Part shown: piece by piece, positions 1 through 64,000 of the stretch
Layout: each line of letters starts with the position of its first letter
How positions within the stretch are numbered: the first letter of the stretch is position 1
Source: Clostridiaceae bacterium
Lineage (GTDB): Bacteria; Bacillota; Clostridia; Tissierellales; Sporanaerobacteraceae
Assembly (NCBI GenBank): GCA_019391515.1
Contig: JAHXQP010000009.1
Location: 62,001-126,000 of the forward strand
Reading direction: 5' to 3'
DNA: 64,000 nucleotides
The notes under the pieces: generated by a model
Databases searched by the model: none
Told to the model about the DNA's origin: nothing
Seen by the model: the letters and a program-made list of their open reading frames with translations, nothing else
Translations under genes and position numbers: made by a program

Positions 1-2
1 AT

Positions 3-224
3 TATATACAATCTAAAGGAGATCCAATAGCAGATCTACATGAAGATATGGCAGCAGAACAGAAAGCGAGAGCTACTTATGAGTACTTAATCCAAATAAG
101 CGATGATCCTGGCGTTATAGATACATTAAGATTTTTAAGACAAAGGGAAATAGTACATTTTCAAAGATTTGGAGAAGCACTGATGATAGTACAAGAAGAT
201 TTAGATAGTAGGAAATTTTATTAG
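3..224 (+). CDS. cotJC: CotJC-like spore coat / manganese catalase family protein (3' end only)
   Basis: Only the last 73 codons lie in the window; the reading frame is open from base 3 to a TAG at 222-224. The residues include DLHEDMAAEQKARATYEYLI followed by a helix with VHFQRFGEAL, which match the C-terminal ferritin-like helices of the CotJC/manganese catalase family; the Glu and His residues are of the type that bind the di-manganese centre. CotJC is a spore coat component in endospore formers. The gene ends in a short hairpin shared with the convergent SASP gene. Identity is by recognition of this short tail only. Confidence 0.8.
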   Translation, partial: YIQSKGDPIADLHEDMAAEQKARATYEYLIQISDDPGVIDTLRFLRQREIVHFQRFGEALMIVQEDLDSRKFY

Positions 225-244
225 CCCCAAAATTTCGGGGCTAA
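221..244. terminator. Convergent hairpin between cotJC and SASP gene
   Basis: An 8-bp stem, TTAGCCCC (221-228) with GGGGCTAA (237-244), closes an 8-nt loop. It contains the stop codons of both flanking convergent genes. The T-runs are weak on both sides, so it may be a poor terminator or act with other signals. Confidence 0.55.
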
Positions 245-438
245 TCTTTGTTTATTAAATTTTCTTCTCCCATTTCAACTAATTTTCTGGTCATAAGTCC
301 TCCAACTTTACCTGCATAGAATATATTTTTAGTATTATCAACAGATTTATCTAAAGTAGTATCAAGTCCTAATTCTTTACTCATTTCAGCTTTAAATTCT
401 TCAAGTCCAACTCTTGCATTAGGATCAATTTTGTCCAT
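241..438 (-). CDS. Alpha/beta-type small acid-soluble spore protein
   Basis: This 65-residue protein has the family pattern: an N-terminal helix (VGLEEFKAEMSKELGL), a linker, then a helix with AGKVGGLMTRKLVEMGEENL, which matches the conserved GG-x-x-T-[RK]-[KR]-L block that binds DNA in the spore core. Alpha/beta SASPs coat spore DNA and are degraded at germination. The ATG at 438 (minus strand) has a strong AGGAGG site about 7 nt upstream. It is monocistronic, convergent with the coat gene, and probably read by forespore sigma factor G; I did not identify a clear sigma-G promoter. Confidence 0.88.
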   Translation of the reverse strand: MDKIDPNARVGLEEFKAEMSKELGLDTTLDKSVDNTKNIFYAGKVGGLMTRKLVEMGEENLINKD

Positions 439-535
439 TAAAATTCCTCCTTATTTTCTTTAACTTATATTATATTTTTAACTTTATATTTAATTAAATA
501 CAAGGAATATAATAACAAAAATTCTAAAGATAATA

Positions 536-572
536 TTGACTTTTATATTCATATATTATATTATATGGATAT
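536..572 (+). promoter_or_regulatory. Promoter with overlapping inverted repeat, ArsR gene
   Basis: TTGACT (536-541) and TATTAT (559-564) are separated by 17 nt. An inverted repeat, ATATTCATATA (545-555) and TATATGGATAT (562-572), one mismatch between arms, overlaps the -10 box. This is the expected position for an autoregulatory ArsR operator. Operator identity is inferred. Confidence 0.6.
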
Positions 573-593
573 AAGGATATAAAGAAGGTGTAA

Positions 594-872
594 ATGTTGG
601 ATATTGATAAAAAAATACTAGAAGAAAAAGCAGATGTTTTAAAGGCTATATCTCATCCTGTGAGACTTTGTATTGTGAGAAGACTCTTAAAAGAAGGAGA
701 AAAAAATGTAACAGAGATGCAAAATTGTCTTGATGCACCTCAATCTACAGTTTCTCAACATCTATCTAGATTGAAAGCTGCAGGGGTAATTGAAGGAAGA
801 AGAGAAGGAATAGAAATATATTATAAACTTATAAATAAAGATGTAGAAAAAATTTTAAAATCAATTTTTTAA
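594..872 (+). CDS. ArsR-family winged-helix repressor
   Basis: This is a 92-residue single-domain ArsR protein. The core reads ISHPVRLCIVRRLL, then the recognition region QSTVSQHLSRLKAAGVIEGRREG and the beta-wing EGIEIYYKL. It has two cysteines, C26 and C45; it lacks the ELCVCDL metal-binding motif of arsenic-type ArsR, so a thiol or persulfide signal is possible. The downstream partner is a CoA-disulfide reductase with rhodanese and TusA domains, which supports sulfur or redox sensing. A 141-nt spacer separates the two genes and contains a further inverted repeat, so the target gene may have its own operator. The ligand is not known. Confidence 0.85.
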   Translation: MLDIDKKILEEKADVLKAISHPVRLCIVRRLLKEGEKNVTEMQNCLDAPQSTVSQHLSRLKAAGVIEGRREGIEIYYKLINKDVEKILKSIF

Positions 873-959
873 GGTTTAAGTCGTCATTTAATTAACGATA
901 AGTTAATTGAAAACGTATTCTAATGCCAGACCGAACAGACTATTAAATTTTTAAACGAT

Positions 960-995
960 ATATTGTATTATCGTAATATATGAATCTTACAATAT
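960..995 (+). promoter_or_regulatory. Inverted repeat upstream of CoA-disulfide reductase gene
   Basis: ATATTGTA (960-967) and TACAATAT (988-995) form an exact 8-bp inverted repeat with a 20-nt spacer, ending 18 nt before the start codon. The spacer also contains ATATATGAAT, similar to one arm of the repeat ahead of the ArsR gene. It could be a second site for the ArsR protein or a leader hairpin. This is inference from symmetry only. Confidence 0.35.
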
Positions 996-1013
996 CTCAA
1001 GGGGGAATGTTAA

Positions 1014-2999
1014 ATGTCAAAGAAAGTTTTAGTGGTTGGAGGAGTAGCTGGTGGAGCTACAACTGTTGCAAGACTTAGAAGATTAGAAGAGAATTTAGAA
1101 ATAATTTTATTTGAAAGAGGCAAATATATATCTTTTGCTAATTGTGGCTTACCTTATTATATAGGAGGAACTATAGAAGAAAGAGCTGCTTTATTAGTTC
1201 AAACTCAGGAGTCAATGGAAAAAAGGTTTAATATTGATGTAAGAATAAAAAATGAAGTGACAAAAATACTTAGAGATGAAAAGAAAATAGAAGTTAAAGA
1301 TTTATCTACTGGAAAAACATATGAGGAGTCATATGATTATTTAGTATTGTCTCCTGGTTCTACACCACTTAGACCACCAATACCAGGGATTGATTCTCCA
1401 AATATATTTAGTTTATGGAATATACCAGATACAGATGCTATACATGGATTTATAAAAGAAAACTGTCCTAAAAGAGCAGTCGTAGTTGGCGGAGGATTTA
1501 TTGGTCTTGAAATGGCTGAAAATTTGCATGCATTAGGCATTGAAATATCAATAGTTGAAATGCTTGATCAAGTAATGGCACCTTTAGATTTTGAAATGGC
1601 TGAAATAATCCATGAACATATTAAATCTAAAGGTGGAAATCTTTACTTAGGTGATGGTGTACAAACTTTTGATTACAAAGATGGTAAGACTACTATTACT
1701 TTACAAAGTGGAAAAACTATAGAAACAGATTTAGTTATTCTTTCTATAGGTATACGTCCTAATGGAGAATTAGCAAAAGATGCAGGCCTTGAAGTAAATC
1801 AAAGAGGTGGAATAGTAGTTGATAGAAATTTAAGAACTTCTGATAAAAACATCTTTGCTATTGGAGATGCTATAGAGGTTATAGATTTTGTAAATAAAAC
1901 TAAAACTATGGTACCACTAGCTGGGCCAGCAAATAAACAAGGAAGAATTGTGGCTAATAATATAGTTGGAAGAAAAGAAGAATACAAAGGAACTCAAGGA
2001 ACTAGTGTTGCTAAAGTATTTGATATGACTGTTGCTAGTACTGGAAATAATGAAAAGATATTAAACAAGCTAGGTAAAGAATATGGAAAAGATTATCTTA
2101 TATCTTTTATACATGCTAAATCTCATGCTGGCTACTATCCAGAAGCATTACCTATAACTATTAAACTAATCTTCGATTTAGAAGGAAAAATTTTAGGAGC
2201 TCAATCAGTAGGCTATGATGGTGTGGATAAGAGGATAGATGTAATAGCTACAGCCATTAGATTTGGAGGAACTATCTATGATTTGAAAGAACTGGAACTT
2301 GCTTATGCACCACCGTATTCTTCAGCAAAAGATCCAGTAAATATGGCAGGATATGTAGCTGAAAATATCTTAAATAAAGATGTAGACACTATCTTCTGGA
2401 ATGAATTAGATGATTTAGATAGAGAAAATACTATTATATTAGATGTGACTGATCAAGAAGAAAGAGAAATGGGTTATGTAGAAGGTTCTATAAATATACC
2501 ATTGAACGATTTAAGGGATAGGCTTGATGAATTAGACAAAGATAAGCTAATTGTATCTTATTGTGCAATAGGTATTAGAGGGTATATAGCTTCTAGAATA
2601 TTAGTACAAAATGGATTTAAAGCTAAAAATCTTGCCGGTGGATTTATGACCTATGGTAATCTGTTTTGTAAAGATGAAAATGATTGTGGAGGAAGAATTC
2701 AATCTGAAAATATAGAATATACAGATCATGGAGAAATAAAGGTTATTGGAAACGAAGACGATAGTATAAAAACCCTTAAAATCAATATAAGTGAATTGAC
2801 TTGTCCAGCTCTATCTAAAGAAATTAATGATGTTATAGAAAAAATAGATGATGGAGATATACTAGAAATACTATCAAGTGATCCTAACTTTAGCGAAAGA
2901 ATGAAAACTTGGTGTAGTAATACGAGAAACACTTTTGTAAAAGATGAACGAGTTGATAAAGGCTTTTTAATTACTGTGAAAAAAGGTTTAAATAAATAA
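1014..2999 (+). CDS. CoA-disulfide reductase / rhodanese / TusA-domain fusion
   Basis: The 661-residue protein starts with an FAD-binding fold (VVGGVAGGATTVARLRR) and the single redox cysteine of the CoA-disulfide reductase/NADH oxidase family, SFANCGLPYYIGG (C44). A second NAD(P)-binding fold, VVVGGGFIGLEMAE, follows near residue 160, then the pyridine nucleotide-disulfide dimerisation domain to about residue 445. Residues 460-560 form a rhodanese domain with SYCAIGIRG (Cys about 517). The last 75 residues form a TusA-like domain with LTCPALS, a variant of CPxP. Such fusions reduce CoA disulfide, persulfide or polysulfide in anaerobes and Bacillus relatives. The upstream ArsR gene is a likely regulator. 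A strong hairpin terminator follows. Exact substrate is uncertain. Confidence 0.9.
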   Translation: MSKKVLVVGGVAGGATTVARLRRLEENLEIILFERGKYISFANCGLPYYIGGTIEERAALLVQTQESMEKRFNIDVRIKNEVTKILRDEKKIEVKDLSTGKTYEESYDYLVLSPGSTPLRPPIPGIDSPNIFSLWNIPDTDAIHGFIKENCPKRAVVVGGGFIGLEMAENLHALGIEISIVEMLDQVMAPLDFEMAEIIHEHIKSKGGNLYLGDGVQTFDYKDGKTTITLQSGKTIETDLVILSIGIRPNGELAKDAGLEVNQRGGIVVDRNLRTSDKNIFAIGDAIEVIDFVNKTKTMVPLAGPANKQGRIVANNIVGRKEEYKGTQGTSVAKVFDMTVASTGNNEKILNKLGKEYGKDYLISFIHAKSHAGYYPEALPITIKLIFDLEGKILGAQSVGYDGVDKRIDVIATAIRFGGTIYDLKELELAYAPPYSSAKDPVNMAGYVAENILNKDVDTIFWNELDDLDRENTIILDVTDQEEREMGYVEGSINIPLNDLRDRLDELDKDKLIVSYCAIGIRGYIASRILVQNGFKAKNLAGGFMTYGNLFCKDENDCGGRIQSENIEYTDHGEIKVIGNEDDSIKTLKINISELTCPALSKEINDVIEKIDDGDILEILSSDPNFSERMKTWCSNTRNTFVKDERVDKGFLITVKKGLNK

Positions 3000-3003
3000 T
3001 CTT

Positions 3004-3037
3004 AAAAATCAGAGGAGTTGGATCCTCTGATTTTTTA
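3004..3037 (+). terminator. Rho-independent terminator
   Basis: AAATCAGAGGA pairs with TCCTCTGATTT around a short loop and is followed by a T-run. It lies directly behind the CoA-disulfide reductase stop codon. Confidence 0.88.
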
Positions 3038-3193
3038 TTTTTAAATTAATATTTTAAGTTGTTGTTTGTAATAAATAATTTTATTTTCTTTAAAATACAA
3101 TAATTAATTATGAATAACAAAAAATAGGAGGAAAAAGGAAATAAAAGTAGAATATTAAATAATTAGCCAATATAATTTAAAGGAGTGCTAGGT

Positions 3194-3799
3194 ATGTTAG
3201 TTGAATCTTTGATTTTATCAATAATTGTAGGAAAGATTAGAGGAGGAAAAATAAAAAGTATAGGTAATCTAAAAATAAAGGGCTGGTATTTATTTGTTCT
3301 GGGTTTTTTATTAGAGTATTCTAGTATATATATTGAAAAGTTAACTTATGGAAGATTATCTGTTTTAATAAACGAATATTTTTATTATATTCACTTTATA
3401 GTCTATATTTTACTTATAATTGGACTTATATTAAACTTAAAAAATAAAGGTATTCTGTTTGTTTTTATAGGTTCTTTATTTAATTTTATTGCTATTATAC
3501 TTAATGGTGGGAAAATGCCAGTTTCTTTAGAAGGCCTTAAATATTCTTCATTGCTAAAACAAATAGACATGCTTAAAAATGGAAAGATATTAACACATAA
3601 AATAGCTACAGAAGCTATAAGAGTTTATTTTTTAACAGATATTATACCTATACCTAATCCTTATCCTATACCTAAAGTTATTAGTGTTGGAGATATTTTT
3701 GTTGCATTAGGGATATTTTTTATAATACAAAAAGAAATGTTATCAAGAAAAAGAAAGGATAATATATTAGATTTTACTTATGGAACATGTAAATTGTAG
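3194..3799 (+). CDS. DUF5317-like integral membrane protein
   Basis: This is about 201 residues with five or six hydrophobic segments, including a glycine- and lysine-rich cytoplasmic loop (KIRGGKIKSIGNLKIKGW) and a conserved-looking stretch GGKMPVSLEGL followed by DIIPIPNPYPIP and SVGDIFVALGIFF. That pattern matches the DUF5317 family of clostridial membrane proteins, whose function is unknown. The ATG at 3194 is preferred because AAGGAG lies about 9 nt upstream; the in-frame GTG at 3185 touches the ribosome-binding site. It is monocistronic between two terminators. Confidence 0.7.
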   Translation: MLVESLILSIIVGKIRGGKIKSIGNLKIKGWYLFVLGFLLEYSSIYIEKLTYGRLSVLINEYFYYIHFIVYILLIIGLILNLKNKGILFVFIGSLFNFIAIILNGGKMPVSLEGLKYSSLLKQIDMLKNGKILTHKIATEAIRVYFLTDIIPIPNPYPIPKVISVGDIFVALGIFFIIQKEMLSRKRKDNILDFTYGTCKL

Positions 3800-3800
3800 A

Positions 3801-3843
3801 GAAATGTCTCTGGATAAAATTTTCCTTATCTAGAGACATTTTT
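3801..3843 (+). terminator. Rho-independent terminator
   Basis: AAATGTCTCTGGATAA pairs with TTATCTAGAGACATTT with one G-T pair, followed by T-rich sequence. It ends the DUF5317-like transcript. Confidence 0.85.
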
Positions 3844-3982
3844 ATTTGTATATGTTTCGTTTTAAATTATATATGGATAAATTATAGATAGTATAAAACA
3901 ATAAATACTAGGGATTAAAAAAAGATATATAAAGAAATGCCACATTAATCTGTAACTAAATAGTACCTTTAAGGCGTAGTAA

Positions 3983-4030
3983 ATATGCATATTCTATGAT
4001 ATTATACTATTAAAGATAATGAATATGTAT
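3983..4030 (+). promoter_or_regulatory. Inverted repeat upstream of PTS-type regulator
   Basis: ATGCATATTC (3985-3994) and GAATATGTAT (4021-4030) form an interrupted inverted repeat with a 26-nt centre, 38 nt before the start of the next gene. It may be an operator or antiterminator-type RNA hairpin for the regulator itself. The rest of 3844-4067 is AT-rich with no gene seen. Confidence 0.3.
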
Positions 4031-4067
4031 ACTAATTGCCAGATTATATATTTGAGGTGTTATTAAA

Positions 4068-6032
4068 ATGAATGATATTTTGAAAGATAGATGGATTGAA
4101 ATTTTAAAAATACTATTAAGTAACACCTATCCTATAACTATAAATGATATAGAAAAAAAATTAAAGGTTTCTAATAGGACTATTAGAAACGATTTAGATA
4201 AAATAGATGAAATTATTCAAAGAGAAGGATATGGAAAAATCATAAGAAAACCTAGAGTAGGTATATGGATAGAATTAAACGGAGATAAAGAGAAGGAATT
4301 TAGAGATAATTTAAGAATAACTAGTTCTTATACCCAACCTTTTTTACCAGAAGAAAGACAAAATTATATTTTGAAGAGACTTTTAAAAGTACAACAACCA
4401 ATTACAATGGAAGAGATTTCAGGAGAGTTATATGTAAGTAGAGTAACCGTATTTAAAGATCTAGATGAGGTTGAAAAAAAAGTAAAAGATTATAAACTAT
4501 CTATTCTAAGGAAACAAAACTATGGAGTTAAGCTAACGGGAGAAGAAAAGGATTTCAGAAGGTTAGCAGGCGATTTTTTCCAAGGCTTAAATATTGATGA
4601 TTTGTACAATGAGTGTGGCAGCGATATGAAAATGTTTTCTAAAGAGAATCTGTATATTATATCTGAAATTGTAAAAGAAGCTGAGAAAAAAATGGAGATT
4701 AAATTGTCTGATGAATCTATTTCTAATTTAATTTTTCACTCAGCAATTTCAATAGAAAGAATAAAACAAAATAAAGTTATTGAACTTACAGAAGATGATG
4801 TTTCTGATATTAAAGCACAAAAGGAATATTATATTGCAAAGTTATTAGCAGCTAAATTGGAAGAAAATTTTAAAGTTTCAATACCTGAAGATGAAATTTA
4901 TTATATAGCGATTCATATATTAGGATCTAAATTACAACAGTCTTATAGTTTAGACAATAGTTTGAAGATATTGGATAATATCGATAAAGAGATAGTTAAT
5001 TTGTCTAGGGAGATAATAGAACTAATAGGAAATATATTATCTATGGATTTGACCAAAGACAAAAAAGCGCTGGTAGGACTGGCATTACATTTAAAACCAA
5101 CTATCAATAGATTAAAATATGGTCTTACTATAAAAAATCCACTTATTGATGAAATAAAAGAAAATTATCCTAGTATTTTTGGAGCAAGCTGGGCAAGTAG
5201 TGTTTTATTTGAAAAATATTATGGATTTAAAGTAAATGAAGATGAAATAGGATATATAGCAATCCATATTGGAGCTGCAATAGAGAGACAAAAGTCCAAT
5301 ACTAAGGCTGTAGTAGTATGCAGTAGTGGTGTCGGTACATCCCAGTTAGTATCTATAAGATTAGAAAAAGCTTTACCAAGTCTTCAAATTGTAGATATAG
5401 TTTCAAAACATGAAATTGAAAACATAGAAATAAAAACTTTTGATATAGTTATTTCTACAATACCTCTTGATTATTATTTAAAGCCAGTGGTTCAAATAAG
5501 TCCTTTTTTAGAGGAAAAAGATATATTAGAGATAAAAAAATGGGTTATAAATATTGAAAATACCAAGAGATTAGATGTAGGTCTGATGGAAGATAATTCT
5601 CAAGTTTTATTTAAATCAGATTTAATCTTTTCCAATTTGAAACTAAAGACAAAAGAATCAGTGATAGAATTTTTAAGTTATCACATGATGAAACAAAACT
5701 ATGTAAAAGCAGATTTCGTAACAGAAGTATTTGAAAGAGAAAAACTTACTTCTACAGCTATAGGGAATGGGGTAGCTATTCCTCATGCTAATCAACATTA
5801 TGTAAAAAGACCAGTTATAGCTTTTGCTACATTGGAGGAACCAATTGATTGGTCAGGGAACAATGTAGATATTGTTTTTTTACTAGGGCTAAATTTCGAT
5901 TCTAGAGACGTAATTAAAAAAACTTTTTCTGAGTTTTATAGATTATTAGATGATAAAGAAATATTAAGTAAAATTAGGAAAAGTAATAATAATGAAAAAA
6001 TATATAGATTATTGACGAAAGGAAGAAAATAG
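4068..6032 (+). CDS. PRD-containing transcriptional regulator with PTS EIIB- and EIIA-like domains (MtlR/BglG family)
   Basis: The 654-residue protein has two N-terminal helix-turn-helix regions (SNRTIRNDLDKID near residue 45, and SRVTVFKDLDEVEKK near 125), two PRD domains (about 190-410, each with conserved HxxIHI-type histidines such as YYIAIHILG and GYIAIHIGAA), a EIIB-like domain with VVVCSSGVGTSQ (Cys about 418) and a C-terminal fructose/mannitol-type EIIA domain with GVAIPHAN (His about 572). Proteins of this layout are activated or inhibited by phosphorylation from HPr and EII proteins. The stop is 1 nt before the EIIB-like gene, and HPr and EI follow, so it probably senses the general PTS. 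No transport EIIC is nearby. Confidence 0.88.
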   Translation: MNDILKDRWIEILKILLSNTYPITINDIEKKLKVSNRTIRNDLDKIDEIIQREGYGKIIRKPRVGIWIELNGDKEKEFRDNLRITSSYTQPFLPEERQNYILKRLLKVQQPITMEEISGELYVSRVTVFKDLDEVEKKVKDYKLSILRKQNYGVKLTGEEKDFRRLAGDFFQGLNIDDLYNECGSDMKMFSKENLYIISEIVKEAEKKMEIKLSDESISNLIFHSAISIERIKQNKVIELTEDDVSDIKAQKEYYIAKLLAAKLEENFKVSIPEDEIYYIAIHILGSKLQQSYSLDNSLKILDNIDKEIVNLSREIIELIGNILSMDLTKDKKALVGLALHLKPTINRLKYGLTIKNPLIDEIKENYPSIFGASWASSVLFEKYYGFKVNEDEIGYIAIHIGAAIERQKSNTKAVVVCSSGVGTSQLVSIRLEKALPSLQIVDIVSKHEIENIEIKTFDIVISTIPLDYYLKPVVQISPFLEEKDILEIKKWVINIENTKRLDVGLMEDNSQVLFKSDLIFSNLKLKTKESVIEFLSYHMMKQNYVKADFVTEVFEREKLTSTAIGNGVAIPHANQHYVKRPVIAFATLEEPIDWSGNNVDIVFLLGLNFDSRDVIKKTFSEFYRLLDDKEILSKIRKSNNNEKIYRLLTKGRK

Positions 6033-6033
6033 T

Positions 6034-6327
6034 ATGAATATTCTGGCTGTTACTTCTTGTCCACTAGGTATTGTTTGTACAAATTTAGCTAAGGAAGCAT
6101 TGGAACAAGCTGCAAAACAAGCTAATGTAAATATAAAGGTAGAAACTCAAGGAATATTAATAGAAAATGAGATAACTAGTTCTGATATTAAAAAAGCTAA
6201 AGCAGTTATATTAACTAATGATGGACCAATTGATAGGAAGGAAAGATTTGAAGGATTGCCAGCCATTTATGTAAGTTGTAAGGATATAATACAAAATTCT
6301 TTAAATATAATAAAAAACATAAAATAA
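6034..6327 (+). CDS. Stand-alone fructose-type PTS EIIB-like protein
   Basis: These 97 residues match the fructose EIIB fold: N-terminal NILAVTSCPLGIVCTNLAKEAL carries the phosphoryl-accepting Cys (C9, the family pattern is CPTGIAHT), followed by IKVETQG and VILTNDGPIDRKERFEGLP. A second Cys (C15) sits where the family usually has His. It starts one base after the regulator stop codon, so the two are translated together. With no EIIA or EIIC beside it, a role in signalling to the regulator rather than in sugar transport is plausible but unproven. Confidence 0.78.
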   Translation: MNILAVTSCPLGIVCTNLAKEALEQAAKQANVNIKVETQGILIENEITSSDIKKAKAVILTNDGPIDRKERFEGLPAIYVSCKDIIQNSLNIIKNIK

Positions 6328-6352
6328 AAACATATATTTAGGAGGAATGAAA

Positions 6353-6616
6353 ATGTATAGTGAAAATGTTACTTTAAAAAATGAAGCAGGTTTACATGCT
6401 AGACCAGCTAGTCTATTTGTAAAAGAAGCATCAAAATATAGTTCAGAAATAAAAGTGGTTAAGGATGGGAAAGAATATAATGCTAAGAGCATAATGGGAA
6501 TACTTAGTATGGGTGCTGGTATGGGAGATTCAATAAAAATTGAGGCAGTTGGAGAAGATTCAGAAGAAGCAGTGAAAGGTTTAGTTGAATTAGTGAATAA
6601 TAAGTTTGGAGAGTAG
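6353..6616 (+). CDS. ptsH: Phosphocarrier protein HPr
   Basis: The 87-residue HPr passes phosphate from enzyme I to EIIA domains. With the ATG at 6353 the active histidine in AGLHARPAS is exactly His15 and the HPr-kinase site in AKSIMGILS is exactly Ser46, the canonical numbers; the ATG at 6347 would shift both and leaves only 1 nt after AGGAGG. This settles the start. Ser46 suggests HPr kinase/CcpA-type catabolite control. It lies 12 nt before ptsI, which it probably shares a transcript with. Confidence 0.95.
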   Translation: MYSENVTLKNEAGLHARPASLFVKEASKYSSEIKVVKDGKEYNAKSIMGILSMGAGMGDSIKIEAVGEDSEEAVKGLVELVNNKFGE

Positions 6617-6628
6617 GAGGCTGTCAAT

Positions 6629-8341
6629 ATGAAAGGCATAGGAGTTTCTCCAGGTATATCTATTGGTAAAGTTTTTCTGAAGAAAGAAGTTAACATAGAC
6701 ATTAAAAGGAAAGATATAGATAATGTTGAAGTTGAAATAGATAGGCTAGATGAAAATATTGATAAAAGTATAAAAGAGATAGAATATCTATATGAATATA
6801 CTTTAAAGGAATTTGGACAAAAAGAAGCAGAAATTTTTAATGCTCATAGATTAATGTTAGAGGATCCAGAATTTATAGGAAGAATTAAGAATAATATTAA
6901 GGAAGAAAAAATCAATTCAGAATGGGCAGTAAAAAAAGCAACAGATGAGTATGTTAAAATTCTAGAAAGCCTTGATAATGAATATTTAAAAGAAAGAGTA
7001 GCCGATGTAAAAGATATATCAACTAGACTTTTAAAAAATCTATTAGGTATAAAAGGTGTAGAGCTATCAAGTTTAGAAGACGAATATATTATAGTATCTG
7101 ATGATTTAACCCCATCAGATACAGCTCAAATGAGAAAAGATAAGGTTTTAGGATTTGTAACTGAATTTGGTGGGAGAACATCTCATACTTCTATTATGGC
7201 AAGAACATTAGAATTGCCTGCAATTGTTGGAGTAAAGGATATAACTAAAAAGGTAAGAAATGAAGATATTATAATTATGGATGGAAATGAGGGATTAGTA
7301 ATTCTTAATCCTTCAGAAGAAGAAATTGAGAAATATAAAGAAAAGAAAAATTCTTATGAAAAATTTAAAAAAGACTTAAATAAATTAAAAGGTGAAAAAA
7401 GCATATCTAAAGACGAAATAAAAGTTGAAATAGCAGCTAATATAGGTACTCCTAAAGATATAGATAAAGTTTTAGAGCATGATGGCGAAGGTGTTGGTTT
7501 ATATAGAAGTGAATTCTTATATATGGATAGAGATAAATTGCCAACAGAAGAAGAACAGTTTGAAGCATATAGGGTTGTAGCAGAAAAATTAGATGGAAAA
7601 CCTTTAGTTATTAGAACTTTAGATGTAGGAGGAGACAAAGATTTACCTTATCTAAATCTTCCAGAAGAGATGAATCCATTTTTAGGATATAGGGCCATTA
7701 GACTTTGTTTAGATAGAACAGATATATTTAAAATTCAATTGAGAGCTATTTTGAAATCGAGTGCATATGGAAATGTAAAAATAATGTTTCCTATGATTTC
7801 TAATATAGATGAATTAAGAAAAGCAAAAGATATTTTAGAAGAAGTGAAATCTGAGTTAAGATCTGAAAATATTAAATTTAATGAAGATATAGAAGTTGGA
7901 ATAATGGTAGAAATACCTTCAACAGCGATTCAATCAGATATTTTTGCAAAAGAAGTAGATTTCTTTAGTATTGGTACCAATGATTTAATTCAATATACCC
8001 TTGCAGTAGACAGAGGAAATCAAGATATTTCTTATTTATATAGTCAATATCATCCGGCTGTATTAAGACTTATTAAGATGACGATAGAGAATGGTCATAA
8101 GGAAGGCATATGGGTAGGAATGTGTGGTGAAGCTGCAGGTGACGAAAAATTAATTCCAATTCTTTTAGGAATGGGATTAGATGAATTTAGCATGAGTGCT
8201 TCTTCGATGCTAATGGCAAGATGGATTATAAAAAATACTTCTAAAGTTGAAATGGAAGAGAAAGTTGAAAAAATTTTAACCTTGGGCTCCCCCCAAGAAG
8301 TTGAAAAATATATAGATGAAAAAATAACCTCTAAGATTTAA
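6629..8341 (+). CDS. ptsI: PTS enzyme I (phosphoenolpyruvate-protein phosphotransferase)
   Basis: This 570-residue protein is of usual EI length. The phospho-histidine motif GGRTSHTSIMARTLELPAIVG places His186; the C-terminal PEP-binding barrel has GVGLYRSEFLYM, RTLDVGGDK, IMFPMIS and the catalytic-loop motif GMCGEAAGD. It transfers phosphate from PEP to the HPr encoded just upstream. An AGGAGG site precedes the ATG. The last codons form the left arm of a palindromic terminator. Confidence 0.96.
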   Translation: MKGIGVSPGISIGKVFLKKEVNIDIKRKDIDNVEVEIDRLDENIDKSIKEIEYLYEYTLKEFGQKEAEIFNAHRLMLEDPEFIGRIKNNIKEEKINSEWAVKKATDEYVKILESLDNEYLKERVADVKDISTRLLKNLLGIKGVELSSLEDEYIIVSDDLTPSDTAQMRKDKVLGFVTEFGGRTSHTSIMARTLELPAIVGVKDITKKVRNEDIIIMDGNEGLVILNPSEEEIEKYKEKKNSYEKFKKDLNKLKGEKSISKDEIKVEIAANIGTPKDIDKVLEHDGEGVGLYRSEFLYMDRDKLPTEEEQFEAYRVVAEKLDGKPLVIRTLDVGGDKDLPYLNLPEEMNPFLGYRAIRLCLDRTDIFKIQLRAILKSSAYGNVKIMFPMISNIDELRKAKDILEEVKSELRSENIKFNEDIEVGIMVEIPSTAIQSDIFAKEVDFFSIGTNDLIQYTLAVDRGNQDISYLYSQYHPAVLRLIKMTIENGHKEGIWVGMCGEAAGDEKLIPILLGMGLDEFSMSASSMLMARWIIKNTSKVEMEEKVEKILTLGSPQEVEKYIDEKITSKI

Positions 8342-8357
8342 ATCTTAGAGGTTATTT
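8322..8357 (+). terminator. Terminator overlapping the end of ptsI
   Basis: A perfect 36-nt palindrome, AAATAACCTCTAAGATTT and its complement, spans the ptsI stop codon and is followed by TCTTATTT. Confidence 0.85.
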
Positions 8358-8452
8358 CTTATTTAATACCTATTATAAAGGATATAAAATCATAAACATA
8401 GGCAATAATAATTAATGTGTAGAATAAATTAAAATGATTTGGGGGTGCTAGT

Positions 8453-9160
8453 TTGTCAACTAGATTATTTATAATTGCAGTAACACCAGCATTAGTTATA
8501 ATAGTAGGTCTTTATTTAAGTGATAGATATGATAGAGAACCACTAAAATTATTATTAATAACCTATATTCTTGGAGCATTGTCAGTAATACCTACTATAT
8601 TTGTAGAAGAATTATTAAGTTTATTCAATATTTTTCCTGGTATACTTGGAGCTTTTTATACAGCTTTTATAGTAGCAGGATTTACAGAGGAATATTTTAA
8701 AAGATTGGTTGTTTTAAAAGTTGCTTATAAATCAAAGTACTTTAATGAGAAATTAGATGGTATAGTGTATGCTGTATTTGCATCTATGGGATTTGCTACA
8801 GTAGAAAATGTTATATATGTTGTATATAGATATAGTAATAACCCTTATATTGGTCTTTATAGAGGAATACTATCTGTTCCAGCTCATGGAGTATTTGCAG
8901 TTACAATGGGATATTATTTATCTTTAGCTAAATTTAGTACTATAGAGGAAAGAAAAAGAAGGGCCTATAGACGTTCACTATATATGCCAATAATATTTCA
9001 TGGAATATTTGACTTTATACTAATGGCCAATATACCACAGCTAACAATTATATTTGTTCCATATGTAATATATTTATGGTGGTTAAATGAGAGGAGATTA
9101 AGTAAATACTTATATGATTCTAAATCAAGATTTATAGGAACTCGGGAGAAAAGAAAGTAA
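8453..9160 (+). CDS. PrsW-family intramembrane glutamic protease
   Basis: The 235-residue membrane protein has several hydrophobic helices and the conserved PrsW residues: GFTEEYFKR, FASMGFATVENVIYV, PAHGVFAVTMGYY and PIIFHGIFDFIL. PrsW of Bacillus subtilis is an intramembrane protease that begins degradation of an anti-sigma factor; related proteins of the CPBP-like group use paired Glu and His residues in membrane helices. The gene uses a TTG start after a GGGGGTG site. No sigma/anti-sigma pair is adjacent, so the substrate is unknown. Confidence 0.82.
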   Translation: MSTRLFIIAVTPALVIIVGLYLSDRYDREPLKLLLITYILGALSVIPTIFVEELLSLFNIFPGILGAFYTAFIVAGFTEEYFKRLVVLKVAYKSKYFNEKLDGIVYAVFASMGFATVENVIYVVYRYSNNPYIGLYRGILSVPAHGVFAVTMGYYLSLAKFSTIEERKRRAYRRSLYMPIIFHGIFDFILMANIPQLTIIFVPYVIYLWWLNERRLSKYLYDSKSRFIGTREKRK

Positions 9161-9228
9161 AAAATCATTGAAAAAATTATGATATAGAAGTAATATATAG
9201 TTATACCATATAAAAAAGGAGAGAGAAC

Positions 9229-10401
9229 ATGAAAAAGAAGACTCTCAGAATCATATTTTTTACAATTTTAATTTGTATTTCTATTTTACTAACATCTTGT
9301 GTTAAATTAAGAGCCAAGCCTGAAACATCTGAATACCCTAATGAATCTACTAAATCTAAGTCAGTAGAAACTAAACCAAATGCTACTGCTACTATATTAG
9401 CAGCAGGAGATGTGATGTTTCATTCACCTCAGATTAGAGGAGCTTATGACGAGACAACAGGTACTTATGATTTTAAAGAAAATTTTAAATATATAAAGAA
9501 ATATGTAGATTCTGCAGATTTAGCTTTAGCAAATTTTGAAACGACTACTGCAGGTGAAGAAAGAGGGTTTCAAGGATATCCAAATTTTAACTCTCCAGAA
9601 GAGGCTATAGAAGCATTAAAAGATTCAGGATTTGATATACTATCTACAGCAAATAACCATACTTTAGATCAAGGAAAAGATGGGCTTTTAAAAACCATAG
9701 ATATAATTAAAAAATATGACCTTAAAAATGTTGGCACATATAAGGAACCAGAGCAGCATATACTTATTGAAAAAGTAAATGATATAGATGTTGGTATACT
9801 ATCTTATACCTATGGATGTAATGGCATGGAACATACTTTGACAGATGAAGAATTAAAGTATATGGTAAATATAATAGATGAGGATAAAATAAAAAATGAT
9901 ATATATAAAATAAAAGAAAAAGGAGCAGATCTAGTTATTATGTTTATTCATTGGGGAAATGAATATGAAATGGAACCTAATGAAGAGCAAATAGAATTAG
10001 GGAAGAAAATGACAGAATGGGGAGTAGATATAGTATTTGGTAGTCATCCTCATGTGATTCAAAAGTCTGAAATAATACAATCTGATGGGGAAGACAAGTT
10101 TATAATTTATTCCCTGGGAAATTTTCTGTCGAATCAGAGAAGAGAAAGTATAAATAATAAATATACAGAAGATGGAGTTATGGTAAATATAGAAGTAGAA
10201 AAAGATTTTTCTAATAATAAAACTATTATAAAGAATGTGGAATATATCCCCACCTGGGTAAATAAGTATATTGAAAACGGGAAGCCTAAATATGAAATAC
10301 TTCCAATTGAAGATTTTATGGATACAGAAGTATTTAATCAAGAAACCTTACTTAAAATAAAAGAGTCTTATGAAAATACTATGAATAAAATGGGCCAGTA
10401 G
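9229..10401 (+). CDS. CapA-family metallophosphatase-like lipoprotein
   Basis: An N-terminal lipoprotein signal ends in the lipobox LTSC (Cys about 24), followed by a short Ser/Thr/Lys-rich linker. The CapA domain begins with ATILAAGDVMFHSPQ and has the metal-binding blocks NFETTT, STANNHTLDQG, HWGNEYEMEPNEEQ and FGSHPHVIQ, then YSLGNFLSNQ. CapA proteins take part in poly-gamma-glutamate capsule assembly in bacilli, but many lone homologues have unknown roles. No capB/capC is nearby, so capsule synthesis is not supported here. Expected on the outside of the membrane. Confidence 0.87.
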   Translation: MKKKTLRIIFFTILICISILLTSCVKLRAKPETSEYPNESTKSKSVETKPNATATILAAGDVMFHSPQIRGAYDETTGTYDFKENFKYIKKYVDSADLALANFETTTAGEERGFQGYPNFNSPEEAIEALKDSGFDILSTANNHTLDQGKDGLLKTIDIIKKYDLKNVGTYKEPEQHILIEKVNDIDVGILSYTYGCNGMEHTLTDEELKYMVNIIDEDKIKNDIYKIKEKGADLVIMFIHWGNEYEMEPNEEQIELGKKMTEWGVDIVFGSHPHVIQKSEIIQSDGEDKFIIYSLGNFLSNQRRESINNKYTEDGVMVNIEVEKDFSNNKTIIKNVEYIPTWVNKYIENGKPKYEILPIEDFMDTEVFNQETLLKIKESYENTMNKMGQ

Positions 10402-10425
10402 TAATAATTTCTGGCTTATTTTTAT
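10392..10425 (+). terminator. Weak hairpin behind CapA-like gene
   Basis: GCCAG (10394-10398) and CTGGC (10411-10415) form a short stem followed by TTATTTTTATT. A second longer imperfect repeat, TAACAAAAAGT and ACTTTTGTTA, follows at about 10427-10461. Either may terminate the transcript. Confidence 0.45.
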
Positions 10426-10563
10426 TAACAAAAAGTAATTTGCTTGTTAACTTTTGTTATTAATAAGTCTTTTTATTTATATAGATTTAAATTTACAATA
10501 ATTTGTTATATAATAGAATCATAGAATATTATGTGAATATAGTATATAAGGGTGTGTGAAACC

Positions 10564-11400
10564 TTGCAATATTTAAAAGAACTTTTTCTAAATGTAAGAA
10601 TTAGGGATATTATAGACATACTTATAGTAGCCTTTGCTTTTTATAAATTATTTATGCTTATAAGAGAAACAAGAGCAGAGCAACTTACTAAAGGAATTAT
10701 AGTTTTATTTGTTGCTACTAAGATAAGTGAGTGGTTAGAGTTATTTACTGTATATTGGATATTGGAAAAAACTATGACTGTTGGAGTTTTAGCTATTCTT
10801 ATTGTTTTTCAACCTGAATTGAGAAGAGGATTAGAATACATTGGTAGAAGTAGATTTTTTACTAAATCTTTTGCAGAGATAAAAGATGAGAGTTTAAATC
10901 AAGTAGTAGATGAAATAGTGGATGCAGTAGCCTCATTGTCGAGACAAAAAATTGGAGCATTGATAGTTATGGAGAGAGAAACTGGTCTAAGTGAAGTTGT
11001 AGAAACTGGAACTAGAATTGATGGTAAAATTTCAAGTGGTCTACTTATAAACATTTTTATACCTAATACCCCTCTTCATGATGGCGCAGTATTAATAAAA
11101 GAAGATATTGTCAAAGCAGCAGGCTGTTTTTTACCTTTAACAGACAACACATCTTTAAGTAAAGAATTAGGTACAAGACACAGGGCCGCGTTAGGCATAT
11201 CAGAAAAGTCAGATTGTCTAGCTATTGTCGTTTCAGAAGAAACAGGTGCAATATCAATAGCGGAAAATGGGAGCCTAGCAAGGTATCTGGATACAAAAAC
11301 ATTGAAACAAATACTTATTGATATGTATAAACCTAAAATTCAACGACAAAGTTTTTTTATAAAGTGGAGGCGTAAAGATGAGCAAGGAGAAGAAAAGTAA
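10564..11400 (+). CDS. cdaA: Diadenylate cyclase CdaA (c-di-AMP synthase)
   Basis: CdaA makes cyclic di-AMP from two ATP at the membrane. The protein has an amphipathic/TM N-terminus (RIRDIIDILIVAFAFYKLFML, then two more hydrophobic segments) and a DAC domain from about residue 95. The catalytic motifs are visible: PNTPLHDGAVLI (DGA) and GTRHRAALGISE (RHR). I prefer the TTG at 10564, because AAGGGTG lies about 10 nt upstream and family proteins start with a short LKELFLN-type segment; a GTG at 10552 is the alternative. It overlaps cdaR by 23 nt. c-di-AMP made here could act on the riboswitch at about 20.5 kb. Confidence 0.95.
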   Translation: MQYLKELFLNVRIRDIIDILIVAFAFYKLFMLIRETRAEQLTKGIIVLFVATKISEWLELFTVYWILEKTMTVGVLAILIVFQPELRRGLEYIGRSRFFTKSFAEIKDESLNQVVDEIVDAVASLSRQKIGALIVMERETGLSEVVETGTRIDGKISSGLLINIFIPNTPLHDGAVLIKEDIVKAAGCFLPLTDNTSLSKELGTRHRAALGISEKSDCLAIVVSEETGAISIAENGSLARYLDTKTLKQILIDMYKPKIQRQSFFIKWRRKDEQGEEK

Positions 11401-12658
11401 TCTCACTATAAAAATCTTTTCTCTAGTAATTGCTATTATATTATGGAGTTATGTAATGAGCGAAGTCAATCCTAGAATAACTAAGGAATTTAGAAATATT
11501 GATGTTGTATTTTCTAACATGGAAGATTTAGAGCGTTCGGGCATTGAACTCATGTCTCCAAAAGAAGTCAAAATAAATGTAAAGGTTGAAGGTAGGAGAA
11601 GTGAAGTTTTAAAGCTTAGAGATACTGATATAATAGCAAAAGCAGATTTGAGTGGATATTCAGAAGGTACTAAGAAAGTACCTATATATATAGATGCACC
11701 AAGCAAAGTGGATATTGTTGATTATACCCCAAAGGAGATCTCTTTTAGGTTTGAAAGGATTGTATCTAAGGAAAAGCCAGTTGTGTTAAAAACTATAGGA
11801 AAACTTGAACCAGGGTATAGTTTAGGAGATGGAGAAATAAAACCTCAATCTGTAATATTAAAAGGACCTAAAAGCTGGGTAAATTCAGTTAGGGAAGTTG
11901 TAGCTGTAGTGGATATAACAGGTAAAACTAAGGATATAAATGCTACGGTGCCTATTAAGCTTTTAGATGATGACGGAAACGATGTAGGAAGGGTGGAGAA
12001 AGAGCCTAATGTTGTAGATGTCTTTATTCCTATGTATAGGAGTAGAAAAATTCCTATAGATATTCAATTAGATGGAAGCATTCCAGCTGAATATGAAAAT
12101 TATACATTGACTGTTTCACCTAAAGCGGTGGATGTAAAGGGTAATGATACTATTTTAAATAGTTTATCGTCTATAAAAACGGAGCCAATCAATGTATATA
12201 AACTTGTAGGAAGTGGGTCTGTAGAGACTGAATTATTATTACCTGAAGGTATAGAATTAGTTGATCCAAATAAAAAGATAATTGTAAGTTTAAAGTCGAA
12301 TAGTATTGAAAATGGAACAGATGTTGAAGATTCTGATGGAGAAGATGTAAATATTAATGAAAATATAAATAAAAGGTTTGATTATAGTTTTTCTGAAATA
12401 AGCGCTAGAAATTTAGGAGATGGATTAGTTATTGATACCAGCAATTCTACTAATAGCATAACAGTTGTTTTAAATGGTCCCAAAGATTATTTAAATTCAA
12501 TAGGAAAAGAAGTTTTGTCTCCAGAAATTGATTTAAAGGGATTAGATGAGGGAGTCCATGAAGTAAAATTAATTATAAAAGATATTAGGAAAATAAAAGT
12601 ATCAGATATTATTCCTGCTGAAGTAAAAGTTTCATTAAAAAGAGAAGAAAAGGAGTGA
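11378..12658 (+). CDS. cdaR: CdaA regulatory protein CdaR (YbbR-domain)
   Basis: This 426-residue protein has one N-terminal membrane helix (KIFSLVIAIILWSYVMSEVNP) followed by about four YbbR repeats outside the cell, for example FERIVSKEKPVVLKTIGKLEPGY and IPIDIQLDGSIPAEYENYTL. CdaR modulates the cyclase CdaA in Firmicutes. The start overlaps cdaA and has a GGAGG site within it, so translation is coupled. Only 4 nt separate it from butyrate kinase, which is unusual, because glmM is the normal third gene; here glmM is 20 kb away. Confidence 0.92.
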   Translation: MSKEKKSNLTIKIFSLVIAIILWSYVMSEVNPRITKEFRNIDVVFSNMEDLERSGIELMSPKEVKINVKVEGRRSEVLKLRDTDIIAKADLSGYSEGTKKVPIYIDAPSKVDIVDYTPKEISFRFERIVSKEKPVVLKTIGKLEPGYSLGDGEIKPQSVILKGPKSWVNSVREVVAVVDITGKTKDINATVPIKLLDDDGNDVGRVEKEPNVVDVFIPMYRSRKIPIDIQLDGSIPAEYENYTLTVSPKAVDVKGNDTILNSLSSIKTEPINVYKLVGSGSVETELLLPEGIELVDPNKKIIVSLKSNSIENGTDVEDSDGEDVNINENINKRFDYSFSEISARNLGDGLVIDTSNSTNSITVVLNGPKDYLNSIGKEVLSPEIDLKGLDEGVHEVKLIIKDIRKIKVSDIIPAEVKVSLKREEKE

Positions 12659-12662
12659 AGGC

Positions 12663-13748
12663 ATGACTAGAAAGTATGTATTAGTCATTAACCCAGGCTC
12701 TACTTCTACCAAGGTAGCAATATATGAAGCTGAGAAAGAGATCAAATCTAATAAAATTACACACCAACTGAAAGACCTAGAGAAATATGAAAGAGTATAT
12801 CAGCAATATGATTATAGGTTGAAACTAATTTATGACTGGTTAGCTAAGGAAGAAATATCCACTTCTTCTTTAGCTGGGGTAGTTGGTAGAGGAGGGCTTC
12901 TAAGGTCTATACCAGGAGGCACTTATCTTGTAACAGAAAAAATGATAGAAGATTTAAAAATTGGTATTCAAGGTGAACATGCTTCAAATCTAGGCGGCAT
13001 CTTGGCAAAAGGTATTGCAGAAAAAGAAGGAATCAAATCTTATATAGTGGATCCAGTAGCTGTAGATGAATTTGAGGACATAGCTAGGATTTCAGGTCTT
13101 AAAGAAATAAAAAGAAGGTCACTAATCCATTCATTAAATATTAAAGCAGTTTCCTATCGAAGAGCAAAAGAATTAAACAAAGATTTAAGCGAATTGAATT
13201 TAATAGTTGCACATTTAGGAGGGGGCATATCTATAGCTCCTGTTAAAAAAGGAAAAATGATAGATGTTAATAATGCTAGTGAAATGGGACCTCTTTCTCC
13301 TGATAGGACAGGAAGTCTTCCAGTTGGGGATTTAGTGAAACTTTGCTATTCAGGAAAATATACTCATGAAGAAATGAAAATAAAATTAAAGGGAAAAGGT
13401 GGACTATCAGGTTATTTAGGGACTATGGATGCCAGAGAAATAGAGGCAATGATAGCCCAAGGTGACAAAAAAGCAGACCTTATTTATAGCGCGATGGCAT
13501 ATCAAATAGGTAAAGAAATAGGATCTGTAGCAACAGTTTTAGAAGGAAATGTGGACAATATAATCTTAACAGGTGGACTAGCTTACTCAAAGTATTTAAC
13601 AAATCTTATAATTGAAATGGTAGAGTTTATTGCAGATGTAGTAATATATCCTGGAGAAGATGAAATGGATGCCTTAAATAAAGGGGTACTTAGAGTGCTT
13701 AATAAGGAGGAAAAAGAAAAAATATATGAAAATGAGGTGGACTTATAA
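12663..13748 (+). CDS. buk: Butyrate kinase (first copy)
   Basis: The 361-residue ASKHA-fold acid kinase has the phosphate-binding start [31 protein letters not shown], the [11 protein letters not shown] block, [12 protein letters not shown] and ILTGGLAYSK. It converts acyl-phosphate plus ADP to acid plus ATP. The stop and the phosphotransacylase start share a base (TAATG). The neighbouring 2-oxoacid oxidoreductase suggests branched-chain acyl-phosphates (isobutyryl, isovaleryl) as well as butyryl-phosphate. A second copy follows at 14729. Confidence 0.93.
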   Translation: MTRKYVLVINPGSTSTKVAIYEAEKEIKSNKITHQLKDLEKYERVYQQYDYRLKLIYDWLAKEEISTSSLAGVVGRGGLLRSIPGGTYLVTEKMIEDLKIGIQGEHASNLGGILAKGIAEKEGIKSYIVDPVAVDEFEDIARISGLKEIKRRSLIHSLNIKAVSYRRAKELNKDLSELNLIVAHLGGGISIAPVKKGKMIDVNNASEMGPLSPDRTGSLPVGDLVKLCYSGKYTHEEMKIKLKGKGGLSGYLGTMDAREIEAMIAQGDKKADLIYSAMAYQIGKEIGSVATVLEGNVDNIILTGGLAYSKYLTNLIIEMVEFIADVVIYPGEDEMDALNKGVLRVLNKEEKEKIYENEVDL

Positions 13749-14671
13749 TGATAAAGAATTTCCAGGGGTTATTAGATTTAGCTAAGGAGAGGGAACCAAA
13801 AAAAATTGCTGTAGCAGTTGCCGAAGATAGAGAAGTACTTACTTCTGTAAAAGCAGCTAAAGATCTAAACGTTGCAGATGCTATTCTTGTTGGAGATAAA
13901 AATAAAATTGAAAAGATAGCAAGGGATATACAAATGGATCTTTCTCAATTTGAAATTATAGATGAAAAGGATACAGTTGAAGCTTGTAGAAAAGCTGTAA
14001 GTTTAGTTAGTTCAAAAAAAGCCCATGTTTTGATGAAAGGTTTAGTAGATACTGCAGTTATAATGAAGCAAGTACTAGATAAAGAAATAGGCCTTAGAAC
14101 AGGAAATTTAATAAGTCATTTAGCTGTATTTAGTGTCTCTACATATGAAAAGTTGCTTATTGTTACAGATGCAGCCATGAATATACATCCAGATTTAGGC
14201 CAGAAGAGACAAATAATTGAAAATGCAGTGTCTTTTGCCCATAGTTTAGAAATAGAAAAACCAAAAGTAGCTGTAATTTGTGCAAGGGAAAAGGTTACCC
14301 CAAATATGGAAGCTACAATTCACGCAAAAGAATTAGAAGATATGAATAAAAAAGGTGATATTACAGGTTGTATTATTGAGGGGCCATTGGCCTTAGATAA
14401 TGCTATATCTAAAGAAGCGGCAGAACATAAAGGTATAGATGGACTTGTCGCGGGAGATGCCGATATATTAATTATGCCTAATATAGAAACAGGTAATGTG
14501 CTTTATAAATCTTTAACTTTCCTTGCAAAGGCTGAAAGTGCAGGGTTAATAGTTGGAACATCAGCTCCAATAATATTAACTTCTAGGGCTGATACAGCAG
14601 AAGCTAAACTACGTTCTATTATATTAGGCGTACTTATGGCTTCTAAACTAGGGCATACTTATGGTTTCTAA
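13748..14671 (+). CDS. ptb: Phosphate butyryltransferase
   Basis: This 307-residue PTA/PTB-family enzyme exchanges CoA for phosphate on butyryl-CoA or branched acyl-CoA. Typical features are AVAVAEDREVLTSVKAA, LMKGLVDTA, LLIVTDAAMNIHPDL and the C-terminal GTSAPIILTSRADTAEAKL. It is translationally coupled to buk. The last eight codons and the stop lie in a 25-bp tandem duplication, which leaves the reading frame intact because the first stop codon falls within the second copy. Confidence 0.93.
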   Translation: MIKNFQGLLDLAKEREPKKIAVAVAEDREVLTSVKAAKDLNVADAILVGDKNKIEKIARDIQMDLSQFEIIDEKDTVEACRKAVSLVSSKKAHVLMKGLVDTAVIMKQVLDKEIGLRTGNLISHLAVFSVSTYEKLLIVTDAAMNIHPDLGQKRQIIENAVSFAHSLEIEKPKVAVICAREKVTPNMEATIHAKELEDMNKKGDITGCIIEGPLALDNAISKEAAEHKGIDGLVAGDADILIMPNIETGNVLYKSLTFLAKAESAGLIVGTSAPIILTSRADTAEAKLRSIILGVLMASKLGHTYGF

Positions 14672-14697
14672 ACTAGGGCATACTTATGGTTTCTAAA
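14641..14697 (+). repeat. 25-bp tandem duplication at ptb 3' end
   Basis: The unit beginning TTCTAAACTAGGGCATACTT (25 bp) occurs at 14641-14665 and again, identical, at 14666-14690, with a further 7 bases of a third copy. It spans the ptb C-terminal codons and stop. Exact identity suggests a recent slippage or unequal-exchange event, or an assembly artefact. Confidence 0.95.
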
Positions 14698-14728
14698 AAA
14701 TAGACAAAAATTAGAGAGGGGACTTAAA

Positions 14729-15802
14729 ATGGAAGAAAAGTACAGGATATTAGTAATAAACCCAGGTAGCACATCTACAAAGATTGCTGTATTTGATGAT
14801 GAAAAAGCTATATTTGAGGAAACACTTAGACATTCTACAGAAGAATTATCTAAATATGATAAAGTGTATGATCAATATAAATTTAGAAAAGATATAATAC
14901 TTGAGATTTTGAATAGAAATAATATAGAACTGGAATCTTTAAATGCAATAGTAGGTAGAGGAGGATTGTTAAATCCTATAGAAGGCGGTACTTATGTAGT
15001 TAATAAGAAAATGTTAAAAGATTTAAAAATTGGTGTTCAAGGAGAGCATGCTTCAAATTTAGGTGGAATAATAGCTAATGAAATAGCTAAAATGATAGAC
15101 AAACCTGCTTATATAGTAGACCCGGTAGTTGTAGATGAGATGGAAGATATAGCTAGAATATCAGGTATGCCTGAAATAGATAGAAGAAGTATTGTACATG
15201 CATTAAATCAAAAGGCTGTTGCAAGAAGACATTCTAAGTCTAAGAATAAAAACTATGAAGACATGAATTTAATAGTTGCTCATCTAGGTGGGGGTATATC
15301 TGTAGGAGCTCATAGAAAAGGAAAAGTTATAGATGTAAATAATGCTCTTGATGGAGAAGGACCTTTTTCGCCAGAAAGATCTGGAGGGCTTCCAGTTGGA
15401 GATTTAGTTAAACTTTGTTATTCAGGTAAGTATTCAGAAGACGAAATGAAAAAGAAAATAAAAGGAAATGGTGGATTAGTATCTTATTTAAATACTAATG
15501 ATGCAAGAGAAGTTGGAGAAATGATAAAAGAAGGAAATAAAGAGGCAGAACTTGTTTATAATGCTATGGCTTATCAAATAGCCAAAGAAATAGGTAGCTG
15601 TGCTGCTGTACTTAAAGGTGAAGTAGATGGCATAATACTCACAGGTGGAATAGCTTATGATAAAGAGTTTACTAAATGGATAGAAGAAATGGTTAACTTT
15701 ATATCTAATGTATATGTTTATCCTGGAGAAGATGAGCTGATGGCTTTAGCAGAAGGTGGTTTAAGGGTTTTAAGAGGAGAAGAAAAAGCAAAAGAATACT
15801 AA
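14729..15802 (+). CDS. buk: Butyrate kinase (second copy)
   Basis: This is a 357-residue paralogue of the gene at 12663, with [55 protein letters not shown] and [12 protein letters not shown]. All phosphate-binding glycines of the family are present. Two kinases around one ptb may differ in acyl-chain preference, for example straight versus branched. An AGAGGGGA-type site lies before the ATG. The series continues in the same direction into the P-loop protein. Confidence 0.93.
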
Positions 15803-15820
15803 ATAGGATAAGGTGGGAAT

Positions 15821-16495
15821 ATGTATAGAGATAAAAGGATAAGAATTATTGTTGGTCATTATGGTAGTGGTAAAACAGAATTTAGTGTTAATTATGCTTT
15901 GAAAATAGCTCAGCAAGGAAAAAAAGTAGCGCTTGTAGATTTAGATATAGTAAATTTATATTTTAGAAGTAGAGAAAAAGAAAAGGTGTTGGAAAAATCC
16001 AATGTGAAAGTAATTTCAAGTTCAATAAAGGCTTCTGCAGTAGATATACCAGCTATATCTGCAGAAGCTTATGCCCCACTACAAGATGAAAAATATGATA
16101 CAATTTTAGATATAGGTGGAGATCCTGTAGGGGCTAGAGTTTTAGGAAGATATAATGATATTTTAAAAGAAGGAAGCTATGATATGTTTTATGTTCTAAA
16201 TGCTAATAGACCTGAAACTAATACTCTAGATAAGGCAATAGGGTATTTAAATGCTATAGAAGGTGCTTCACGAAAAAAGGTAACAGGAATTATAAACAAT
16301 ACACATATGCTTAAAAGTACTACTGTAGATGATGTGTTAAAAGGTCAGAAATTGGCAAAAGAACTTTCACAAAAGTTAGAAATACCTATTAAATATATAG
16401 TTGCACTAGAAAGTGTAGCAGTAAAACTTCCAGATAATTTGGAAGGCGAAATTTTCCCAATTAATTTATATATGAGGGAAGATTGGATGCTTTAA
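15821..16495 (+). CDS. P-loop NTPase associated with 2-oxoacid oxidoreductase cluster
   Basis: The 224-residue protein has a Walker A motif GHYGSGKTE (residues 12-20), then VALVDLDIVNLYFRSRE and a Walker-B-like DTILDIGGDPVGARVLGRY, as in SIMIBI/MinD-like P-loop proteins. No ferredoxin insert is present. Genes of this type occur beside butyrate kinase and vor/kor genes in clostridia, but I know of no demonstrated role. Position in the operon suggests a role in maturation or activity of the oxidoreductase; this is inference. Confidence 0.7.
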   Translation: MYRDKRIRIIVGHYGSGKTEFSVNYALKIAQQGKKVALVDLDIVNLYFRSREKEKVLEKSNVKVISSSIKASAVDIPAISAEAYAPLQDEKYDTILDIGGDPVGARVLGRYNDILKEGSYDMFYVLNANRPETNTLDKAIGYLNAIEGASRKKVTGIINNTHMLKSTTVDDVLKGQKLAKELSQKLEIPIKYIVALESVAVKLPDNLEGEIFPINLYMREDWML

Positions 16496-16521
16496 TTAAT
16501 TATGAGTAAGGAGGGGTCAAT

Positions 16522-16749
16522 ATGCCTAAAGTTAAAGGAAGGGTTACATTTCAGGAAAACCTTTGCAAAGGATGTGGACTATGCGTATCTGTATGTCCAA
16601 TGAAAATCATATCCTTAAATAAAGAAAAAATAAATGAAAAAGGATATCATCCAGCAACAGTAAAAGAAATGAACAAATGTATTGGTTGTTCAAATTGTGC
16701 AACTATGTGTCCAGATGTAGTTATTACAGTTGAAAGGCTTACTGAATAA
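16522..16749 (+). CDS. 2-oxoacid:ferredoxin oxidoreductase delta (ferredoxin) subunit
   Basis: These 75 residues carry two [4Fe-4S] motifs: CKGCGLCVSVCPMKII and CIGCSNCATMCPDVVI. Delta subunits pass electrons from the TPP site to soluble ferredoxin. An AAGGAGGGGT site precedes the ATG. Followed at 20 nt by the alpha subunit. Confidence 0.92.
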   Translation: MPKVKGRVTFQENLCKGCGLCVSVCPMKIISLNKEKINEKGYHPATVKEMNKCIGCSNCATMCPDVVITVERLTE

Positions 16750-16769
16750 AAATAAGGAGGGTTTATAAC

Positions 16770-17846
16770 ATGGCTAAAGTTCTCATGAAGGGAAATGAGG
16801 CTATTGGAGCTGCTGCAATTGAAGCTGGCTGTAAGTACTTTTTTGGGTACCCGATAACTCCTCAAAGTGAACTCCCTGAATATATGGCAAGAGAAATGCC
16901 CAAGATTAATGGGGTATTTCTACAAGCAGAAAGTGAAATTGCTGCTATAAATATGGTATATGGAGCAGCGGGAGCAGGTGCAAGAGTAATGACTTCCTCA
17001 TCAAGCCCTGGTATTTCATTAAAGCAAGAAGGTATTTCTTATATAGCAGGTGCTGAGCTACCATGTCTAATAGTAAATATAATGAGAGGTGGTCCAGGCC
17101 TAGGAAGTATTCAACCTTCTCAAACAGATTATTTCCAAGCAACAAGAGGAGGAGGTAATGGAGATTACAGATTAGTAGTTCTTGCTCCAGCAAATGTACA
17201 AGAACTAGTAGATTTAATAATAGAAGGATTTGATATAGCAGATCAGTATAGAAATCCAGTAATGATTCTTGGAGATGGAATGATTGGACAAATGATGGAG
17301 CCTGTAGAATTTAAGAAGCCTAAAAAGAGAGAATTGCCAGAAAAAGATTGGGCTACAACAGGAACAAAAGGAAAGAGAAAACCTAATATTATCAATTCCC
17401 TTTATTTAGCAGCGGAAGAGTTAGAAGAGCATAATAAGAGACTTCAAGAAAAATATAAAGCTATTAAAGAAAATGAAGTAAAAGTCGAATCTTATAACAT
17501 TGAAGATGCTGATATAGTGGTTGCAGCCTATGGAACAACTTCTAGAATAGCTAAAACTGCTATTTCACAATTAGAAAAAGAAGGGTATAAAGTAGGGCTT
17601 ATAAGACCAATATCATTATGGCCTTTCCCATACGAAGAGTTTAATAAAATAAGTGATAAATGTAAGGGTGTATTGACTATAGAAATGAATACTGGTCAAA
17701 TGGTAGACGACGTAAAAATTGCAGTAAATGGCAGATTTCCGGTTTACTTTTATGGAAGAACGGGTGGAATGGTTCCTACACCTAATGAAATAGCTGAAAA
17801 GGTAAAAGAATCTATGGAGGTGAAAAGTAATGGCTGTAGTATTTGA
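16770..17846 (+). CDS. 2-oxoacid:ferredoxin oxidoreductase alpha subunit (VorB/KorA type)
   Basis: The 358-residue subunit begins with GNEAIGAAAIEAGCKYFFGYPITPQSE, the pyrimidine-binding domain, and continues with TSSSSPGISLKQEGISYIAG, then a domain II with VVAAYGTTSRIAKTAI. It matches the alpha subunits of 2-ketoisovalerate or 2-oxoglutarate oxidoreductases. Because buk-ptb lie in the same transcript, 2-ketoisovalerate and related branched-chain oxoacids are the more likely substrates. It overlaps the beta gene by 17 nt. Confidence 0.92.
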   Translation: MAKVLMKGNEAIGAAAIEAGCKYFFGYPITPQSELPEYMAREMPKINGVFLQAESEIAAINMVYGAAGAGARVMTSSSSPGISLKQEGISYIAGAELPCLIVNIMRGGPGLGSIQPSQTDYFQATRGGGNGDYRLVVLAPANVQELVDLIIEGFDIADQYRNPVMILGDGMIGQMMEPVEFKKPKKRELPEKDWATTGTKGKRKPNIINSLYLAAEELEEHNKRLQEKYKAIKENEVKVESYNIEDADIVVAAYGTTSRIAKTAISQLEKEGYKVGLIRPISLWPFPYEEFNKISDKCKGVLTIEMNTGQMVDDVKIAVNGRFPVYFYGRTGGMVPTPNEIAEKVKESMEVKSNGCSI

Positions 17847-18576
17847 GAAGACTAGAGGGTTAACAGATGTACAAACCCACTATTGTCCAGGATGTACCCA
17901 TGGGATAGTTCATAGATTAGTTGCTGAATCTTTGGAAGAGTTAGGAGTTCTTGATGATACTATAGGAGTTGCACCTGTAGGATGTTCTGTTTTAGCATAT
18001 AAATATTTTAATTGTGATATGCATGAAGCAGCTCATGGTAGAGCACCAGCAGTAGCTACAGGTATTAAAAGGGTTCACCCAGACAAATTTGTATTCACTT
18101 ATCAAGGGGATGGAGATTTGGCTTCAATAGGTACTGCTGAAATAGTTCATGCTGCTCATCGTGGAGAAAAAATTTCAACTATATTTATAAATAATGCTAT
18201 ATATGGTATGACTGGAGGACAGATGGCTCCAACAACCCTTGTAGGACAAAAAGCTACAACGGCGCCTTATGGAAGAGATGAAGCTCATGCTGGTAGACCT
18301 ATAAGAATGGCTGAAATGCTTGCTACTATCCATGGGGCAAAGTTTGTAGAAAGGGTAGCAGTGAATACTCCAGCTAATGTAAGAAAGGCTAAAAAAGCTA
18401 TAAAAAGATGCTTTGAAACACAAATTAATGGGGAAGGATTTGGAATAGTAGAAGTGCTATCTACTTGTCCAACTAACTGGGGATATACTCCAGAAGAAGC
18501 TTTAAAATGGTTGGAAGAAAATATGATACCTTATTATCCTCTAGGAAATTTTAGAACTCCAGAGGAGGTGGAATAA
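17830..18576 (+). CDS. 2-oxoacid:ferredoxin oxidoreductase beta subunit (TPP-binding)
   Basis: The 248-residue beta subunit binds thiamine diphosphate and Mg: the motif GDGDLASIGTAE is followed by FINNAIYGMTGGQMAPTT. The N-terminus HYCPGCTHGIVHRL is typical of KorB/VorA. Start is an ATG inside the alpha gene with GGAGG about 7 nt upstream, giving coupled translation. Together with alpha, gamma and delta it oxidises a 2-oxoacid to acyl-CoA and CO2 with reduction of ferredoxin. Confidence 0.93.
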   Translation: MAVVFEKTRGLTDVQTHYCPGCTHGIVHRLVAESLEELGVLDDTIGVAPVGCSVLAYKYFNCDMHEAAHGRAPAVATGIKRVHPDKFVFTYQGDGDLASIGTAEIVHAAHRGEKISTIFINNAIYGMTGGQMAPTTLVGQKATTAPYGRDEAHAGRPIRMAEMLATIHGAKFVERVAVNTPANVRKAKKAIKRCFETQINGEGFGIVEVLSTCPTNWGYTPEEALKWLEENMIPYYPLGNFRTPEEVE

Positions 18577-18579
18577 GAA

Positions 18580-19137
18580 ATGGAAGAAAGAATAGTTGTT
18601 GCAGGCTTTGGTGGACAAGGAGTTATGGCAATAGGCCAATTGTTAACTTATGCTGGAATGATTGAAAATAGACATGTATCATGGTTGCCATCTTATGGAC
18701 CAGAAATGCGTGGGGGAACTGCAAACTGTAATGTTATAGTATCAGATGAAGCTATAGGAGCACCAGTAATAGAAGAAGCAAGTGCAGTAATTGTTATGAA
18801 CAAACCATCTCTTGATAAATTTGAAGATAATGTAATAAAAGGTGGAAAACTTTTAATAAATTCATCTTTAATAGATAAGAAAGCAGTAAGGAATGATATA
18901 GATATATATTATATACCAGCTAATGAAATAGCAAGCGAATTAGGAAATGATAGGGTTGCAAATATGGTAATATTAGGAGCTTATTTAGAAGCTACTAAAT
19001 TAGTAAAAGAAGAATCTGTATTGGAAGCTTTCACTAAAGTGTTTGGAGAAAATAAAGCTCATCTATTACCTTTAAACAAAGAAGCTATCGAAAAAGGTAT
19101 GGAAGCAGCAAAAGAACAAGAGAAAGCAATGGTATAG
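18580..19137 (+). CDS. 2-oxoacid:ferredoxin oxidoreductase gamma subunit
   Basis: These 185 residues form the gamma domain that contacts CoA: VAGFGGQGVMAIGQLLTYAGM, SWLPSYGPEMRGGTANCNVIVSDE and GAPVIEEASAVIVMNKPS. It follows the beta stop by 3 nt and is the last gene of the long cdaA-to-vor series; a strong terminator comes 8 nt later. Confidence 0.93.
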   Translation: MEERIVVAGFGGQGVMAIGQLLTYAGMIENRHVSWLPSYGPEMRGGTANCNVIVSDEAIGAPVIEEASAVIVMNKPSLDKFEDNVIKGGKLLINSSLIDKKAVRNDIDIYYIPANEIASELGNDRVANMVILGAYLEATKLVKEESVLEAFTKVFGENKAHLLPLNKEAIEKGMEAAKEQEKAMV

Positions 19138-19145
19138 ATGCATAT

Positions 19146-19178
19146 AAAAGCTAGCTGAATTTCAGCTAGCTTTTAATT
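19146..19178 (+). terminator. Rho-independent terminator of the cdaA-buk-vor operon
   Basis: AAAAGCTAGCTGAA and TTCAGCTAGCTTTT form a perfect 14-bp stem immediately followed by AATTTTT. Confidence 0.92.
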
Positions 19179-19223
19179 TTTAAATAATTAGTTTTTTGTA
19201 ATAATTTACTTTAGAAAAATATA

Positions 19224-19252
19224 TTGCATTTTATTTATATTTCTGGTATAAT
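19224..19252 (+). promoter_or_regulatory. Sigma-A type promoter of ATP-grasp ligase gene
   Basis: TTGCAT (19224-19229) and TATAAT (19247-19252) are 17 nt apart. Transcription should begin near 19259, leaving a leader of about 215 nt before the coding region. Confidence 0.75.
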
Positions 19253-19258
19253 ATCAGT

Positions 19259-19475
19259 TGGGCGTATTGTACAATTCTGCTCATTATTTTCTTTCGGTTT
19301 TTATCAACTCGTTTTTATCAACTATTCTTTTTAAATTATATCTATTAAAATCTGAAATAAGAGTTTAAATAAATTTTCAAAAAAGGCTAAACTATAGCTT
19401 TACTTTCTCATGTCTAAAAACGGACGAAGCAAAAGCTAAATTCTATGGTTCTATAAAAAATAGGGGGTCTTATGT
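19259..19475 (+). other. Long 5' leader, possible structured regulatory RNA
   Basis: No gene is seen in these 217 nt. The 3' half can fold: AGCTTT near 19397 can pair with AAAGCT near 19433, enclosing CTTTCTC/GAAG-type pairing and a GTC-loop-GGAC tip, and CTATAG/CTATGG blocks flank the stem. The 5' half has a repeated TTTTTATCAACT. I recognise no known riboswitch or T-box consensus; no T-run terminator is present before the start codon, so control, if any, would be at translation. Confidence 0.4.
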
Positions 19476-20480
19476 ATGAAAATAGGTGTATTTTGGAGAA
19501 AATTCAGAAATGTGGAATTTCAGAAAAAACTTACACCAGATAAAATTTATGACGATGCTTATGAAGAAGCATATCAACATTATATGGCTCTTAAAGAGTC
19601 GGGGTATAATGCAGTTTTGCTAGAATGGAAGGTGGATCCTAGAGAAACATTGAAAAATATTATTAAGGAAAAGGTAGATTTAATATTCAATGCTTCTAGT
19701 CTTAAAGAAATTTCATTTCTTGAAGCATTTGGTATACCTTATGTAGGATCGGGTATAGATTTAGTAGCTACTAACAAAGCTGTTAGAAAAGAAATAGTAG
19801 CTTTCAATAAATTGCCTACACCTAAGTTTGTAATAGCTAGAAGTCCAAAAAAGATTCCAAAGATAGATTTAAAGTATCCATTATTCGTAAAACCTTTAAG
19901 AGGTAGAGGAAGTGCTGGTATTAGCGAGGAAAATATAATTTATAAATATGAACAACTTCCTAAAGTAGTTGAAAAAATAACTGAAAAAATAGGGCAGCCA
20001 GCATTAATTGAGGAGTTTATAGATGGAAGAGAATTAACGGTTGGAATTATTGGATATAAAGAGCCTAAAGTACTACCTCTTCTAGAAATTGGATACAATT
20101 CTGCTAAAACAAATACTTATGAGCATAAAATGTTTGATAATGAAATAATACACTGTCCAGCAGATTTTCCCAAAGATATTGAAAATAAAATTAAAGAAAC
20201 AGCTCTAGAAATATATAAAGTTTTAAATGTCAAGGATTTTGGCAGAATAGATATGATTTTAGGAAAGGATAATATACCCTATTTCTTGGAGATAAATACT
20301 TTTGCGGGGCTTACCATGGCGGCAAGAAAAGGTGAAAAAGATGTTCACCATGGATATATGGGATATATGGCAAGTGAATTAGGGTATAATAGAGCAGAAT
20401 TTATTTCTATGATTACAGAGAGCGCTATAGATAGATATGGATTAATGGATGAAGAAAGAAAAGAACCACTCATTTCATAA
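19476..20480 (+). CDS. D-alanine--D-alanine ligase-like ATP-grasp enzyme
   Basis: The 334-residue protein has the ATP-grasp layout: an N-terminal domain with IFNASSLKEISFLEAFGIPYVGSG, the central FVKPLRGRGSAGIS glycine loop, EEFIDGRELTVGI, and a C-terminal metal site KDFGRIDMIL followed by FLEINTFAGLT. True Ddl proteins have a similar EINTxPGxT ending, but the N-terminal HGxxGEDG-type motif is not seen, so the amino acid substrate is uncertain and a dipeptide or amino-acid ligase role is possible. It lies between a long leader and a c-di-AMP riboswitch, but no terminator separates it from the riboswitch other than that of the riboswitch itself. Confidence 0.72.
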   Translation: MKIGVFWRKFRNVEFQKKLTPDKIYDDAYEEAYQHYMALKESGYNAVLLEWKVDPRETLKNIIKEKVDLIFNASSLKEISFLEAFGIPYVGSGIDLVATNKAVRKEIVAFNKLPTPKFVIARSPKKIPKIDLKYPLFVKPLRGRGSAGISEENIIYKYEQLPKVVEKITEKIGQPALIEEFIDGRELTVGIIGYKEPKVLPLLEIGYNSAKTNTYEHKMFDNEIIHCPADFPKDIENKIKETALEIYKVLNVKDFGRIDMILGKDNIPYFLEINTFAGLTMAARKGEKDVHHGYMGYMASELGYNRAEFISMITESAIDRYGLMDEERKEPLIS

Positions 20481-20516
20481 AAACCATGTACAGAAATATA
20501 TGAATATTCACAATTT

Positions 20517-20685
20517 AATCGCTTAATTCTTTTATTTTAAAAGAAGCGGGGGAATCATTTATATGGGGTGAATCCTCTTAGAGGTAGAGCATACCCTTGC
20601 CCGAATCCGTCAGTTAACTCCGTCAGCGTAGAAGGGGAATAGTATTTTGATTTAGACTATGGGCCCCATAGTCTAAATTTTATTA
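20517..20685 (+). promoter_or_regulatory. Cyclic di-AMP riboswitch (ydaO/yuaA class) with terminator
   Basis: The aptamer shows the recognised class features: CGCTT (20520-20524) pairing with AAGCG (20544-20548), GCGGGGGA (20546-20553), GGGGTGAATCC (20565-20575), AGGTAGAGC, then CCCTTGCCCGAATCCGTCAG and TTAACTCCGTCAGCGTA, ending near 20638. A perfect stem with arms TTTAGACTATGG and CCATAGTCTAAA (20651-20677) followed by TTTTATT serves as the expression platform. Class members turn genes off when c-di-AMP is bound by favouring the terminator. It controls the two genes that follow. The match is by recognition of conserved blocks, not by covariance scoring. Confidence 0.9.
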
Positions 20686-20715
20686 TAAATATTGCGCTTA
20701 GGGAGGGAGTGTCTT

Positions 20716-21831
20716 ATGAAGAATTGTCTTAGTTATGGGATTGTAGGAGCAGGAAATGGAGGCCTTGCAATGTCAGGTTATCTAGCTAAAAAAGGTTTCA
20801 TAGTAAATCTATATAATAGAACCCTACAAAAAATTCTACCATTAATGGAGAGATCAACTATTACCTTGACAGGGGAAAAAGAAGGTACTGGAAAGTTAAA
20901 TATAGTTAGTGACAATATAAAGGAAGTTATTGAAAATGTAGATATAATAATGGTGACTATTCCAGCTATGGGGCATTATAGACTTGGAAAGTTAATGGCT
21001 CCATATTTAAAAGATGGTCAAATAATAATTTTAAACCCAGGTAGGACAGGTGGTGCATTAGAACTATATACTGCCCTTAGAAAAAATGGATGTGATAAAG
21101 GCATAGTTGTAGGAGAAGCTCAAACTTTCATATATGCTTGTAGGAAAACTAGTGCTAGATCTGCTCATATATATAGAGAAAAAAATGAGGTATCTCTAGC
21201 ATGTATTCCATCTACAAAGACAGATGAAGTTATCCATATGCTTTCATCTGCATATCCACAATTTGTACCTGCAAGGGATGTTATTGAAACAAGTTTAAAT
21301 AATTATGGTGCTATATTTCATCCAGCTCCTACCTTATTAAATAGTGGTCATATCGAAAGAGGGGCACCATTTGATTATTATACAGAGGGAATTACACCCT
21401 CAATTAGTAGGTTTTTAGAAAAAATGGACCATGAGAGAATGAGAATAGCCCAAGCATTGAATGTTGAAACTTGCTCATCCAAGGATTGGTTATATGAATC
21501 CTATGGAGCAGTAGGAACAAACCTTTATGAAGCCATACAAAATAATCCAGGATATAAAGGACTTTTAGCTCCTAAAGGACTAAACATAAGATATATCTAT
21601 GAGGATGTACCCTATAGTTTAGTCCCTATGTCTTCACTTGGAAAGCAATTAGGTATAGATACTCCAGCAATAGATTCTGTAATTAGACTAGCTGAACTTA
21701 TGACAGGAAAAGATTTCTGGAATAGTGGTAGAACTGTTGAACATCTTGGTCTTAATGGATTAGACTTAGATGAAATACACAATTTTGCGCAAACTGGTAT
21801 AGCTACTAAAGAAAAAGGGGTGGTGGCATAA
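20716..21831 (+). CDS. Opine-dehydrogenase-family (octopine/nopine-type) NAD(P)-dependent protein
   Basis: The N-terminal Rossmann fold has GIVGAGNGGLAMSGYLAKKG and continues to about residue 180. The C-terminal domain resembles octopine/nopine dehydrogenases, with NNYGAIFHPAPTLLNSGHIERG, where the His and Asn resemble the catalytic pair, and RPAY-like helices. Known members condense an amino acid with a 2-oxoacid reductively. The ATG at 20716 is chosen because AGGGAGGG lies 6-8 nt upstream; the in-frame TTG at 20692 lies before that site. It overlaps the next gene by one base (TAATG). Both are under the c-di-AMP riboswitch. The product is unknown. Confidence 0.82.
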   Translation: MKNCLSYGIVGAGNGGLAMSGYLAKKGFIVNLYNRTLQKILPLMERSTITLTGEKEGTGKLNIVSDNIKEVIENVDIIMVTIPAMGHYRLGKLMAPYLKDGQIIILNPGRTGGALELYTALRKNGCDKGIVVGEAQTFIYACRKTSARSAHIYREKNEVSLACIPSTKTDEVIHMLSSAYPQFVPARDVIETSLNNYGAIFHPAPTLLNSGHIERGAPFDYYTEGITPSISRFLEKMDHERMRIAQALNVETCSSKDWLYESYGAVGTNLYEAIQNNPGYKGLLAPKGLNIRYIYEDVPYSLVPMSSLGKQLGIDTPAIDSVIRLAELMTGKDFWNSGRTVEHLGLNGLDLDEIHNFAQTGIATKEKGVVA

Positions 21832-23477
21832 TGAAGAAAATAATTGCTGGCACGATAGGAAACTGTGTGCATGTCGCAGGAACAATGAACTTTTTAACAT
21901 TAGCTGAAAAAGAAGGCTATAAGACAGAATTTTTAGGTATTGCACTTTCTATAGATAAAGTTATAGAAAAGATATCAGAATTAAATCCAGATATTGTAGC
22001 TTTAAGTTATAGACTTACTCCTGAACCATTAGAAGAAATACTTTGTGAATTAAAAGAAAAGATAGAAAGACAGAATATAAACAATGTAAAGTGGATGTTT
22101 GGTGGGACAGAACCTACTGCAAAAGTTGCAGAAAAAAGTGGGATTTTTCATAAGATTTTTTATGGAACAGAAGATATAGATGAAGTGATAGCTTACCTAA
22201 AGGGAAAGGATTATAAAAAACGAGAGTTCTATCCAAAAGATCTTATTACTAGAATTAATTCTAAATATCCTTATCCAATACTTAGGCATCACTTAGGCCT
22301 TCCATCTATAGAAAAAACAACTGAAGCAATAGAAAAAGTAGCAAAAGCAGAAGTATTAGATGTTATATCAATTGCACCAGATCAAAATGCTCAGGAACAT
22401 TTTTTTGAACAAGATAAAATGGACCATAGGCTAGATGGAGCAGGAGGGGTGCCTCTAAGAAGTAGAGAAGGTTTTAGTAAACTCTATGAAGCAGCTCAAG
22501 TAGGTAATTATCCTTTACTAAGATGTTATAGTGGAACTAAAAATTTGTTACCTTTTGCTAAAGTGCTAAAAGAGACTATTGATAATGCATGGTGTGCAGT
22601 ACCACTATTTTGGTATAGCGATTTAGATAAAAGGGGGCCTAGGACTATAAGAGAAGCCATGAAAGAAAATCAACAAGTAATGAAATGGCATGGAGATAGA
22701 GATATTCCTGTAGAGGTAAATGATCCTCATCATTGGAGTTTGAGAGATGCACATGATGCCATAGGAGTAGCTGCTGCATATTTAGCTGCTTATAACGCTA
22801 AAAAAATGGGTGTAAATGACTATATAGCACAATATATGTTTAATGTACCTGCATTTATGTCTCCACAAATGGATTTAGCTAAGATGCTTGCAAAAATAGA
22901 ATTAGTAGAAAGTTTAGAAGATGAAAACTTTAGAATATATAGACAGGCAAGAGCAGGTTTAGCAAGTTTTCCAGCAGATTTAAGTCAAGCTAAAGGTCAA
23001 TTGGCTTCATCAGCTTATCTAGCTATGGCTATAAAACCTCATATATATCATGTAGTTGGATATTGCGAGGCACATCATGCAGCTGGAGCAGAGGAAATAA
23101 TAGAATCTTGTAAAATAGTTAGAGGCGTAATAAGGAATGAATTTTTAGGTACGGTAGATATGACTAAAAATTTAATAGTAGAAGAGAGGAAAAAAGAACT
23201 TATAGAAGAAGCTAATTTAATATTAGAGGCAATTAAAGTTTTAAATCCTACAGCAAAAGATCCGTTATCAGATGTAGAAACTTTATCAAGAGCAGTCGAA
23301 ACAGGATTATTGGATACTCCACAATTTAAGGGGAACCCAGCCGCAAAAGGAAAATTAACTACTCGTTTAGTTAATGGAGCACTATATCCTTATGATACTA
23401 GAGAAGGAAGAGTTATATCAGAAAGAGAAAGAATAGATAGAATAATTAAAAATAATGAAGAAAAATCAGTAGTATAA
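21831..23477 (+). CDS. Cobalamin-binding mutase-like protein (glutamate-mutase-like fold), function unknown
   Basis: Residues 1-125 look like a B12-binding domain: GTIGNCVHVAG contains the axial histidine (H14) of the DxHxxG motif, although the Asp is Cys here (C12); ALSYRLT supplies the Ser and MFGGTEPT the GG. Residues 150-548 resemble a TIM-barrel mutase domain with blocks such as SIAPDQNAQEHFFEQ, HGDRDIPVEVNDPHHW, HDAIGVAAAYLAAYNAKKMG and YCEAHHAAGAEEIIES. B12 domain before the barrel is opposite to methylmalonyl-CoA mutase and unlike OraE, and no PLP site is obvious. Coupled to the opine dehydrogenase-like gene. The reaction is unknown to me. Confidence 0.68.
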   Translation: MKKIIAGTIGNCVHVAGTMNFLTLAEKEGYKTEFLGIALSIDKVIEKISELNPDIVALSYRLTPEPLEEILCELKEKIERQNINNVKWMFGGTEPTAKVAEKSGIFHKIFYGTEDIDEVIAYLKGKDYKKREFYPKDLITRINSKYPYPILRHHLGLPSIEKTTEAIEKVAKAEVLDVISIAPDQNAQEHFFEQDKMDHRLDGAGGVPLRSREGFSKLYEAAQVGNYPLLRCYSGTKNLLPFAKVLKETIDNAWCAVPLFWYSDLDKRGPRTIREAMKENQQVMKWHGDRDIPVEVNDPHHWSLRDAHDAIGVAAAYLAAYNAKKMGVNDYIAQYMFNVPAFMSPQMDLAKMLAKIELVESLEDENFRIYRQARAGLASFPADLSQAKGQLASSAYLAMAIKPHIYHVVGYCEAHHAAGAEEIIESCKIVRGVIRNEFLGTVDMTKNLIVEERKKELIEEANLILEAIKVLNPTAKDPLSDVETLSRAVETGLLDTPQFKGNPAAKGKLTTRLVNGALYPYDTREGRVISERERIDRIIKNNEEKSVV

Positions 23478-23486
23478 AATTAATTT

Positions 23487-23516
23487 AAAAATAGGCTGTT
23501 TAAACAGCCTATTTTT
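23487..23516 (+). terminator. Rho-independent terminator of the riboswitch operon
   Basis: A perfect palindrome, AAAAATAGGCTGTTT and its complement, ending in TTTTT. Confidence 0.92.
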
Positions 23517-23890
23517 ATGCTTAGTTAAGCACACTCAATTTAATTATTAATTTTAAATTACTATATATGTTATAATATAACTGGGAGAATTATAAGTAAA
23601 AAATGGGATTAGGAGAGTTAAAATATTGAAGGTTATTGGTACTACAGTTAGGGAGAATAAAGAAGTTTTAAGAGATATTGATGGGGAAAATTAAAGCTAT
23701 TATCTAAAATAGTTAATATCTTGTTATAGATATATTAAAATGTAATTCAGGCCATGGGATATTTTGGAAAAAGGATTGAAAAAACCTTTTATTTAATATA
23801 TACTATTCCTTATAAGTTGAAAGTAATATATAAATCTAATGATCATATATGTTGCACGTGTTGCTATTAGTAGGTTTGGAGGTGTATATA
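23517..23890 (+). other. Intergenic region and probable leader upstream of fabH
   Basis: The 374 nt hold a -10 like TATAAT (23571-23576) with no good -35, and a possible 22-codon reading frame starting TTG at 23627 (KVIGTTVRENKEVLRDIDGE), which has an AGGAGAG site upstream but is too short to identify. It might be a leader peptide or the remnant of a gene. Around 23820, GAAAGTAATATATA resembles part of the inverted repeat upstream of fabZ/fabF2. No other gene is seen. Confidence 0.4.
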
Positions 23891-24886
23891 TTGAATACTA
23901 CATATTCTGTAGGAATTTCAGGAGTAGGAAGTTATGTTCCCGAAAAAATAGTAACAAATGATGACTTAAGTAAGATAGTAGATACTTCAGATGAATGGAT
24001 AAGGACTAGAACAGGGATTTGTGAAAGAAGGATAGCAGAAAGAGATATGGCAACTTCGGACCTGTGCACAGAAGCTGTAAAAAAAGCTATTAGGGATGCG
24101 AATATTTCGCCAAAAGATATAGATTTAATTCTTGTGGCAACAGTTACACCTGATATGGCATTTCCTTCTACTGCATGTATTGTGCAGAAGAATATAGGAG
24201 CAAGTAATGCCAGCGCTTTTGATATATCAGTTGGGTGCTCAGGTTTTTTATATGGATTGGCCATAGGTTCTAATTTCATAGCAACTGGAGCATATGATAC
24301 AGTTTTAGTTGTTGGAGCTGAGATACTATCTCGAATATTGGATTGGAAAGATAGGAATACTTGTGTACTTTTTGGAGATGGGGCAGGAGCTTGTGTTTTA
24401 CAGAGATGTGAAAGTGGAAAAGGTATACTTTCTTATGATTTAGGAGCAGATGGAACAAATGGACATTTTTTAACTCAACCGGCAGGAGGTTCTCTAAATC
24501 CTGCATCTATTGAAACTGTAAATAAAAGACTCCATTATGTACATATGGATGGGAGAGAGGTTTTTAAGTTTGCAGTAAGATCTATGGAGAAAGCATCTAA
24601 AAGTGCATTAGAAAAAGCAAACATTCCTTTGGAAGCTATTAATTATCTTATTCCTCATCAGGCAAACATAAGAATTATTGAATCTGCAGCTAAAAGGCTT
24701 AAGATAGAAAGAGATAAAGTATATGTGAATTTAGATAAGTATGGAAATATATCATCTGCTTCAATACCTATTGCTTTAGATGAAGCTTTTCATAAAGGTT
24801 ATATAAAAAAAGATGATATAGTTTTATTTGTAGCTTTTGGTGCAGGACTTACTTGGGCATCAGTATTATTGAAATGGAATAAATAA
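23891..24886 (+). CDS. fabH: 3-oxoacyl-ACP synthase III (KAS III)
   Basis: FabH starts fatty-acid synthesis by condensing acyl-CoA with malonyl-ACP. The Cys-His-Asn triad is visible: DISVGCSGFLYG (C116), PHQANIRI and YGNISSASIP. A TTG at 23891 fits best, since GGAGGTG ends 6 nt upstream and the preceding in-frame ATG adds a hydrophobic extension (LHVLLLVGLEVYI) that family members lack. First gene of a six-gene operon in the order fabH-fabK-fabD-fabG-acpP-fabF. Branched acyl-CoA from the VOR pathway could be a primer; this is inference. Confidence 0.93.
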   Translation: MNTTYSVGISGVGSYVPEKIVTNDDLSKIVDTSDEWIRTRTGICERRIAERDMATSDLCTEAVKKAIRDANISPKDIDLILVATVTPDMAFPSTACIVQKNIGASNASAFDISVGCSGFLYGLAIGSNFIATGAYDTVLVVGAEILSRILDWKDRNTCVLFGDGAGACVLQRCESGKGILSYDLGADGTNGHFLTQPAGGSLNPASIETVNKRLHYVHMDGREVFKFAVRSMEKASKSALEKANIPLEAINYLIPHQANIRIIESAAKRLKIERDKVYVNLDKYGNISSASIPIALDEAFHKGYIKKDDIVLFVAFGAGLTWASVLLKWNK

Positions 24887-24898
24887 AGGATGGTGTAT

Positions 24899-25849
24899 AT
24901 GTTTAATACAAAGGTATGTGATATTTTAGACATAGAGTATCCAATTATACAAGGTGGAATGGCTTGGGTAGCAACCCATGAATTAGCTCAAGCAGTATCG
25001 AATACAGGAGGATTAGGAGTCATTGCAGCAGGAGCCGCACCTGTGGAAGTTGTAAGAGATGAAATAAAAAAGTTGAAGGAAAATACAGATAAGCCTTTTG
25101 GTGTAAATATAATGCTTATGTCTCCTTTTGCTGAAGATATAGTAGAATTGGTTTGTGAAGAAAAAGTTCCTGTTGTTACTACTGGGGCTGGAAATCCTGG
25201 TAAATATATGGATAAGTTTAAAAGTAGTGGAATAAAGGTTATCCCTATAGTTCCTTCAGTGGCATTAGCAAAAAGATTGGAGAGGCAAGGAGCAGATGCA
25301 CTTATAGTAGAAGGTACGGAAGCTGGTGGACATATTGGGGAGTTAACTACTATGTCTTTAGTTCCACAAGTAGTAGATGCTATAGATATTCCAGTTATTG
25401 CAGCAGGGGGAATTGCAGATGGGAGAGGTTTTTTAGCAGCTCTTTCTTTAGGGGCTGAAGGAATACAAATGGGGACTAGATTTGTTTGTTCCACTGAGTG
25501 TATAGCTCATGATAATTATAAGAATAAAATTGTGAAAGCAAAAGATAGGGACGCAATAGTAACAGGAAGAAGTACAGGTTATCCAGTAAGAGTGATAAAA
25601 AATAGATTTTCTAAAGAATATGTAAAATTAGAAAAAGAAGAAGTTCCTTTTGAAGAATTAGAAGAATTAGGGGCAGGAAGATTGAGGCTAGCTGTAAGAG
25701 AAGGAGATACAGACAATGGATCTTTAATGGCTGGACAGATTTCAGGTATGATTAAAGATATAAAATCCTGTGAAGAAATTATAAATAATATTATAAAAGA
25801 TGCAGAAAAAGAACTTAATAAATTGTATAGTTTTAAAAGAGGTGAGTAA
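24899..25849 (+). CDS. fabK: Enoyl-ACP reductase FabK (FMN type)
   Basis: This 2-nitropropane-dioxygenase-like flavoprotein starts with VCDILDIEYPIIQGGMAWVATHELA and contains VEGTEAGGHIGELTTM and IAAGGIADGRGFLAALSLGAEGIQMGTRF, which bind FMN. FabK replaces FabI and is triclosan-insensitive in Firmicutes. ATG at 24899 chosen because the in-frame ATG at 24890 is too close to the AAGGA site. Two nucleotides separate it from fabD. Confidence 0.93.
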   Translation: MFNTKVCDILDIEYPIIQGGMAWVATHELAQAVSNTGGLGVIAAGAAPVEVVRDEIKKLKENTDKPFGVNIMLMSPFAEDIVELVCEEKVPVVTTGAGNPGKYMDKFKSSGIKVIPIVPSVALAKRLERQGADALIVEGTEAGGHIGELTTMSLVPQVVDAIDIPVIAAGGIADGRGFLAALSLGAEGIQMGTRFVCSTECIAHDNYKNKIVKAKDRDAIVTGRSTGYPVRVIKNRFSKEYVKLEKEEVPFEELEELGAGRLRLAVREGDTDNGSLMAGQISGMIKDIKSCEEIINNIIKDAEKELNKLYSFKRGE

Positions 25850-25850
25850 A

Positions 25851-26804
25851 ATGGGAAAAGTAGCATTTGTTTTTCCTGGTCAAGGGGCTCAATTTGTAGG
25901 AATGGGTAAGGATTTTTATGATAATTTTTCTGTTTCTAAGAAAGTATTTGAAGCTGCAAATGAAAGTTTAGGAATTGATATAAAAAGTATATGTTTTGAA
26001 GGAACAGAGGAAGAATTAGTTAAAACAGAGAATACTCAACCTGCAATACTTACTACTAGTGTTGCCATACTGAAAGCTCTTGAAGAGAGAGGGATAAGCT
26101 GTGATTATACAGCGGGCTTAAGTTTAGGAGAATATACAGCATTAGTTGAAGCAAATGCTCTTGATTTTAATGAAACAGTAAACTTAGTTAAAAATAGAGG
26201 GAAATACATGCAAGAAGCAGTACCAGAAGGCAAAGGTGGAATGGCAGCTATCTTAGGACTGGAGAAATCTAAAATATTAGAAGCTGTTAAAGAAGCGAGA
26301 AATTATGGTGTTATTGATATAGCGAATTATAATAGTCCTGAACAAATTGTTATATCAGGAGAGGTAGAGCCATTAAAGGTAGCTGTATCTCAATCGAAAG
26401 AACTAGGAGCTAAAAAAGCCGTACATTTGCCAGTAAGTGCACCATTCCATTCAAGCTTATTAGAATCGGCTGGTGAGAAGCTAAAAAAAGATTTAGAAAA
26501 TGTAAAAGTAAATGATTTAGAGAAGATAGTTATTACTAATGTAGATGCAAAGCCTCTTGGAGATAAAGAAGAAGTTAAGTCAAGTCTTGTAAGACAAGTG
26601 AGTAATTCAGTACTGTGGTGTGATTCGATAATTTATATGCTAGATAATGGAGTAGATACTTTTGTTGAAATTGGACCAGGTAAAAGTTTAAAAGGATTTA
26701 TAAAAAGAATAGCGAAACCTTTAAATAAAGAAGTAAATATTTTTAGTGTAAGTAATCTTTCAGGATTTGAAAATGTATGTGATTTTTTTTGTAAGGAGGT
26801 TTAA
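25851..26804 (+). CDS. fabD: Malonyl-CoA:ACP transacylase
   Basis: FabD loads malonyl groups on ACP. The start MGKVAFVFPGQGAQFVGMG, the nucleophile elbow GLSLGEYTALVEA (GxSxG), the catalytic-His segment SAPFHSSLL and VEIGPGKSLKGF are all present. The ATG at 25851 follows AGGTGAG and gives the usual N-terminus. Length 317 residues. Confidence 0.94.
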   Translation: MGKVAFVFPGQGAQFVGMGKDFYDNFSVSKKVFEAANESLGIDIKSICFEGTEEELVKTENTQPAILTTSVAILKALEERGISCDYTAGLSLGEYTALVEANALDFNETVNLVKNRGKYMQEAVPEGKGGMAAILGLEKSKILEAVKEARNYGVIDIANYNSPEQIVISGEVEPLKVAVSQSKELGAKKAVHLPVSAPFHSSLLESAGEKLKKDLENVKVNDLEKIVITNVDAKPLGDKEEVKSSLVRQVSNSVLWCDSIIYMLDNGVDTFVEIGPGKSLKGFIKRIAKPLNKEVNIFSVSNLSGFENVCDFFCKEV

Positions 26805-26807
26805 ATA

Positions 26808-27551
26808 TTGATTTTAAAAAAGAAAAATGCTTTAGTTACTGGAGGTTCTAGAGGGATAGGCAGAGCTATTGCGATAGAATTATCTAAACAAGGAGCCAAT
26901 GTTATTATTACTTATAATAGTAGTAAAGAAAAAGCTAAGGAGGTGATTAAAGAAATAGAAAAAAATGGAGTTAAAGGGTTGGCTATTAAAGCCAATGTTT
27001 CATCGGAAGAGGATGTTAAGAATATGATGAAAACTATTAAGAGTCAATTTGATTCTATTGATGTATTAGTAAATAATGCAGGAGTCACAAAAGATAATCT
27101 TCTTGTAAGAATGAAGTCGGAAGATTGGGATGAAGTAATTAATACAAACTTGAAAGGTGTATATTTATGTACTAAAGCAGTTGCCAGAGGAATGATGAAA
27201 AAAAGATATGGAAAGATTGTAAATGTTGCTTCAGTTGTTGGAATATCTGGAAATGCAGGTCAAGGAAATTATAGTGCTTCAAAAGCAGGAGTTATTGGAT
27301 TTACAAAGTCCATTGCTAAAGAATTAGGCAGTAGAGGTATAAATGTTAATGGAGTGGCTCCGGGATTTGTGGAAACAGATATGACAGAAGTTTTAAGTGA
27401 GGATATTAAGGAGCAATCCCTTAAAATGATCCCTCTAAAAAGATTTGCAAAACCAGAGGATATAGCTAATGTTGTGGTATTTTTATGTAGTGAAAAGGCA
27501 AACTATATTACAGGTCAAATAATAAATGTTGATGGTGGTATGTTAATGTAA
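26808..27551 (+). CDS. fabG: 3-oxoacyl-ACP reductase
   Basis: An SDR-family enzyme reducing 3-oxoacyl-ACP with NADPH. It shows the nucleotide motif [23 protein letters not shown], the catalytic Ser in [17 protein letters not shown] (Tyr-x3-Lys) and the C-terminal GGMLM end. The start is TTG at 26808, 7 nt after AAGGAGG. Length 247 residues is standard. Confidence 0.95.
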
Positions 27552-27573
27552 GAATATTAGAGGAGGAATAATT

Positions 27574-27810
27574 ATGGAAATCTTTGAAACTATTAGAGGA
27601 ATTATTTGTGAACAATTAGAAATTGAGGATGAAGAAACTATAACTATGGAGACTTCTATAATGGATGATTTAGAAGCGGATTCACTAGATGCAGTAGAAG
27701 TAATGATGGATATTGAAGATGAATTTGATATTGAGATTCCAGATGAAGATGCAGAAGAATTTAAAAATATTGCAGATATAGTAAAATATATAGAAGAAAA
27801 AATAGCTTAA
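27574..27810 (+). CDS. acpP: Acyl carrier protein
   Basis: A 78-residue acidic protein with the 4'-phosphopantetheine attachment site in [13 protein letters not shown] (Ser37) and helices typical of ACP. It carries intermediates among the Fab enzymes. A GAGGAGG site precedes the ATG. Confidence 0.96.
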
Positions 27811-27830
27811 TAATATGGGGTGATATACAA

Positions 27831-29069
27831 TTGAAAAGAGTAGTTGTAACAGGACTAGGACCTATAACACCTATAGGAATTGGAAAAGAAAACTACTGGA
27901 AATCCCTTATGGAGGGCAGAGCTGGAATATCTAGAATAACGAATTTTGACCCAGAAAATCATGCTAGTCAAATAGCAGGAGAAGTTAAGGATTTTAACCC
28001 AGAAGATTATATGGAAAAAAAAGAAGCAAAAAGGATGGATAGATTTAGCCAGTTTGCAGTTGCAGGAGCTATGTTAGCTGTAGAAGACAGTAAGATAAAT
28101 GTAGATAGTTTAGACAAGGAAAGGGTAGGGGTAATATTAGGATCAGGAGTAGGAGGAATTGAAACTTTAGAAAAGGAACATTCTAAACTTATTAAAAAAG
28201 GTCCTCGAAGGGTAAGTCCATTTTTCATACCTATGATGATTGCTAATATGGGTCCGGGACATATAACTATGTTATATGATTTTAGAGGACCTAGTTTTAC
28301 CGTAACTACAGCCTGTGCATCAGGAACTCATGCAATTGGTGAATCGTTTAAACTAATACAAACTGGAATTTGTGATGTAGTAGTAACTGGAGGAAGTGAA
28401 GCGGCAGTATCTCCTATAGCTGTAGCAGGTTTTAGTTCAATGAGAGCATTATCTACGAGAAATGAAGAACCTGAAAAAGCATGCAGACCTTTTGATAAAG
28501 ATAGAGATGGTTTCATCATAGGAGAAGGAGCAGGAATATTGATACTTGAAGAATTAGAACATGCTCTAAAAAGAGGAGCCCATATATATGGAGAAGTTGT
28601 AGGGTATGGTGCTACATCAGATGCATATCATATTACTGCACCAGATCCAGAAGCAACAGGAGCAGCAAATTCCATAAAAATTGCATTAGAAGATGGACAA
28701 GTTGACCATACTCAAGTTGATTATATAAATGCTCATGGAACTAGTACTTATTATAATGATAAATTAGAAACATTAGCTATAAAGAAGGTTTTTAAAGAAC
28801 ATGCTAGTAAAATTTCAATTAGTTCAACAAAATCTATGACAGGACATTTATTAGGGGCTGCAGGAGGTATTGAAGCTATAGCTTCAGTTCTTGCTATAGA
28901 AAATAGCAAAATTCCCCCAACTATAAACTATGAAACTTTTGATCCAGAATGTGATCTTGACTATACTCCAAATAAACCAGTAGATAGAGAGATAAGATAT
29001 GCTTTATCTAATTCATTAGGGTTTGGTGGACATAATGGGACGATAATATTTAAAAAATATGATGAATAA
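27831..29069 (+). CDS. fabF: 3-oxoacyl-ACP synthase II (KAS II), first copy
   Basis: This 412-residue condensing enzyme has the Cys-His-His set: TTACASGTHAIGES, INAHGTSTYYNDKLE and KSMTGHLLGAAGG, and the C-terminal NSLGFGGHNGTI. It extends acyl-ACP chains. TTG start after GGGGTGA. Last gene of the operon, facing the convergent fabZ across a shared terminator. A close paralogue lies at 29757. Confidence 0.95.
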   Translation: MKRVVVTGLGPITPIGIGKENYWKSLMEGRAGISRITNFDPENHASQIAGEVKDFNPEDYMEKKEAKRMDRFSQFAVAGAMLAVEDSKINVDSLDKERVGVILGSGVGGIETLEKEHSKLIKKGPRRVSPFFIPMMIANMGPGHITMLYDFRGPSFTVTTACASGTHAIGESFKLIQTGICDVVVTGGSEAAVSPIAVAGFSSMRALSTRNEEPEKACRPFDKDRDGFIIGEGAGILILEELEHALKRGAHIYGEVVGYGATSDAYHITAPDPEATGAANSIKIALEDGQVDHTQVDYINAHGTSTYYNDKLETLAIKKVFKEHASKISISSTKSMTGHLLGAAGGIEAIASVLAIENSKIPPTINYETFDPECDLDYTPNKPVDREIRYALSNSLGFGGHNGTIIFKKYDE

Positions 29070-29072
29070 TAT

Positions 29073-29112
29073 AAAAATACAGTCTAAAAATATATTTTTA
29101 GACTGTATTTTT
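29073..29112. terminator. Bidirectional terminator between fabF and fabZ
   Basis: A 40-nt palindrome, AAAAATACAGTCTAAAAATA and its complement, gives T-runs on both strands. Confidence 0.9.
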
Positions 29113-29113
29113 A

Positions 29114-29545
29114 TTATCCTATTGCAAACATTAATTCTCCTTCAGCAACTAGTTTATTTTCAACATAAGCCTTAGCTTTTCCTATTCCCATAGAGCTCCT
29201 CATTCTTACTGTTTCTACTTCCATTTTTAAAGTGTCTCCTGGTATGACTTTTTTTCTAAACTTGACTTTATTTAAACCAACAAAATAAGGAGTTTTACCT
29301 TTGAATTTTTCTTCACTTAAAACTAATACTGCTCCAGTTTGTGCCATAGCTTCTATTATCAATACTCCAGGCATAACAGGTTCTTGGGGAAAATGACCTT
29401 GGAAAAAAGGTTCATTTATAGTTACATTTTTATACCCTATTACTTTTTCACCCGGAGATATTATATTAATTGTATCTACTAAAAGGAAAGGATATCTATG
29501 GGGAAGAACTTTTTTAATATCATTTATATTTAATATATTGGACAT
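29114..29545 (-). CDS. fabZ: 3-hydroxyacyl-ACP dehydratase FabZ
   Basis: A 143-residue hot-dog-fold protein with [36 protein letters not shown] (catalytic His and Glu) and [16 protein letters not shown]. It dehydrates 3-hydroxyacyl-ACP. Unlike the usual clostridial arrangement it is on the opposite strand from the rest of the fab genes and is divergent from a second fabF, with which it may share a control region. The ATG has an AGGTGG site on the minus strand. Confidence 0.95.
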
Positions 29546-29591
29546 AAATCCACCTCACTTATGTATTTTAGAGAAAGTTGAGTTTTATAAA

Positions 29592-29636
29592 AAAGTAATA
29601 TATACTATTTCTTAAAGTATATATTAATAGTACTTT
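29592..29636. promoter_or_regulatory. Inverted repeat in the fabZ-fabF2 divergent control region
   Basis: TAATATATACT (29596-29606) and AGTATATATTA (29616-29626) form an exact 11-bp inverted repeat with a 9-nt spacer; outer AAAGTA and TACTTT extend the symmetry. Position about 50 nt upstream of fabZ and 120 nt upstream of fabF2 suits an operator for a fatty-acid regulator such as FapR or FabT, but no such regulator is in the window and the sequence does not clearly match either consensus. Confidence 0.5.
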
Positions 29637-29756
29637 AATTTTTTATTATATTATAAACTATAAAATTATTCAAATTGAAAATATATAATTCAACTATATA
29701 TTAATTATATGGAAATAAATATTTAAATATAAGTCAGTAGGTGGGAGGTATGAATA

Positions 29757-31016
29757 GTGAAAAGAGTTGTTGTAACAGGTTTGGGACCTGTGACGCCTAT
29801 AGGGGTTGGAAAAGAAAATTATTGGAAATCTCTTATAGAAGGTAAATCAGGTATATCTTATATAACAAATTTTGATGTAGAAGACTATGAAAATAAAATT
29901 GCGGGAGAAGTAAAAGATTTTTATCCCCAAGACTATATGAAAAAAAAAGAAGCAAGAAGAATGGATAGATTTAGTCAATTCGCAGTTGCGGGTACACAGC
30001 TAGCTATAGATGATAGCAAATTAAATTTAGAAAACATAGACAAGGAAAGGGTAGGAGTAATATTAGGTTCAGGAGTAGGAGGTATTGGAACAGCAGAATT
30101 AGAGCATACAAGATATTTAAAGAAAGGCACTAAAAGGGTTAGGCCTTTATTCATACCTATGATAATTTCAAATATGGGACCAGGTCAAATATCCATGAAT
30201 TTTGGATTTAAAGGACCCAGTTTTACAATGACTACAGCCTGTGCATCGGGAACTCATGCAATTGGTGAATCTTTTAGGATGATTCAAAATGGTGTTTGCG
30301 ATATAGTAGTAACTGGAGGAAGTGAAGCAGCAATAAGTCCAATATCCATAGCAGGTCTTAGTTCAATGGGGGTTTTGTCTAAAAGAAATGATGAGCCTAT
30401 AAAAGCAAGTAGACCTTTTGATAAAGATAGAGATGGTTTTGTTGCAGGTGAAGGTGCTGGAATATTAATTTTAGAAGAGTTAGGACATGCTATAAAAAGA
30501 GGAGCTCATATATATGGAGAGGTTGTAGGATATGGGACTATATCAGATTCTCATTATATAGATACAGATATAAAAAATGACAAAGATTTAAATACAAAGG
30601 TAGATTCTGTATCAAAATCTATGAAGATTGCATTAGAAGATGGAAAAATAGATTATAAAGAAATAGACTATATAAATGCTCATGGGACAAGTACTTATAG
30701 TAGTGATAAATTGGAAACCTTAGCAATAAAAGAAGTATTTAAGGAATATGCTAGTAAAATTTCAATTAGCTCAATAAAATCTATGACAGGCCACTTATTA
30801 GGAGCTTCAGGAGGTATTGAAGCTATAGCAACACTACTTTCAATAATAAAAGGCATGATTCCTCCAACTATAAACTATGAAACTTCTGATCCCGAATGTG
30901 ATCTTGATTATACTCCAAATAAATCAGTATTTAAAGATATAGAATATGCATTATCTAATTCATTCGGCTTTGGAGGTCATAATGCAACCTTATTATTTAA
31001 ACAATTTGCAGGATAA
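29757..31016 (+). CDS. fabF: 3-oxoacyl-ACP synthase II (KAS II), second copy
   Basis: A 419-residue paralogue of the fabF at 27831; the first 29 residues differ at only three positions. The Cys-His-His residues are kept: TTACASGTHAIGES, INAHGTSTYSSDKLE and SMTGHLLGASGG. An insertion around residue 265-280 (DTDIKNDKDLNTKVDSV) replaces HITAPDPEATGA, a region close to the active-site entrance in KAS II. The start is GTG with GTGGGAGG upstream. It has its own promoter region shared with fabZ, suggesting different regulation. Confidence 0.93.
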   Translation: MKRVVVTGLGPVTPIGVGKENYWKSLIEGKSGISYITNFDVEDYENKIAGEVKDFYPQDYMKKKEARRMDRFSQFAVAGTQLAIDDSKLNLENIDKERVGVILGSGVGGIGTAELEHTRYLKKGTKRVRPLFIPMIISNMGPGQISMNFGFKGPSFTMTTACASGTHAIGESFRMIQNGVCDIVVTGGSEAAISPISIAGLSSMGVLSKRNDEPIKASRPFDKDRDGFVAGEGAGILILEELGHAIKRGAHIYGEVVGYGTISDSHYIDTDIKNDKDLNTKVDSVSKSMKIALEDGKIDYKEIDYINAHGTSTYSSDKLETLAIKEVFKEYASKISISSIKSMTGHLLGASGGIEAIATLLSIIKGMIPPTINYETSDPECDLDYTPNKSVFKDIEYALSNSFGFGGHNATLLFKQFAG

Positions 31017-31019
31017 TTA

Positions 31020-31055
31020 GAAAGGGCTTTGAATTTTTTCAAGGCCTTTTCTTGT
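31020..31055 (+). terminator. Rho-independent terminator
   Basis: AAAGGGCTTTGAA pairs imperfectly with TTCAAGGCCTTT and is followed by TCTTGT. It ends fabF2. Confidence 0.75.
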
Positions 31056-31128
31056 ATATAATCTTTTTTCTATTCCCATAATAGATATGATATACTAAAA
31101 ATATTGGGAAAGGATGTTGAAGGATTTT

Positions 31129-32472
31129 ATGGAAATTAATATACCAAATTACATTATATTTATATTAGATAAATTAGAATCAAGTGGATTTGAGTCCTAT
31201 ATAGTGGGAGGATCTGTTAGAGATATTTTACTTGGAAAAGAGCCTAATGATTTTGACATAGCTACTAATGCTAAGCCTGAAGATATAGAGAATATTTTTC
31301 AAGATAAGAAAACCATTGATATTGGTAAAGAATTTGGCACAATTAAGATTCTTTTAGATAAAGAAGAAGTAGAAGTTACAACTTTTAGAACAGAAGGAAA
31401 TTATTCAGATGGAAGAAGACCAGAGTGGATTAAATTTGTTCCAACAATTGAAGATGATCTTTCTAGAAGAGATTTTACTATAAATTCTATAGCTTATAAT
31501 AAAAGAACTGGTATAGTTGATCCATTTAATGGAGTGAAAGATCTAGAAAAAAAGATTATTCGTTCTGTTGGAAATCCTAAAGAAAGATTTAAAGAAGATT
31601 ATTTAAGGATACTTAGGGCTGTAAGATTTTCTACAGTATTAGATTTTGAGATAGAAAAAGAAACCTTAAAAGCAGCAGAGGAATATAGTTGTAATATTTC
31701 TAGTGTAAGTATGGAAAGGATTAGTCAGGAACTTTTTAAAATACTTTTGAGTCCTAAACCTTCTAAAGGAATAGAAATCATGAGAGAAATAGATTTATTG
31801 GATATAATACTACCTGAAATTGTTCCTAGCATAGGATTCGATCAACAAAATCCTCACCATAATAAAGATGTTTATAATCATATTCTCTGTGCTATCGATA
31901 ATTCACCACCTATATTAAAGGTAAGACTTGCAGCTCTTTTCCATGATATGGGAAAGCCTCATACTATTTCAATAGATGAAAAGGGAATTGGACATTTCTA
32001 TGGACATGATAAAGTTGGAGCTAAAATAGCAAAACAGGCTTTAGAGAGGATAAAAGCTTCTCATAAACTTATTGAGGAAGTGACTATACTAGTCAGTGAG
32101 CATATGACTCATCATGCTAGGTTTAAAGATAAAGGATTGAAAAAACTTATAAGAAGAGTAGGTGTAGAAAACATACACGATCTATTTGAGCTACAAAAAG
32201 CAGATAGGAAATGCTCTAATGAAGATGCTTCTATAGAACATATTCTAGATATGGAAAAAAGAGTAGATAGTATTTTAGATAAAAGAGAAGCTTTTGACAC
32301 AAATCAATTAGATATAAATGGCAATGATTTACTAAAAATAGGATTTAAAGAAGGAAAAATTATAGGGGAAGTGTTAGAATATCTTTTGGAAAAGGCTATG
32401 GAAAATCCATCTATAAATAAAAAAGAAAAATTACTTGAGTTAGCACTGAAAAAATATTCTAAAAAATCATAA
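31129..32472 (+). CDS. cca: CCA tRNA nucleotidyltransferase with HD domain
   Basis: The class II enzyme adds or repairs the 3' CCA of tRNA. It has the nucleotidyltransferase motif VGGSVRDILLGKEPNDFDIAT with the DxD pair, RRDFTINSIAYN, and an RNA-binding middle; the C-terminal half contains an HD domain (LFHDMGKPHT, residues about 270). ATG 31129 (MEINIPNYIIFIL) fits the usual family start, with GAAGGA just upstream; ATG at 31114 is an alternative whose ribosome site is adjoining. Length 447 residues. Confidence 0.93.
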   Translation: MEINIPNYIIFILDKLESSGFESYIVGGSVRDILLGKEPNDFDIATNAKPEDIENIFQDKKTIDIGKEFGTIKILLDKEEVEVTTFRTEGNYSDGRRPEWIKFVPTIEDDLSRRDFTINSIAYNKRTGIVDPFNGVKDLEKKIIRSVGNPKERFKEDYLRILRAVRFSTVLDFEIEKETLKAAEEYSCNISSVSMERISQELFKILLSPKPSKGIEIMREIDLLDIILPEIVPSIGFDQQNPHHNKDVYNHILCAIDNSPPILKVRLAALFHDMGKPHTISIDEKGIGHFYGHDKVGAKIAKQALERIKASHKLIEEVTILVSEHMTHHARFKDKGLKKLIRRVGVENIHDLFELQKADRKCSNEDASIEHILDMEKRVDSILDKREAFDTNQLDINGNDLLKIGFKEGKIIGEVLEYLLEKAMENPSINKKEKLLELALKKYSKKS

Positions 32473-32556
32473 ATTAAGAATAAAAAAATATTTGTGCATA
32501 AAAAAATCTTGTGATATTATAATTGTTGTTACATTTTTTAGTGGGAGGTAAAGAAA

Positions 32557-33921
32557 ATGGGAAAATTATTTGGAACTGATGGAGTTAGAGGTATAGCAAA
32601 TAAAGATTTAACGCCAGAGTTAGCTTTTAAAATAGGAAGAGCAGGAGCCTTTGTTCTTTCAAAGGGAAGAAATGGTTCAATAGTTGTAGGCCGAGATACA
32701 AGAAAATCTGGTGATATGTTAGAAGCAGCATTAGTTGCAGGTATATGCTCAGTAGGGTTAGATGTAATAAGTGTTGGAATAGTACCCACTCCAGCAGTAG
32801 CCTATTTAACGAGGAAGCATAGTGCACTAAGTGGAGTAGTGATATCTGCATCCCATAATCCAGTTGAATATAATGGTATTAAGTTTTTTAATGAAAAAGG
32901 ATATAAACTAAATGATGATATAGAAGAAGAAATAGAAAAGATTGTTTTGGAAAATAAAGATATAAATTATAGACCTATAGGTGGAAAAGTGGGAACAAAA
33001 ATAGTAGTCGAAAATGGTGTAGATGAATACATAGACTATTTGAGACAAACTATAAATGTAGATTTTAGTGGTTTGAAAATAGCAGTAGACTGTGGAAATG
33101 GTGCTGTATCAGAAGCTGCACCAAAGCTTTTAAGAAAGTTAAATGCGGAAGTTGTAGTTATAAATAATGAGCCTAATGGAGTAAATATTAATGTTGATTG
33201 TGGTTCAACCAACCCTAGAATGGCTCAAAACTTAGTTTTAGAAACAAAAGCAGATATAGGTCTTTCTTTTGATGGAGATGCGGATAGACTTATAGCTGTG
33301 GATAATGAAGGAAATATAGTAGATGGTGATCATATACTTGCTATATGCGGAAACCAACTTAAGAAAAAAAATAAATTAAAAAATAATGTAGTAGTAGGAA
33401 CTGTTATGACTAATATGGGATTGGATGTATATCTAAATAAAAATGGTATGAATATTGTAAAGACTAAAGTTGGAGATAGATACGTAATAGAAGAAATGCT
33501 TAAAGGTGGATATGTTTTGGGTGGAGAGCAGTCAGGGCATATTATATTTTTAGAACATAATACTACAGGAGATGGACTTTTAACAGCATTGCAATTAACT
33601 TCAGTAATGGTAGAAACAGGTACAACAATGTCAGAACTTAATAGTCTAATGACAACTTTCCCACAAGTTCTTATAAATGCAAAAGTAAAAAATGAGCTTA
33701 AAAATTCTTATTTAGAAGACCAAATTATAAAAACAGAAATAGAAAAAATAGAAGGAATGTTCCATGGTGAAGGTAGAGTAGTTATAAGGCCATCAGGAAC
33801 AGAGCCATTGGTTAGAGTTATGATAGAAGGAAAAGATGAAGAAAAAATATACAAAGTGGCGAAAGAACTTGCAGATTTAATAGAAGAAAGATTAAGGAAT
33901 GAAATTGCTGTTACAAATTAA
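32557..33921 (+). CDS. glmM: Phosphoglucosamine mutase
   Basis: GlmM converts glucosamine-6-P to glucosamine-1-P for cell-wall precursors. It begins GKLFGTDGVRGIAN and has the phosphoserine loop VISASHNPVEYNGIKFF, the metal loop SFDGDADRLIAV, GGEQSGHII and the phosphate-binding VIRPSGTEPLVRVM. In most Firmicutes glmM follows cdaAR and GlmM binds CdaA; here it stands alone 20 kb from cdaAR. GGGAGG site before the ATG. Confidence 0.95.
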   Translation: MGKLFGTDGVRGIANKDLTPELAFKIGRAGAFVLSKGRNGSIVVGRDTRKSGDMLEAALVAGICSVGLDVISVGIVPTPAVAYLTRKHSALSGVVISASHNPVEYNGIKFFNEKGYKLNDDIEEEIEKIVLENKDINYRPIGGKVGTKIVVENGVDEYIDYLRQTINVDFSGLKIAVDCGNGAVSEAAPKLLRKLNAEVVVINNEPNGVNINVDCGSTNPRMAQNLVLETKADIGLSFDGDADRLIAVDNEGNIVDGDHILAICGNQLKKKNKLKNNVVVGTVMTNMGLDVYLNKNGMNIVKTKVGDRYVIEEMLKGGYVLGGEQSGHIIFLEHNTTGDGLLTALQLTSVMVETGTTMSELNSLMTTFPQVLINAKVKNELKNSYLEDQIIKTEIEKIEGMFHGEGRVVIRPSGTEPLVRVMIEGKDEEKIYKVAKELADLIEERLRNEIAVTN

Positions 33922-33999
33922 GCTATTTTAATTGTTGAAAACTAATAATTGGACAAACTATAAGGCAATAAAAGAAATATTTCCCGGGAAAAATTAATT

Positions 34000-34047
34000 A
34001 AGCTAGAGAAAATAGATTAATCTGTGTCTATGCCTCTAGCTTTTGTT
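34000..34047 (+). terminator. Hairpin terminator after glmM
   Basis: AAGCTAGAG (34000-34008) pairs with CTCTAGCTT (34033-34041) over a 24-nt loop and is followed by TTGTTATTTT. It lies 80 nt after glmM. No glmS ribozyme signature is seen in the spacer. Confidence 0.65.
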
Positions 34048-34110
34048 ATTTTGAGAAAACAACAATAAATGTTATAATATAGGGAATATTGGTTTATTAG
34101 GAGGTTAAAT

Positions 34111-35238
34111 ATGAAAAAATCATTATATGTTACGATATTATTAATATTTATTCTATCTTTGAATTTTGTTCATAGTGAATCACTAAATGAGCCTAAAATG
34201 GATATGGAAACTGGTTTGGTACTTGAAGCTAGTGAAATAAAAGAAAAGACTAATTCAGAAGAATTTGTAGAAAAATTTCAGGAAGTAAAAGTAAAAATAA
34301 TTAGTGGAAAATATAAAAATAAAGTAGTGGATATTGAAAATCATCAATCTGATAATAATTTTTATAATATTGTAGCAAAAAAAGGAGATAAGGTCGTTAT
34401 TTCCATTGAAGAATTTGAAGATGGAAATCTATCTATAAATATAACCGATTATTCTCGTCAAAATTATATTTATTATTTATCTATTATATTTATATTATTA
34501 ATTATTGTTATAGGTAGAAAAAAAGGATTAAAAGCTGTACTTAGTCTTGGTATTACAATGTTTGCAATTTTAAAAATATTATTACCTATGCTACTGAAAG
34601 GAAAGGATCCAATTCCTATAACGATCCTAATTTCTATAGGTGTTACAGTTATAACCATGTTTATTATTAGTGGAATAAATAGTAAAAGTATTGCAGCTAT
34701 TTTAGGAACAAGTGGGGGAGTTCTTATTGCGGGTGTTATAGCTTATTATATAGGTACTAAGGCAAAATTAACAGGTCTTAGTAGTGAAGAAGCCATGATG
34801 CTTACATATATACCTCAAGAAGTAAAATTTAATTTTAATAGTTTATTGTTCTCAGGGATTATATTAGGTTCTCTTGGAGCTGTAATGGATGTAGGCATTT
34901 CCATTTCTTCATCAATAGAAGAAGTTTATAATGCAAATAAAGAATTAACAAGGAAAGAATTATTTTCCGCTGGAATGAATGTAGGCAAGGATGTAATGGG
35001 AACTATGACTAATACTTTAATTCTTGCATATACAGGAAGTTCTATACCTTTATTATTGTTATTTATGGCTTATGAAACTTCATTAATAAAAGTACTAAAT
35101 TTAGATATTATTGCTACAGAAGTAATTCGTTCTATATCAGGAAGTATTGGTTTAGTATTAACTATACCTTTAACTGCTTTCATATCAAGTATTTTAATTA
35201 AAAGACGTGAAAAAAAAGAAACTGATAATATTATATAA
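34111..35238 (+). CDS. YibE/F-family membrane protein
   Basis: The 375-residue protein has a signal-like N-terminus (to HSE, about residue 24), an extracytoplasmic domain to about residue 125, then seven or so hydrophobic helices with the YibE/F blocks GRKKGLKAVLSLGITMFAILKILLP, SGGVLIAGVIAYYIG, GIILGSLGAVMDVGISISSS and GKDVMGTMTNTLILAYTGSSIPLLLL. The cellular role of YibE/F is not established. Monocistronic, with an AGGAGG site before the ATG and a strong terminator after the gene. Confidence 0.85.
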   Translation: MKKSLYVTILLIFILSLNFVHSESLNEPKMDMETGLVLEASEIKEKTNSEEFVEKFQEVKVKIISGKYKNKVVDIENHQSDNNFYNIVAKKGDKVVISIEEFEDGNLSINITDYSRQNYIYYLSIIFILLIIVIGRKKGLKAVLSLGITMFAILKILLPMLLKGKDPIPITILISIGVTVITMFIISGINSKSIAAILGTSGGVLIAGVIAYYIGTKAKLTGLSSEEAMMLTYIPQEVKFNFNSLLFSGIILGSLGAVMDVGISISSSIEEVYNANKELTRKELFSAGMNVGKDVMGTMTNTLILAYTGSSIPLLLLFMAYETSLIKVLNLDIIATEVIRSISGSIGLVLTIPLTAFISSILIKRREKKETDNII

Positions 35239-35243
35239 CCTAT

Positions 35244-35287
35244 AAAAACTGTATCAAAATAATTTAAATTATTTTGATACAGTTTTT
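35244..35287 (+). terminator. Rho-independent terminator
   Basis: A perfect 40+ nt palindrome centred near 35265, with arms AAAAACTGTATCAAAATAAT and complement, followed by TTTTTTG. Confidence 0.92.
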
Positions 35288-35302
35288 TGTATTAAAATAT
35301 AT

Positions 35303-35360
35303 TTGACAAAAAATAGATATAGTATTAATATATAATTAGCATATGCCAATTATATATTGG
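35303..35360 (+). promoter_or_regulatory. Promoter and CCAAT-TATAT-ATTGG repeat of MinD/NifX-like cluster
   Basis: TTGACA (35303-35308) and TAATAT (35326-35331) are 17 nt apart. CCAAT (35346-35350) and ATTGG (35356-35360) form a short inverted repeat just after the expected start site, a place that would suit a repressor. Confidence 0.6.
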
Positions 35361-35388
35361 TCAGAATAGAAAATAGGAGGTATTACAT

Positions 35389-35748
35389 ATGAAGATAGGA
35401 TTATCATCTAATGGGAAAGATCTAGATAGTACTTTAGATTTAAGATTTGGAAGATGTAATTATTTTATAATTTATGATATAGAAAAAAGTGATTTTGAAT
35501 CAATAGAAAATAAGGGGCTAACGTCTGAGGGAGGGGCTGGCATAGCAGCATCTCAGCAACTGATTGATGAAAATGTAGATGTGATTATTACAGGTAAACT
35601 TGGTCCTAATGCTTTCAATATAATAAATAAAGCTGACGTTAAAGTTTTTAAAAGTCAAGCTATATCAATAAAAGATGCAATAGAAAAATATAAGAAAGGT
35701 GAACTTTTAGAATTAAAAGAATCAGGACCTGCCCATCATGGTATGTAA
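35389..35748 (+). CDS. NifX/NifB-cofactor-type (DUF-like) protein, first copy
   Basis: The 119-residue protein has the FeMo-cofactor binding fold of NifX/NafY and NifB C-terminal domains: KIGLSSNGKDLDSTLDLRFGRCNYFIIYD, GGAGIAASQQLIDENVDVIITGKLGPNA. Cys32 lies where many homologues have a metal ligand. The tail ends in GPAHHGM. These proteins occur in non-diazotrophs with MinD-ferredoxin ATPases, where the cargo is unknown. No nif genes are in view. Confidence 0.8.
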   Translation: MKIGLSSNGKDLDSTLDLRFGRCNYFIIYDIEKSDFESIENKGLTSEGGAGIAASQQLIDENVDVIITGKLGPNAFNIINKADVKVFKSQAISIKDAIEKYKKGELLELKESGPAHHGM

Positions 35749-35766
35749 AATTGAAGGAGGAAAACA

Positions 35767-36597
35767 ATGAATGTTGCAGTACTTAGTGGAAAAGGAGGAA
35801 CTGGAAAAACTACTGTATCTACAAATCTTGCTTTGGCCTTAAAATCAAATTACGTAGATTGTGATGTAGAAGAGCCTAATGGATTTTTGTTTTTAAAACC
35901 AAATATAGATGAAGTTGAAAAGGTTTTAGTAGATTATCCATATATTGATAGTAATAAATGCATATCTTGTGGTTCTTGTGTTAATGCATGCCAATTTAAT
36001 GCTTTAGCTAAAGTAAATAATGATATTATGTTATTTGAAAAACTATGTCATAGTTGTGGCGCTTGTGAAATTGCTTGCAATCATGGGGCACTAAAATATA
36101 AAAAGCGAAAAACAGGTACTATTGAAAAAGGCAAGTCTAAAGATATAAATTGTGCAAGAGGAGTTTTAGATATAGGAGAACCAATGGCCGTACCTATTAT
36201 AAATAAACTGTTAGATAATTTATTAGAAGGTTTAAATATTATAGATTGTCCTCCAGGGACTTCTTGTAATGTAGTAAATGCATTGAAGTATGCCAATGGT
36301 GCAATATTGGTTACAGAACCTACAAAATTTGGACTACATGATTTAGATATGGCAGTTGAAGTTGTGAAAATGTTTAATATTGATTATGGAATAATTATAA
36401 ACAAGGATGACGGAAAAGAAAATATAATAAGAAAATACTGTAAGGAAAATAATATAAAAATTATAGGTGCTATACCATATAGCAAAGATATAGCAGAGAT
36501 ATATTCAAAAGGAGAAATTTTATACGATGATTTAAATCAGAAATATATATTTGATGAATTAGCAGAGAGAATAAAGAAGGTGATAGCATGGAGTTAG
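35767..36597 (+). CDS. MinD-superfamily ATPase with inserted ferredoxin domain, first copy
   Basis: The 276-residue protein starts with a deviant Walker A, LSGKGGTGKTT (the signature lysine of the MinD/Mrp group), and has a ferredoxin insert with CISCGSCVNACQFNAL and CHSCGACEIACNHGAL around residues 60-105. IIDCPPGTSCNVV and VTEPTKFGLHDLDM follow. Such proteins are linked with iron-sulfur or cofactor handling. It overlaps the next ATPase gene by 10 nt; the two probably form a heterodimer. The partner substrate is unknown. Confidence 0.85.
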   Translation: MNVAVLSGKGGTGKTTVSTNLALALKSNYVDCDVEEPNGFLFLKPNIDEVEKVLVDYPYIDSNKCISCGSCVNACQFNALAKVNNDIMLFEKLCHSCGACEIACNHGALKYKKRKTGTIEKGKSKDINCARGVLDIGEPMAVPIINKLLDNLLEGLNIIDCPPGTSCNVVNALKYANGAILVTEPTKFGLHDLDMAVEVVKMFNIDYGIIINKDDGKENIIRKYCKENNIKIIGAIPYSKDIAEIYSKGEILYDDLNQKYIFDELAERIKKVIAWS

Positions 36598-37436
36598 TAG
36601 TTTTAAGTGGTAAAGGTGGAACTGGTAAAACTACTATTGCTACAGCCCTTTCAGAACTTGCAAAAAATGTAGTAAGGGTAGATTGTGATGTGGAAGCTTC
36701 TAATTTTTATTTATTTTATGATGGAGCTGATATAAAAAAAGGAGAGTTTGTTGGAGGTAAGATAGCATCTCTTAATAAAGAAAAATGTATAAAATGTGAT
36801 AAATGTGAAGAGGTATGTAAGTTTGATGCTATCCATGATCTAGAGATAGACCCTTATGCTTGTGAAGGTTGTGGAGCTTGTACTCTTATATGTCCACAAA
36901 ATGCAATAAAATTAAAAGATGAAAAAGCTGCAGATACATTTATAACTAAAACAGATGAAGGAATTATATCTAGAGCTGAAATGGAAATAGGAAGTGATGC
37001 TTCTGGCAAGCTTATAACTTTTCTCCGCAAAAATAGTAAAGAGTTTTCTGAAAAAGAAAAACTAACTATAATAGATGGATCACCAGGTATAGGTTGTCCA
37101 GTTATTGCTTCAATTACTGGTAGTGATATAGTTTTAATTGTTACAGAACCAACTAAATCAGGACTTGAAGATCTTAAAAGAGTAGTATCTTTATGTGAAC
37201 ATTTTGGAGTACCTGTTTTAGTATCTATAAATAAATATGATATAAATGAAGATATGAGTAATGAGATTGAAAAATATATAGAAGAAAAAGGATTAAAACT
37301 TATAGGAAAGATTCCATATGATGACATGGTTATGAAGTCTATAAATGAATTAAAACCAATAACTTATTATGAAAACAGTATAGCTAAAATAGCCATTGAA
37401 GAAATGTGGTCAAATATTAAAAAAATAATATTTTAG
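36588..37436 (+). CDS. MinD-superfamily ATPase with inserted ferredoxin domain, second copy
   Basis: A 282-residue paralogue of the previous gene with LSGKGGTGKTTIATAL, two Fe-S motifs CIKCDKCEEVCKFDAI and CEGCGACTLICPQNAI, and IIDGSPGIGCPVIASITGSD, VTEPTKSGLEDLKRV. All eight ferredoxin cysteines are present. It begins within the end of the first copy and ends 11 nt before the second NifX-like gene. Confidence 0.85.
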   Translation: MELVVLSGKGGTGKTTIATALSELAKNVVRVDCDVEASNFYLFYDGADIKKGEFVGGKIASLNKEKCIKCDKCEEVCKFDAIHDLEIDPYACEGCGACTLICPQNAIKLKDEKAADTFITKTDEGIISRAEMEIGSDASGKLITFLRKNSKEFSEKEKLTIIDGSPGIGCPVIASITGSDIVLIVTEPTKSGLEDLKRVVSLCEHFGVPVLVSINKYDINEDMSNEIEKYIEEKGLKLIGKIPYDDMVMKSINELKPITYYENSIAKIAIEEMWSNIKKIIF

Positions 37437-37447
37437 GAGGAATGAAA

Positions 37448-37804
37448 ATGAAGATAGCAGTTGCAAGTGAAGGTAAATTAGTTAGTGGTCATTTTGGACA
37501 TTGTGAAGGTTTTACAATATATGATGTTAATGACAATAAGATATTGGATAAAAAATTTGTACCAAATCCAGGACATAAGCCAGGATTTTTACCAGTTTTT
37601 TTAAAAGAGCAAAAGGCAGATATAATAATATCTGGAGGTATGGGAGCTCATGCTCAAGAGCTTTTCAATGAAAATGGTATCGAAGTAGTAGTAGGAGCTC
37701 AAGGTGCATCTGACGATATAGTACACAGATATCTAAAGGGAGAACTTAAATCTACAGGAAGTGTTTGTACTGAACATCAACATGAAGGTCATTGCAATGA
37801 ATAA
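37448..37804 (+). CDS. NifX-type protein, second copy, with His/Cys-rich tail
   Basis: The fold is as in the gene at 35389: KIAVASEGKLVSGHFGHCEGFTIYD and IISGGMGAHAQELFNENGIEVVVGAQG. The C-terminus SVCTEHQHEGHCNE has four His/Cys-type residues suited to metal binding. ATG 37448 is preferred because AGGAGG lies 7 nt upstream; ATG 37442 would leave one base. Closes the four-gene cluster NifX-MinD-MinD-NifX. Confidence 0.82.
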   Translation: MKIAVASEGKLVSGHFGHCEGFTIYDVNDNKILDKKFVPNPGHKPGFLPVFLKEQKADIIISGGMGAHAQELFNENGIEVVVGAQGASDDIVHRYLKGELKSTGSVCTEHQHEGHCNE

Positions 37805-37816
37805 ATAGGAATAACT

Positions 37817-37853
37817 AAGCCATCACTCTATTTTGAAAGTGGTGGCTTTTTTA
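37817..37853. terminator. Convergent terminator
   Basis: AAGCCATCACT pairs with AGTGGTGGCTT (one G-T pair), followed by TTTTTTAA. It separates the NifX-like gene from the convergent pseudouridine synthase gene. Confidence 0.85.
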
Positions 37854-37856
37854 ATA

Positions 37857-38540
37857 TCATTTATCTTTTCCTAAGTTATTCATATCAAAAATGTTCCAAG
37901 GATATTGATCATAAGGAAGAGATGAAAAAGTTAAAAATTGTTTGTTAACAGGATGGATGAAACCTATTTTATGTGACCATAGGGCAATTTGTGTCCATTC
38001 CTTTTTCTTCATAAATATTTTGTTATATTTCCTATCTCCCCATATAGGTAGATTTGCATGAGAAAGTTGTACCCTTATTTGGTGATGGCGACCTGTTTTT
38101 AAAGTTATTTTAAGTAAACTAATAGTTCCATCTAGTCCTGTTTTAATAGTTTCTAAAACTTCGTATTCAAGTATTGCTTCTTTAGAACCCCTTGTATCTT
38201 TTTTTACTACTTTACTCATATTAATAGTTCTTAATTTTTTTAGATAATCTCTTAACTCTTCTTTGGAATTTTCAGGTTCTCCGCAAACTATTGCAAGATA
38301 TTCTTTATAAAGTTTATGTTCTGAGGCTTGTCTAGATAAAATTGAATTAGATTTTTTGTTTTTCGCATATACCATAATTCCTCCAACAGGACGATCTAAT
38401 CTATGAACAAGTCTAAGGTTTGGCTTTTCTAACATGGCTATAAGGTCAGTATCATTTGTTTTGTCGCTTTGACAAGGAACTTTTGGTGGCTTTTCTACTA
38501 TTAATATATCTTTGTCTTGAAAAATAATGTTTAAGTTCAT
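37857..38540 (-). CDS. RluA-family pseudouridine synthase
   Basis: The 227-residue protein contains the catalytic-Asp motif RLVHRLDRPVGGIMVYAK, ILSRQASEHKLYKEYLAIVCG and TGRHHQIRVQLSHANLPIWGDRKY. It lacks an N-terminal S4 domain, as in short RluA/YlyB-like members that modify rRNA or tRNA uridines. The RNA target cannot be told. A GGAGGAAAA site precedes the ATG on the minus strand. Confidence 0.88.
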   Translation of the reverse strand: MNLNIIFQDKDILIVEKPPKVPCQSDKTNDTDLIAMLEKPNLRLVHRLDRPVGGIMVYAKNKKSNSILSRQASEHKLYKEYLAIVCGEPENSKEELRDYLKKLRTINMSKVVKKDTRGSKEAILEYEVLETIKTGLDGTISLLKITLKTGRHHQIRVQLSHANLPIWGDRKYNKIFMKKKEWTQIALWSHKIGFIHPVNKQFLTFSSLPYDQYPWNIFDMNNLGKDK

Positions 38541-39081
38541 TTTTTTCCTCCTATGTTTTTTAATTTATAAAAACAAAACAAATATATTATATATAAATTA
38601 TTATTCAATTGACAACTATATATTTTAGATAATAATTTTATTTTTTAAAGAATGATATTTTAATGAATTACTTTTTAGTATATATATTAAAAACTATTTA
38701 AAGTTAAAGATGAAGATGAATAGAATTAGGTAAACTTAAAGTATTAAAATATAAGATTATCACTAGCTTTTGACAAATAAGTTAAAGTTTATGCTTAACC
38801 TTAGTATAAGATTATTTTATAAATACTATAAACAAAAGTGAAACTATAGAACTATATAAAAATGTAGCGAAAGACATTAGACAAGCAGTGGAAATAATTG
38901 TATGATAGGTTAGATGGGGAATTATATAATAATATTCTAAAATATGGATTTTAATAAAAGGAAAATAGGGAAAATTCTGTTACGGTGAGAAAAGATATAG
39001 GGAAGTTCTAGAAAACTATGAGAGCAGCAGGTTAAAAGTAATGACATTAAAATGGATTTATAAAAAATGGAGGTATTTAAA
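38541..39081 (+). other. Intergenic region with possible decayed coding remnant
   Basis: The 541 nt are AT-rich. A protein-like reading frame at 38822-38902 (ending KDIRQAVEIIV) meets a stop, but a one-base change of frame at 38901 continues into YDRLDGELYNNILKYGF up to a stop near 38954. Another open stretch, 38985 on, reads REVLENYESSRLKVMTLKW. These look like pieces of a lost gene, which I cannot identify. No RNA gene or terminator was seen. Confidence 0.35.
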
Positions 39082-39888
39082 TTGAAAACTTGTATCTACT
39101 ACTTTACTGGAACGGGAAATTCTTATTTTGTAGCAAAAAAATTGACTAGGTACATAAATGGAGCAGATCTTATACCTATTGCAAGCCTTATGAAAGAAGA
39201 AGAGATAAATTGTCCTTATGACAATGTGGGAATTGCATTTCCTCTTTATTATGGAGGGCTTCCAGAAATAGTGATTAGATTTTTAAAGAAGATAAACATT
39301 AAAAAAAGTGCTTATATATTTGCTCTTTGTACAAGAGGAAGCTCCAATGGACAAGCAATGGCTCAAATAAATAAGATACTTAAGCAAAAAAGAAGAAGAT
39401 TAAATGGAAATTTTTACATAACTATGCCTGATAATTATGTAAAAAAGTTTCAAATGAAAACTGAAGAGGAAGGAAAAGAAATAATTAGAGATGCAAATAG
39501 TGATATTTTAAAAATAGCAAAGGCAGTATCAAAAAAGAGAGAAATAAAAAGAAGTTTTAGTTTTTATGGGCTTATGATGAAGCCTTTTTATAGAAGTTTT
39601 ATAAAAAATGTTCACATAAGTGATAAAGATTTTAATGTAGATGAATCATGTATTGGATGTGGAATATGTAAAAAAGTATGTCCTGTAGACAATATTGAAT
39701 TAGTTCATGGGAAACCTGAGTGGAGGATGGATTGCCAGCAATGTATGGCCTGTATTCAATTTTGCCCTAATGAAGCTATTCAAATAAGTGAAAAAACTAG
39801 AAATAGGAGAAGGTACAAAAATCCTTATATAACTGTAGAAGAATTAGAAGAGATGAAAGATTATAGATTATATAAAAATAAATGTTAA
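39082..39888 (+). CDS. EFR1-family flavodoxin/ferredoxin protein
   Basis: A flavodoxin-like N-terminus with CIYYFTGTGNSYFVAKKL (phosphate-binding TGTGNS) and GIAFPLYYGGLPEIV binds FMN; the C-terminus has two [4Fe-4S] motifs, CIGCGICKKVCPVDNIE and CQQCMACIQFCPNEAIQ. EFR1-type proteins are abundant in clostridia; their electron partners are mostly unknown. The TTG at 39082 lies 9 nt after GGAGG, whereas the in-frame ATG at 39067 overlaps that site, so TTG is chosen. 268 residues. Confidence 0.85.
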   Translation: MKTCIYYFTGTGNSYFVAKKLTRYINGADLIPIASLMKEEEINCPYDNVGIAFPLYYGGLPEIVIRFLKKINIKKSAYIFALCTRGSSNGQAMAQINKILKQKRRRLNGNFYITMPDNYVKKFQMKTEEEGKEIIRDANSDILKIAKAVSKKREIKRSFSFYGLMMKPFYRSFIKNVHISDKDFNVDESCIGCGICKKVCPVDNIELVHGKPEWRMDCQQCMACIQFCPNEAIQISEKTRNRRRYKNPYITVEELEEMKDYRLYKNKC

Positions 39889-39999
39889 TAGACAGAATAG
39901 AGTTTTCAATATTGGAAGCTCTATTTTGCTTTAAAATATGATAAAATGGGTATTATGCCTATAATGACTTTAAAAATAGACATACGAAAGGGGATATTT

Positions 40000-40926
40000 A
40001 TGGAAAGATTTTTTACTAAGAAGGTAAACATACTCATAGTTTCTCTTGTAGCTATGGCACTTTGGGGAAGTGCTTTTCCAGTTTTAAAGGTTAGTTATGA
40101 GAGGCTTGCAATTGAAGGACCAGATATATATTCAAAAATATACTTTGCAGGACTAAGGTTTTTTATAGCTTCTATATTAGTATTTTTAGCAGCTAAACTA
40201 ATCTTTAAAATGAATATAAATATTAAAAAAGACTATATAAAATCTTTTATTATACTTGGACTTTTGCAGACAACTTTGCAATATTTCTTTTTCTATATAG
40301 GTGTAGCTAATACTACGGGCATAAAAAGTGCTATACTCCAAGCTAGTGGCACATTTTTTACTGTTATATTGGCACATTTTATTTATAATAATGATAAGTT
40401 AAATATACAAAAAGTTTTAAGTTTAATTTTAGGGTTTGGAGGAATCCTCATAGTTAATGTAGGTAAAGATTTTGATTTAAGTTTTAAACTGATAGGAGAA
40501 GGTTTCTTATTATTTTCTGCATTAGTAAGCACTTTTGCTACTATATATGTAAAGAATGTTTCTCAAGGTATAGAACCAGTATTTCTTACAGGAGGTCAAA
40601 TGTTTTTTGGTTCTTTACCATTATTGATTGTAGGAAAAGTTGGAATGGGTGGGTCTAATCTTACCTTTGATAAAGTAAGTTTTACATTATTATTATATTC
40701 GGCTTTTCTTTCGGCTACGGCTTTTTTACTATGGTATATGATTTTAAAATATAATAAACCAGGTGAAGTAAGTATATATAGATTGTTTATACCTATATTT
40801 GGAGCTACTTTATCTGCTATTTTTATTAAAGGAGAACATTTCACTTTCAATTTAGTTATAGGACTAGCTCTAGTAGTCCTAGGTATTTTGGTATTAAACT
40901 TAAATAGAAAGCAAGAATTTGAATAA
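40000..40926 (+). CDS. EamA/DMT-family transporter
   Basis: A 308-residue protein with ten predicted helices in two EamA repeats: VAMALWGSAFPVLKVSYERL, AILQASGTFFTVILAHFIY and a second repeat with SAFLSATAFLLWYMILKYN, PIFGATLSAIFIKGEHF and GLALVVLGILVLN. These export metabolites or amino acids; the substrate is unknown. The ATG at 40000 follows AAAGGGG; an upstream in-frame ATG (39946) would add a non-family extension. Confidence 0.87.
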   Translation: MERFFTKKVNILIVSLVAMALWGSAFPVLKVSYERLAIEGPDIYSKIYFAGLRFFIASILVFLAAKLIFKMNINIKKDYIKSFIILGLLQTTLQYFFFYIGVANTTGIKSAILQASGTFFTVILAHFIYNNDKLNIQKVLSLILGFGGILIVNVGKDFDLSFKLIGEGFLLFSALVSTFATIYVKNVSQGIEPVFLTGGQMFFGSLPLLIVGKVGMGGSNLTFDKVSFTLLLYSAFLSATAFLLWYMILKYNKPGEVSIYRLFIPIFGATLSAIFIKGEHFTFNLVIGLALVVLGILVLNLNRKQEFE

Positions 40927-40940
40927 TATAAATGTTTTTT

Positions 40941-40992
40941 AATATCAGCAACTATCTATATAGATTAACTATTTTTCACTTTTGTTGATATT
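40941..40992 (+). terminator. Weak inverted repeat after DMT gene
   Basis: AATATCAGCAA (40941-40951) pairs with TTGTTGATATT (40982-40992), with a 30-nt loop and no clear T-run. Could be a terminator or an operator. Confidence 0.3.
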
Positions 40993-41074
40993 ATTATCGA
41001 AGGAAATTGAAAAACTTTTTATTTAAAGTTAAGTAAAGAGTTATTAATACTATAAAATTAATGGGGAGTTGCAT

Positions 41075-41926
41075 ATGGTTAAATTAACATTGGATAGAGT
41101 AGTTGAGAAAGTTGAAGAGATGCCAGTTTTACCAAATAGAATAAATAAGATAATAGAAATTGTTGAAAATCCAGACTCTACAGTTAAAGATTTGGAAAAC
41201 GAAATATTGAAGGACCAAAGTTTAACTTCAAAAGTTCTTAAACTTGCTAATACTACCCATTATGGATATCCGAGGAAAATAAGCACTGTTTCAAGAGCTA
41301 CAATATTGTTAGGATTTCAAACCATTAAAAGTATAGCTTTGGTCTCTACAGTAAGTAAATATCTTTTAGGAGAGCTGGAAGGATATGCCCTTGGAAAAAA
41401 TGATTTGTGGAAGCAATCGCAAACTTGTGGTATTATTTCAAGATATATTGGAAAGAAAAAAAGTATTGAAAATCCTGAGAAAGCTTATATTGCAGGGCTG
41501 TTAAGAGATATAGGGAAAACTATATTAAATCATTATGTACAAAGTGAATATCATGAAATAGTGAAAATAGTTGAAGAAGAAAGGGTTCCATTTTTAGAAG
41601 CAGAAAAGTTAGTTCTTGGATTTGATCATGCTAAAATAGGAAGTAAAGTTGCACAAAAGTGGAATTTTCCTAAAGATTTAGTAGAAGCTATAGAATATCA
41701 TCATACACCTGAAAAAGCTTTGGAAAATCCAGAGTTAGTATCTATAGTCCATGTAGCAGATGCTATAACTATGATGATGGGAGTTGGTCTTGGAGTAGAT
41801 GGTATGAAATATAATTTATCACAGTTTGCAATAGATAATTTAAAATTAAATGAAACAGAAATACAATGTATTATTTCAGAAGCATCGGATTTAATAATAG
41901 ATGATGATAATTTTAATGTAATTTAG
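41075..41926 (+). CDS. HDOD-domain protein
   Basis: The 283-residue protein has the HDOD signature: LPNRINKIIEIVENPDSTVKDLENEILKDQSLTSKVLKLANT, FQTIKSIALVSTVSKYL, AGLLRDIGKTILNHY and PKDLVEAIEYHHTPEKA. The HD pair of phosphohydrolases is replaced by RD in LLRDIGK, as usual in HDOD, so no enzyme activity is expected. HDOD proteins act in signalling, often with c-di-GMP or chemotaxis partners; none is adjacent. ATG 41075 is chosen over TTG 41069, which touches GGGGAG. Confidence 0.85.
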   Translation: MVKLTLDRVVEKVEEMPVLPNRINKIIEIVENPDSTVKDLENEILKDQSLTSKVLKLANTTHYGYPRKISTVSRATILLGFQTIKSIALVSTVSKYLLGELEGYALGKNDLWKQSQTCGIISRYIGKKKSIENPEKAYIAGLLRDIGKTILNHYVQSEYHEIVKIVEEERVPFLEAEKLVLGFDHAKIGSKVAQKWNFPKDLVEAIEYHHTPEKALENPELVSIVHVADAITMMMGVGLGVDGMKYNLSQFAIDNLKLNETEIQCIISEASDLIIDDDNFNVI

Positions 41927-41928
41927 AT

Positions 41929-41975
41929 AAAAGGAGATTTCCAATAAGCATTTGAGAAATCTTCTTTTATTTTTG
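41929..41975 (+). terminator. Terminator between HDOD and Crp genes
   Basis: AAAAGGAGATTTC pairs with GAAATCTTCTTTT, followed by ATTTTTG; the loop is 14 nt. Confidence 0.75.
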
Positions 41976-41999
41976 TATTTTTTTAAAAGGGGTGTTTCA

Positions 42000-42689
42000 A
42001 TGGTAGAGTCCATAAAAAAAAGCATTTTAAAATTAAGTTTTTTTACTGATTTAGACAGAGAATATATAAATTATTTAGCTGAATCTTCTTTTAGAGTTGA
42101 ATTGAAGAAAGGGGAATCTTTATTTTCCGAAAGAGACGAAGTGAAAAATATCTATATGATATTGGAAGGGAAAATGACTCTTTTTAGACTTTCAGAAATA
42201 GGACAAAAGAGGATTATATATATATTGGATTCAGGAGAAATCATTAATGAAGTAATTTTTGATAATATGCCTGCTTCAATAAATTGTGAAGCCTTTGAAG
42301 ATAGCATAGTAATAGGTTTTGGTAAAGAAACCTTGTTATATGTAATGGAGAAAAACTTTGATTTAACCCAAAAGGTAATAAAATCTATGGGCAAAAAGAT
42401 AAGAAGGCAGTATAGGCAACTTAAAAATACAGTTCCAATAAGAATGGATAAAAAGCTAGCGGCAAAGCTTTGGAAGCTTAGCAGAGATTATGGAATAGGG
42501 GTGGAAGGTGGGGTTTTAATAAATTTAGATTTAAGCATTACTTATTTAGCAGATATGCTAGGAAGTACAAGGGAAACTGTTTCAAGATGTATGAGCGACT
42601 TGAAAAAAGAAAATCTTGTTGAATATAGAAATGGAAAAATTCTAGTGAAAGATCGAAAGAAAATGTCCATATATTTTAGGGGGGTGTGA
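42000..42689 (+). CDS. Crp/Fnr-family transcription regulator
   Basis: A 229-residue cyclic-nucleotide-binding-fold protein: cap domain with LKKGESLFSERDEVKNIYMILEGKMTLFRLSEIGQKRIIYIL, and a helix-turn-helix SITYLADMLGSTRETVSRCMSDLKKENLVE. The recognition helix RETVSR keeps the Arg-Glu-Arg pattern by which E. coli CRP reads TGTGA. No N-terminal cysteine cluster is seen, so it is not an FNR-type iron-sulfur sensor. ATG 42000 follows AAAGGGGTG. Position just upstream of the FNT-asrABC genes suggests a sulfite regulator; its TGA stop lies inside a CRP-type palindrome. Confidence 0.87.
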   Translation: MVESIKKSILKLSFFTDLDREYINYLAESSFRVELKKGESLFSERDEVKNIYMILEGKMTLFRLSEIGQKRIIYILDSGEIINEVIFDNMPASINCEAFEDSIVIGFGKETLLYVMEKNFDLTQKVIKSMGKKIRRQYRQLKNTVPIRMDKKLAAKLWKLSRDYGIGVEGGVLINLDLSITYLADMLGSTRETVSRCMSDLKKENLVEYRNGKILVKDRKKMSIYFRGV

Positions 42690-42700
42690 TTTTTATCACA
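42685..42700 (+). promoter_or_regulatory. Consensus CRP-type operator TGTGA-N6-TCACA
   Basis: TGTGA (42685-42689) and TCACA (42696-42700) are exact half-sites with a 6-nt spacer, overlapping the stop codon of the Crp-family gene and preceding the FNT channel gene by about 60 nt. The same sequence is a hairpin followed 9 nt later by a run of nine T, so it may also terminate the regulator transcript. Confidence 0.75.
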
Positions 42701-42762
42701 TCCATTCTTTTTTTTATATGTTATTTTATATGTAAAAGTAAAAAAAGAGGGGGATTTATATT

Positions 42763-43572
42763 ATGTTTAGTCAAGAAATTAACAACTTGGCTTCAATAGC
42801 GACAAATAAGAAAACGTTATTACAAGAAAACAAAACAGGCTACTTATTAGCTTCTATGCTAGCTGGAATCTATGTAGGAATTGGAATACTCCTTATTTTT
42901 ACTATTGGAGGGTTATTGCAACCAGCAGATATACCAGGAGTGAAAATTTTGATGGGAGTATCTTTTGGTGTAGCACTTAGTCTTGTTCTTGTGGCTGGTT
43001 CTGAGCTTTTTACAGGAAATAATTTAATAATGATGGTTGGGTCGTTGAGGGGGCAAGTTTCTTGGAAAGATAGTATATCTGTTTGGATATATAGTTATAT
43101 AGGAAATTTTTTTGGAAGTATACTTCTTTCCATATTATATGTTCAATCAGGACTTGCTACAGGTAGTATAGCAGATTTTATAATAAATGGATCTAAGGCT
43201 AAAATTAGCACAGGGTTTGGAGAATTATTTATTAGAGGCATACTTTGTAATATGTTAGTATGTTTGGCAGTTTGGTGTTTTTTTAAATTAAAAGAAGAAT
43301 CAGCAAAGCTTATAATGATATTTTGGTGTTTGTTTGCATTTATAACCATAGGATTTGAGCATAGCATAGCAAATATGACATTAATTACTACTGCAATGAT
43401 GTTACCCAATGGTGGAACAGTTTCTTTGGCTGGAATTTTTAAAAATCTTATACCTGTAACGATAGGAAATTTTATTGGCGGTGCAATTTTTATAGGTTGG
43501 ACTTATTGTTTTATAGCTAATGGCAAAGAAAAGGTAAAGGAGGAAAAGAGCTATGGGGACTTATCTAAATAA
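42763..43572 (+). CDS. Formate/nitrite transporter family channel, probable hydrosulfide (HS-) channel
   Basis: The 269-residue protein has six hydrophobic helices and FNT motifs: LLASMLAGIYVGIGILL, VAGSELFTGNNLIMMVG, SYIGNFFGSILLSI, RGILCNMLVCLAVW and GFEHSIANMTLI, then TIGNFIGGAIFIG. In Clostridioides difficile a FNT protein coded with asrABC conducts HS-. The same position here supports sulfide export from sulfite reduction. Its end overlaps asrA by 20 nt. Confidence 0.88.
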   Translation: MFSQEINNLASIATNKKTLLQENKTGYLLASMLAGIYVGIGILLIFTIGGLLQPADIPGVKILMGVSFGVALSLVLVAGSELFTGNNLIMMVGSLRGQVSWKDSISVWIYSYIGNFFGSILLSILYVQSGLATGSIADFIINGSKAKISTGFGELFIRGILCNMLVCLAVWCFFKLKEESAKLIMIFWCLFAFITIGFEHSIANMTLITTAMMLPNGGTVSLAGIFKNLIPVTIGNFIGGAIFIGWTYCFIANGKEKVKEEKSYGDLSK

Positions 43573-44554
43573 GAAAGAATTTAATGATGTATTAAAGGAA
43601 CTAAAAAAAGAATATAGAATATACGGGCCTAAATTATTTAGAAATAAGGGTAGATTTTCAGATACAGATTTAGTTAGATATGATGAAATATCTGATTTAG
43701 ACGAAATAGAATTCAATAAAAAATCTTATTATTCTCCTAAAGAAGTATTACTTCCTATTATGCAGACATTATTTTATTTTACAGAAGATAAAGTCATAGA
43801 ACCAAAAATAGATGATAAAAAGGTATTAGTATTTCTGAGAAGTTGTGACATACATGCAGTAAAAAGATTAGATGAAATATATTTAAAAAATGGGGTAGAA
43901 GATCCTTATTACAAAAGACGAAGAGAAAAAATAAAATTTATACTTATGGAATGTCAAAGTAGTTTTGAAAACTGTTTCTGTGTAAGTATGGGAACTAATA
44001 AAACCGATGATTATTCTTTATTTGTTAAAAAAGATGGTGATAGTATACTGGTTAAAGTGAAAGATGAAGATTTTACTTCTTACTTTGATATGGGAGAAGA
44101 GATTGAAGTAAATCCGAAGTTTATAAAGGAAAATAAAATTAAAGTAAGTATACCAGATGATTTAGATATAGATATATTTAAATCACCTATATGGAGTGAG
44201 TATACTTCTAGATGTATAGGTTGTGGTAGGTGTAATACAGTATGTGGTACTTGTTCTTGTTTTTCTATGCAAGATATTTTTTATAAGGATAATGAAAAAA
44301 CGGGAGAAAGAAGAAGGGTGTGGGCATCTTGTCAAATAGATGGCTATTCTGAGGTAGCTGGAGGTTTTGATTTTAGGAGTAATCAAGGAGATAGGATGAG
44401 GTTTAAAGTAATGCACAAAATATATGATTTTAATAAAAGATTTGGCTATCAGATGTGTGTAGGATGTGGAAGATGTGATGATGCATGTCCAGAATATATA
44501 TCATTCTCCAATTGTGTCAATAAGCTAAATCAAGAAATAAAGGAGGAAAAGTAA
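43553..44554 (+). CDS. asrA: Anaerobic sulfite reductase subunit A
   Basis: The 333-residue iron-sulfur subunit has clusters CIGCGRCNTVCGTCSCF and CVGCGRCDDACPEY, the second pair of four-cysteine ligands being typical of AsrA. It passes electrons from AsrB to the siroheme subunit AsrC. The ATG at 43553 lies inside the end of the FNT gene with AAGGAGG upstream. The asrB start immediately follows the stop. Confidence 0.94.
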   Translation: MGTYLNKKEFNDVLKELKKEYRIYGPKLFRNKGRFSDTDLVRYDEISDLDEIEFNKKSYYSPKEVLLPIMQTLFYFTEDKVIEPKIDDKKVLVFLRSCDIHAVKRLDEIYLKNGVEDPYYKRRREKIKFILMECQSSFENCFCVSMGTNKTDDYSLFVKKDGDSILVKVKDEDFTSYFDMGEEIEVNPKFIKENKIKVSIPDDLDIDIFKSPIWSEYTSRCIGCGRCNTVCGTCSCFSMQDIFYKDNEKTGERRRVWASCQIDGYSEVAGGFDFRSNQGDRMRFKVMHKIYDFNKRFGYQMCVGCGRCDDACPEYISFSNCVNKLNQEIKEEK

Positions 44555-45349
44555 ATGGAAAACAATGTTTACCTACCTTTTAAATCAAAAATTTTGAAAA
44601 TAGTACATCATACTGATATAGATTATACTTTTAGAATGGAATTCAAGGGTGATGTAAAGCCAGGACAGTTTTTTGAAGTATCTATTCCAAAATATGGAGA
44701 AGCCCCTATATCCGTAAGTGAGATAGGTGAAAATTATGTAGATTTAACTATTAGGAAAGTAGGGAAAGTCACTGATGTAGCGCATACATTCTTTCCTGGA
44801 CAGCACCTTTTCATGAGGGGACCTTATGGAAATGGATTTGATGTAAATATGTTTAAGGGAAAAGAATTAATTGTAGCAGCTGGAGGCACTGGTCTTGCTC
44901 CAGTTAAAGGTGTTGTAGATTATTTTGCAGATCATAAAAATGAAATAAAAGATATTACATTGGTTTGTGGATTTAAATCACCAGATGATATTTTATTTAA
45001 GAACGATTTTAAATTATGGAAAGATAAAATAAATACCATTTTAACAGTGGATAATGGAAATGAAAATTATAATGGAAATGTAGGTCTTATAACTGAATAT
45101 ATAAAGAATATAGAAATAGAGAATATAGAAGAGGCAAATGTAATAGTAGTTGGTCCTCCAATGATGCTAAAATTTTCACTACAAGAGTTCTTGAGAAAAG
45201 GTATAAAAGAAGAAAATATTTGGGTTTCATATGAAAGAAAGATGTGTTGCGGAATAGGAAAATGTGGACATTGTAAAATAGATGATACCTATATTTGTTT
45301 AGATGGTCCTGTATTTAACTATATAAAAGCTATGGAACTTGTAGATTAG
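44555..45349 (+). CDS. asrB: Anaerobic sulfite reductase subunit B
   Basis: A 264-residue ferredoxin-NADP reductase-like subunit: FAD-binding GQFFEVSIPKYGEAPISVSE, NAD-binding AAGGTGLAPVKGVVDYF and the C-terminal [2Fe-2S] motif CCGIGKCGHC with C later in DTYICLDG. It oxidises NADH and supplies AsrA. The start codon follows the asrA stop directly. Confidence 0.95.
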   Translation: MENNVYLPFKSKILKIVHHTDIDYTFRMEFKGDVKPGQFFEVSIPKYGEAPISVSEIGENYVDLTIRKVGKVTDVAHTFFPGQHLFMRGPYGNGFDVNMFKGKELIVAAGGTGLAPVKGVVDYFADHKNEIKDITLVCGFKSPDDILFKNDFKLWKDKINTILTVDNGNENYNGNVGLITEYIKNIEIENIEEANVIVVGPPMMLKFSLQEFLRKGIKEENIWVSYERKMCCGIGKCGHCKIDDTYICLDGPVFNYIKAMELVD

Positions 45350-45360
45350 GAGGTGTTATT

Positions 45361-46311
45361 GTGGATATAAATACTAAGAAACTTAAAAAAAATGCTTTTA
45401 GAGTAACAAAGGAAAGGGGAAAAACTGCTATTAGAATTAGAGTTCCAGGAGGACATATTGAGGCAAGTCATCTGCTTGTTTTAAAAAATATTGCTGAAAA
45501 ATATGGGAATGGTACTTTACACATAACTACTAGACAAGGCTTCGAAATACCAGGTATACCAATGGAATATATAGATGAAGTAAATAAGGTAGTTCAGCCA
45601 GTAATAGAAGGTCTGAATATAAATCAAATAGATGCAGATACGGGATATTCAGCTTCGGGTACAAGGAATGTAGCTGCATGTGTAGGCAATAATGTATGTC
45701 CTTTTGCAAATTATAATACTACAAATTTTGCAAAGAAAATTGAGGGGGCAGTATTTCCTAATGATTATCATGTCAAAATAGCCCTTACAGGCTGTCCAAA
45801 TGATTGTATAAAATCTAGAATGCATGACTTTGGTATAATAGGCATGACGGAACCACAGTATGATCCTTATAGATGTATAGGATGTAAAGCTTGTGTAGAT
45901 AATTGCAAAAAAAGGGTAGTTGGGGCATTGTCTTTTGAAAATAATAAAGTAGTTAGAAATGGAGATAAGTGTATAGGTTGTGGAGAATGTGTACTTAAAT
46001 GTCCTATATCTGCCTGGACAAGAAGTGATGAAAAATATTATAAACTGGTTATAATGGGGAGAACAGGAAAGAAAAATCCAAGACTTGCAAGAGAGTTTAT
46101 TACTTGGATAGATGAGGAAAGTATTATAAAAATAATATTAAATACTTATGAATATGTAGATAAATATATAGATAAAGAGGCACCAGGAGGAAAAGAGCAT
46201 GTAGGGTATATTATTGATAGAACAGGGTTTCAAGAGTTTAAAAAATGGGTATTGAAAGATGTAGAACTAGGACCAAAGGCAATAGTAGAAGATAATATAT
46301 ATTGGTATTAA
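45361..46311 (+). CDS. asrC: Anaerobic sulfite reductase subunit C (siroheme)
   Basis: A 316-residue sulfite reductase with siroheme-[4Fe-4S] ligands in CVGNNVCPFANYNT and LTGCPNDCIKSR, the substrate-binding RQGFEIPGI-type region, and two ferredoxin clusters, CIGCKACVDNCKKR and CIGCGECVLKCPISAW. It reduces sulfite to sulfide. The start is GTG at 45361 with GGAGGTG upstream. Confidence 0.95.
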   Translation: MDINTKKLKKNAFRVTKERGKTAIRIRVPGGHIEASHLLVLKNIAEKYGNGTLHITTRQGFEIPGIPMEYIDEVNKVVQPVIEGLNINQIDADTGYSASGTRNVAACVGNNVCPFANYNTTNFAKKIEGAVFPNDYHVKIALTGCPNDCIKSRMHDFGIIGMTEPQYDPYRCIGCKACVDNCKKRVVGALSFENNKVVRNGDKCIGCGECVLKCPISAWTRSDEKYYKLVIMGRTGKKNPRLAREFITWIDEESIIKIILNTYEYVDKYIDKEAPGGKEHVGYIIDRTGFQEFKKWVLKDVELGPKAIVEDNIYWY

Positions 46312-46380
46312 GAATAATTTTTATGGATTATAGAAAAAATAAGATAAGGCTAAATATAATTTAAAACTAGGAGGAATTCC

Positions 46381-46518
46381 ATGGACAATAGAACATTAAA
46401 CGGAGTTAAAGAAGATACACCCTTAGCAAATGTAAATAATGAAGAATTAAATGAAATTAAGAAATTTGAAGAAAACTTAGGAAATAAATATTATATATTA
46501 GCCTTTGAAAGAAAATAG
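46381..46518 (+). CDS. Small 45-residue hypothetical protein
   Basis: A 45-codon reading frame with an excellent GGAGG site 6 nt before its ATG; it starts MDNRTLNGVKEDTPLAN and ends NKYYILAFERK. It is strongly charged, with no membrane segment or Cys. It sits 69 nt after asrC and before a strong terminator, so it is probably the last gene of the asr transcript. Too short to identify; conservation with asr in other genomes would confirm it. Confidence 0.6.
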   Translation: MDNRTLNGVKEDTPLANVNNEELNEIKKFEENLGNKYYILAFERK

Positions 46519-46524
46519 CATATT

Positions 46525-46566
46525 AAATCTAAAAAGATAGCTAATTTTAGCTATCTTTTTAGATTT
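46525..46566 (+). terminator. Terminator of the asr operon
   Basis: A perfect palindrome AAAAAGATAGCTAA with its complement (46531-46560), further extended by AAATCT and AGATTT on the two sides, followed by TTC. Confidence 0.9.
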
Positions 46567-46660
46567 TTCTAGTTTTGTAACATTTGTTACGTATTTATAT
46601 TGGAATTGATGGTAAAATAAAACACATAAATAATTCTAAAAATCAATGGGAGGGTTTTAT

Positions 46661-47068
46661 ATGAGTGGAAATCTTATAAAAAATATAGACTTTAAAACTG
46701 TACACAATATGAAATCATTAGTAGACTATCAAGAAGGGACTGTAGTAAGTAGAACACTTGCACAAGGTGATCCATTAAGTATGACATTATTTGCTTTTGA
46801 TAGTAGGGAAGAGATAAGTTCTCATACAGCACCAGGAGATGCATTAGTTTATATTTTAGATGGTACTGCAGAAATAACTATAGGAGAAGAAAAATTTGAG
46901 GTAAAAGAAGGAGAAACAATTGTTATGCCTAAAGATATTCCTCATGCACTGCATGCAAAAGAAAGGTTTAAGATGCTTTTAGTTGTAGTATTTATTGAAT
47001 TTATTACTCTTTTTATTTGTTTTTCCAATTTAAGTATTCTTAAGATTTTATATGAAATTTATAGATAA
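46661..47068 (+). CDS. Cupin-domain protein with atypical C-terminus
   Basis: The first 108 residues form a single cupin domain: SHTAPGDALVYILDGTAEITIGEEKFEVKEGETIVMPKDIPHALHAKERFKMLLV, with the His ligands seen. The role of such small cupins is unknown. The last 25 residues (VVFIEFITLFICFSNLSIL and on) are hydrophobic and unlike the usual short ending of the family; a frame change or deletion at about 46985 may have fused unrelated sequence. ATG 46661 fits GGGAGG. Next comes the RiPP-like island, so this could mark its left boundary. Confidence 0.78.
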   Translation: MSGNLIKNIDFKTVHNMKSLVDYQEGTVVSRTLAQGDPLSMTLFAFDSREEISSHTAPGDALVYILDGTAEITIGEEKFEVKEGETIVMPKDIPHALHAKERFKMLLVVVFIEFITLFICFSNLSILKILYEIYR

Positions 47069-47256
47069 GGCTAGTTATTAATGAATAAACCAAAATATAA
47101 GTCGTATAACTATATTGACCTTTGTATATTTATATATTATTCTGAATATACAAATACTAGCAGATAAACAAAATTATTCAATAATTTATTTTCCATATAA
47201 TCAAAATTTTCATAATTTATAAATTGTTCTGGAAGTGAGTAAGGGAGTGAGATTGT

Positions 47257-48468
47257 TTGACGGAAGTTTATTCGTTCTATAATTATTCTTCTGTAAATAC
47301 TTTTTTAGATAAATTGTCTAGCTCACATTTTAAGTGGGGAAGTGTAGTAACAACAGATAGGGAAAATTATAAATGTAACACATTTTGTGAAAAATCAATA
47401 CCTGAGTTAATAAAAAACACTCCAACTATATTGAGCGATTCAATATCTTTTTCAAAGAATCCAGACGATTTCAATGATTTAATTAATTGCCTATTGAAAG
47501 AGATGGATTGGTATGCAGCAAATGATATAACTATGCATTTTTCATTTTCTACTGATAGTTCAGTTCGTTTTTTAGTAAATGAAACAAAACTCTATAAAGA
47601 AATTAAAGATAATATTGTTATTAATTTAGGATTTTATTATAATAAAGAGTTATTAACTTTAGATTCTATTGTTAATACGAACTTAAGCGTGTCTATTTTT
47701 AAAAAAAAGTTGGAATTAAAAAGAACTTTTGTCATACGGAAAAAAAATTTAAAAAAATCAGATTCCATTCCCATATTTAAAAAAATGCATTTATCCTATC
47801 AAGCTAGTGGAATTTTAGTGCATGAGGTTTTTGGTCATTTATTTGAAGAAGATAATTATTTAGAAATATCTAAGGATATTTCGATTAATATTCCACCTTT
47901 TATTAGTGTTATAGATTCTCCGAGAATAAAATTGTGCGGATTTTGCTTATTTGATGAAGAGGGAAATTGGTCTTTACCTATTGTTGTCATAAAAGATGGA
48001 AAATTACAAAATTTACTAAAATCCAATTATTCCTGTTATAGACAATCCTATGTTCATAATAGTAGGAGCCGACTAGGGTTTAAAGGTAAAGAACTTCTTC
48101 CTAGAATGACAAATACTATACTCCTAACAAGTTATTCAGAATATGTAGAAAATCAAAAAGATGTATTATTAATTGATAGTATTAATTTTTCGAAGTTGCA
48201 TGGCAGCCAATTAATATTTCATATTGATTCTGCTGAGATGGAGTTAAATGGAGAGGTTTATAGGTTCTCAGATCTTATAGCTAGTATTTCTGTTAAGGAA
48301 TTTATAGAAAATATTATAGCAGTGTATGGAAAAAATAAATCATTTGCAACAGCAAGTAATTGTATTAAGAAAGGACAAGGCTATGTAGGAGTTGGTTTCT
48401 CAGTTCCTCAAATAATAGTTTCGATTGAAAAATGCAAATCTTTTGTTCTTTCAAAGCAGAATAAATAA
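47257..48468 (+). CDS. TldD/PmbA-like metallopeptidase in RiPP-type cluster
   Basis: The 403-residue protein has HEVFGHLFEED (His189, Glu190, His194), the HExxxH zinc motif of TldD, with SYQASGILV before it and SPRIKLCGFCLFDEEG, NSRSRLGFKG and GSQLIFHIDSAEME after. TldD with TldE degrades unfolded leader peptides, for instance in microcin B17 maturation; only one partner is seen here. A role in cutting the leader of the precursor at 51700 is inferred. TTG start 6 nt after AAGGGAGTGA. Confidence 0.78.
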   Translation: MTEVYSFYNYSSVNTFLDKLSSSHFKWGSVVTTDRENYKCNTFCEKSIPELIKNTPTILSDSISFSKNPDDFNDLINCLLKEMDWYAANDITMHFSFSTDSSVRFLVNETKLYKEIKDNIVINLGFYYNKELLTLDSIVNTNLSVSIFKKKLELKRTFVIRKKNLKKSDSIPIFKKMHLSYQASGILVHEVFGHLFEEDNYLEISKDISINIPPFISVIDSPRIKLCGFCLFDEEGNWSLPIVVIKDGKLQNLLKSNYSCYRQSYVHNSRSRLGFKGKELLPRMTNTILLTSYSEYVENQKDVLLIDSINFSKLHGSQLIFHIDSAEMELNGEVYRFSDLIASISVKEFIENIIAVYGKNKSFATASNCIKKGQGYVGVGFSVPQIIVSIEKCKSFVLSKQNK

Positions 48469-48496
48469 CTTTTTCATGGAAGGAGAAGGATAAATT

Positions 48497-49855
48497 ATGT
48501 ATCCAATATTGAGCCCGAATGTTCATCTTAATAGGCTATCAGATGAACTTTCAGTTTTAACCAATTTTAAAAATATGAGTACAAAGTGCTTACAAAAGTA
48601 TCAACAATTAATTATCGATGAGTGTGTAGGATTGTTAACCACTGATGAAATTAAATCTAAACTTAGGTCAAATGGAGTAAGTGAGGTGGTGGTTAGTCAA
48701 GTTGATCAATATATAAATAAGATGATTGAATGGGGATATTTAATTTGGAGTCCAACTCAAAATGTATTAACATCTAATGCCGGTATTGCTCGTGATAAAT
48801 TGGTATGTAAAAGTAATTCAACTGCATTATCACCTAACGGATTACATACAATTACTATATCTATTTTGGATTCGTGTTGTTTGAAATGCAGCTATTGTTC
48901 ACAGAGTTCTCCAACTCGAAAATCTCATATATTATCTTTTGAAAAAATATCAGAAATTCTTACAGATGCTTACGATTTGGGTGCAAGATATTTAGGCATT
49001 TTTGGCGGTGAACCTATGATGCATCCAGATATTATCGAAATTGTGCGTTTTGCATATAGTCTGGGATATCGTTATGTACATATTTTTACTCGAGGAACAT
49101 TAATTGATCATCAACAAGCAAAAAAACTTCATTCTGTTGGTGTGAATGAAATTCAAGTTACTGTTGATTCACATATACCTGATAAATATGATGAATTCGT
49201 TGGGGTTCAAGGCTCGTTTAACAAGATGTTTCGTGCACTGTTTTATCTTCAAGATGTAGGTATTGAAATTTTCTTAAAATCTATTGTGACAAGTACTAAT
49301 ATCTCTGATATGTTTGATACTGTATTGTTTTTTAAAGATATAGGAATTAAAAATATTGGACTAGAAGTAGTGGTTCCAGTAGGACGTGCTAATTATAAGC
49401 AACTTCCTGAATATAAAGATGTTTTATCACTACAAAAGAATATTGATAAACTTTGTAGTTGTACAGACGATTTCCATTGCAATCTTACATATTTGAAATA
49501 TGGTATACCAAAACAATGTGCAGGTGGCATATGTTCCATTTTTGTGTTTGCAGATGGTGAAACTGGGCCTTGTGATAAAAGCCATTATTTAAGAAAAGAA
49601 ATATCTTTCGGAAATATACATGACATGAGTCTAAAAGAAATATGGAAATCAAATGAAAAGATAAAGTTTCGTGATATGCGTAACAATGATGAACGTTGTG
49701 TGCAGTGTAAGTTATCTAAAACATGTTTAGGAGGATGCTTTTTAAATTCATATATTATAAACAATGAAAGTGGTGCAGATCCAATGTGCTCATATATTAG
49801 TGGTAAGACAAGTGGAATGTTTCCACAATGTGATGCAGAAACTAGCAAAGTTTAG
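48497..49855 (+). CDS. Radical SAM/SPASM peptide maturase
   Basis: Residues 1-90 look like a PqqD-like peptide-recognition domain (RRE) by length and position, a soft call. The radical SAM cluster motif is CCLKCSYC (Cys127, Cys131, Cys134, a Cx3Cx2C pattern), with GGEP at 170-173. The C-terminal SPASM domain has CAGGICSIFVFADGETGPCDKS, NIHDMSLKEIW, and CVQCKLSKTCLGGC with a final Cys. Enzymes of this type modify precursor peptides, often by thioether or C-C crosslinks. Arg codons CGT/CGA are frequent here, unlike neighbouring conserved genes, suggesting transfer. Confidence 0.88.
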   Translation: MYPILSPNVHLNRLSDELSVLTNFKNMSTKCLQKYQQLIIDECVGLLTTDEIKSKLRSNGVSEVVVSQVDQYINKMIEWGYLIWSPTQNVLTSNAGIARDKLVCKSNSTALSPNGLHTITISILDSCCLKCSYCSQSSPTRKSHILSFEKISEILTDAYDLGARYLGIFGGEPMMHPDIIEIVRFAYSLGYRYVHIFTRGTLIDHQQAKKLHSVGVNEIQVTVDSHIPDKYDEFVGVQGSFNKMFRALFYLQDVGIEIFLKSIVTSTNISDMFDTVLFFKDIGIKNIGLEVVVPVGRANYKQLPEYKDVLSLQKNIDKLCSCTDDFHCNLTYLKYGIPKQCAGGICSIFVFADGETGPCDKSHYLRKEISFGNIHDMSLKEIWKSNEKIKFRDMRNNDERCVQCKLSKTCLGGCFLNSYIINNESGADPMCSYISGKTSGMFPQCDAETSKV

Positions 49856-50139
49856 AATTTAACTATGTTAGGTTAAAATACAGAAAGTAATATACAGAGT
49901 TTTAGTAAAATGAAGAGAAGATGTGTTTTTGTCACTAAAGTTGTATTTTTTGTTTCTATTTACTTTCTTGGTTGCTTATCTTTTGAATTTTTTAGGTTTT
50001 CTTCTATTCACGTTTTTTATTTTAAATTTCATGTTGATTATATCCTGTTATAATCTATAAATTGTTTAGGGAGGTTAAGGGATTAAATATCTATAACTTT
50101 ATAATACTAGTTGCTATACAATTTGACAGGGGGATAATA
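49856..50139 (+). other. Spacer between maturase and ABC remnant
   Basis: The 284 nt contain a hydrophobic reading frame at 49910-50053 (47 codons, KRRCVFVTKVVFFVSIYFLG at the start) with no ribosome-binding site; it might be an immunity peptide but is poorly supported. GGGAGGTTAAGGG at about 50069 is a ribosome-site-like tract. No terminator is evident. Confidence 0.3.
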
Positions 50140-51607
50140 ATGAAAAAAATCAAGTGCAATTTGTTTTTTCTTGTATCTTACTCTTTCTTTCGGTAGTTTT
50201 AAGCGTATATCTAGCTTTTTTGATACAAAAGGTTATAGACTCAGCTTTATTAAAAAGTGTTAAGGTGTTAAAGAGAACATTGGCTATTACTGTAGGATTC
50301 ATGATTGTTGACTTAACTTTATCTTTATCAGCGAAGCATTTCAGTATAAATTATGTACAAAATACCTTGGAAAAAATTATGTACGAAAAAAGCTTAACAT
50401 TTTTTTACAGTTCACAATTTATTCTTGCACTTATTTCTATTAACTGGGTACTAACATTGAGCGTTGCGTTGGTGTCCTTATTGCCTGCTTTTGTACCTAG
50501 TATATTTCAAGGAAGTTACAAAATTATCAAGATGAGTATTCTCAGAATGCAGAACAATATACTCGTTTTACAGGTGAATGTTTACAGGCAAAAAGAGAAA
50601 TTCTTTCTTATAATCAATTTGACTCTGCTTTTAAAAAACATAATGACATAGACAATATTTTAGAAAAGAGTAGAAGAAAAACTCGTTTCACTAATCCGGC
50701 AGTTGGACTAATATGTGCTAACCTTAGCTTCCTATCATTTTTTACTGTACTTGGTGTTGGTTCTTATTTTGTCATTAAAGGAAAAATGACTTTTTGATAT
50801 ATGATAGCTGCAGTGCAGCTTATAAATAGTGTTATGAATCCGTTAAATTATTTAACAAATTCACTAGCTAGTTACAAATCAGCAAAAAATATTGTAGAAA
50901 AGTTCGAAGAAACTCTAGAAACGGTTAAACAGGGAAATGAGGTTCCATCTGATTTTAGAAATACAATTGAAATCTCTAATCTATCATTTTCTTATGGGTT
51001 AGATCATCCTGTACTTAAAGATATAGACTTAACATTGCCACGTGGTAAAAAGATAGCATTGATAGGGCCCAGTGGTTGTGGCAAAAGTACGCTAGCAAAG
51101 ATTTTAGCTAGGGAAATATCTGGCTTTGAAGGAAGTATCACATTAGAAGGTATTCCTATAGAGGATATTGATATAGGACGATATCGTGAAATGGTACGTT
51201 TTATTAGACAGGATCCCTTTATTTTTACAGATACTGTTCGTGAGAATATCACTTTTTTTGAACCAAATTATGATGATTCTAATTTTGAGTCGGCTTTGCG
51301 TCTTTCTAAAGTAGATAATTTTGCTGCATTATTTTCAGAATTAGATCGTATTATTAGCAACACATCAGGTCTATCTGGAGATCAAAAACAACGTGTTATC
51401 ATTGCTAGAGCACTACTGCGTAACAGTCCTATTCTAATATTAGACAAATTCACATCAGCCTTAGGCTTGGATATAGTACAAAAAATTATACAGGATGTTT
51501 TACAAATAAAGGATATTACTTGTATTGTTATTACTCACCAATACGATGATAAGAATCTTGCAATGTTTGATTCAGTAATTAAATTAAATGATGTGAATAT
51601 GATTTGA
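50140..51607 (+). pseudogene. Decayed peptide-exporting ABC transporter
   Basis: The pieces give a transmembrane half (LSVYLAFLIQKVIDSALL, INWVLTLSVALVSLLP) and an ATPase half, but not in one frame. The ATG at 50140 leads to a stop at once; a base missing in the A-run would restore the frame at 50154. A second frame change follows near 50530-50650, a stretch of the membrane domain is missing after EKSLTFFYSSQ, and a TGA at 50795-50797 interrupts GKMTF-YMIAAVQ. The ATPase keeps Walker A GPSGCGKST, but the signature reads LSGDQKQR and the Walker B glutamate is Lys (LILDKFTSALG). Probably not functional; once the peptide exporter of this locus. Confidence 0.82.
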
Positions 51608-51631
51608 TATCTTTTAAAGTTTTGTAGATTT

Positions 51632-51663
51632 TATTGGTAATATCTATAGTTGTGGTAACCAAT
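51632..51663 (+). promoter_or_regulatory. Hairpin upstream of candidate precursor peptide gene
   Basis: ATTGGT near 51632 and ACCAAT near 51658 can pair around about 20 nt, some 35 nt before the ATG of the small peptide. No T-run follows; might act on mRNA stability or attenuation. Confidence 0.3.
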
Positions 51664-51699
51664 GTTTCTTATTTATTATTATAAAGGAGGTGAATATTT

Positions 51700-51846
51700 A
51701 TGAATAAAGATAATGAAAAACAATTATTTGAAAGTAAAGTTATAGATGTAAAAGATACAGAAGATATTAAACTTATTAATGAAGTTGAAGATATGGATGA
51801 TAGCTTCTGGTGTTGTATTGCTGGGGGCGGGAAAGTAAAAGAATAA
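51700..51846 (+). CDS. Candidate RiPP precursor peptide, 48 residues
   Basis: The ATG at 51700 follows AAAGGAGG by 9 nt. A charged, acidic leader of about 34 residues (MNKDNEKQLFESKVIDVKDT then more Asp/Glu/Lys) leads to the end SFWCCIAGGGKVKE. Leader-plus-core shape, the two Cys beside Trp, the Gly triplet and its place behind a radical SAM maturase, TldD-like peptidase and ABC remnant support a modified peptide. It matches no class that I recognise (not SCIFF, not lanthipeptide). A hairpin GTGATTAC/GTAATCAC lies at 51880-51915. Confidence 0.68.
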   Translation: MNKDNEKQLFESKVIDVKDTEDIKLINEVEDMDDSFWCCIAGGGKVKE

Positions 51847-52346
51847 ACAAGAAGAATTTTATTATCTTATAATTTGATAGTGATTACATTTATTATACAG
51901 TGATATGGTAATCACCACAACAAGTATAATATGTATATAAGCTATTTGATCAGGTTGTACATTAAAAATAAAAGGTTCTGAAATCTTTATGATTTTTTAG
52001 AGCCTTTTATTTTTTATTATGTAAATATCAATTTAGTTCTTTCTAAAGTTAGCTGAAATACAATAAATATTCTACTATAAGGTAAATAAAATTTTTAAGA
52101 AACATTAGAAAGAAGTTATCTTATGGGAGATCTAGTAAGATATTAGATAGTAATGGACTTATATCAGTAAATTTGTTATTAATTACTATTTAAACTAACT
52201 AGCACAACAGATTAACTTAGAATCAATATTTTAAATTATATTAGAATATGTGATATAATATTATTGTATGATAAAGGACTGTAATATTTGCATTTTAGTA
52301 TAATATATAAATATTATATATATAATAGTAAGGTTGGTGAAAATTT
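51847..52346 (+). other. Intergenic region downstream of the RiPP-like island
   Basis: The 500 nt contain a stem-loop GTGATTAC (51880-51887) with GTAATCAC (51908-51915), a terminator (see next entry), and AT-rich sequence to mnmA. TATAATA near 52254 is a possible -10 box for mnmA. No gene is supported. Confidence 0.5.
51970..52016 (+). terminator. Rho-independent terminator of the RiPP-like island
   Basis: AAAAGGTTCT (51970-51979) pairs with AGAGCCTTTT (51999-52008) with one G-T pair, followed by ATTTTTTATT. Confidence 0.8.
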
Positions 52347-53426
52347 TTGAAAAAGAAAGTGGTCTTAGGGATGAGTGGGGGAGTAGATAGCTCTGTAGCA
52401 GCTTATATCTTAAAAGAAGCAGGGTATGATGTTATAGGGGTAACTATGACTATGATTCCAAAAGATAAAGAGTTTGATGAAAAAGAAGGTGGTTGTTGTT
52501 CCATTTCTTCTGTAAACGATGCTAGAAAAGTAGCTGAAAAGTTAGATATTCCTTTCTATGTTATGAATTTTAAAGATGTATTTGAAAGAAAGGTTATAAA
52601 TTATTTTGTTGATGAATATTTACAAGGAAGAACTCCAAATCCATGTGTAGCATGTAATAAACATATAAAGTTTGATGAATTTTTGAGAAAAGCTGAAGGT
52701 TTGGGAGCCTATTATGTAGCTACAGGTCATTATGCTAATATAGAAAAAGATGAATCTGTAGATAGATATCTTCTTAAAAGAGCTGCAGATTTAAAGAAAG
52801 ATCAGACTTATTTTTTATATAATATGACTCAATATCAATTAAAACATACTCTGATGCCTCTTTATAATATTACAAAAGATAGAGTAAGAAAAATAGCTGA
52901 AAAGATAGATTTAAATGTGCACAATAAACCTGATAGTGAAGAAATATGTTTTATTCCAGATGATGATCATGGAAAATTTATTAAGAATAGGGAGCCTGAT
53001 AAGGTAAAACCAGGATATTTTGTTGATGAAAATGGAAATATATTAGGTAAACATAAAGGAATAGTTTATTATACTGTAGGTCAAAGAAAAGGGTTAGGAA
53101 TAGCTGTAGGTAGAAAAGTTTTTGTTCAGAGAATAATTCCAGAAAAGAATTTAATAGTACTCGGAGATGAAGATAAAATATTCAAGTCTAAACTTTATGC
53201 AGAAGATATAAATATAATTCCTTATGATAGTATTCCTAAAGATTTGGAAGTAACAGCTAAAGTAAGATATAGTATGAAAGAAACAAAAGCTCTTGTCAAT
53301 CCATATAAAAAAGGAGCAATTGTAGAGTTTAAATCCCCACAAAGAGCTATAACAAAAGGTCAGTCAGTAGTATTTTATGATGGAGATTTAGTAGTTGGTG
53401 GAGGAATTATAAAAGAAGTATATTAG
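52347..53426 (+). CDS. mnmA: tRNA 2-thiouridine(34) synthase MnmA
   Basis: The 359-residue enzyme has the PP-loop [15 protein letters not shown], catalytic cysteines in [12 protein letters not shown] and SEEICFIPD, and [14 protein letters not shown]. It thiolates U34 of tRNA for Lys, Glu and Gln. The start is TTG 6 nt after AAGGTTGGTGA. The usual cysteine desulfurase partner is not next to it. A long palindromic terminator begins just after the stop. Confidence 0.95.
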
Positions 53427-53470
53427 AAAATATATAAAATCTTTATCTAGATAAAGATTTTATATATTTT
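53427..53470. terminator. Bidirectional terminator, mnmA and minus-strand small gene
   Basis: A perfect palindrome of 36 nt (53431-53466, TATATAAAATCTTTATCT and complement) is extended by AAAA and TTTT. It also contains the last codons of the minus-strand gene 53443-53604. Confidence 0.9.
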
Positions 53471-53604
53471 TTTAAAAATGCAATTTTAAGTTTTGAATAT
53501 TGCTTGTATTCTTCTTTTGTAATGTCTCCAGATTTTTCTAGTGAATGTAAAATATCAATGAAATCTAAACATAAATTTTTTAAATCATTTTCTATACTGG
53601 TCAT
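53443..53604 (-). CDS. Small 53-residue hypothetical protein
   Basis: A 53-codon minus-strand frame with a GGAGG site 8 nt before the ATG at 53604. The protein is helical and charged: TSIENDLKNLCLDFIDILHS then GDITKEEYKQYSKLKIAFLKKY. The stop lies within the mnmA terminator, so its end codons double as hairpin. No family recognised; the strong ribosome site and good codon use support it. Confidence 0.6.
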   Translation of the reverse strand: MTSIENDLKNLCLDFIDILHSLEKSGDITKEEYKQYSKLKIAFLKKYIKSLSR

Positions 53605-54329
53605 GGCATCGCCTCCATATCATCTTGAATTCATATGAAAAATATATTTAAATATGAAATGTTTAGTCTCCTATATATTTTAAAAGTAGAAATAGTTTGA
53701 AAAAAATGATTAATAAGTATATTAAATGTGAAATACCTATTAATATTCAATTAATTTAACTTTACAAAAAATTAATATTTGATACATATCAATATATTTA
53801 TACATAAATATACAAGACCTTTCTCATATATACAAGGACAAACCTATATAGTAAAATTATATACAGCTTATTTCAAAAATATTCATATAAACATATAGTT
53901 TTATGCTTAAAAATTGAAAAATTCATTATTAAGACTACTATGTCAAAAATATTCGGAATACATATTTATATTAAATGAATTTAAAATTGTCATACTATTT
54001 GTAATTTATAAGTAATAGTTAATAATAGATAGATAGCAATTAAGTTAAATAGTTCGACAAAATTAGACCGAAATAAATGAAGGATTATCACAACTTATAT
54101 GGAATGTTATTTATGAACAAAATTAATTATATTTACTATGAAATTAAGACTTCAAACAACTCGGTAATTGTATAAGTATAAAATCATATGTATAAACAAA
54201 ATTTTTGTAATTTTGACTATAATGTGTTATACCTTAGTTATCCATTGACATTAATTAATAGTGGGTGGTATAATACATTAAATTAATAAATTATAATAAA
54301 GTATAATAACAAAAAGGGGGCTTATTTTA
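53605..54329 (+). other. Long AT-rich intergenic region upstream of oppA
   Basis: The 725 nt are very AT-rich and contain no reading frame with a ribosome site. I find no clear RNA element; the oppA promoter is at its right end. The length before a nutrient-uptake operon suggests regulatory sites that cannot be named from sequence alone. Confidence 0.4.
54245..54274 (+). promoter_or_regulatory. Promoter of the opp operon
   Basis: TTGACA (54245-54250) and TATAAT (54269-54274) with an 18-nt spacer; both boxes are consensus. Confidence 0.85.
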
Positions 54330-56033
54330 ATGAAAAGAAAGTTAACTTTAATTCTTTCTCTAGTTCTAGTTCTTACATTGGTAATGACAGGCTGTGGTAA
54401 GAGCGAAGAACCAAAACCAGCAAATGGTGGAGATGGAAAGACAGAAGAAAAGACTGGAGATGCAAATAATCCAGCAAAAGGAAGAGAAAACGCTGATAAC
54501 ACATTAGTCATTGGTACTCATGAAACTAAAGGAGAATTTTTGCCAGGTTATAGTTCAGAAGTATATGATAGTTATGTGGTAGATTTAGTTTTTGACGGTC
54601 TTATAAGCAACGATAAAGAAGGGAATCCAACTCCACTTGCAGCGAAGGATTGGGAAATATCAGATGATCATCTTACTTATACATTTAATTTAAGGGATGA
54701 TATTAAATTCTCAGATGGAAAGCCACTAACTGCTGAAGACGTAGAATTTACTTATACATTTATATGTGACCCAAAATATGATGGACCTAGAGCTTCTTAT
54801 GTAGCAGACCTTGAAGGATATAAAGAATACAATGAAGGAGATGCTAAAAAAGTATCAGGTATTGAGGTTAAAGACGACCATACTATATCTTTTAAATTTA
54901 CAAAACCATTATCAACTAATATTTGGAATTTTAGTTTTGGAATTATGCCAAAGCATGTTTATGAATTTGAAAAGGGAGATATAGAAGCAATAAAGGCTAA
55001 GATGAATAAACCAGTAGGTTCTGGACCTTTTATTTTAGAAAAATATGAACCTAAACAATATGTAGAGTTTAATACTAACAAAGATTATTTCCTAGGAGCA
55101 GCAAAATTTGAAAAATTAATACTTAAATTTACTAATGTAGAGACTCAATTTTCTGAACTTGAAAAAGGAACAACTGATATACAACTTGCAGTTGCATCAA
55201 AAGGTGAAAATAAAGAAATAATAGATGGCATGGATTTTATTGATATAGTTGAATATGATGAGAATGGTTATGGATATATGGGTTTTAACTTAAGAGATCC
55301 AAGACTTGCAGATAAAAAAGTTCGACAAGCATTAACTTATGGATTTAATCGTGATAAATTTGTAGAAGTATACTATCAGGGATATGCACAAACATCTAAT
55401 GTACCTTTAGCTAAAGTGTCTTGGGCATATACAGATGATATAAATGAATATAAATATGATCCAGACAAGGCTAGCAAACTTTTAGATGAAGCTGGTTGGA
55501 AAGTTGGAAAAGATGGAATAAGAGAAAAAGATGGAAAGAAATTAGATTTTGTATGGTCAACTCATACAGATAGTAAGTATGTAGAGACTATGATTCCAAT
55601 GTTAAAAGAAGATTGGAAAAAAATAGGAGTAAAAGTAGAAGCAGATATAATGGAATTCCCTGCATTGACTGAAAAAGTAAATAAAGAGAGAGATTTTGAT
55701 TTATTTAATATGGCATGGAGTTTGTCTGTGGACCCAGATTCATATGAGATTTTCCATAGTAGTCAAGATCAGCCAGGTGGATATAATTCTGTAGGATTTA
55801 AAAATGACAAGAATGATGAGTTATTAGAAAAAGGAAGAGAAGAATTTGATCAAGATAAACGTGCTGAAGTATATAAAGAATGGGGCCAACTTATAAATGA
55901 GGAACTTCCATATATGTTCTTAACTCAATCATATCGTTGGGATGTAGTTAATAAACGTGTTAAGAATTTTGAAACTTCTCCATTCCAAGACTTTGTATAT
56001 AGAGATATAATATTGAATGTAGAATTACAATAA
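54330..56033 (+). CDS. oppA: Oligopeptide ABC transporter solute-binding lipoprotein
   Basis: The 567-residue family-5 binding protein has a lipoprotein signal ending MTGC (Cys about 22), a short acidic linker rich in Glu/Lys/Gly, then SBP family 5 blocks: VVDLVFDGLISNDKEGNPTPLAAKDWEISDD, FNLRDDIKFSDGKPLTAEDVEFTY and GYGYMGFNLRDPRLADKKVRQALTYGFNRDK. It captures peptides or similar solutes outside the membrane. A 16-bp hairpin separates it from oppB, likely letting oppA be made in excess. Confidence 0.93.
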   Translation: MKRKLTLILSLVLVLTLVMTGCGKSEEPKPANGGDGKTEEKTGDANNPAKGRENADNTLVIGTHETKGEFLPGYSSEVYDSYVVDLVFDGLISNDKEGNPTPLAAKDWEISDDHLTYTFNLRDDIKFSDGKPLTAEDVEFTYTFICDPKYDGPRASYVADLEGYKEYNEGDAKKVSGIEVKDDHTISFKFTKPLSTNIWNFSFGIMPKHVYEFEKGDIEAIKAKMNKPVGSGPFILEKYEPKQYVEFNTNKDYFLGAAKFEKLILKFTNVETQFSELEKGTTDIQLAVASKGENKEIIDGMDFIDIVEYDENGYGYMGFNLRDPRLADKKVRQALTYGFNRDKFVEVYYQGYAQTSNVPLAKVSWAYTDDINEYKYDPDKASKLLDEAGWKVGKDGIREKDGKKLDFVWSTHTDSKYVETMIPMLKEDWKKIGVKVEADIMEFPALTEKVNKERDFDLFNMAWSLSVDPDSYEIFHSSQDQPGGYNSVGFKNDKNDELLEKGREEFDQDKRAEVYKEWGQLINEELPYMFLTQSYRWDVVNKRVKNFETSPFQDFVYRDIILNVELQ

Positions 56034-56069
56034 TTTATAGGGTGAAATTTAAAAAAAATCCAATTTAAA

Positions 56070-56110
56070 ACAATATAAACCCGGTTAAGGAGTTACCGGG
56101 TTTATATTGT
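56070..56110 (+). terminator. Intraoperon hairpin between oppA and oppB
   Basis: ACAATATAAACCCGGT (56070-56085) pairs exactly with ACCGGGTTTATATTGT (56095-56110). The following ATAAAGAATA is not a T-run, so it more likely stabilises the oppA message or partly terminates. Confidence 0.75.
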
Positions 56111-56147
56111 ATAAAGAATAGCTTTAAAACATTAAAGGAGGGAAATC

Positions 56148-57110
56148 ATGTTTAAGTATATAATAAGAAGAATACTAAACTTGATACCGGTGTTACTAAT
56201 TATATCTATACTAATATTTGGAATTATTAAAATGGCACCTGGGGATCCATTAAGTACTAGACTTGATCCAAAATCTACAGTAGAACAAAGAAATGCTGAA
56301 CGAGAAAAACTAGGACTTAATGACCCAGTTCCAGTACAATACTGGAGATGGCTTAGTAAGTCAATAAGAGGAGATTTTGGAGAATCTATTACTTATAGAC
56401 AACCTGTTAAGGATGTTGTACCAGGATTTATATGGAATACTTTTCTTTTAAATGTAGTAGTTTATATAATAGCTTTTTTGATTTCAATTCCTATAGGGGT
56501 TGTCTGTGCTGTAAGGCAATATTCTAAAACAGATAATTTTTGGACTATTTTTTCTATTATAGGAATATCTATGCCTAGTTTCTTTTTTGGACTGTTATTA
56601 ATATACTTTTTTGCGGTTAAATTAAATTGGTTTCCTATAAATGGTATGATAACTCCAGGGAAAAATGCAGTAGGTTTTGCTAGGGCTAAAGATATTTTAC
56701 ATCATATGTTTTTGCCAGCTATAGTGTTGACTATCGGTAGTATGGCTAGTTTAGTAAGATATACAAGAACTAGTATGCTTGAAGTTATAAATCAAGATTA
56801 TATTAGAACAGCAAGATCTAAAGGATTAAGAGAAAAGGTAGTTATATATAGACATGCTTTTAGAAATGCATTGATTCCAATAGTTACTATTATAGGTTTT
56901 ACTATTCCATCCCTTTTCTCAGGAGCAGTTATATTAGAAACTGTATTTGTATGGCCTGGAATTGGAAATGTAATGATGGAATCTATTACTGCAAGAGATT
57001 ATAATATGATGATGGCACTCAATATGTTCTTTGCATTGCTTACCCTACTTGGAAATTTACTTGCTGATATAGGATATGCATTAGTAGATCCAAGGATTAA
57101 AGTAGATTAA
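56148..57110 (+). CDS. oppB: Oligopeptide ABC transporter permease OppB
   Basis: A 320-residue permease with six helices and the DppB/OppB pattern: FKYIIRRILNLIPVLLIISILIF start, PGDPLS, SLVRYTRTSMLEVINQDYIRTARSKGLREK (EAA loop) and AFRNALIPIVTIIG. It forms the channel with OppC. AAAGGAGGG site before the ATG. Confidence 0.94.
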   Translation: MFKYIIRRILNLIPVLLIISILIFGIIKMAPGDPLSTRLDPKSTVEQRNAEREKLGLNDPVPVQYWRWLSKSIRGDFGESITYRQPVKDVVPGFIWNTFLLNVVVYIIAFLISIPIGVVCAVRQYSKTDNFWTIFSIIGISMPSFFFGLLLIYFFAVKLNWFPINGMITPGKNAVGFARAKDILHHMFLPAIVLTIGSMASLVRYTRTSMLEVINQDYIRTARSKGLREKVVIYRHAFRNALIPIVTIIGFTIPSLFSGAVILETVFVWPGIGNVMMESITARDYNMMMALNMFFALLTLLGNLLADIGYALVDPRIKVD

Positions 57111-57127
57111 TGGAAGGAGGAGAACAA

Positions 57128-58060
57128 GTGACTGAGAAGAATTTAGAAATTGAAAAAAAGCCAGTTAATATGAATAATAATGAAGATGAACAGGAAATAT
57201 TATCACCTTGGAAAATGTTTGTTAGAAAGTTTAAGAAAAATAAAGTTTCAATAGTAGGGCTTATTATATTAATAATTATGATTTTATCTGCATTACTTGC
57301 TCCAATTTTAACACCTTATGATCCATATGAAATGGATTATTCTAAAATTAATGAACCACCTTCAAAAGAGCATTGGCTAGGAACTGATGAAGTTGGAAGG
57401 GATTATTTAACTAGAATACTATATGGTGGAAGAGTTTCTATGAAGGTAGGACTTTTTGCCGTTATTATAGAGATTATTATAGGTGCTTTAATAGGCGGAT
57501 TGGCAGGATACTACGGTGGTTGGGTAGATAATATTCTTATGAGATTTTCAGAAATAGTCATGTCTTTTCCATTTTTGCCATTAGCTATTACTATTTCTGC
57601 TGTTATAGGTACTAAGGTAGAGCCTCAACGGAGAATGTACATTGTAATGATGATTATTGGATTTTTAAGTTGGCCAGGTTTGGCTAGAATGGTAAGAGGA
57701 CAAATTCTTTCATTAAGAGAACAAGAATTTGTGCAAGCAGCAAAGGCACTAGGTATAAGAGATAGTAAAATTATATTGAGACATTTGATTCCTAATACAG
57801 TAGGATATATTATAGTAAGTGCTACATTAGGGATGGCAGGGGCTATAATGAGTGAATCAGGGCTATCTTTCCTTGGTCTTGGGGTTACGCCGCCAACTCC
57901 AACTTGGGGTAATTTAATACAGAATGCTAGGGAAGTTTATATACTTAGAAACCGTATGTGGCTATGGTTGCCACCAGGAGTATGTATATTTTTAGCGGTA
58001 ATGAGCATAAATTTACTTGGTGATGGATTGCGTGATGCTATAGACCCTAAGTCTAAATGA
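57128..58060 (+). CDS. oppC: Oligopeptide ABC transporter permease OppC
   Basis: A permease with KNKVSIVGLIILIIMILSALLAP, LGTDEVGRDYLTRILYGGRVSMKVG and the EAA loop EQEFVQAAKALGIRDSKIILRHLIPN. An ATG at 57110 overlaps the oppB stop, but the GTG at 57128 has AGGAGG 7 nt upstream and is preferred; the ATG form would add six residues. Partner of OppB. Confidence 0.92.
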   Translation: MTEKNLEIEKKPVNMNNNEDEQEILSPWKMFVRKFKKNKVSIVGLIILIIMILSALLAPILTPYDPYEMDYSKINEPPSKEHWLGTDEVGRDYLTRILYGGRVSMKVGLFAVIIEIIIGALIGGLAGYYGGWVDNILMRFSEIVMSFPFLPLAITISAVIGTKVEPQRRMYIVMMIIGFLSWPGLARMVRGQILSLREQEFVQAAKALGIRDSKIILRHLIPNTVGYIIVSATLGMAGAIMSESGLSFLGLGVTPPTPTWGNLIQNAREVYILRNRMWLWLPPGVCIFLAVMSINLLGDGLRDAIDPKSK

Positions 58061-58075
58061 TAGGAGGATAGAAAT

Positions 58076-59053
58076 ATGGATAAGCTGTTAGAAGTAAAAG
58101 ATTTAAAGACTTATTTTTATACTGATGATGGAATTGTTAAAGCCGTAGATGGTGTTAATTTTTCAGTTGAATCTGGAAAAACTATAGGTATTGTAGGAGA
58201 ATCTGGTTGTGGTAAGAGCGTAACAGCCATGTCTATACTGCGTCTTATACCTGATCCTCCTGGTAAAATTGTAAATGGAGAAGTACTTTTTGATGGAAAG
58301 GATCTTACTAAAGTTTCTGAAGAGGAATTAAGACATATTCGTGGAAATGACATTTCCGTTATTTTCCAAGAACCTATGACTTCATTAAATCCAGTATTTA
58401 CTGTGGGATATCAAATAATGGAAGCATTGATGCTTCATCAAAAGTTAAGTGAAGAAGAAGCTAAGAAAAAAGCTATCGAAATGATAAAACTTGTTGGAAT
58501 TCCTAGAGCAGATAAAATAGTAGATGAGTATCCTCACCAATTATCTGGTGGTATGAGACAAAGAGTTATGATAGCCATGGCATTATCTTGTCAGCCTAAG
58601 CTTTTAATAGCAGATGAGCCTACAACAGCTTTAGATGTTACTATTCAAGCTCAAATATTAGAGCTTATGAATGAACTTAAAAATAAATTGAATACATCTA
58701 TTATGCTTATAACTCATGATTTGGGAGTAGTGGCAGAAATGTCTGATCACGTAATAGTCATGTATTCAGGAAAGGTTGTAGAAGATGCACCAGTAGACGA
58801 ACTGTTTAAAAATCCAAGACATCCTTATACAATAGGTCTCATGAACTCCATACCTTCTTTAATTGAAGAAGGGCAAAGGCTTGAAAGTATTAAGGGGGCA
58901 GTTCCAAACCCATTATATTTACCAAAGGGTTGCTATTTCTACCCAAGATGTAAATTTGCTACAGATGAATGTAGAAGTGGACAACCTAAATTAAGAGAAA
59001 TTGCACCGGGACATAAAGTAAGCTGTTTTAGAGCAGAGGAGGTGACTAAGTAA
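58076..59053 (+). CDS. oppD: Oligopeptide ABC transporter ATPase OppD
   Basis: A 325-residue ABC protein with Walker [10 protein letters not shown], signature LSGGMRQR, Walker [13 protein letters not shown] and the Opp-type C-terminal cysteine cluster with [14 protein letters not shown] and a later Cys. It powers peptide uptake with OppF. Its stop overlaps the oppF ATG by one base. Confidence 0.94.
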
Positions 59054-60024
59054 TGAGTGAAGTAATACTAGAAGTTGAAAATTTAAAGAAACATTTCCCT
59101 ATATATAAAGGCGCTTTTAGAAAAAAGGTAGGAGATGTAAAAGCAGTAGATGGAATTTCTTTTAAGTTAAGAGCTGGAGAAACCTTAGGTCTTGTAGGAG
59201 AATCTGGGTGCGGAAAATCTACTACTGGTAGGACTATATTAAGACTTTTAGATGCTACAGAAGGTAGTGTTAAATATAAAGATAAAGATGTATTAAATGC
59301 ATCGAAAGATGAAATGTTAAAACTAAGAAGAGAAATGCAAATAGTATTTCAAGATCCATATAGTTCTTTAAATCCAAGAATGACGGTTTCTAGTACAGTA
59401 GGTGAAGCTTTAGTAGAACATGGTTTGTATAAAAAAGGGAAAGAGTTGGATGAGTATGTAACAGAAGTTATAACTCAATGTGGGTTAGCAAATTATCATA
59501 TCAATAGATATCCTCATGAGTTTTCGGGAGGACAACGACAACGTATAGGTATTGCTAGAGCTCTTGCTTTGAATCCATCTTTTATAGTTGCTGATGAACC
59601 TGTATCTGCTCTTGATGTGTCTATACAATCTCAAGTAATAAACTTGTTAACAGATTTACAAAGAGAACGTGGAATATCTTATTTATTTATATCTCATGAT
59701 TTGGGAGTGGTTAAATATATAAGTCATAGGGTAGGAGTTATGTATTTAGGTAGTTTGGTGGAATTGTCTGAAAAAAATGCATTATTTGACAATCCTAAAC
59801 ATCCTTATACACAAGCGCTTCTTTCCGCAATTCCTGTACCGGATCCAACTAAGAAAATTAATAGAATTTTATTGAAAGGAGACATTCCAAGTCCTGCAAA
59901 TCCACCATCTGGTTGTAAGTTCCATACTCGTTGTATGTATGCCAAGGATATATGTAAGGAACAAGTGCCAGAATTTAGAGATTTAGGAGGAGAACATTTT
60001 GTGGCGTGTCACTTCGCGAAATAG
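59053..60024 (+). CDS. oppF: Oligopeptide ABC transporter ATPase OppF
   Basis: A 323-residue ABC protein with [29 protein letters not shown] and the Cys cluster CKFHTRCMYAKDIC. Translationally coupled to oppD (TAATG). Its 3' end overlaps the next small gene. Confidence 0.94.
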   Translation: MSEVILEVENLKKHFPIYKGAFRKKVGDVKAVDGISFKLRAGETLGLVGESGCGKSTTGRTILRLLDATEGSVKYKDKDVLNASKDEMLKLRREMQIVFQDPYSSLNPRMTVSSTVGEALVEHGLYKKGKELDEYVTEVITQCGLANYHINRYPHEFSGGQRQRIGIARALALNPSFIVADEPVSALDVSIQSQVINLLTDLQRERGISYLFISHDLGVVKYISHRVGVMYLGSLVELSEKNALFDNPKHPYTQALLSAIPVPDPTKKINRILLKGDIPSPANPPSGCKFHTRCMYAKDICKEQVPEFRDLGGEHFVACHFAK

Positions 60025-60223
60025 GAAGTCTATTAAAGAAAGAGGAAAGAAACTAGAAAAATCTATAGAGAAAAAACATAAACAGGAACCTTTTGAATTT
60101 ACTAATACAGATATTGTAGCTATGATTATTGCGGCATTTCAGATATTACTTCCTATACTACTTGTAGGAATAGGATTATTTGCATTAATTACATTTTTAT
60201 TTACAAATTTCTTTATGAAATAA
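59999..60223 (+). CDS. Small single-span membrane protein coupled to oppF
   Basis: A 74-residue reading frame starting TTG at 59999, eight bases after AGGAGG inside oppF. The first half is basic (RNRKSIKERGKKLEKSIEKKHK), and the second is a hydrophobic segment IVAMIIAAFQILLPILLVGIGLFALI. The overlap, good ribosome site and single TM support a real gene, perhaps associated with the transporter. No family is recognised. Confidence 0.65.
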   Translation: MWRVTSRNRKSIKERGKKLEKSIEKKHKQEPFEFTNTDIVAMIIAAFQILLPILLVGIGLFALITFLFTNFFMK

Positions 60224-60238
60224 AAAATGAATCTTTAT

Positions 60239-60273
60239 AAAAGGAGTTGCAAAATCTATTGCAGCTCTTTTTT
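60239..60273 (+). terminator. Terminator of the opp operon
   Basis: AAAAGGAGTTGCAA pairs with TTGCAGCTCTTTT with a G-T pair, followed by TT. Confidence 0.88.
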
Positions 60274-60320
60274 GAATCTGATATAATACTTTAGATTGAT
60301 ATGATAAATGAGGTGAGTTC

Positions 60321-61667
60321 ATGGCTCTTTTAGAGGATAAAAAAATGAGTAGAGAAATATTTACATTAGCATTGCCAGCAATATTTGAGATGTTGCTTCA
60401 TACGTTGGTATGGACCTTTGATACAGGTATGGTAGGAAGACTTACTCCAGAAGCTATATCATCAGTTACTTTAGGAGCACAAATAATGTTTACTGTAAGC
60501 AATGTATTTGGGGCATTAGGTGTGGGAACAACAGCGATGATTTCTAGAAATATTGGAGCTATGAATACAGAAAGAGCAGAAAAAGTAGCAGTTCAAGCTC
60601 TTAGTTTAGGTATTATAATTAGTATGATTGTTGGATTTATAGGAATTATTTTTTCAAAGAATATATTTTATAGGCTAGTTGATGATATTGAGGTTGTAAG
60701 ATTAGGAACAGAGTATTTAAGAATAGTATTTATTGGAGCTTTTTTTCTTATTCCAACAATGATAGGAAATTCTATTTTAAGGGGAGCAGGAAATACCTAT
60801 ATTCCTATGATTTCAGCAGCTACTGCTAATATCTTTAATATAGTAGGAGATTATGTACTTATATTTGGAAAGTTTGGATTTCCAAGAATGGAGACAAAAG
60901 GGGCTGCAATAGCTACGGGCTTTGGACAAGCGGTAGGGGCAATTATTACTTTTTATTATTTATTTAGGAAAAATCCCTATATTCAGGTAAGAATTAAAAA
61001 TTTGTTTAAATTCAATGGAGAAATGCTTAATAACTTAATTAATTTAAGTTTTCCAGCGATATTAGAAGTTTTTATGAATGAAGGTAGTAGATTAGTATCT
61101 TCTTTTTGGATTGCTCAACTTGGAACTATAGCTTATGCTAGTCACTCTATTACCGTAGCAGCAGAATCTATTTCCTTTATGCCAGGTTATGGTTTTGCTA
61201 TAGCGGCAACTACATTAGTAGGACAAAACTTAGGTTCAAAAAATATGGAAAAGGCAGAAAAAAGTGTGAAAGCTTCCACGTATTATGCTATACTTCTTAT
61301 GGGGATAGTAGGGATACTATTTTTTATAGTTCCATATCCTATAATGAGGCTGTTTAGTTCTGATAAAAATACAGTACTTTTAGCTTCAAAATGCTTAAGA
61401 ATAGGAGCTTTTGAACAAATTCCTACTGCCATAGCAATGACTTTGTCTGGAGCATTAAAAGGAGCGGGAGATACAAAGGGACCTTTTAGAATATCTCTAA
61501 TAACGAATTTTTTAGTTAGACTACCTTTAATATTTTTAATAGTATATGTATTCAAATGGCCCCTTATTTATATTTGGATTGCTACAAATATTCAATACTT
61601 AGTAGAAGCTGTTTTAATGTATATAAAATATAAAAAAGGATCTTGGAAAGAAATTTTAATTAGTTAA
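60321..61667 (+). CDS. MATE-family efflux transporter
   Basis: A 448-residue protein with twelve hydrophobic helices and MATE repeats: REIFTLALPAIFEMLLHTLVWTFDTGMVGRLTPEAIS and, in the second half, NLSFPAILEVFMNEGSRLV, ASHSITVAAESISFMPGYGFAIAATTLVGQNLG. Exports drugs or metabolites with cation antiport; substrate unknown. ATG at 60321 follows GAGGTGAG. Confidence 0.9.
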   Translation: MALLEDKKMSREIFTLALPAIFEMLLHTLVWTFDTGMVGRLTPEAISSVTLGAQIMFTVSNVFGALGVGTTAMISRNIGAMNTERAEKVAVQALSLGIIISMIVGFIGIIFSKNIFYRLVDDIEVVRLGTEYLRIVFIGAFFLIPTMIGNSILRGAGNTYIPMISAATANIFNIVGDYVLIFGKFGFPRMETKGAAIATGFGQAVGAIITFYYLFRKNPYIQVRIKNLFKFNGEMLNNLINLSFPAILEVFMNEGSRLVSSFWIAQLGTIAYASHSITVAAESISFMPGYGFAIAATTLVGQNLGSKNMEKAEKSVKASTYYAILLMGIVGILFFIVPYPIMRLFSSDKNTVLLASKCLRIGAFEQIPTAIAMTLSGALKGAGDTKGPFRISLITNFLVRLPLIFLIVYVFKWPLIYIWIATNIQYLVEAVLMYIKYKKGSWKEILIS

Positions 61668-61675
61668 AAAACATA

Positions 61676-61703
61676 TTGACAAGATATTAAAAAATGTTAT
61701 AAT
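61676..61703 (+). promoter_or_regulatory. Promoter of tRNA-Leu
   Basis: TTGACA (61676-61681) and TATAAT (61698-61703), a 16-nt spacer, about 30 nt before the tRNA. Confidence 0.85.
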
Positions 61704-61733
61704 GATAAAGTAAGTTTTCAAAAACACTTATAT

Positions 61734-61817
61734 GCGGGAATGGCGGAATTGGCAGACGCGCTAGACTTAGGATCTAGTGTCATTGACGTGGGGGTTCAAG
61801 TCCTCTTTCCCGCACCA
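61734..61817 (+). tRNA. tRNA-Leu (anticodon UAG)
   Basis: The 84-nt sequence has acceptor GCGGGAA paired with TTCCCGC, encoded CCA end, D-arm with GGCAGACGC, anticodon stem CTAGA/TCTAG with loop CTTAGGA (anticodon TAG, reads CUA), a long variable arm characteristic of Leu, and GGTTCAAGTCC T-loop. Confidence 0.96.
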
Positions 61818-61821
61818 ACTA

Positions 61822-61850
61822 AACCAGTGGTTAAGCCATTGGTTTTTTTA
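61822..61850 (+). terminator. Terminator of tRNA-Leu
   Basis: AACCAGTGG (61822-61830) pairs with CCATTGGTT (61836-61844) with one G-T pair and is followed by TTTTT. Confidence 0.88.
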
Positions 61851-61990
61851 ATATTTTACAAAAAAATATATATAATTGAAAAGAATAGAATCATTGGATA
61901 TACATATTTTTTATGATATAATTTTAATGATATATGATACAGTGGCAAAAAATGAAAACAAATAAAAAGAATTTAAGGAGGCAAAACATA

Positions 61991-63280
61991 ATGAACGCTG
62001 TTTTAGAAAAAAAAGAAAATAACAGAGCTACCTTTACAATTGAGATAGGTGAAGATAAATTTGAAAAGGCAATTCAGAAATCTTACTTAAAAAACAGGAG
62101 TAGATTTAATATTCCAGGATTTAGAAAGGGAAAAGCTCCAAGAAAGATAATAGAAATGAGCTATGGAGAAGAAATTTTTTATGAAGAAGCATTAAATACT
62201 ATCTTGCCAGAAGCATATGAATTTGCTATTGATGAATTAGAACTTGAACCTGTTGAACAACCACAAGTAGATATTGAAGAGCTTGAAAAAGGCAAACCAG
62301 TAGTGTTTAAAATTGAGGTAACTGTAAAGCCTGAAGTAAAATTGGGAGAATATAAGAGTATAGAAGTTGAGAAAGTAGAGTATAATGTTAAAGATGAAGA
62401 TATAGAGAAGGAATTAAATAGCATCCAAGAAATGAATGCAAGACTTATAGATGCTTCAGATAGAGAAATTAAAGATGGAGATATACTAAACATTGATTTT
62501 GAAGGTTATATCGATGAAGAAAAATTTGAAGGTGGAACTGCAGAAAACCAACAATTAGAAATAGGATCCAATAAATTCATACCAGGATTTGAAGAACAAC
62601 TTATAGGCAAGAAAAAAGATGAAGAAGTAGAAGTAAAAGTAAACTTCCCAGAAGATTATTTTGAAGAAAGTTTAAAAGGAAAAGAAGCAGTATTTAAAGT
62701 ATCTATTAATGAGATAAAAGAAAAAGAATTACCTGAGTTAGATGATGAATTTGCAAAAGATGTTAGTGAATTTGATACGTTAAATGAATTTAAAGAAAGT
62801 ATAAAAGAAAAACTTGAAAAAGATATGAAAAATAAAGAAAAAGTTGAACAAGAGGGAAAAGTTATTGACAAAGTAGTAGAGGCATCAGAAGTAGATGTTC
62901 CAGAAGTAATGGTAGACAACCAAATTCAAAATGAAATGGGTCAGCTTGATTATAGCCTAAGAATGCAAGGACTTTCAATAGATCAATATTTTGAGCTTAC
63001 AAATACTGATATGGAAGATTTTAAAGAACAAATGAAACCAGAAGCAGAAAAAAGAGTTAAAACTGAATTAGTACTAGAAGAAATAGCAAAGGTTGAAAAA
63101 ATTGAAGTGGAAGATGAAGCTATTGATAAAGAATTAGAAAAGATGGCTGAACAATATGAAACAGAAGATGTAGAGAAATTTAAAAAAGATATGAAAAAGG
63201 GCGATTTAGAATATATTAAGACGGGTATAATTAGAGATAAGACAATTGAATTGTTGATGGCAAATGCCAAATTTATATAA
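61991..63280 (+). CDS. tig: Trigger factor (ribosome-associated chaperone)
   Basis: A 429-residue protein of usual size: ribosome-binding tail with KNRSRFNIPGFRKGKAPRKIIE (the GFRxGxxP signature), PPIase/FKBP domain with GDILNIDFEGYIDEEKFEGGTAE and GSNKFIPGFEEQLIGKK, and a helical C-terminal domain. ATG at 61991 follows AAGGAGG; an earlier in-frame ATG (61934) lacks a site. Followed by clpP and clpX as in many Firmicutes. Confidence 0.95.
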   Translation: MNAVLEKKENNRATFTIEIGEDKFEKAIQKSYLKNRSRFNIPGFRKGKAPRKIIEMSYGEEIFYEEALNTILPEAYEFAIDELELEPVEQPQVDIEELEKGKPVVFKIEVTVKPEVKLGEYKSIEVEKVEYNVKDEDIEKELNSIQEMNARLIDASDREIKDGDILNIDFEGYIDEEKFEGGTAENQQLEIGSNKFIPGFEEQLIGKKKDEEVEVKVNFPEDYFEESLKGKEAVFKVSINEIKEKELPELDDEFAKDVSEFDTLNEFKESIKEKLEKDMKNKEKVEQEGKVIDKVVEASEVDVPEVMVDNQIQNEMGQLDYSLRMQGLSIDQYFELTNTDMEDFKEQMKPEAEKRVKTELVLEEIAKVEKIEVEDEAIDKELEKMAEQYETEDVEKFKKDMKKGDLEYIKTGIIRDKTIELLMANAKFI

Positions 63281-63304
63281 GTAGATTTTAGGAGGGGATT
63301 GGAA

Positions 63305-63889
63305 ATGGCTTTAGTTCCAATGGTAGTTGAGCAAACTAATAGAGGAGAAAGATCCTATGATATTTATTCGAGACTTTTAAAGGAAAGAATTATATTTCTT
63401 GGTGATGAAGTTAATAGTGTTACAGCAAATTTAGTAGTTGCACAACTTTTGTTTTTAGAGGCAGAAGATCCAGATAAGGATATTCAACTTTATATAAATA
63501 GTCCAGGTGGTTCAGTAACATCAGGGTTTGCTATATATGATACAATACAATATATAAAACCTGATGTTTCCACAATATGTATAGGAATGGCTGCTAGTAT
63601 GGGAGCATTTTTACTTGCTGCAGGTAAAAAAGGTAAGAGATTTGCTCTTCCAAATGCTGAAATAATGATACACCAACCATTAGGAGGTACACAAGGTCAA
63701 GCAGAAGATATTAGAATTCATGCTGAGAGAATAATAAAAACTAGAGAACAGATAAATACTATATTAAGTGATAGAACAGGTCAACCATATGAAAAAGTTG
63801 CTAGGGATACAGATAGAGATTTCTTTATGTCTGCCGAAGAAGCTAAAAAGTATGGTATAATAGATGAGGTATTTGAATTTAGAAAATAA
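63305..63889 (+). CDS. clpP: ATP-dependent Clp protease proteolytic subunit
   Basis: The catalytic triad is visible: [13 protein letters not shown] (Ser), [17 protein letters not shown] (His) and [18 protein letters not shown] (Asp). Length 194 residues. ATG 63305 after AGGAGGGG gives the standard start [21 protein letters not shown]; the in-frame TTG at 63299 is not needed. The partner ClpX follows. Confidence 0.95.
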
Positions 63890-63908
63890 CTTTAAGTGAG
63901 GTGTCACA

Positions 63909-64000
63909 ATGGCAAGATTTGATGAAAAGCAGCTTAGATGTTCTTTTTGCGGAAAACCTCAAGATCAGGTAAAAAGGCTTATAGCAGGTCCTAATGTCTA
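63909..64000 (+). CDS. clpX: Clp protease ATP-binding subunit ClpX (5' end only)
   Basis: The first 30 codons are in the window. [20 protein letters not shown] and then RLIAGPNVY are the start of the ClpX zinc-binding domain (first CxxC pair). An AAGTGAGGTG site precedes the ATG. The rest lies beyond the window. Confidence 0.93.

Follow-up and report, generated by a model that had tools for sequence, protein, structure and literature searches.

The c-di-AMP (ydaO/yuaA) riboswitches of K+ uptake operons, such as the one ahead of Bacillus thuringiensis kdpFABC, consist of an RF00379 aptamer followed by an intrinsic terminator, and OFF logic has been shown for that operon (PMC6488665). Opine dehydrogenases are represented by CENDH from Arthrobacter (PDB 1bg6) and by the hot-spring metagenomic enzymes (mODHs); exchanging the residue pair A111/N198 against R110/G198 was reported to switch opine dehydrogenases between L-phenylalanine and L-aspartate, while Arg35 goes with NADPH (PMC10787698). 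Among B12 enzymes, the relevant comparisons are glutamate mutase (GlmES/MutES) with MutL, and the ornithine and lysine aminomutases (OraSE, KamDE). Here we describe a locus in which relatives of these elements are found together, in a 64,000-nucleotide stretch of a Clostridiaceae bacterium genome (GCA_019391515.1, contig JAHXQP010000009.1, positions 62,001 to 126,000), hereafter the window. In contrast to the kdpFABC switch, the aptamer precedes a two-enzyme pair rather than a transporter. We found no paper reporting the switch together with either enzyme, or opine dehydrogenase together with glutamate mutase, although gene lists in earlier ydaO papers (PMC2916388, PMC3830699, PMC4294798, PMC4217635, PMC4282576) may already name this pair.

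The aptamer and the gene pair

A preliminary description, made from sequence alone, proposed a c-di-AMP riboswitch ahead of an opine-dehydrogenase-like and a B12-mutase-like gene, and this was confirmed. A covariance-model search placed an RF00379 aptamer at 20510-20643 (+), covering model positions 1-134 with 88.8 bits against a gathering score of 38 (E 2e-19 for the 64-kb window), so the start given previously (20517) is 7 bases late. It was the only match in the 2,837,743-base, 99.48% complete genome, and it ends 72 bases before the first gene of the pair, which is far more than chance. P1 is formed by 20520-20523 with 20625-20628, and an alignment of 31 leaders gave 27 consensus pairs, 9 of them with kept double changes. 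An intrinsic-terminator-like hairpin of 14 pairs with a loop of 3 and a T-rich tail lies at 20649-20679 (+) (-16.7 kcal/mol). The same scan found 4 such sites in 4.8 kb against a shuffled mean of 2.1, so this hairpin counts for its length and place rather than for rarity. A candidate antiterminator, exclusive with the terminator, was inferred at 20634-20667 (+), where 20634-20643 (GGGGAAUAGU) could pair with 20656-20667 (ACUAU..CCCC) at -11.6 kcal/mol. However, it pairs only bases 3' of P1, so its coupling to ligand binding is a guess, and the minimum-energy fold of the whole leader shows the terminator.

The first gene, at 20716-21831 (+), encodes an opine dehydrogenase (ODH). Its ATG at 20716 follows GGGAGGGAG, while the mechanically called open reading frame begins at TTG 20692. 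The protein matched Octopine_DH (PF02317) with 160 bits and CENDH 1bg6 by phmmer with E 2e-85, and its AF2 model (pLDDT 93.7) aligned to 1bg6 with Z 50.6, 38% identity, and an rmsd of 1.5 over 348 residues. The second gene, at 21831-23477 (+), has a start that overlaps the ODH stop and encodes a one-chain B12 mutase of 548 residues. A B12-binding match of 44 bits covers residues 3-116. In the AF2 model (pLDDT 90.7), residues 1-126 aligned to corrinoid proteins with Z 15.7, and residues 133-537 aligned to glutamate mutase E (1cb7_B) with Z 31.9 and an rmsd of 3.0 over 374 residues. The N-terminal B12 domain (about 21831-22208) is followed by a glutamate-mutase-like TIM barrel (about 22227-23441). 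A palindrome at 23486-23517, scored on the - strand only, is a possible end-of-operon terminator. An ATP-grasp ligase gene at 19476-20480 (+) lies just before the aptamer, so it is not behind this switch. A source of the signal in the same cell, a CdaA diadenylate cyclase gene (DAC 156 bits, CdaA_N 50 bits), lies 9 kb upstream at 10552-11400 (+), and a second DAC gene was found on another contig.

Recurrence of the linkage across genomes

To explore whether the association was specific to this genome, we examined related loci elsewhere. The aptamer lies before the pair in 30 of 32 related loci with upstream DNA, and in 36 of 80 loci from a phylum survey, 8 of which are near-copies of the former (28 of 70 after near-copies and short rows were removed). 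Rfam confirmed 11 of 12 rechecked, and one locus was hit by our own model but not by Rfam. Aptamer presence was clustered on the mutase tree, with 13 changes against a shuffled mean of 40.3 and 0 of 500 shuffles as low. In one genome (locus L069), different c-di-AMP hardware precedes the same genes instead: a BusR-like GntR-TrkA_C regulator gene and a PstA-like c-di-AMP receptor (CdAMP_rec) gene. This protein-based tie rests on that one genome. In five loci the aptamer precedes the ligase of a ligase-odh-mut module, and in another, one aptamer heads an asnB-like gene and a second heads the pair. Other aptamers in pair-bearing genomes head mostly wall hydrolases and peptide-transport genes, an ordinary c-di-AMP regulon.

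Control by this RNA is not universal. Of 119 loci, 58 lack a detected aptamer, some because the contig is cut, and Rfam found none in 10 of these. In a class survey, only 4 of 22 mutase genomes, this one included, have the aptamer before the module, and one locus carries a fluoride riboswitch there instead. ODH and mutase lie on one strand within 3.5 kb in 115 of 119 loci and in 13 of 13 Chloroflexota, while three loci have the mutase without a nearby ODH. No relative of the mutase was found on plasmids at E 1e-5. Six rows under 480 residues and nine near-copies were dropped from the 119 loci before counts, whereas near-copies remain in the 126 ODH and 129 mutase rows described below. One locus, flagged with an inner stop, was left out of the alignments. 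Five of the 85 other genomes with a mutase hit were not included, nor was one of 21 others as a long neighbourhood.

A minority of loci also carry a third gene. The ATP-grasp of the window has a Ddl C-terminal domain (Dala_Dala_lig_C, 103 bits) and is related to ATP-grasp genes next to the pair in other genomes, with 38% identity to one module ligase (E 1e-60) and 28-36% to others, against E 1e-18 for a two-domain Ddl from another locus. Divergent Ddl genes in six loci were not counted as module ligases, because the one tested has both Ddl domains and all six are among the weakest matches to the ATP-grasp of the window. Most of the 119 loci show neither a ligase nor an asnB-like gene within 4.5 kb, so a third step is not general. 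MutL genes lie beside the module in four loci.

Signature residues and proposed pathway

All 126 module ODHs compared carry R110 and G198, as do 13 of 13 from Chloroflexota, against 3 of 22 PF02317 proteins without a mutase in their short locus, one of the 22 being a fragment without position 110. Of 33 PF02317 matches, the 30 that came with loci were compared, and two loci were noted that carry R110/G198 without a mutase in their short loci. Our positions align with A111 and N198 of 1bg6, and H202 is kept. H202 and D297, probably the catalytic pair, are present in 126 of 126, although three of the 13 Chloroflexota ODHs have Glu for Asp297. The window ODH also carries R35. The mODHs have the same Arg/Gly signature and, in five of six, Arg35, features that have been tied to L-aspartate preference and NADPH (PMC10787698).

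The mutase resembles glutamate mutase in its TIM-barrel catalytic part and B12 domain, but differs in being a single chain with the B12 domain at the N terminus rather than separate S and E subunits. The Pfam MutE match (19.8 bits) falls below the cut-off of 26.6 and was not used to assign membership. The window protein has CxHxxG in place of DxHxxG. Across the mutase rows, His and Gly are kept in 126 of 126 rows with letters, while the Asp position is Cys in 111, Asp in 11, and a gap in 7 of 129. The three arginines that probably hold glutamate in glutamate mutase (66, 100, 149) align with H154, Q188, and Y233, which are kept in 127, 129, and 129 of 129, although the hhalign match is of modest confidence (probability 78%). 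The aminomutases have a similar barrel (Z 26-30), but only the B12 domain matched OraE by profile.

Taken together, we favor a pathway that c-di-AMP represses, with a rough probability of 0.5 for the reading as a whole. When c-di-AMP is high (turgor or K+ sufficient), the aptamer would fold, the hairpin at 20649-20679 would stop transcription, and the pair would be silent; when c-di-AMP falls, transcription would read through. The direction of control is inferred from the terminator and from a published member of the class (PMC6488665). ODH would join an aspartate/glutamate-type amino acid to a short 2-keto acid (probably pyruvate) with NADPH, giving an acidic opine, and the mutase would rearrange the carbon skeleton of that opine or of the amino acid that feeds ODH. 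An ATP-using ligase or amidotransferase, here perhaps the ATP-grasp at 19476-20480, may then amidate or extend the product, which most likely serves osmotic or K+ balance as a compatible solute or counter-ion. Regulation of the pair by c-di-AMP and membership of the two enzymes in one pathway are both very likely. Acidic-opine chemistry is more likely than not, an osmotic or K+ role slightly less so, and action of the mutase on the opine rather than the free amino acid is somewhat less than an even bet. Tentatively, the product could be a new class of compatible solute or K+ counter-ion, an opine of an acidic amino acid rearranged by a new one-chain mutase lacking the arginine claw and acting on the opine itself, in some lineages capped by an ATP-grasp ligase or an asparagine-synthetase-like enzyme, and shut off through a riboswitch or, elsewhere, through BusR/PstA-type proteins. 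Such a system would be spread over anaerobic Bacillota and, as the bare enzyme pair, Chloroflexota.

Alternative roles and biological meaning

The main alternative, less likely but with the same regulation, is that the mutase acts first, making a branched acidic amino acid (such as 3-methylaspartate from glutamate) that ODH then condenses with a keto acid. Glutamate mutase E is the closest fold, and the ODH signature fits an acidic amino-acid substrate, yet the replaced arginines speak against it, within the modest confidence of that alignment. The preliminary description had suggested an osmolyte or a wall-related amino acid, with synthesis switched off by c-di-AMP. This interpretation is supported by the covariance hit and the linkage in other genomes, although the product and its switching off by c-di-AMP are inferred, and the osmolyte reading gained some independent support from the BusR-like and PstA-like genes in L069. 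The wall alternative, in which the Ddl-like ATP-grasp and the ODH make a modified amino acid for peptidoglycan or surface polysaccharide, is weaker and appears unlikely, but is not excluded. c-di-AMP switches often head wall genes, one module lies among polysaccharide genes, an lgt gene lies downstream of the pair in 10 loci of one group, and lnt genes are found in two loci. However, no peptidoglycan-precursor gene recurred among the neighbors we annotated, which are only a part of all neighbors, and the ATP-grasp of the window scores far below the NCBIfam Ddl cut-off (125 of 243 bits).

A catabolic or fermentative role, in which the pair degrades an imported opine or peptide and c-di-AMP merely tunes nutrient use, is also doubtful. 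The genome has what looks like an ornithine aminomutase operon with its MutL, and opine dehydrogenases are reversible, but no importer or degradation gene recurred among the annotated neighbors; an MFS transporter of unknown direction follows in three loci. A metal chelator is the least likely reading. ODH shares its fold with staphylopine, pseudopaline, and yersinopine dehydrogenases (Z 30-34), yet CENDH fits far better, and no metal transporter or nicotianamine-synthase-like partner appeared among the annotated neighbors.

c-di-AMP is known for closing K+ and osmolyte uptake. A dedicated biosynthetic route behind its riboswitch, and in this genome the only gene set found behind it, would suggest that anaerobes answer the same signal by making a solute. 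The conserved pair also exposes a B12 mutase family with a rebuilt pocket and a predicted new substrate, and gives opine dehydrogenases of the acidic-substrate type a possible cellular job.

The riboswitch leader and the two enzymes

The leader at 20510-20643 is a full-length c-di-AMP aptamer, scoring 88.8 bits against a gathering score of 38. It is the only RF00379 match in the 2.84-Mb genome, which also codes for two diadenylate cyclases. One of these, CdaA, lies in this window at 10552-11400 and is followed by what may be a YbbR/CdaR-like gene, the two spanning 10552-12658. A 14-pair hairpin with a T-rich tail follows the aptamer at 20649-20679 (-16.7 kcal/mol). The sequence GGGGAAUAGU just after P1 can pair with ACUAU..CCCC of that hairpin (-11.6 kcal/mol), making it a candidate antiterminator, although this is an inference and the minimum-energy fold of the whole leader shows the terminator. 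The opine dehydrogenase (ODH) gene starts at ATG 20716, and its stop overlaps the mutase ATG at 21831, so the two are probably translationally coupled.

ODH matches CENDH over its whole length. His202/Asp297 are kept in 126 of 126 module ODHs, as are Arg110 and Gly198, while position 35 is R in 115 and K in 8 of 126. The phmmer alignment puts R110 on A111 and G198 on N198 of 1bg6. Double mutants that exchange exactly these residues switched preference between L-phenylalanine and L-aspartate, and Arg35 went with NADPH (PMC10787698). In a control of 30 PF02317 loci, R110 plus G198 was observed in 8 of 8 with a mutase in the locus and in 3 of 22 without. Of those three loci, L220 sits near a contig end behind an aptamer, while L198 and L200 are true exceptions as far as their short loci show.

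The mutase has a B12 domain at residues 1-126 and a glutamate-mutase barrel at 133-537. Profile alignment with glutamate mutase E puts H154, Q188, and Y233 at the positions of the three arginines that probably hold the substrate in that enzyme, and these residues are kept in 127, 129, and 129 of 129 rows. The pocket has therefore probably been rebuilt, and we do not classify the protein as a glutamate mutase. The cobalt-binding motif is CxHxxG in 111 of 129 rows and DxHxxG in 11. A distant branch of 603-651-residue mutases was also found (loci L072-L076), four of five next to ODH and with a DxHxxG motif, the fifth being cut by a contig end.

Linkage of the pair to c-di-AMP sensing

To explore how general the link is, we first scanned a collection of genome contigs, which gave 34 loci. 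Of these, 32 have DNA upstream of the mutase, and in 30 of the 32 Rfam finds the aptamer before ODH. The exceptions are L031 (Anaerolineales), which has none, and L029 (same contig as locus L061), which has a fluoride riboswitch (RF01734, 50.3 bits) at 4685-4746 in place of the c-di-AMP aptamer, about 115 bases before the likely ODH start. In a class survey, 22 of 391 genomes have the mutase, and 4 of the 22 (this one and genomes G302, G037, and G328) have the aptamer before the module. In a phylum survey, 86 of 398 have the mutase, and of 80 fetched neighbourhoods, 36 have the aptamer upstream of the module by our own model, R1. Given that R1 was trained on 31 leaders and that 8 of these 36 are near-copies of loci already counted, the figure is not independent; 28 of 70 remain after removal. 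Rfam confirmed the aptamer in 11 of 12 rechecked loci, the exception being L188. Over all sets, 61 of 119 loci carry it. On the mutase tree, window included, this distribution needs 13 changes against a shuffled mean of 40.3, with 0 of 500 shuffles as low, although this was a quick tree with long branches. Rfam found no aptamer in 10 of the loci without an R1 hit, so many absences are probably real. Two c-di-AMP aptamers were observed in tandem before ODH in locus L126, and in locus L186 an OLE RNA (4172-4824, 474.5 bits) lies on the strand opposite to the ODH-mutase module and its aptamer.

A second route to the same signal was seen in locus L069 (genome G209), where the order is GntR-TrkA_C regulator, CdAMP_rec protein, mutase, ODH, all on one strand. 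TrkA_C and PF06153 are listed as c-di-AMP receptors (PMC7288161), and the first gene may be similar to BusR. This is an independent c-di-AMP tie, by protein instead of RNA, but it comes from one genome. We also looked at 11 other aptamers in pair-bearing genomes and tested nine downstream proteins, which were three NlpC/P60 proteins, two LysM cell-wall hydrolases, two family-5 solute-binding proteins, one CAP-domain protein, and one weak TrkH match below its cut-off. This set resembles the c-di-AMP regulon as summarised in PMC7266159.

Genomic partners of the pair

ODH and mutase lie on one strand within 3.5 kb in 115 of 119 loci, in the order odh-mut in 111 and mut-odh in 4. Of the 4 exceptions, one (L076) is at a contig end. 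In Chloroflexota, reached through L031, 13 of 201 genomes have the mutase, 13 of 13 next to an ODH, mostly in the order mut-odh, and 13 of 13 with R110/G198. One Chloroflexota mutase relative (L251) lies in an open frame of over 1000 residues and is possibly a fusion.

ATP-grasp genes lie on the same strand within 4.5 kb in 14 of 119 loci and asnB-like genes in 13 of 119, so these partners are a minority feature. The aptamer precedes the ATP-grasp in loci L062, L142, L154, L156, and L184, and in L112 one aptamer heads an asnB-like gene and another heads the pair. The ATP-grasp at 19476-20480 in the window belongs with these module ligases (38% to that of locus L152, E 1e-60), although it lies before the aptamer. 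MutL genes stand by the module in loci L129, L134, L144, and L160. The window's own genome has one MutL, on contig C18 (locus L196), in what looks like an ornithine 4,5-aminomutase operon, apparently a second B12 mutase system in the same cell.

Proposed mechanism and role

The preliminary description, that a c-di-AMP riboswitch controls an opine-dehydrogenase-like and B12-mutase-like gene pair, is confirmed as an observation, and its interpretation, a small molecule, perhaps an osmolyte or a wall-related amino acid, whose synthesis is switched off by c-di-AMP, is supported and sharpened, although the wall-related alternative is the weaker one and the product and direction of control are inferred. 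The riboswitch class is known, while for the widely conserved enzyme pair behind it we found no description, and no paper on the combination was identified in a literature search that did not cover five main ydaO papers.

We infer that high c-di-AMP stops transcription, as shown for kdpFABC (PMC6488665), and that low c-di-AMP lets ODH and mutase be made. In this proposed pathway, ODH forms an acidic opine, the mutase rearranges the opine or its amino-acid precursor, and a ligase or amidotransferase finishes it in some lineages. Because the claw arginines are gone, we favour the opine as the mutase substrate, but not strongly. While the role rests on the regulation alone, an acidic or amidated opine fits a compatible solute or K+ counter-ion.
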